12,273 nucleotides of DNA, taken from positions 1 through 12,273 of the forward strand of contig JANXSE010000072.1 of the NCBI GenBank assembly GCA_025356695.1, read 5' to 3'. The DNA comes from Betaproteobacteria bacterium (GTDB lineage: Bacteria > Pseudomonadota > Gammaproteobacteria > Burkholderiales > SG8-41). This document shows, in pieces, positions 1-12,273 of this stretch; the stretch's first letter is position 1; every line of letters starts with the position of its first letter. A model generated the notes under the pieces. The model made no database searches. It was not told where the DNA came from and was given only the letters and a program-made list of their open reading frames with translations. Both the position numbers and the translations under genes were made by a program.

Positions 1-506
1 GCGGAAGAACCGGTCAAAATCTGAATCGCTGCAAGCTTTTCGGCGGGTTTCGGCACATTGACTGCGGATTGCGGCGGACGGCTTTGTGTCGTGGTGGCCG
101 TCGGGTTGATCTGGGTGTCGCCGAAACTTCCGGCCGGCGGCGCGCCCATCGCTTTCGGCATCGGTGCGCGCAAAACCATGGTCTTCTCGAAATCCGCAAC
201 GCTGGCCTGTCCGGCGTTGGTGTCGTTCACGTACTTGAGCTTGTACTTGCCGATTTCGACAACATCATTGGTTTGCAGGATGTGCTTCTTGACCGGGTTG
301 CCGTTGACGAGCGTGCCGTTAGTGCTACCCAAATCCTCCAGGAACGAATCATTCAGTATCGTCACGATCAACGCGTGCTCGCCGCTGACGGCGAGGTTAT
401 CAATCTGAATATCGTTATGAGGCTTTCGGCCGATCGTGAACCGCTCTTTGTCGAGCGGCACTTCGCGGATTACCGCGTTGTCCAGACTCATGATCAACTT
501 TGCCAT
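1..506 (-). CDS. FHA-domain protein, 3' part cut by window edge
   Basis: Cytoplasmic phosphothreonine-reading protein, partial: 168 residues are visible and the frame is still open at base 1. The start is an ATG at 506-504, with a modest AGGGAT 9 bases upstream. The FHA domain spans about residues 20-93. It shows the family landmarks Gly26-Arg27, the phosphothreonine-contacting SxxH (Ser41-Gly-Glu-His44) and the STNGT turn (Asn63, Gly64, Thr65). After the domain comes a Pro/Ala/Thr-rich, probably disordered stretch (about 100-155), including Thr109 in the sequence KTMVL. The C-terminal fate is unknown; family members may carry a further domain or membrane anchor. It lies 21 bases after the PP2C gene in the same operon as a Ser/Thr kinase, so it is probably a substrate or effector of that kinase. 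The FHA assignment is firm; the role is inferred from neighbours. Confidence 0.93.
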   Translation of the reverse strand, partial: MAKLIMSLDNAVIREVPLDKERFTIGRKPHNDIQIDNLAVSGEHALIVTILNDSFLEDLGSTNGTLVNGNPVKKHILQTNDVVEIGKYKLKYVNDTNAGQASVADFEKTMVLRAPMPKAMGAPPAGSFGDTQINPTATTTQSRPPQSAVNVPKPAEKLAAIQILTGSS

Positions 507-527
507 GGCAGTATCCCTGTAACCTTA

Positions 528-1358
528 TTATCTAAACCACGCCTTGAACCTGGCAAACCAGCCGGTCGGCGCTGCAAAATCTCCAACTACGCGGACAAGT
601 ATTACCGAAATATTGTCGCGCCCGCCGCAGTCATTGGCGAGTTGTACCAGTTGCTTGGCTGCAAGCGGCAGATTTGCACGCATTGCATCAAGCGTGGCAT
701 GAATGTCCTCGTCCTGCACCATGTCGCTCAAACCATCGGAACAAAGCAGATATATATCGCCCTGCTCTACATCGTAGGTATGAATTTCCGTTTCAACGTC
801 AGGATCAATACCTACCGCGCGCGTAACCAGATTCTTGTTCTGCGAATAACGCGCCTGCTCCTTGGTAATCATGCCGCTGTCGATCTGCTCCTGCAAAAGC
901 GAGTGGTCGCGCGTCACCTGCGAGAAATCGTCATTGCGCAATCTGTAGAGCCGGGAGTCGCCGATATGACCGACCGCCATGCGGTTGTCGAAGAACAGCG
1001 CGACCACCAGCGTCGTTCCCATACCGGCATACTGCGGCTGGCTTTTTGCAGTCTGATAAATCGCCGCGTTTGCCTTGCCTGAATTTTCGCGCACCAGCGT
1101 CGCCGCCATTGGTTCGCTCGCGCCATCAACCATCTTGTGCGGATCGTGATCCTGCAGCGCCTGCTTCATTTCAGTCGTCAGCATCGCGACCGCGATGCCG
1201 CTGGCGACTTCGCCGGCGTTGTAGCCGCCCATGCCGTCGGCAAGAACAGCAAGCCCCAATTCCGCGTCGGCGGCAATACTGTCTTCATTGTGCGACCGCA
1301 CCATACCTGGATCGGTGGCGGTGGCAATTTCAAGTGCAGTCGCTAAGTTTGCAGCCAT
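528..1358 (-). CDS. PP2C-family Ser/Thr protein phosphatase
   Basis: Soluble, metal-dependent (Mg/Mn) protein phosphatase of the bacterial PP2C/Stp type; 276 residues is slightly above the usual 240-260. All signature motifs are visible in order: RSHNED (Glu25, Asp26), LADGMGG (Asp41, Gly42), GMGTTLV (112-118), HIGDSRLY (131-138), TRDHSL (149-154), CSDGLSDMV (206-214, Asp208) and GGRDNISV (245-252, Asp248). The metal-coordinating acidic residues are therefore intact and the enzyme should be active. No signal peptide or membrane segment is seen. The ATG at 1358 is only 3 bases after the kinase stop codon and has no good ribosome-binding site of its own, so translational coupling to the kinase gene is likely. 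It presumably reverses phosphorylation of the kinase itself and of the FHA protein encoded downstream. Confidence 0.96.
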   Translation of the reverse strand: MAANLATALEIATATDPGMVRSHNEDSIAADAELGLAVLADGMGGYNAGEVASGIAVAMLTTEMKQALQDHDPHKMVDGASEPMAATLVRENSGKANAAIYQTAKSQPQYAGMGTTLVVALFFDNRMAVGHIGDSRLYRLRNDDFSQVTRDHSLLQEQIDSGMITKEQARYSQNKNLVTRAVGIDPDVETEIHTYDVEQGDIYLLCSDGLSDMVQDEDIHATLDAMRANLPLAAKQLVQLANDCGGRDNISVILVRVVGDFAAPTGWFARFKAWFR

Positions 1359-1361
1359 AAT

Positions 1362-3911
1362 TTACAACCCGATGTCCACAACGTCTGATTTTGCGGCAAG
1401 CTCGCCGCCCTCGGCACCGCAAGCTTTGATCGCGCGCGCCATTTCTTCGCCGTTCTGAAAACGTTCCGCAGGATCTTTTGCCAGCGAACGATTGACGATA
1501 TCAACCAGGCACTGCGGCAAATCCGGACTAAACGTCAGGATATCGACGTGCGGCTCGTTGGCAATTTTGAACATCAGCTGTGCCATCGAATCGCCCTGAA
1601 ACGGCAGATGCCCGCTGGCCAATTGATATAGGGTGACACCCAGTGAAAACAGATCGGAGCCACCTTCGATTTTTTTGCCTGCGAGCTGCTCGGGAGACAT
1701 GTAGCTCGGCGTGCCCAGCACCATGCCGGTCTTGGTTTTCGACGAATCGGTAATGCGCGCGATGCCGAAATCGGTCACTTTAACCGTGTCGCTCTCGAGA
1801 TCGTACATGATATTGGCCGGCTTGATATCGCGATGCACGACCTGGTTGGAGTGAGCGTACGACAGTGCGTCGGCAACCCGCGCGACGATGCTCATGACCT
1901 TGGGCAGCGGCAGCAGATTATCCGGTTTGATGTACGGCGCGAGATCCTTGCCTTTGAGGAACTCCATCGCGATAAATGCAAGGTCATGCTCTTCGCCGGC
2001 ATCGAATATCGTAACGATATTCGGGTGATTCAGACGTCCTGCCGTTTCCGCCTCGCGGAAAAAACGGTCTTTCACATCCTGCAATTCATCGGCCTCGAAT
2101 TCCTGCGATAGCGCCATCGTTTTGATTGCAACGACACGGCCGATTTTCGGATCTTTGCCGAGGTAGACCACGCCCATGGCGCCCTTGCCCAATTCCTTCT
2201 CGACCTGGTAACGGCCCAGCATCGGCTTCTCGACGCCGCCGCCGGGCAGAATAACCGTGCCGCCAGGATGACTGCCGCCACCGCCGAGAATGACCGTCTC
2301 CGACATCGCCTTGGCGCGACCGACGCGATCGGCAATATCCTTGAACTTCGGATTCTTCTCGGAAATGTAGCGGAAGGCGTTCTCCGCCTTGTTGAACTGA
2401 CGCTTGCGCTCGTAATCAAGCGCCAGGTTGTAAATCAGATCAAGCACAGAGTCGTCAGGCGGCAGCTTGCGGAAATAATCAAATGCGGTATCCAGCTGGC
2501 CCTGCCCCTGATAACCGAGACCGAGCATGCGATGGCTTTGCGCCAGATCGACATCCGAACGCGCCTTGCCGCTTTCCGTAACAAGAAACCGCTTGGTGGT
2601 CAGCGCCAGGTGGCCGATCAGCAAAAGTGTGAGCGATGCCATCAACTGTATCCACATCAGTTGTGTGCCCATCAACACAAAATGTGCAACCAGCAGCGCA
2701 ACGAACATGGCCGCGGTACAAATCGCTCCCATGCCCGCCTTGAGCCGCGGCAGCAGCGCAATCAGGTACGCAGCCACTAGGAGAAATACCAGATACTCGA
2801 CCCATACCGCCCATGACGGGCGCACAAAAAAATCTTCCTTCAGGATGCTCGATACCGAATGCGCGAGCGTCTCGACCGGCGTCATACGCCCGATCGGCGT
2901 CGGAAAACTCGTGCCCAACCCTGAAGCTGTGGCGCCGATCAGCACGATTTTGTCCTGATATTTGGCGGCCGGAATCTTGCCGGTGTACACGTCGAAAAAC
3001 GAATCAACCGGGAATGCCTGCTTGCCGTCGCGGTCACCGTAGAAAAACGTATACATGCGCAGTTCCGGATCCGTTCGGATGCGCAATTTGCCGAGCTTTA
3101 CTTCCTCGCCCAACTTGAACTGGATGTCGGCAATGCCGAGATTCAGGGTTTTCGCTGCGAGCATCAACGACAGCGAAGGAAAGAATCGATCGTAGTAGCG
3201 CACCATCAAAGGTTCGGCGCGCGAGGCGCCGTCCACGTCCTGTTGCGCATTGAGGTGACCAAAGCCAACCGCACTCGCCGCAAGTTCCGCAATCGGATAA
3301 CCGGGATTGATGCCCGGCGGCGGCAGACTCTCCGCGTTGCGATCCTTTGAAACGATGCTGTTTGCCGCAATATTTTCCGGCAACGGTTTGTCGGGATTGC
3401 CCTGCGGCTCAAACGGAAACTGCTGAAACACGATCGGCAGCAGAACGTTGTTCGCCTTCTTGAAACTGTCGGCAAGTTTCTGGTCGGTATTGAGCGCCGC
3501 CGATGCTTCGCTCAGCAGAGTTTCGAGCTTTTCGATATCCGGTTCTTTCGAGCCCTTGAGGCGGGACGCGGCGAAGGTTTCATTGAGCTTGTTGATGTAA
3601 CTCAGCCCCGCGTCAACCTGCGGTTCGAAAAAGAATGCGCTGTAACCGATGGTCTTTGCTTTCGCATTCGACAAAATATCGGTCATCTTGGCGTGCACAT
3701 CACGCGGCCATGGCCAACGACCGATGTTGGCGATGCTTTGGTCGTCGATCGCGATCACAGCAATGCGATCAGAAGGCGTACGTGAAGCAGCCTTCACGCC
3801 AAGATCATAGGCCTTGCGTTCTAGACTCTGAATCAAGTCGCCGTTGGATGCGATCAACAGCACCAGCGCAACCATTAATCCGAGAAACCAGTCGGATTTC
3901 CAAAAGGTCAA
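1362..3911 (-). CDS. CHASE2-domain membrane Ser/Thr protein kinase with TPR-like linker
   Basis: Transmembrane receptor-like kinase of 849 residues. One N-terminal membrane helix (about 8-22) is followed by a periplasmic CHASE2 sensor domain (about 25-360) and three membrane helices (about 369-387, 393-413, 417-437), which returns the chain to the cytoplasm. A TPR-like pair (about 458-520) and a Gly-rich linker with TVIL at 539-542 and 552-555 come next. The Hanks-type kinase domain runs from about 566 to 830, with glycine loop GKGAMG (575-580), VAIK lysine Lys597, helix-C Glu620, HRDIKPAN (Asp695), DFG (Asp714) and GTPSYMSPEQ. All catalytic residues are present. The CHASE2 ligand is unknown. 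The start used here is TTG at 3911-3909, behind GGGG 8 bases upstream. An ATG at 3919-3917 has the better Shine-Dalgarno but is out of frame by one base. Only the first few residues are in doubt. Confidence 0.95.
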   Translation of the reverse strand: MTFWKSDWFLGLMVALVLLIASNGDLIQSLERKAYDLGVKAASRTPSDRIAVIAIDDQSIANIGRWPWPRDVHAKMTDILSNAKAKTIGYSAFFFEPQVDAGLSYINKLNETFAASRLKGSKEPDIEKLETLLSEASAALNTDQKLADSFKKANNVLLPIVFQQFPFEPQGNPDKPLPENIAANSIVSKDRNAESLPPPGINPGYPIAELAASAVGFGHLNAQQDVDGASRAEPLMVRYYDRFFPSLSLMLAAKTLNLGIADIQFKLGEEVKLGKLRIRTDPELRMYTFFYGDRDGKQAFPVDSFFDVYTGKIPAAKYQDKIVLIGATASGLGTSFPTPIGRMTPVETLAHSVSSILKEDFFVRPSWAVWVEYLVFLLVAAYLIALLPRLKAGMGAICTAAMFVALLVAHFVLMGTQLMWIQLMASLTLLLIGHLALTTKRFLVTESGKARSDVDLAQSHRMLGLGYQGQGQLDTAFDYFRKLPPDDSVLDLIYNLALDYERKRQFNKAENAFRYISEKNPKFKDIADRVGRAKAMSETVILGGGGSHPGGTVILPGGGVEKPMLGRYQVEKELGKGAMGVVYLGKDPKIGRVVAIKTMALSQEFEADELQDVKDRFFREAETAGRLNHPNIVTIFDAGEEHDLAFIAMEFLKGKDLAPYIKPDNLLPLPKVMSIVARVADALSYAHSNQVVHRDIKPANIMYDLESDTVKVTDFGIARITDSSKTKTGMVLGTPSYMSPEQLAGKKIEGGSDLFSLGVTLYQLASGHLPFQGDSMAQLMFKIANEPHVDILTFSPDLPQCLVDIVNRSLAKDPAERFQNGEEMARAIKACGAEGGELAAKSDVVDIGL

Positions 3912-3934
3912 TTTTTCATCCCCAATTCCGCCTT
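3909..3934 (-). promoter_or_regulatory. Ambiguous translation start of the kinase gene: strong SD with out-of-frame ATG
   Basis: On the minus strand AAGGCGG (3934-3928, one mismatch to AAGGAGG) lies 8 bases before an ATG at 3919-3917. That ATG reads Met-Lys-Asn-stop, and its TGA overlaps the TTG that opens the kinase frame. The five-A run at 3916-3912 separates the two frames. One extra A, or a -1 ribosomal slip, would give an in-frame Met-Lys-Lys-Leu-Thr start. Either TTG is the true start, possibly by reinitiation after the three-codon ORF, or the A run is variable or mis-sequenced. Confidence 0.6.
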
Positions 3935-3997
3935 TTTGTATTTTTATTCTATAGGGTTAACGCCGATGACTGAAATATTTTACGACATCTTCCGACA

Positions 3998-4026
3998 AGT
4001 ATATGATTTTTTTCAAAACTCTGCAA
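3998..4026 (-). promoter_or_regulatory. Predicted sigma-70 promoter of the kinase-phosphatase-FHA operon
   Basis: On the minus strand the -10 hexamer TATACT is at 4003-3998 and a weak -35 TTGCAG is at 4026-4021, with a 17-base spacer that is very A-rich. Transcription would start near 3991, leaving a leader of about 70-80 bases before the kinase. The -35 matches the consensus at only three of six positions, so an activator or a different -35 choice is possible. Confidence 0.5.
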
Positions 4027-4095
4027 AGAAATTTCGTCAATACAAGAGCTTAGTGCTAAGGAACTGTAACATGCCGCGAGCCCGTTTGCGCGGGG

Positions 4096-4114
4096 GTCCG
4101 GCGGCCGTCCGGAC
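4096..4114. other. GC-rich stem-loop in the intergenic region
   Basis: The perfect 6-base arms GTCCGG (4096-4101) and CCGGAC (4109-4114) enclose a 7-base loop. Directly to the left, CCGCG (4074-4078) and CGCGG (4089-4093) can form a second stem. No U-tract follows on either strand, so this is not a standard intrinsic terminator. It could be a leftover RNA structure, part of a small RNA, or a DNA-binding site; nothing decides between these. Confidence 0.4.
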
Positions 4115-4163
4115 AGCACTTATATTCCACCGGTATTCGTCTCAGACATCGCTTTGATTAAGC

Positions 4164-4190
4164 AAAAAAAAGGCCACGCATCGCGTGGCC
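4164..4190 (-). terminator. Rho-independent terminator of the oxc-frc-formyltransferase operon
   Basis: On the minus strand an 8-base perfect GC-rich stem, GGCCACGC with loop GAT and GCGTGGCC (4190-4172), is followed at once by eight U residues (4171-4164). It lies 29 bases beyond the stop of the formyltransferase-like gene and is the natural end of the oxalate operon. On the plus strand only a C and four U residues follow the stem, so it is clearly stronger for minus-strand transcription. Confidence 0.92.
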
Positions 4191-4219
4191 CTTTTGCATC
4201 TGCAAATGAACCTGCGACG

Positions 4220-5152
4220 CTAGCTGCCCAGCAACGTCCCCGCAGCAATTCCACCGCTTTGTGCGACTTCACCGCCGCTCAATTTCTTGCCGTCTTCGAA
4301 TTTCGCCTTCAAAACCTCAATGGTGCCACCCTGCGCGCTTACTTTGAAACTTTGCGCCGTGACCGCAGAAACCTCGCCAATTTTGGCCGGCACGTCCGCA
4401 AAACGTCTGAAAAGTACCTTTTTTGCGTCAAAAATCTGCAATTTCTTGCCGTTTAACGTGGTCCACGCGCCCGGCGCGGGATTGCAGCCACGGATCAGGT
4501 TGTAGACGTGGTCAACCGGTTTGGCCCAGTCGATCTTTGCTTCGGCACTGCGGCACCAGCCTTCGTAACTCGCCAGTGATTCGTCTTGCACGATTTCCTG
4601 GTGCTTGCCCGCAACCACCAGGTCGGCCGCCTCAACCATCGCCTGCACGCCCATCGGGAACAGCCGGTCGAAGTACACAGTGCCGAGTGTGTCGTCGGCG
4701 CTAAGCGGCGTCTTCTTTTGCAAAATGACTGCGCCCTCGTCGAGGCCGTCGGTCGGCCGGAATATTGTCAGCCCGGTCTCGGTCTCGCCTTTGATGATCG
4801 GCCAGTTGATCGAACTCGGGCCGCGGAACTTCGGCAGCAACGAAGGATGAAACTGAATGGTTCCGCATTTCGGAATATTGACGAATTCCTGCGGCGCGAA
4901 CTGCAGCACGAAGGCCATCACGCCTACATCCACATTCGCTTCCTTCATCGCCTGCACGGCCTCGGGTGCGCGCAGCGATTTGAACTGATGCACCTTGAGC
5001 CCTTTTTCCTGCGCCGCCACGCGCAGCACGTCCGGCCGCGCACCTTCTTTTTCCGGCGCACAGAATACCGCGGCCACTTCATCGCCGCGCGCCAGAAATG
5101 CGTCAAGCACTGCTTTGCCGAAATCCTGCTGCCCGATAATCGCGATTTTCAT
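4220..5152 (-). CDS. Formyltransferase / 10-formyl-THF hydrolase-like protein in the oxalate operon
   Basis: A cytoplasmic protein of 310 residues with a formyl_trans N-domain (about 1-180) and an Fmt-C-like domain (about 203-300). The core motif FHPSLLPKFRGPSSINW (101-117) with downstream DGLDEG places catalytic His102 and Asp138 36 residues apart, the spacing found in Fmt and in the hydrolase domain of 10-formyltetrahydrofolate dehydrogenase. The HPSLLP...INW wording recalls the latter more than tRNA formyltransferase. The Asn of Fmt two positions before the His is Gln100 here. It starts 9 bases after the frc stop, and its AGGAG Shine-Dalgarno (5159-5163) overlaps that stop codon, indicating coupled translation with frc. 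Automatic annotation would probably call it methionyl-tRNA formyltransferase; context suggests instead that it moves or releases the formyl group generated from oxalate. The exact substrate is inference. Confidence 0.88.
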   Translation of the reverse strand: MKIAIIGQQDFGKAVLDAFLARGDEVAAVFCAPEKEGARPDVLRVAAQEKGLKVHQFKSLRAPEAVQAMKEANVDVGVMAFVLQFAPQEFVNIPKCGTIQFHPSLLPKFRGPSSINWPIIKGETETGLTIFRPTDGLDEGAVILQKKTPLSADDTLGTVYFDRLFPMGVQAMVEAADLVVAGKHQEIVQDESLASYEGWCRSAEAKIDWAKPVDHVYNLIRGCNPAPGAWTTLNGKKLQIFDAKKVLFRRFADVPAKIGEVSAVTAQSFKVSAQGGTIEVLKAKFEDGKKLSGGEVAQSGGIAAGTLLGS

Positions 5153-5161
5153 TTTCAGCTC

Positions 5162-6427
5162 CTACTTTTTCTTCGGCGGCATTGAAAATGCACCGGCCTG
5201 TTTCTTCGCCTCGATATCAGCGTCGCTCAAACCGAGCACATCGCGCAACACTTCGTCGGTATGCTCACCGAGCGTCGGCGAACGTTTGATCACCGCCGGC
5301 GACGCCGACAGCTTGATCGGCATGCCGACGTTGAACCACTTGCCGCGCTGCGGATGGTCGAGTTCGACATACATTTCACGACCGCGCACATGCTCATCGT
5401 TGGCCAGATCCGCCGTCGACATGATGGGGCCGCAAGGCACGTCGAGCGGATTGAGTATCGCCATGAATTCGCGCTTGGTGTAGTTGGCGGCGAACTGTTC
5501 AATGTACTTCCACATATCCGCCTGGTTCTTGCGGCGATCGCCGATTTTCGCGAACCGCGCATCCGTCGCCAGATCAGGTTGCCCAAGGTCGGAACCGATG
5601 CGCTTCGCCAGCGCGTCCCAGACCGCTTCCTGCACCACGACGTAAATATAGTCGTCGACGCCACCCGGTTTGCATTTGATCGCGTTGCCGAGCTGGCCAC
5701 CGCCCGAATCGTTGCCTGCGCGCGGCGTTGCCGGCAGGCCTTCGGTCGGCCGCGAATATTCCGAGAGACCGCCATGTGTGAGGCGCTGGTGATCGCGCCA
5801 CTTCACGCGGCACAGGTTCATCACCGCGTCCATCATCGCCACTTCGACGTACTGTCCCTGCCCGGTGCGATCGCGTTGATGCAGTGCCGCCAGGAGGCCG
5901 ATGGCCAGATGCAGGCCGGTCCCCGAATCGCCGATCTGCGCGCCGGTGACGAAGGGCGGGCCTTCGGGCGTGCCGGTGGTGCTCATCGCGCCGCCCATCG
6001 CCTGCGCCACGTTTTCGTACGCTTTAAAATCAGAATAGGGGCCCGAAGAACCGAAACCCTTGATCGACCCCATGACGATGCGCGGATTGATCTCGTGTAT
6101 TTTTTCCCAGGTAAAACCGAAACGATCGAGCACGCCGGGGCCGAAGTTCTCCATGATGATGTCGCACTTCATCAACAGATCGACAAAAATTTTCTTGCCT
6201 TCCGGATTCTTCATGTTCACCGTAATCGAACGTTTGTTGCTGTTCAACATGGTGAAGTAAAGGCTGTCGGCATTCGGCACGTCGCGCAGCTGGCCGCGCG
6301 TCGCGTCGCCCTGCGGCGGTTCGAACTTGATGACATCGGCGCCCATCCACGCCAGCAGTTGCGAGCAGGTCGGCCCCGCCTGCACGTGCGTCATGTCGAG
6401 TATGCGTATTCCCTTTAGTGCTTCCAT
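5162..6427 (-). CDS. frc: Formyl-CoA:oxalate CoA-transferase (class III CoA-transferase)
   Basis: Cytoplasmic enzyme that transfers CoA from formyl-CoA to oxalate, giving oxalyl-CoA and formate. The 421 residues align by eye almost end to end with the 428-residue Oxalobacter formigenes Frc. Matches include THVQAGP (13-19), NADSLYFTM (52-60), NKRSI (64-68), [16 protein letters not shown] (93-108), the catalytic aspartate Asp167 in [16 protein letters not shown] (211-216) and the C-terminal [11 protein letters not shown]. The glycine loop that closes over the active site reads SGGGQ (241-245) instead of GGGGQ, and the Trp48 position of O. formigenes is Gln46. The start ATG at 6427 has AGAGGA 6 bases upstream. 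The position between oxc and the formyltransferase-like gene supports a true oxalate enzyme rather than another class III family member. The C-terminus is Lys-rich (PPKKK). Confidence 0.93.
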
Positions 6428-6495
6428 AATTTTCCTCTTGATGCGGTTTTTCGGCGGGCCGTGAATGGCGCTTGCGCCCGTTCGTCGGGACGCCT

Positions 6496-6530
6496 GCTTG
6501 AGCGGCGCGTCAATCGCGTCCGCTCCAAGC
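6496..6530. other. Imperfect 14-bp stem-loop between oxc and frc
   Basis: The left arm 6496-6509 pairs with 6515-6530 over 14 bp (5+5+4) with two single-base bulges (6519, 6525) and loop TCAAT. It begins one base past the oxc stop codon on the minus strand. No U-tract follows in that direction, so it is unlikely to terminate fully. A role as a 3' stabiliser of oxc mRNA or as a partial attenuator setting the Oxc:Frc ratio is inference. Confidence 0.55.
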
Positions 6531-6531
6531 G

Positions 6532-8277
6532 CTATTTCTTTTTTGCGCTTTGTGGATTGAGACTCGTGATGCGGCCGCTTTCAGTGCCGGCGGTTTCGTC
6601 GATCACGGCATTGATCAGCGTCGGTTTCTTCGAACGAATCGCCTCTTCCATCGCTTTGCGCAATTCGGCCGGTGTCGTCGCGTGCACGCCGACGCCGCCG
6701 AAGGCTTCAATCAATTTGTCGTAGCGCGCGCCCTTGACGAACACGGTGGGCGCCACGTCGGCGCCGCCGGTCGGATTGACGTCGGTACCGCGATAGACGC
6801 CGTTGTTGTTGAAAATCACAATGCAGACCGGCAGGTTGTAACGGCAGATAGTCTCGACTTCCATGCCGGAGAAACCGAAGGCGCTGTCGCCCTCGATCGC
6901 AATCACCGGCTGCTTGCTGACCACGGCGGCGGCAACCGCAAAGCCCATGCCGATGCCCATCACGCCCCAGGTGCCAACGTCAAGGCGCTTCCTCGGCTTG
7001 TACATGTCGACGATGCTGCGCGTGAAATCGAGCGCGTTCGCACCTTCGTTGACCAGCATGGCGTCCGGATTGGCCTTGACGATGTCGCGCACCACGTTCA
7101 ACGCGCTGTGATAATTCATCGGCACTGGATCTTTCGCCAGCGTCTCGGCCATCTTGGCAAGATTCTTGTTCTTGCGCTCGGCGATAGCTGAGATCCATTC
7201 CGCCGGCGGCTTCGCCCAATTTGAACCGATACCCGTGAGCAACGCTGACACGCAGGAGCCAATGTCGCCGACCAGCGGCGCATCGATGCGCACATTGCTG
7301 TCCGCCTCCTGCGGCGAAATATCGATCTGGATGTACTTCTGACCGCCCCAGTCCTTGTGGCCCTTGCCGCCCCAGGTCTTGCCTTTGCCGTGCGACAGCA
7401 GCCAGTTCAAACGCGCACCGATGATCATCACCACGTCGGCGCCGGGCAGTACGAACGAACGCGCCGCGGCAGCAGACTGCTCGTGCGTGTCGGGCAGCAG
7501 ACCCTTGGCCATCGACATCGGCAGATAAGGAATGCCGGTCTTTTCGATCAACGCGCGGATGTCTGCGTCAGCTTGCGCATAAGCAGCACCTTTGCCCAAA
7601 AGAATCAGCGGACGCTTGGCGCTCTTCAACAAATCAAGCGCGCGCTGCACGGCGTCCTGCGCCGGTATCTGGCGCGGCGCCGGATCGACCACCTTGATCA
7701 AGCTGTTCCTGCCGGCGACTGCATCCATGCCCTGCGCGAACAACTTGGCCGGCAGGTCGAGGTAAACACCACCCGGGCGACCGGAAACAGCGGCACGAAT
7801 CGCGCGCGCGACACCGACACCGATGTCCTCGGCGTTGAGCACGCGAAAGGCGGCCTTGCACAGCGGCTTGGCAATCGCCAGCTGATCCATTTCCTCGTAA
7901 TCGCCCTGCTGCAAATCGACGATCTCGCGCTCGCTCGAGCCGCTGATGAGGATCATTGGAAAGCAGTTGGTAGTGGCATTGGTCAGTGCGGTGAGTCCGT
8001 TCAGGAAGCCGGGCGCCGACACCGTCAGGCAGATACCGGGCTTTTGCGTCATGAAGCCGGCGATGGCGGCGGCGTTGCCGGCGTTTTGCTCGTGGCGGAA
8101 GGAAATTACACGCAGGCCTTCGGCCTGCGCCTTGCGCGTCAGGTCGGTGATCGGGATGCCGGGCAGACCGTAGATGGTGTCGATGCCGTTGAGTTTGAGG
8201 GCATCGATGAGCAGGTGAAAGCCGTCGGTCATCTCCTGCGAGGCCGAGACGTCCTTGTTTTCAGTAACCGTATCCAT
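6532..8277 (-). CDS. oxc: Oxalyl-CoA decarboxylase (thiamine diphosphate enzyme)
   Basis: Decarboxylates oxalyl-CoA to formyl-CoA and CO2, the energy-relevant step of oxalate breakdown. At 581 residues it is near the 568 of O. formigenes Oxc and very similar by eye. It shows the [12 protein letters not shown] opening (17-28), the ThDP-activating Glu63 in RHEQ, the [20 protein letters not shown] run (113-132, with Tyr127/Glu128), [16 protein letters not shown] (163-178) and GKGAAYAQ (228-235). The ThDP/Mg motif GDSAFGFS (463-470) through NNNGVY (490-495), and ESGRI (566-570), complete the set. An extra segment of about six residues lies near 303-313 relative to O. formigenes. The N-domain, middle and C-domain layout of the POX/ALS family is intact. 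The ATG at 8277 has a good AGGAG. It is the first gene of the oxalate operon, 104 bases before frc, and probably activated by the divergent Crp/Fnr regulator. Confidence 0.96.
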
Positions 8278-8303
8278 CGAAATCTCCTAATGAGAGAAGT
8301 TTT

Positions 8304-8321
8304 TCATTCCGCCCGGAATGA
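8304..8321. promoter_or_regulatory. 18-base inverted repeat in the oxc leader (possible operator)
   Basis: TCATTCCG-CC-CGGAATGA is a perfect 8-base inverted repeat with a 2-base spacer. It lies between the predicted oxc transcription start (about 8335) and its ATG (8277). The position downstream of the start suggests a repressor operator or a leader hairpin. A plus-strand T run follows (8325-8330), but no plus-strand gene precedes it, so a terminator role makes little sense. Confidence 0.55.
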
Positions 8322-8341
8322 TGCTTTTTTGAAGGGCTTTA

Positions 8342-8347
8342 AATATA
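8342..8347 (-). promoter_or_regulatory. Predicted -10 element of the oxc promoter
   Basis: TATATT on the minus strand matches the -10 consensus at five of six positions and places the transcription start near 8335. No good -35 hexamer lies 16-18 bases upstream; instead the FNR/CRP-like box is there, as in activator-dependent class II promoters. Confidence 0.55.
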
Positions 8348-8369
8348 TGCAGTGTGCGCCCCGACAGCC

Positions 8370-8383
8370 TTGACCACGGTCAA
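8370..8383. promoter_or_regulatory. FNR/CRP-like box between oxc and the Crp/Fnr regulator gene
   Basis: TTGACC-AC-GGTCAA (plus strand) is a perfect-arm palindrome matching the FNR-type layout TTGAT-N4-ATCAA with C/G at the fifth position. Its centre (8376.5) lies about 41.5 bases upstream of the predicted oxc start, the classic activating position. It lies about 34.5 bases upstream of the predicted start of the regulator gene, a position that would block or modulate that promoter. The adjacent regulator carries the matching E--SR recognition helix. Confidence 0.75.
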
Positions 8384-8398
8384 TAAACCCCGTTTTGG

Positions 8399-8404
8399 TA
8401 TACT
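8399..8404 (+). promoter_or_regulatory. Predicted -10 element of the Crp/Fnr regulator gene
   Basis: TATACT on the plus strand would start transcription near 8411, about 50 bases before the ATG. No convincing -35 is seen at the right spacing, because that position is occupied by the right half of the FNR/CRP-like box. Confidence 0.45.
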
Positions 8405-8461
8405 CAAACCGCCGCAATCTTTCGTCGCCACAACGCTTTACGCAAGGCACGATCTGGTCCG

Positions 8462-9079
8462 ATGACTGCCCTCGCCAAACATTCCGAAGCCAAATTCATT
8501 CGCCTGCAGCTGCGCCAGAATCTGGTGCTGAAGTCGATGACTGCCGCGCAATGGTCCGAGCTCGAACCATTGCTCGACATTACCGATTACGCCAAGGGCG
8601 CGCCGCTCGAAAACCAGGGCGACGAGTCGATGCAGCAATATTTCATACTCGACGGCATACTCAAGCGCGTCGTCTCCAGTCCGTCGGGCAAGGAAATGAT
8701 CCTGCGCTTTGGCGCCGAAACCGAAATCGATACCAGCTACGCTGCGTGGCGCCTGAAAACACCGATGCCGTACTCGATCCGCGCGGTGACGCGCGCGCGC
8801 ACGGCGCGCCTCGCCCTCGAGGACTGGGTGGCATTTCTCAATCGCCATCCGTCGATCAAGAACCAGTTTGAATTTGCCGTCATGAAACTCATGAGCGAAG
8901 TCATGGCACATACCATCACACTGCACTTGCTCGACGCGCCGGGCCGCGTTGCACGCTTCATGCGCAAACACGCTGCGCTGATCGAGCGCGTGCCGAAAAA
9001 AGAGCTCGCGTCCTACCTCAATCTGTCGCCGGAAACGCTGTCGCGGCTCAAACGCCGCGGCAAGATCAATCTCGACTGA
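8462..9079 (+). CDS. Crp/Fnr-family transcriptional regulator, cysteine-free, probable oxalate operon regulator
   Basis: DNA-binding regulator of 205 residues. The N-terminal cyclic-nucleotide-binding-like beta-barrel spans about 18-122 (GAPLENQGD and YFILDGILKRV are typical) and a dimerisation helix about 131-155. The C-terminal helix-turn-helix lies at about 178-200, with recognition helix SPETLSRL: Glu191, Ser194 and Arg195 match the E--SR of FNR that reads TTGA half-sites. There is no cysteine anywhere, so it cannot hold an FNR-type iron-sulfur cluster, and the N-terminal Cys extension is absent. The chain ends six residues after the RRG, so the usual wing is shortened. The ligand is unknown. 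The ATG at 8462 lacks a clear Shine-Dalgarno, but no upstream in-frame start exists. It is divergent from oxc across 184 bases and convergent with tctA. Confidence 0.92.
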   Translation: MTALAKHSEAKFIRLQLRQNLVLKSMTAAQWSELEPLLDITDYAKGAPLENQGDESMQQYFILDGILKRVVSSPSGKEMILRFGAETEIDTSYAAWRLKTPMPYSIRAVTRARTARLALEDWVAFLNRHPSIKNQFEFAVMKLMSEVMAHTITLHLLDAPGRVARFMRKHAALIERVPKKELASYLNLSPETLSRLKRRGKINLD

Positions 9080-9102
9080 AGCGCCGCATCTGCCAGCCAG
9101 CT

Positions 9103-9121
9103 GCCGCCTAGGAACGGCGGC
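9103..9121. other. Stem-loop at the convergent regulator/tctA junction
   Basis: GCCGCC (9103-9108) pairs with GGCGGC (9116-9121) around loop TAGGAAC, overlapping the tctA stop codon. The two converging genes are only 28 bases apart. No U-tract is present for either strand, so any termination here would be weak or factor-dependent. Confidence 0.4.
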
Positions 9122-10604
9122 TGCCCAGCGCAAGCAATTTCGAAATCAGCGGCCAGAACAGCAGCATCAGCGACAGGCCCATGATGGTGCCGACCAGACC
9201 GTTCGCAAAGAACACGTCCATGCTGCCCTGCGAAATCAGCATCGACTGCCGGAACGAATCTTCGGCGCGGTCCCCGAGCACGAGGGCCAACACCATAGGC
9301 GCCATCGGATAGTCGAGCTTCTTGAATACATAGCCCATAACGCCGAACATCATCATGAACCAGATGTCGAGCATGGCATTGTGCACGGTGAATGCGCCGA
9401 TCGCGCAAATCACCACGATGATGGGCGCGATGATCGAAAACGGAATGCGCAGGATTGCCGCGAACAGCGGCACACAGGTCAGCACGATAATCAGACCGGC
9501 GAGATTGCCCAGATACATGCTGGCAATCAACCCCCAGACGAAATCTTTTTTCTCGACGAACAGCAACGGTCCCGGCTGCAGCCCCCAGATCAGCAAGCCG
9601 CCGAGCAGCACCGCGGCCGTCGGTGACCCGGGAATGCCCAGCGCCAGCATCGGCAGCAGCGCCGAAGTGCCGGCCGCATGCGCCGCCGTTTCCGGCGCCA
9701 CCACACCTTCCAACTGACCCGTACCGAATTTGTTGCCTTGCGGCGACATGCGTTTGGCCACGCCATAGCTCATGAATGATGCCGGCGTCGCGCCGCCCGG
9801 CGTAATGCCCATCCAGCAGCCAATCACGCAGCTTCTGAGCGAAGTCACCCAGTAGCGCGGTAGCTTGCGCCAGGTTTCCACCACCACCTTGAAATTGATC
9901 TTGGCGTTGTTGCCCGAGAACGACAGGCCTTCCTCCATCGACAGCAGAATTTCGCCGATGCCAAAGAGGCCGATCACCGCCACCAGAAAATCAAAACCGC
10001 GCAGCAGTTCGTGCCAGCCGAAAATCAAACGCAACTGGCCGGTCACCGTGTCCATGCCGACAGCGGCCAGCGCGAAGCCGAGCATCATCGCCGCCAGTGT
10101 TTTGAACGCCTGCCCCTTGCCCATGCCGATGAAACTGCAAAAGGTCAGGAAGTAGACCGAGAAAAATTCCGGCGGGCCGAACTTGAGCGCGAATTTGGCG
10201 ACCAGCGGCGCGAGAAAGGTGATCATCACCACCGCGACGAAGGCGCCGACAAAAGACGAGGTGAAGGCCGCGGTCAGCGCCTCACCGGCGCGCCCCTGCT
10301 GCGCCATCGGATAACCGTCAAAAGTAGTGGCCACCGACCACGGTTCGCCCGGAATATTGAACAGCACACTGGTAATCGCGCCACCGAACAACGCGCCCCA
10401 GTAAATGCACGACAGCATGATGATCGCCGATGTCGGCTGCATGGTGAACGTCAGCGGCAGCAGAATGGCAATGCCGTTGGCGCCGCCAAGACCGGGCAAC
10501 ACGCCGATGATGATGCCGAGCGTAATGCCGACGAACATCAGCACCAGGTTCAATGGTGTGAGCGCAACGGCAAAACCATGCATTAACGCGTTGATTTCTT
10601 CCAA
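9108..10604 (-). CDS. tctA: Tripartite tricarboxylate transporter large permease subunit (TctA family)
   Basis: Inner-membrane permease of 498 residues, the family's usual length, with about 11-12 hydrophobic segments. The duplicated family motifs are visible: GVLPGLGGANGIAILLP (34-50) in the first half, GITPGGATPASFMSYG (266-281) in the second, then APETAAHAAG (303-312) and LGIPGSPTAAVLLGG (322-336). It works with TctB and the periplasmic TctC to import organic acids using the ion gradient. The start is TTG at 10604, preceded by GAGGA with 6 bases of spacing. The first ATG (codon 8) has no ribosome-binding site and would trim the conserved N-terminus, so TTG is preferred. It starts 23 bases after tctB as the last gene of the operon. 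The substrate is unknown; proximity to oxc/frc hints at oxalate or a similar diacid. Confidence 0.95.
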   Translation of the reverse strand: MEEINALMHGFAVALTPLNLVLMFVGITLGIIIGVLPGLGGANGIAILLPLTFTMQPTSAIIMLSCIYWGALFGGAITSVLFNIPGEPWSVATTFDGYPMAQQGRAGEALTAAFTSSFVGAFVAVVMITFLAPLVAKFALKFGPPEFFSVYFLTFCSFIGMGKGQAFKTLAAMMLGFALAAVGMDTVTGQLRLIFGWHELLRGFDFLVAVIGLFGIGEILLSMEEGLSFSGNNAKINFKVVVETWRKLPRYWVTSLRSCVIGCWMGITPGGATPASFMSYGVAKRMSPQGNKFGTGQLEGVVAPETAAHAAGTSALLPMLALGIPGSPTAAVLLGGLLIWGLQPGPLLFVEKKDFVWGLIASMYLGNLAGLIIVLTCVPLFAAILRIPFSIIAPIIVVICAIGAFTVHNAMLDIWFMMMFGVMGYVFKKLDYPMAPMVLALVLGDRAEDSFRQSMLISQGSMDVFFANGLVGTIMGLSLMLLFWPLISKLLALGSRRS

Positions 10605-10627
10605 GCCGTTTCCTCGCGTCCGCTGCG

Positions 10628-11146
10628 TCAGTAACCGAAAATCGCCAGCGGGTTATACAAACCGCCCTTGAACAATGGCACCTGAAACCAGACTTCAAAC
10701 AGCATGAATACCGCGACGCTGGTTGCAACACCCAGCGTCACCGATTTCAACCATGAATAGTTGCCCAGCCACACCATGAATCCGGTGATATATACCGCTG
10801 AGGCCAGATACATGCCGAACCACTGTATCGCTACCACGTAGACAAGTGCCGGCCCCAGTACCGAGAAGACCAGTTTCAGTTGTCCGCGCTCGACAAATGC
10901 GCCGCGGCCGTTGGGCGTCATGCCTCGCAGCGCCTGCCACAGGATCACGCCGCCGGAAATGGCAATGATCATGCCGACATAAAACGGAAAATATCCCGAC
11001 TGCGGGCCATCGTCGCCCCAGCGCGCGCCAAGCCGCGCGCTGTCCCACGCAACGATCAAACCAAACAAAAGAAGCAATGCCGCCACCACGATTTCCATCG
11101 TGCGGTTGAGCACTGCAGGACTGTTGTCCGAGCGGTTTTTCGACAT
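10628..11146 (-). CDS. tctB: Tripartite tricarboxylate transporter small permease subunit (TctB family)
   Basis: Inner-membrane protein of 172 residues, typical of TctB, with four hydrophobic segments (about 17-34, 53-72, 90-108 and 110-150, the last probably two helices). The family's PxxGYFPFYVG-like signature appears as GPQSGYFPFYVG (47-58), and the C-terminal FEVWFQVPLFKGG is also typical. The start is the ATG at 11146. The same frame stays open further upstream, but that part is an out-of-frame reading of tctC and is Arg-rich nonsense. No Shine-Dalgarno is visible before the ATG, and a strong hairpin ends 11 bases upstream, so expression is probably low or structure-controlled. It lies between tctC (59 bases) and tctA (23 bases). 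Confidence 0.92.
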   Translation of the reverse strand: MSKNRSDNSPAVLNRTMEIVVAALLLLFGLIVAWDSARLGARWGDDGPQSGYFPFYVGMIIAISGGVILWQALRGMTPNGRGAFVERGQLKLVFSVLGPALVYVVAIQWFGMYLASAVYITGFMVWLGNYSWLKSVTLGVATSVAVFMLFEVWFQVPLFKGGLYNPLAIFGY

Positions 11147-11157
11147 TGAAATGAACC

Positions 11158-11190
11158 GTGCAGCGGAACGGAACAAACGTTCCGCCGCAC
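11158..11190. other. Strong stem-loop between tctC and tctB
   Basis: GTGC-A-GCGGAACG (11158-11170) pairs with CGTTCCGC-C-GCAC (11178-11190): 12 base pairs with a single A/C mismatch and a 7-base loop. It lies in the 59-base gap just before tctB. There is no U-tract, so it is not a standard terminator. A 3'-protecting hairpin for tctC mRNA and/or a block on tctB translation, as is known between binding-protein and permease genes in other transport operons, is the likely role (inference). Confidence 0.65.
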
Positions 11191-11205
11191 ATACACCTTT
11201 GCAGA

Positions 11206-12222
11206 TTACGGTTTGGCGAGGAAGCCGGCGTCTTTCATCAGGTCGCGGTGCAGGGCTTCGTTCTTCTCGACCCACGCCATGTATTCCTTGCCGCTCATGG
11301 TGGTCTGGTTGAACGCGCCGTCCTCCATGAATTTTTTCCAGTCCGGCGTTTCGCGTACCTTCTTCATCAGATCGACGTAAAACGCGACCTGTTCCGGCGT
11401 CACGCCGCCGGGCATGAAGATGCCACGCAACATCACGTAATCGGTCGGCACACCCGCCTCGCTGCAGGTCGGGATGTCGTTCCACGACATTTTTTCAGTG
11501 ACCTTGTTTTTGTACGGCATGCGCGTGTCGTCAAACACGCACAGCGGCCGCAGCGCGCCGGCGCGCCATTGTGCAACCGCCTCAATCGGGTTGTTTACCG
11601 TCGAATCGATATGCTTGCCGACCAGTTGCACGGCGACATCGCCGCCGCCTTTGAACGGCAGATAGGTGAACTTGATACCCGTCGCCTTTTCAAGACCGAC
11701 CGTGATGATCTGGTCTTCCTGGCGCGAACCGGTGCCGCCCATTTTCATCTTGTTCGGGCCGGCTTTTTTTACCGCCTCGACGTATTCTTTGGCAGATTGG
11801 TAGGGCGACTCGGCATTCACCCACAGCACGAACTGGTCAAGCGCCAGCATCGACACCGGCGTCATGTCACGCCAGTTGAACGGCACACCGGTAGCCAGTG
11901 GCGTCGTAAAAAGATTCGACAGCGTAATGACGATTTTATGCGGGTCGCCCTTGGCTTCCTTCATCGCCAGAAAGCCTTCGGCGCCTGCGCCGCCCGATTT
12001 ATTGACGGGCACCAGCGACTGCTTCATCAGATTGTGCTTGGCAACGATGCCCTGGATCAGCCGCGCCATCTGGTCGGCGCCGCCGCCGGTACCGGCCGGT
12101 ATAACGAACTCAACCGGTTTGGTCGGCTCCCACGCCGCCGCAAGTCCAACGGCGGGAACAGCCAATCCGGCAATACCCGCAGCCAACGTAAACACCACAC
12201 GCGAACATGTTTTGAGTTTCAT
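11206..12222 (-). CDS. tctC: Bug-family periplasmic solute-binding protein (TctC)
   Basis: Periplasmic substrate-binding component of 338 residues. A Sec signal peptide (about 1-29: Lys-rich start, hydrophobic core, cleavage probably within GLAAA-W) precedes the two-lobed Bug fold. Family landmarks are PVEFVIPAGTGGGADQMAR (36-54, the first ligand loop), LPFKGGGDVAVQLVGKHID (188-206) and GVTPEQV (273-279). Two cysteines in the mature chain (Cys228, Cys253) could form a disulfide, uncommon enough to note. The start ATG at 12222 has a very strong GAGGAGGAG 6 bases upstream. It heads the tctC-tctB-tctA operon; the promoter is partly or wholly beyond the right edge. Bug proteins bind diverse carboxylates, so the ligand cannot be read from the sequence. 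The neighbouring oxalate genes make a small dicarboxylate plausible. Confidence 0.94.
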   Translation of the reverse strand: MKLKTCSRVVFTLAAGIAGLAVPAVGLAAAWEPTKPVEFVIPAGTGGGADQMARLIQGIVAKHNLMKQSLVPVNKSGGAGAEGFLAMKEAKGDPHKIVITLSNLFTTPLATGVPFNWRDMTPVSMLALDQFVLWVNAESPYQSAKEYVEAVKKAGPNKMKMGGTGSRQEDQIITVGLEKATGIKFTYLPFKGGGDVAVQLVGKHIDSTVNNPIEAVAQWRAGALRPLCVFDDTRMPYKNKVTEKMSWNDIPTCSEAGVPTDYVMLRGIFMPGGVTPEQVAFYVDLMKKVRETPDWKKFMEDGAFNQTTMSGKEYMAWVEKNEALHRDLMKDAGFLAKP

Positions 12223-12228
12223 TTGGTA

Positions 12229-12237
12229 CTCCTCCTC
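12229..12237 (-). promoter_or_regulatory. Strong ribosome-binding site of tctC
   Basis: GAGGAGGAG on the minus strand, 6 bases before the ATG, is a near-ideal anti-SD match. It fixes the start and contrasts with the missing site before tctB. Confidence 0.85.
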
Positions 12238-12255
12238 AACTGCGTAAACTCCCTG

Positions 12256-12273
12256 AACCGCTGTTCCGCGGTT
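12256..12273. promoter_or_regulatory. Inverted repeat upstream of tctC, at the window edge
   Basis: AACCGC (12256-12261) and GCGGTT (12268-12273) are perfect arms around TGTTCC, about 34 bases before the tctC start. It may extend past the window. It could be a leader hairpin or a regulator site; this cannot be decided here. Confidence 0.35.

Follow-up and report, generated by a model that had tools for sequence, protein, structure and literature searches.

A conserved palindrome upstream of oxc as the probable operator of a pathway-specific Crp/Fnr-type activator in Betaproteobacteria

The palindrome TTGACC-AC-GGTCAA, located between oxc and a divergent gene of the Crp/Fnr superfamily, is, judged by comparison across relatives, a conserved and real operator, most likely that of a pathway-specific Crp/Fnr activator. 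We consider it highly probable that this activator is the product of the divergent gene and that the pathway under its control is oxalate catabolism.

The oxalate locus and its divergent promoters

The window (the entire 12,273-bp stretch that was analyzed) contains a leftward row of three genes on the minus strand: oxc, encoding oxalyl-CoA decarboxylase (6532..8277; TIGR03254, 992.8 bits, cut-off 739.4); frc, encoding formyl-CoA transferase (5162..6427; TIGR03253, 571.7 bits, cut-off 504.2); and a gene for an Fmt-like formyltransferase (4220..5152; PF00551 and PF02911, below the cut-off for the methionyl-tRNA formyltransferase Fmt). The formyltransferase gene adjoins frc in many relatives, and its product might transfer the formyl group from formyl-CoA to tetrahydrofolate (THF). 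The regulator gene (8462..9079, plus strand) diverges from this row, and on its other side are tctA (9108..10604, minus strand; PF01970) and tctC (11206..12222, minus strand; PF03401), the latter encoding the binding protein of a tripartite tricarboxylate transporter. Relatives have a box upstream of tctC; here the window extends only 51 bp beyond the start of that gene, so that such a box cannot be seen. Positions 3-3911 (minus strand) appear, from the letters of their open reading frames, to encode a Ser/Thr kinase with a CHASE2-like N-terminal part and, adjacent to it, a PP2C-like phosphatase and an FHA-domain protein, a phosphosignaling cassette near the oxalate genes.

The operator palindrome, TTGACCACGGTCAA, occupies positions 8370..8383 (no strand assigned; center at 8376.5) and consists of two perfect 6-bp arms separated by a 2-bp spacer. 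The predicted -10 hexamer of the oxc promoter, TATATT (8342..8347, minus strand; AATATA on the plus strand), starts 29 bp from the box center. Setting -7 at 8342 gives a predicted oxc transcription start at 8335 (minus strand), which would place the box center at -41.5. The initial annotation had described a perfect-arm palindrome centered about 41.5 bp upstream of the start predicted from TATATT, and reading the sequence confirmed this arrangement. More generally, a TAnnnT hexamer starting 29 or 30 bp from the box center (here called a class II -10) corresponds to a center at -41.5 or -42.5, and class II promoters have their site near -41.5, overlapping the -35 element. In Sphingopyxis, the mapped class II FNR boxes of most regulated operons are centered between -40.5 and -42.5 (PMC7713065); class II CRP/GlxR sites overlap -35 (PMC5449483). 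A sigma-70 promoter scan of 8260-8480 found no site with both hexamers, as expected if an activator replaces the -35 element.

On the opposite strand, the sequence TATACT (8399..8404, plus strand), preceded by TGG, is the candidate -10 hexamer of the regulator's own promoter. The predicted regulator start is near 8411, so that the box would cover the -35 region of this promoter. TTGACC was rejected as the -35 element itself, since its spacer to TATACT is 23 bp. TATACT starts at offset 22 in the window and in five other loci (L001, L002, L005, L007, and L027) and at offset 23 in L019, a spacing common to a minority of loci that includes close relatives. A further inverted repeat, TCATTCCGCCCGGAATGA at 8304-8321, lies in the predicted oxc leader; its 8-bp arms are perfect, its spacer is 2 bp, and it is terminator-like on the plus strand. 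It was discarded as a second operator or leader element because the whole is not kept in four aligned close relatives, with L007 retaining part of it.

The divergent regulator and its association with the box

The initial annotation had assigned the divergent gene to the Crp/Fnr family and had pointed to E--SR recognition residues in its product, and both assignments hold. The 205-aa protein matches PF00027 (cNMP_binding; 32.3 bits, cut-off 27.5), and the best of its AlphaFold models (pLDDT 90; 69 to 79 for the other four) has the predicted CRP fold, with the N-terminal cyclic-nucleotide-binding-like beta barrel of the superfamily, and matches CRP/GlxR proteins (GlxR 3r6s, TM 0.80 at 20% identity). 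The model also places a C-terminal helix-turn-helix in helices 179-185 and 190-198; no HTH_Crp Pfam match was obtained at an E value of 0.001. Within the recognition helix, SPETLSR (codons 9026..9046, plus strand), the residues E191, T192, S194, and R195 are invariant in 35 aligned orthologs, and S189, P190, and L193 vary in some; the chain stops a few residues past this helix. A protein search scored at least 8,000 relatives, and the 120 among the matches listed are 81 to 93% identical to the regulator and 202 to 232 aa long. A plasmid search returned 10 records, all below 32% identity.

TTGA-N6-TCAA is the core of FNR-type sites, and E..SR are the FNR recognition residues. The window system resembles FNR at class II promoters in both of these features and in the position of the box, and it differs in its arms, which favor TTGACC/GGTCAA, and in its cysteines. 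The N-terminal Fe-S cysteines of the FNR subfamily were not found: the window regulator is free of cysteine, and the cysteines present in 10/35 aligned orthologs are at no invariant or nearly invariant column, so the regulator has no FNR-type Fe-S oxygen sensor. The likeness to CRP/GlxR lies in the predicted fold and in a class II site over -35. However, the cAMP phosphate-binding cassette of the CRP subfamily is not kept in the one pairwise alignment made (to GlxR, 4cyd), where the GE and RT positions correspond to T91-S92 and M102-P103; the score against the CRP equivalog model is 26.5 bits (cut-off 266); and the window box has TTGA half-sites, whereas those of CRP are TGTGA. DNR of Pseudomonas (3dkw), the second-best sequence match in the PDB, has PETFSR where the window regulator has PETLSR, but DNR serves denitrification and the window regulator is tied to oxalate genes.

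The presence of oxc and the regulator was scored in 399 genomes of the order, at E values of 1e-120 and 1e-25, respectively. Both genes were found in 67 genomes, oxc only in 8, the regulator only in 9, and neither in 315 (raw counts, uncorrected for relatedness). Thus, among the 75 genomes with oxc and the 76 with the regulator, the latter accompanies oxc in 67/75 cases, compared to 9/324 genomes without oxc; 7 of these 9 have frc (72 to 80%) and the formyltransferase gene in the fetched stretch. The 400 bp upstream of the oxc match contained the box in 62/65 regulator-positive genomes and in 0/8 regulator-negative ones, two of the 67 (G218 and G396) having been dropped because of a contig edge. 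This contrast supports the earlier proposal that the box belongs with the neighboring regulator. In the three regulator-positive genomes with no box at oxc (G130, G212, and G253), the oxc in question does not adjoin the regulator; in G082, G087, G135, and G387 the two genes are likewise unlinked, yet the box is present. One regulator-negative genome, G317, has a loose TTGA-N6-TCAA 702 bp from oxc. In the family of G001 (74 genomes), the regulator gave a strong match (E value of 1e-90 or better) in 57 genomes, a fragment in 2, and no match in 15; true oxc (>45% identity) was found in 57 and both genes in 54. Most genomes are metagenome bins, and these counts ignore kinship.

The common core could also mean that the box is the site of a global oxygen/NO regulator (FNR, ANR, or DNR) that places oxalate use under anaerobic control, with the neighboring gene having other targets. 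Fnr (NF008365) exceeds its cut-off in 24/33 genomes tested, including 18/25 regulator-positive ones. Furthermore, one of 14 class II sites found in the regulon search described below (L260) precedes a hemN-like gene, hemN being a usual FNR target, and five bins of the family of G001 (G018, G022, G023, G024, and G056) retain class II boxes before fhs and/or sucC, with no match to the regulator or to true oxc (G023 has only a 40% paralog). These five bins may reflect missing contigs in incomplete assemblies, loss of the gene, or a second reader of the box. However, Fnr is over its cut-off in 6 of the 8 regulator-lacking oxc genomes, none of which has the box within 400 bp of oxc, and three genomes with a box and a class II -10 (G110, G426, and G450) have no Fnr match. 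G426 and G450 possess other cNMP-domain proteins; in G110, whose contig C1 (1.71 Mb) equals the rounded size of the genome, the regulator is the sole PF00027 match. Control by a global regulator is therefore improbable, and the divergent regulator is the preferred reader of the box.

Conservation of the box and its spacing

A genome scan for the regulator yielded 274 loci, of which the best 80, mostly bins of uncultured Betaproteobacteria with some doubtful species labels, were compared. Bins titled "Bordetella parapertussis" or "Chitinophaga pinensis" (L001, L004, L012, L022, L030, L032, and others) bear the betaproteobacterial oxalate locus, and their titles look doubtful. An oxc or frc match was present within the fetched stretch in 79/80 of these loci. 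The exception, L008, lies close to the end of a contig; the frc match of L062 and L063 is ~60% identical and more than 4 kb from the regulator. Two layouts recur. In the first, which is that of the window, the regulator diverges from oxc-frc-formyltransferase; in the second, it diverges from frc-formyltransferase, and oxc is found downstream of the regulator gene. A separate observation concerns L035 (4137-5831) and L233 (8133-9827), where a 564-aa TPP enzyme takes the position of oxc and frc, the formyltransferase gene, the regulator, and the box are retained. Both enzymes score under the cut-offs of the NCBIfam models shown, and among PDB entries that of L233 is closest to those of 2-hydroxyacyl-CoA lyases and related enzymes (7pt3 and 8vzk). 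L016, L052, L231, and L234 have the same layout, with no oxc match and frc ~2 kb from the regulator; identification of the enzyme itself covers L035 and L233 only. A cluster with a lyase-like TPP enzyme may handle a different acid that also yields formyl-CoA.

Conservation of the palindrome in orthologous loci had been set beforehand as a test that could refute the initial annotation, and the box withstood it: TTGA-N6-TCAA is present upstream of the regulator in 77/81 regions (the 80 loci and the window), all except L042, L054, L062, and L063. The distance from the box to the enzyme-side promoter was measured for genes that have TTGA[CT]-N5-TCAA no more than 300 bp from their start. In 100/100 boxed oxc and frc promoters, comprising 40/40 divergent oxc (window included), 31/31 frc, and 29/29 separated oxc promoters, the TAnnnT hexamer begins at a distance of 29 or 30 bp from the box center, and after clustering at 70% identity the count is 54/54; other adjacent pairs of offsets account for at most 8/100, with a mean of 1.6. 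This count leaves out the frc promoters of L042 and L054 (no box) and L080 (box 368 bp away), as well as the divergent side of seven loci without a divergent oxc or frc start placed within 600 bp. The spacing rule can be written as TTGACY-N2-RGTCAA followed by 22 or 23 bases and then TAnnnT. The predicted -10 spacing is thus that of a class II promoter throughout the locus set, consistent with the activating position at oxc that had been proposed for the window, and in 55 of 62 boxed oxc regions of the order-level set. The exceptions are G082, G087, G121, G135, G165, G301, and G387. In four of them, G121, G165, G301, and G387 (L215, L212, L213, and L174), two boxes 39 to 40 bp apart precede oxc, and TAnnnT is missing at the class II distance; the promoter of those lineages has another design.

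Where oxc has been relocated behind the regulator, it has a box of its own with identical spacing (29/29), which, at the level of sequence, amounts to a natural experiment. Tandem regulator-oxc pairs with the box and the spacing are also found in small genomes (e.g., G110 and G154). The boxed tctC promoters (n = 36) differ: TAnnnT is found at 29 or 30 bp in 0/36 and nAnnAT in 31/36, a weaker -10, and no other single offset accounts for more than three.

The regulator-side promoters bear on a second alternative, namely, that the regulator is mainly a repressor whose box blocks both its own promoter and oxc until an inducer releases it. The box does lie over the predicted -35 region of the regulator promoter in the window. 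However, the fixed 29/30-bp spacing to the enzyme-side -10 is activator geometry, and a box over -35 with a recognizable -10 was found in only 19/77 regulator-side promoters. TAnnnT with at least four of six matches is present in 55 of these 77, at scattered offsets, 14 of them at offset 46. Repression as the main role is likewise improbable, and activation of the enzyme genes remains the favored role. Because of the same scatter and the same 19/77 count, the self-repression that had been proposed from the overlap is plausible in the window bacterium and its close relatives but does not appear to be a conserved rule.

Taken alone, the match in the window is weak and unremarkable, since TTGA-N6-TCAA is expected 0.21 times by chance and occurred at least once in 39/200 shuffles of the window; in 20,000 shuffles of the 184-bp intergenic region, it occurred in 42 and TTGACC-N2-GGTCAA in none. 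The strong case for the box comes from the comparison across relatives, as the 80 loci (830,912 bp) hold 159 matches to TTGA[CT]-N4-[AG]TCAA and 0 to the reversed pattern. A functionless chance palindrome is untenable given this conservation.

Candidate regulon and proposed mechanism

The pattern TTGACYNNRGTCAA was searched for in 15 genomes and gave 52 sites in 14 of them, compared to 2 for the reversed control. The 39 stretches fetched hold 40 sites, which include the regulator-oxc box (L241) and, placed by coordinates, two tctC boxes (L238 at 2035 and L244). Class II spacing was found at 14/40 sites: 6 before fhs, 6 before sucC, 1 before oxc, and 1 before the hemN-like gene (targets named from their letters, with P0122 and P0123 checked by NCBIfam). 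The other 26 sites, many of them inside open reading frames, are treated as mostly chance matches or sites of other regulators. Among the 30 best of 63 genomes with sucC, the box was present upstream of this gene in 27 and accompanied by a class II -10 in 26; among the 30 best of 68 genomes with fhs, that gene had the box and a class II -10 in 5. With the box in only 5/30 upstream regions, fhs was rejected as a universal member of the regulon. Across the whole G001 family (74 genomes), TTGAC-N5-TCAA with the spacing gave 356 matches in 73 genomes, compared to 21 for the reversed control; the listed matches among the 356 include FNR-like sites.

Gene order connects these targets. In G001, sucC and sucD precede genes for a NuoF-like subunit and for the alpha subunit of a formate dehydrogenase (766.7 bits, cut-off 666.25), but the only box there is the one before fhs. 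G002 has the same order, judged from letters; in it sucC has a box, and so does fhs, which is separated. In G009, fhs comes directly after the formate dehydrogenase gene within the boxed row, and the sucC-sucD-dehydrogenase-fhs row, tct, oxc, and the frc side (frc placed from L036) all lie in a single stretch of 19.5 kb. Each of these four units has one box; a class II TAnnnT accompanies three of the boxes but not that of tct. The switch looks like an oxalate-to-formate regulon. The earlier description of a "self-contained" switch was therefore too narrow: class II boxes also precede separated oxc, sucC, and some fhs genes, and a weaker -10 accompanies the box at tctC.

From the spacing and the co-occurrence, we infer binding and class II activation as follows. 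A dimer of the regulator at 8370-8383, centered at -41.5, would act as a class II activator: it would replace the -35 element and bring RNA polymerase to the promoter of the oxc-frc-formyltransferase row. In the window bacterium, the same dimer would also lie over the -35 region of the promoter that serves the regulator gene and would thereby keep regulator synthesis in check. Copies of the box in relatives would bring tct (oxalate uptake), oxc, frc, sucCD-formate dehydrogenase, and sometimes fhs under the regulator. The signal to which the regulator responds is probably a pathway metabolite (oxalate, oxalyl-CoA, formyl-CoA, or formate), since the protein has neither FNR cysteines nor, in the alignment, the cAMP contacts of GlxR. 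Formyl-CoA or formate appears as possible as oxalate because a lyase-like TPP enzyme replaces oxc in some loci, where frc and the formyltransferase stay. A broader proposal can be put forward only tentatively, as a joint statement of its parts: that these regulators form a distinct Crp/Fnr subfamily with oxalate, oxalyl-CoA, or formyl-CoA as the ligand; that they would be the first dedicated master activator of oxalotrophy, with control over Tct uptake, oxc/frc, formate dehydrogenase, and the metabolism of formyl-THF in the Burkholderiales; and that the conserved formyltransferase could transfer formyl groups of formyl-CoA to THF, with the fhs reaction reversed for ATP.

In Escherichia coli, the oxalate genes yfdXWUVE are controlled by the acid-response system EvgAS; oxc/frc homologs are under control there as well, but by a two-component system and not by a Crp/Fnr protein. 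A search of open-licence papers by titles and the starts of abstracts found no Crp/Fnr regulator of oxalate genes, a scope that leaves room for a report in subscription papers; the words "regulator" and "Crp" are absent from the main text of PMC12927642, PMC9476978, and PMC10192776. A class II Crp/Fnr activator is thus a known mechanism, and its role in oxalate breakdown was found undescribed in the open-licence literature searched.

Much work on oxalate degradation by oxc/frc is motivated by kidney stones and soil carbon. A candidate regulator, an operator, and a spacing rule can now be named for this pathway, and 62 of the genomes sampled have the box at oxc. The predicted switch can be tested in cultured relatives, and a natural promoter or sensor that responds to oxalate could be derived from it.
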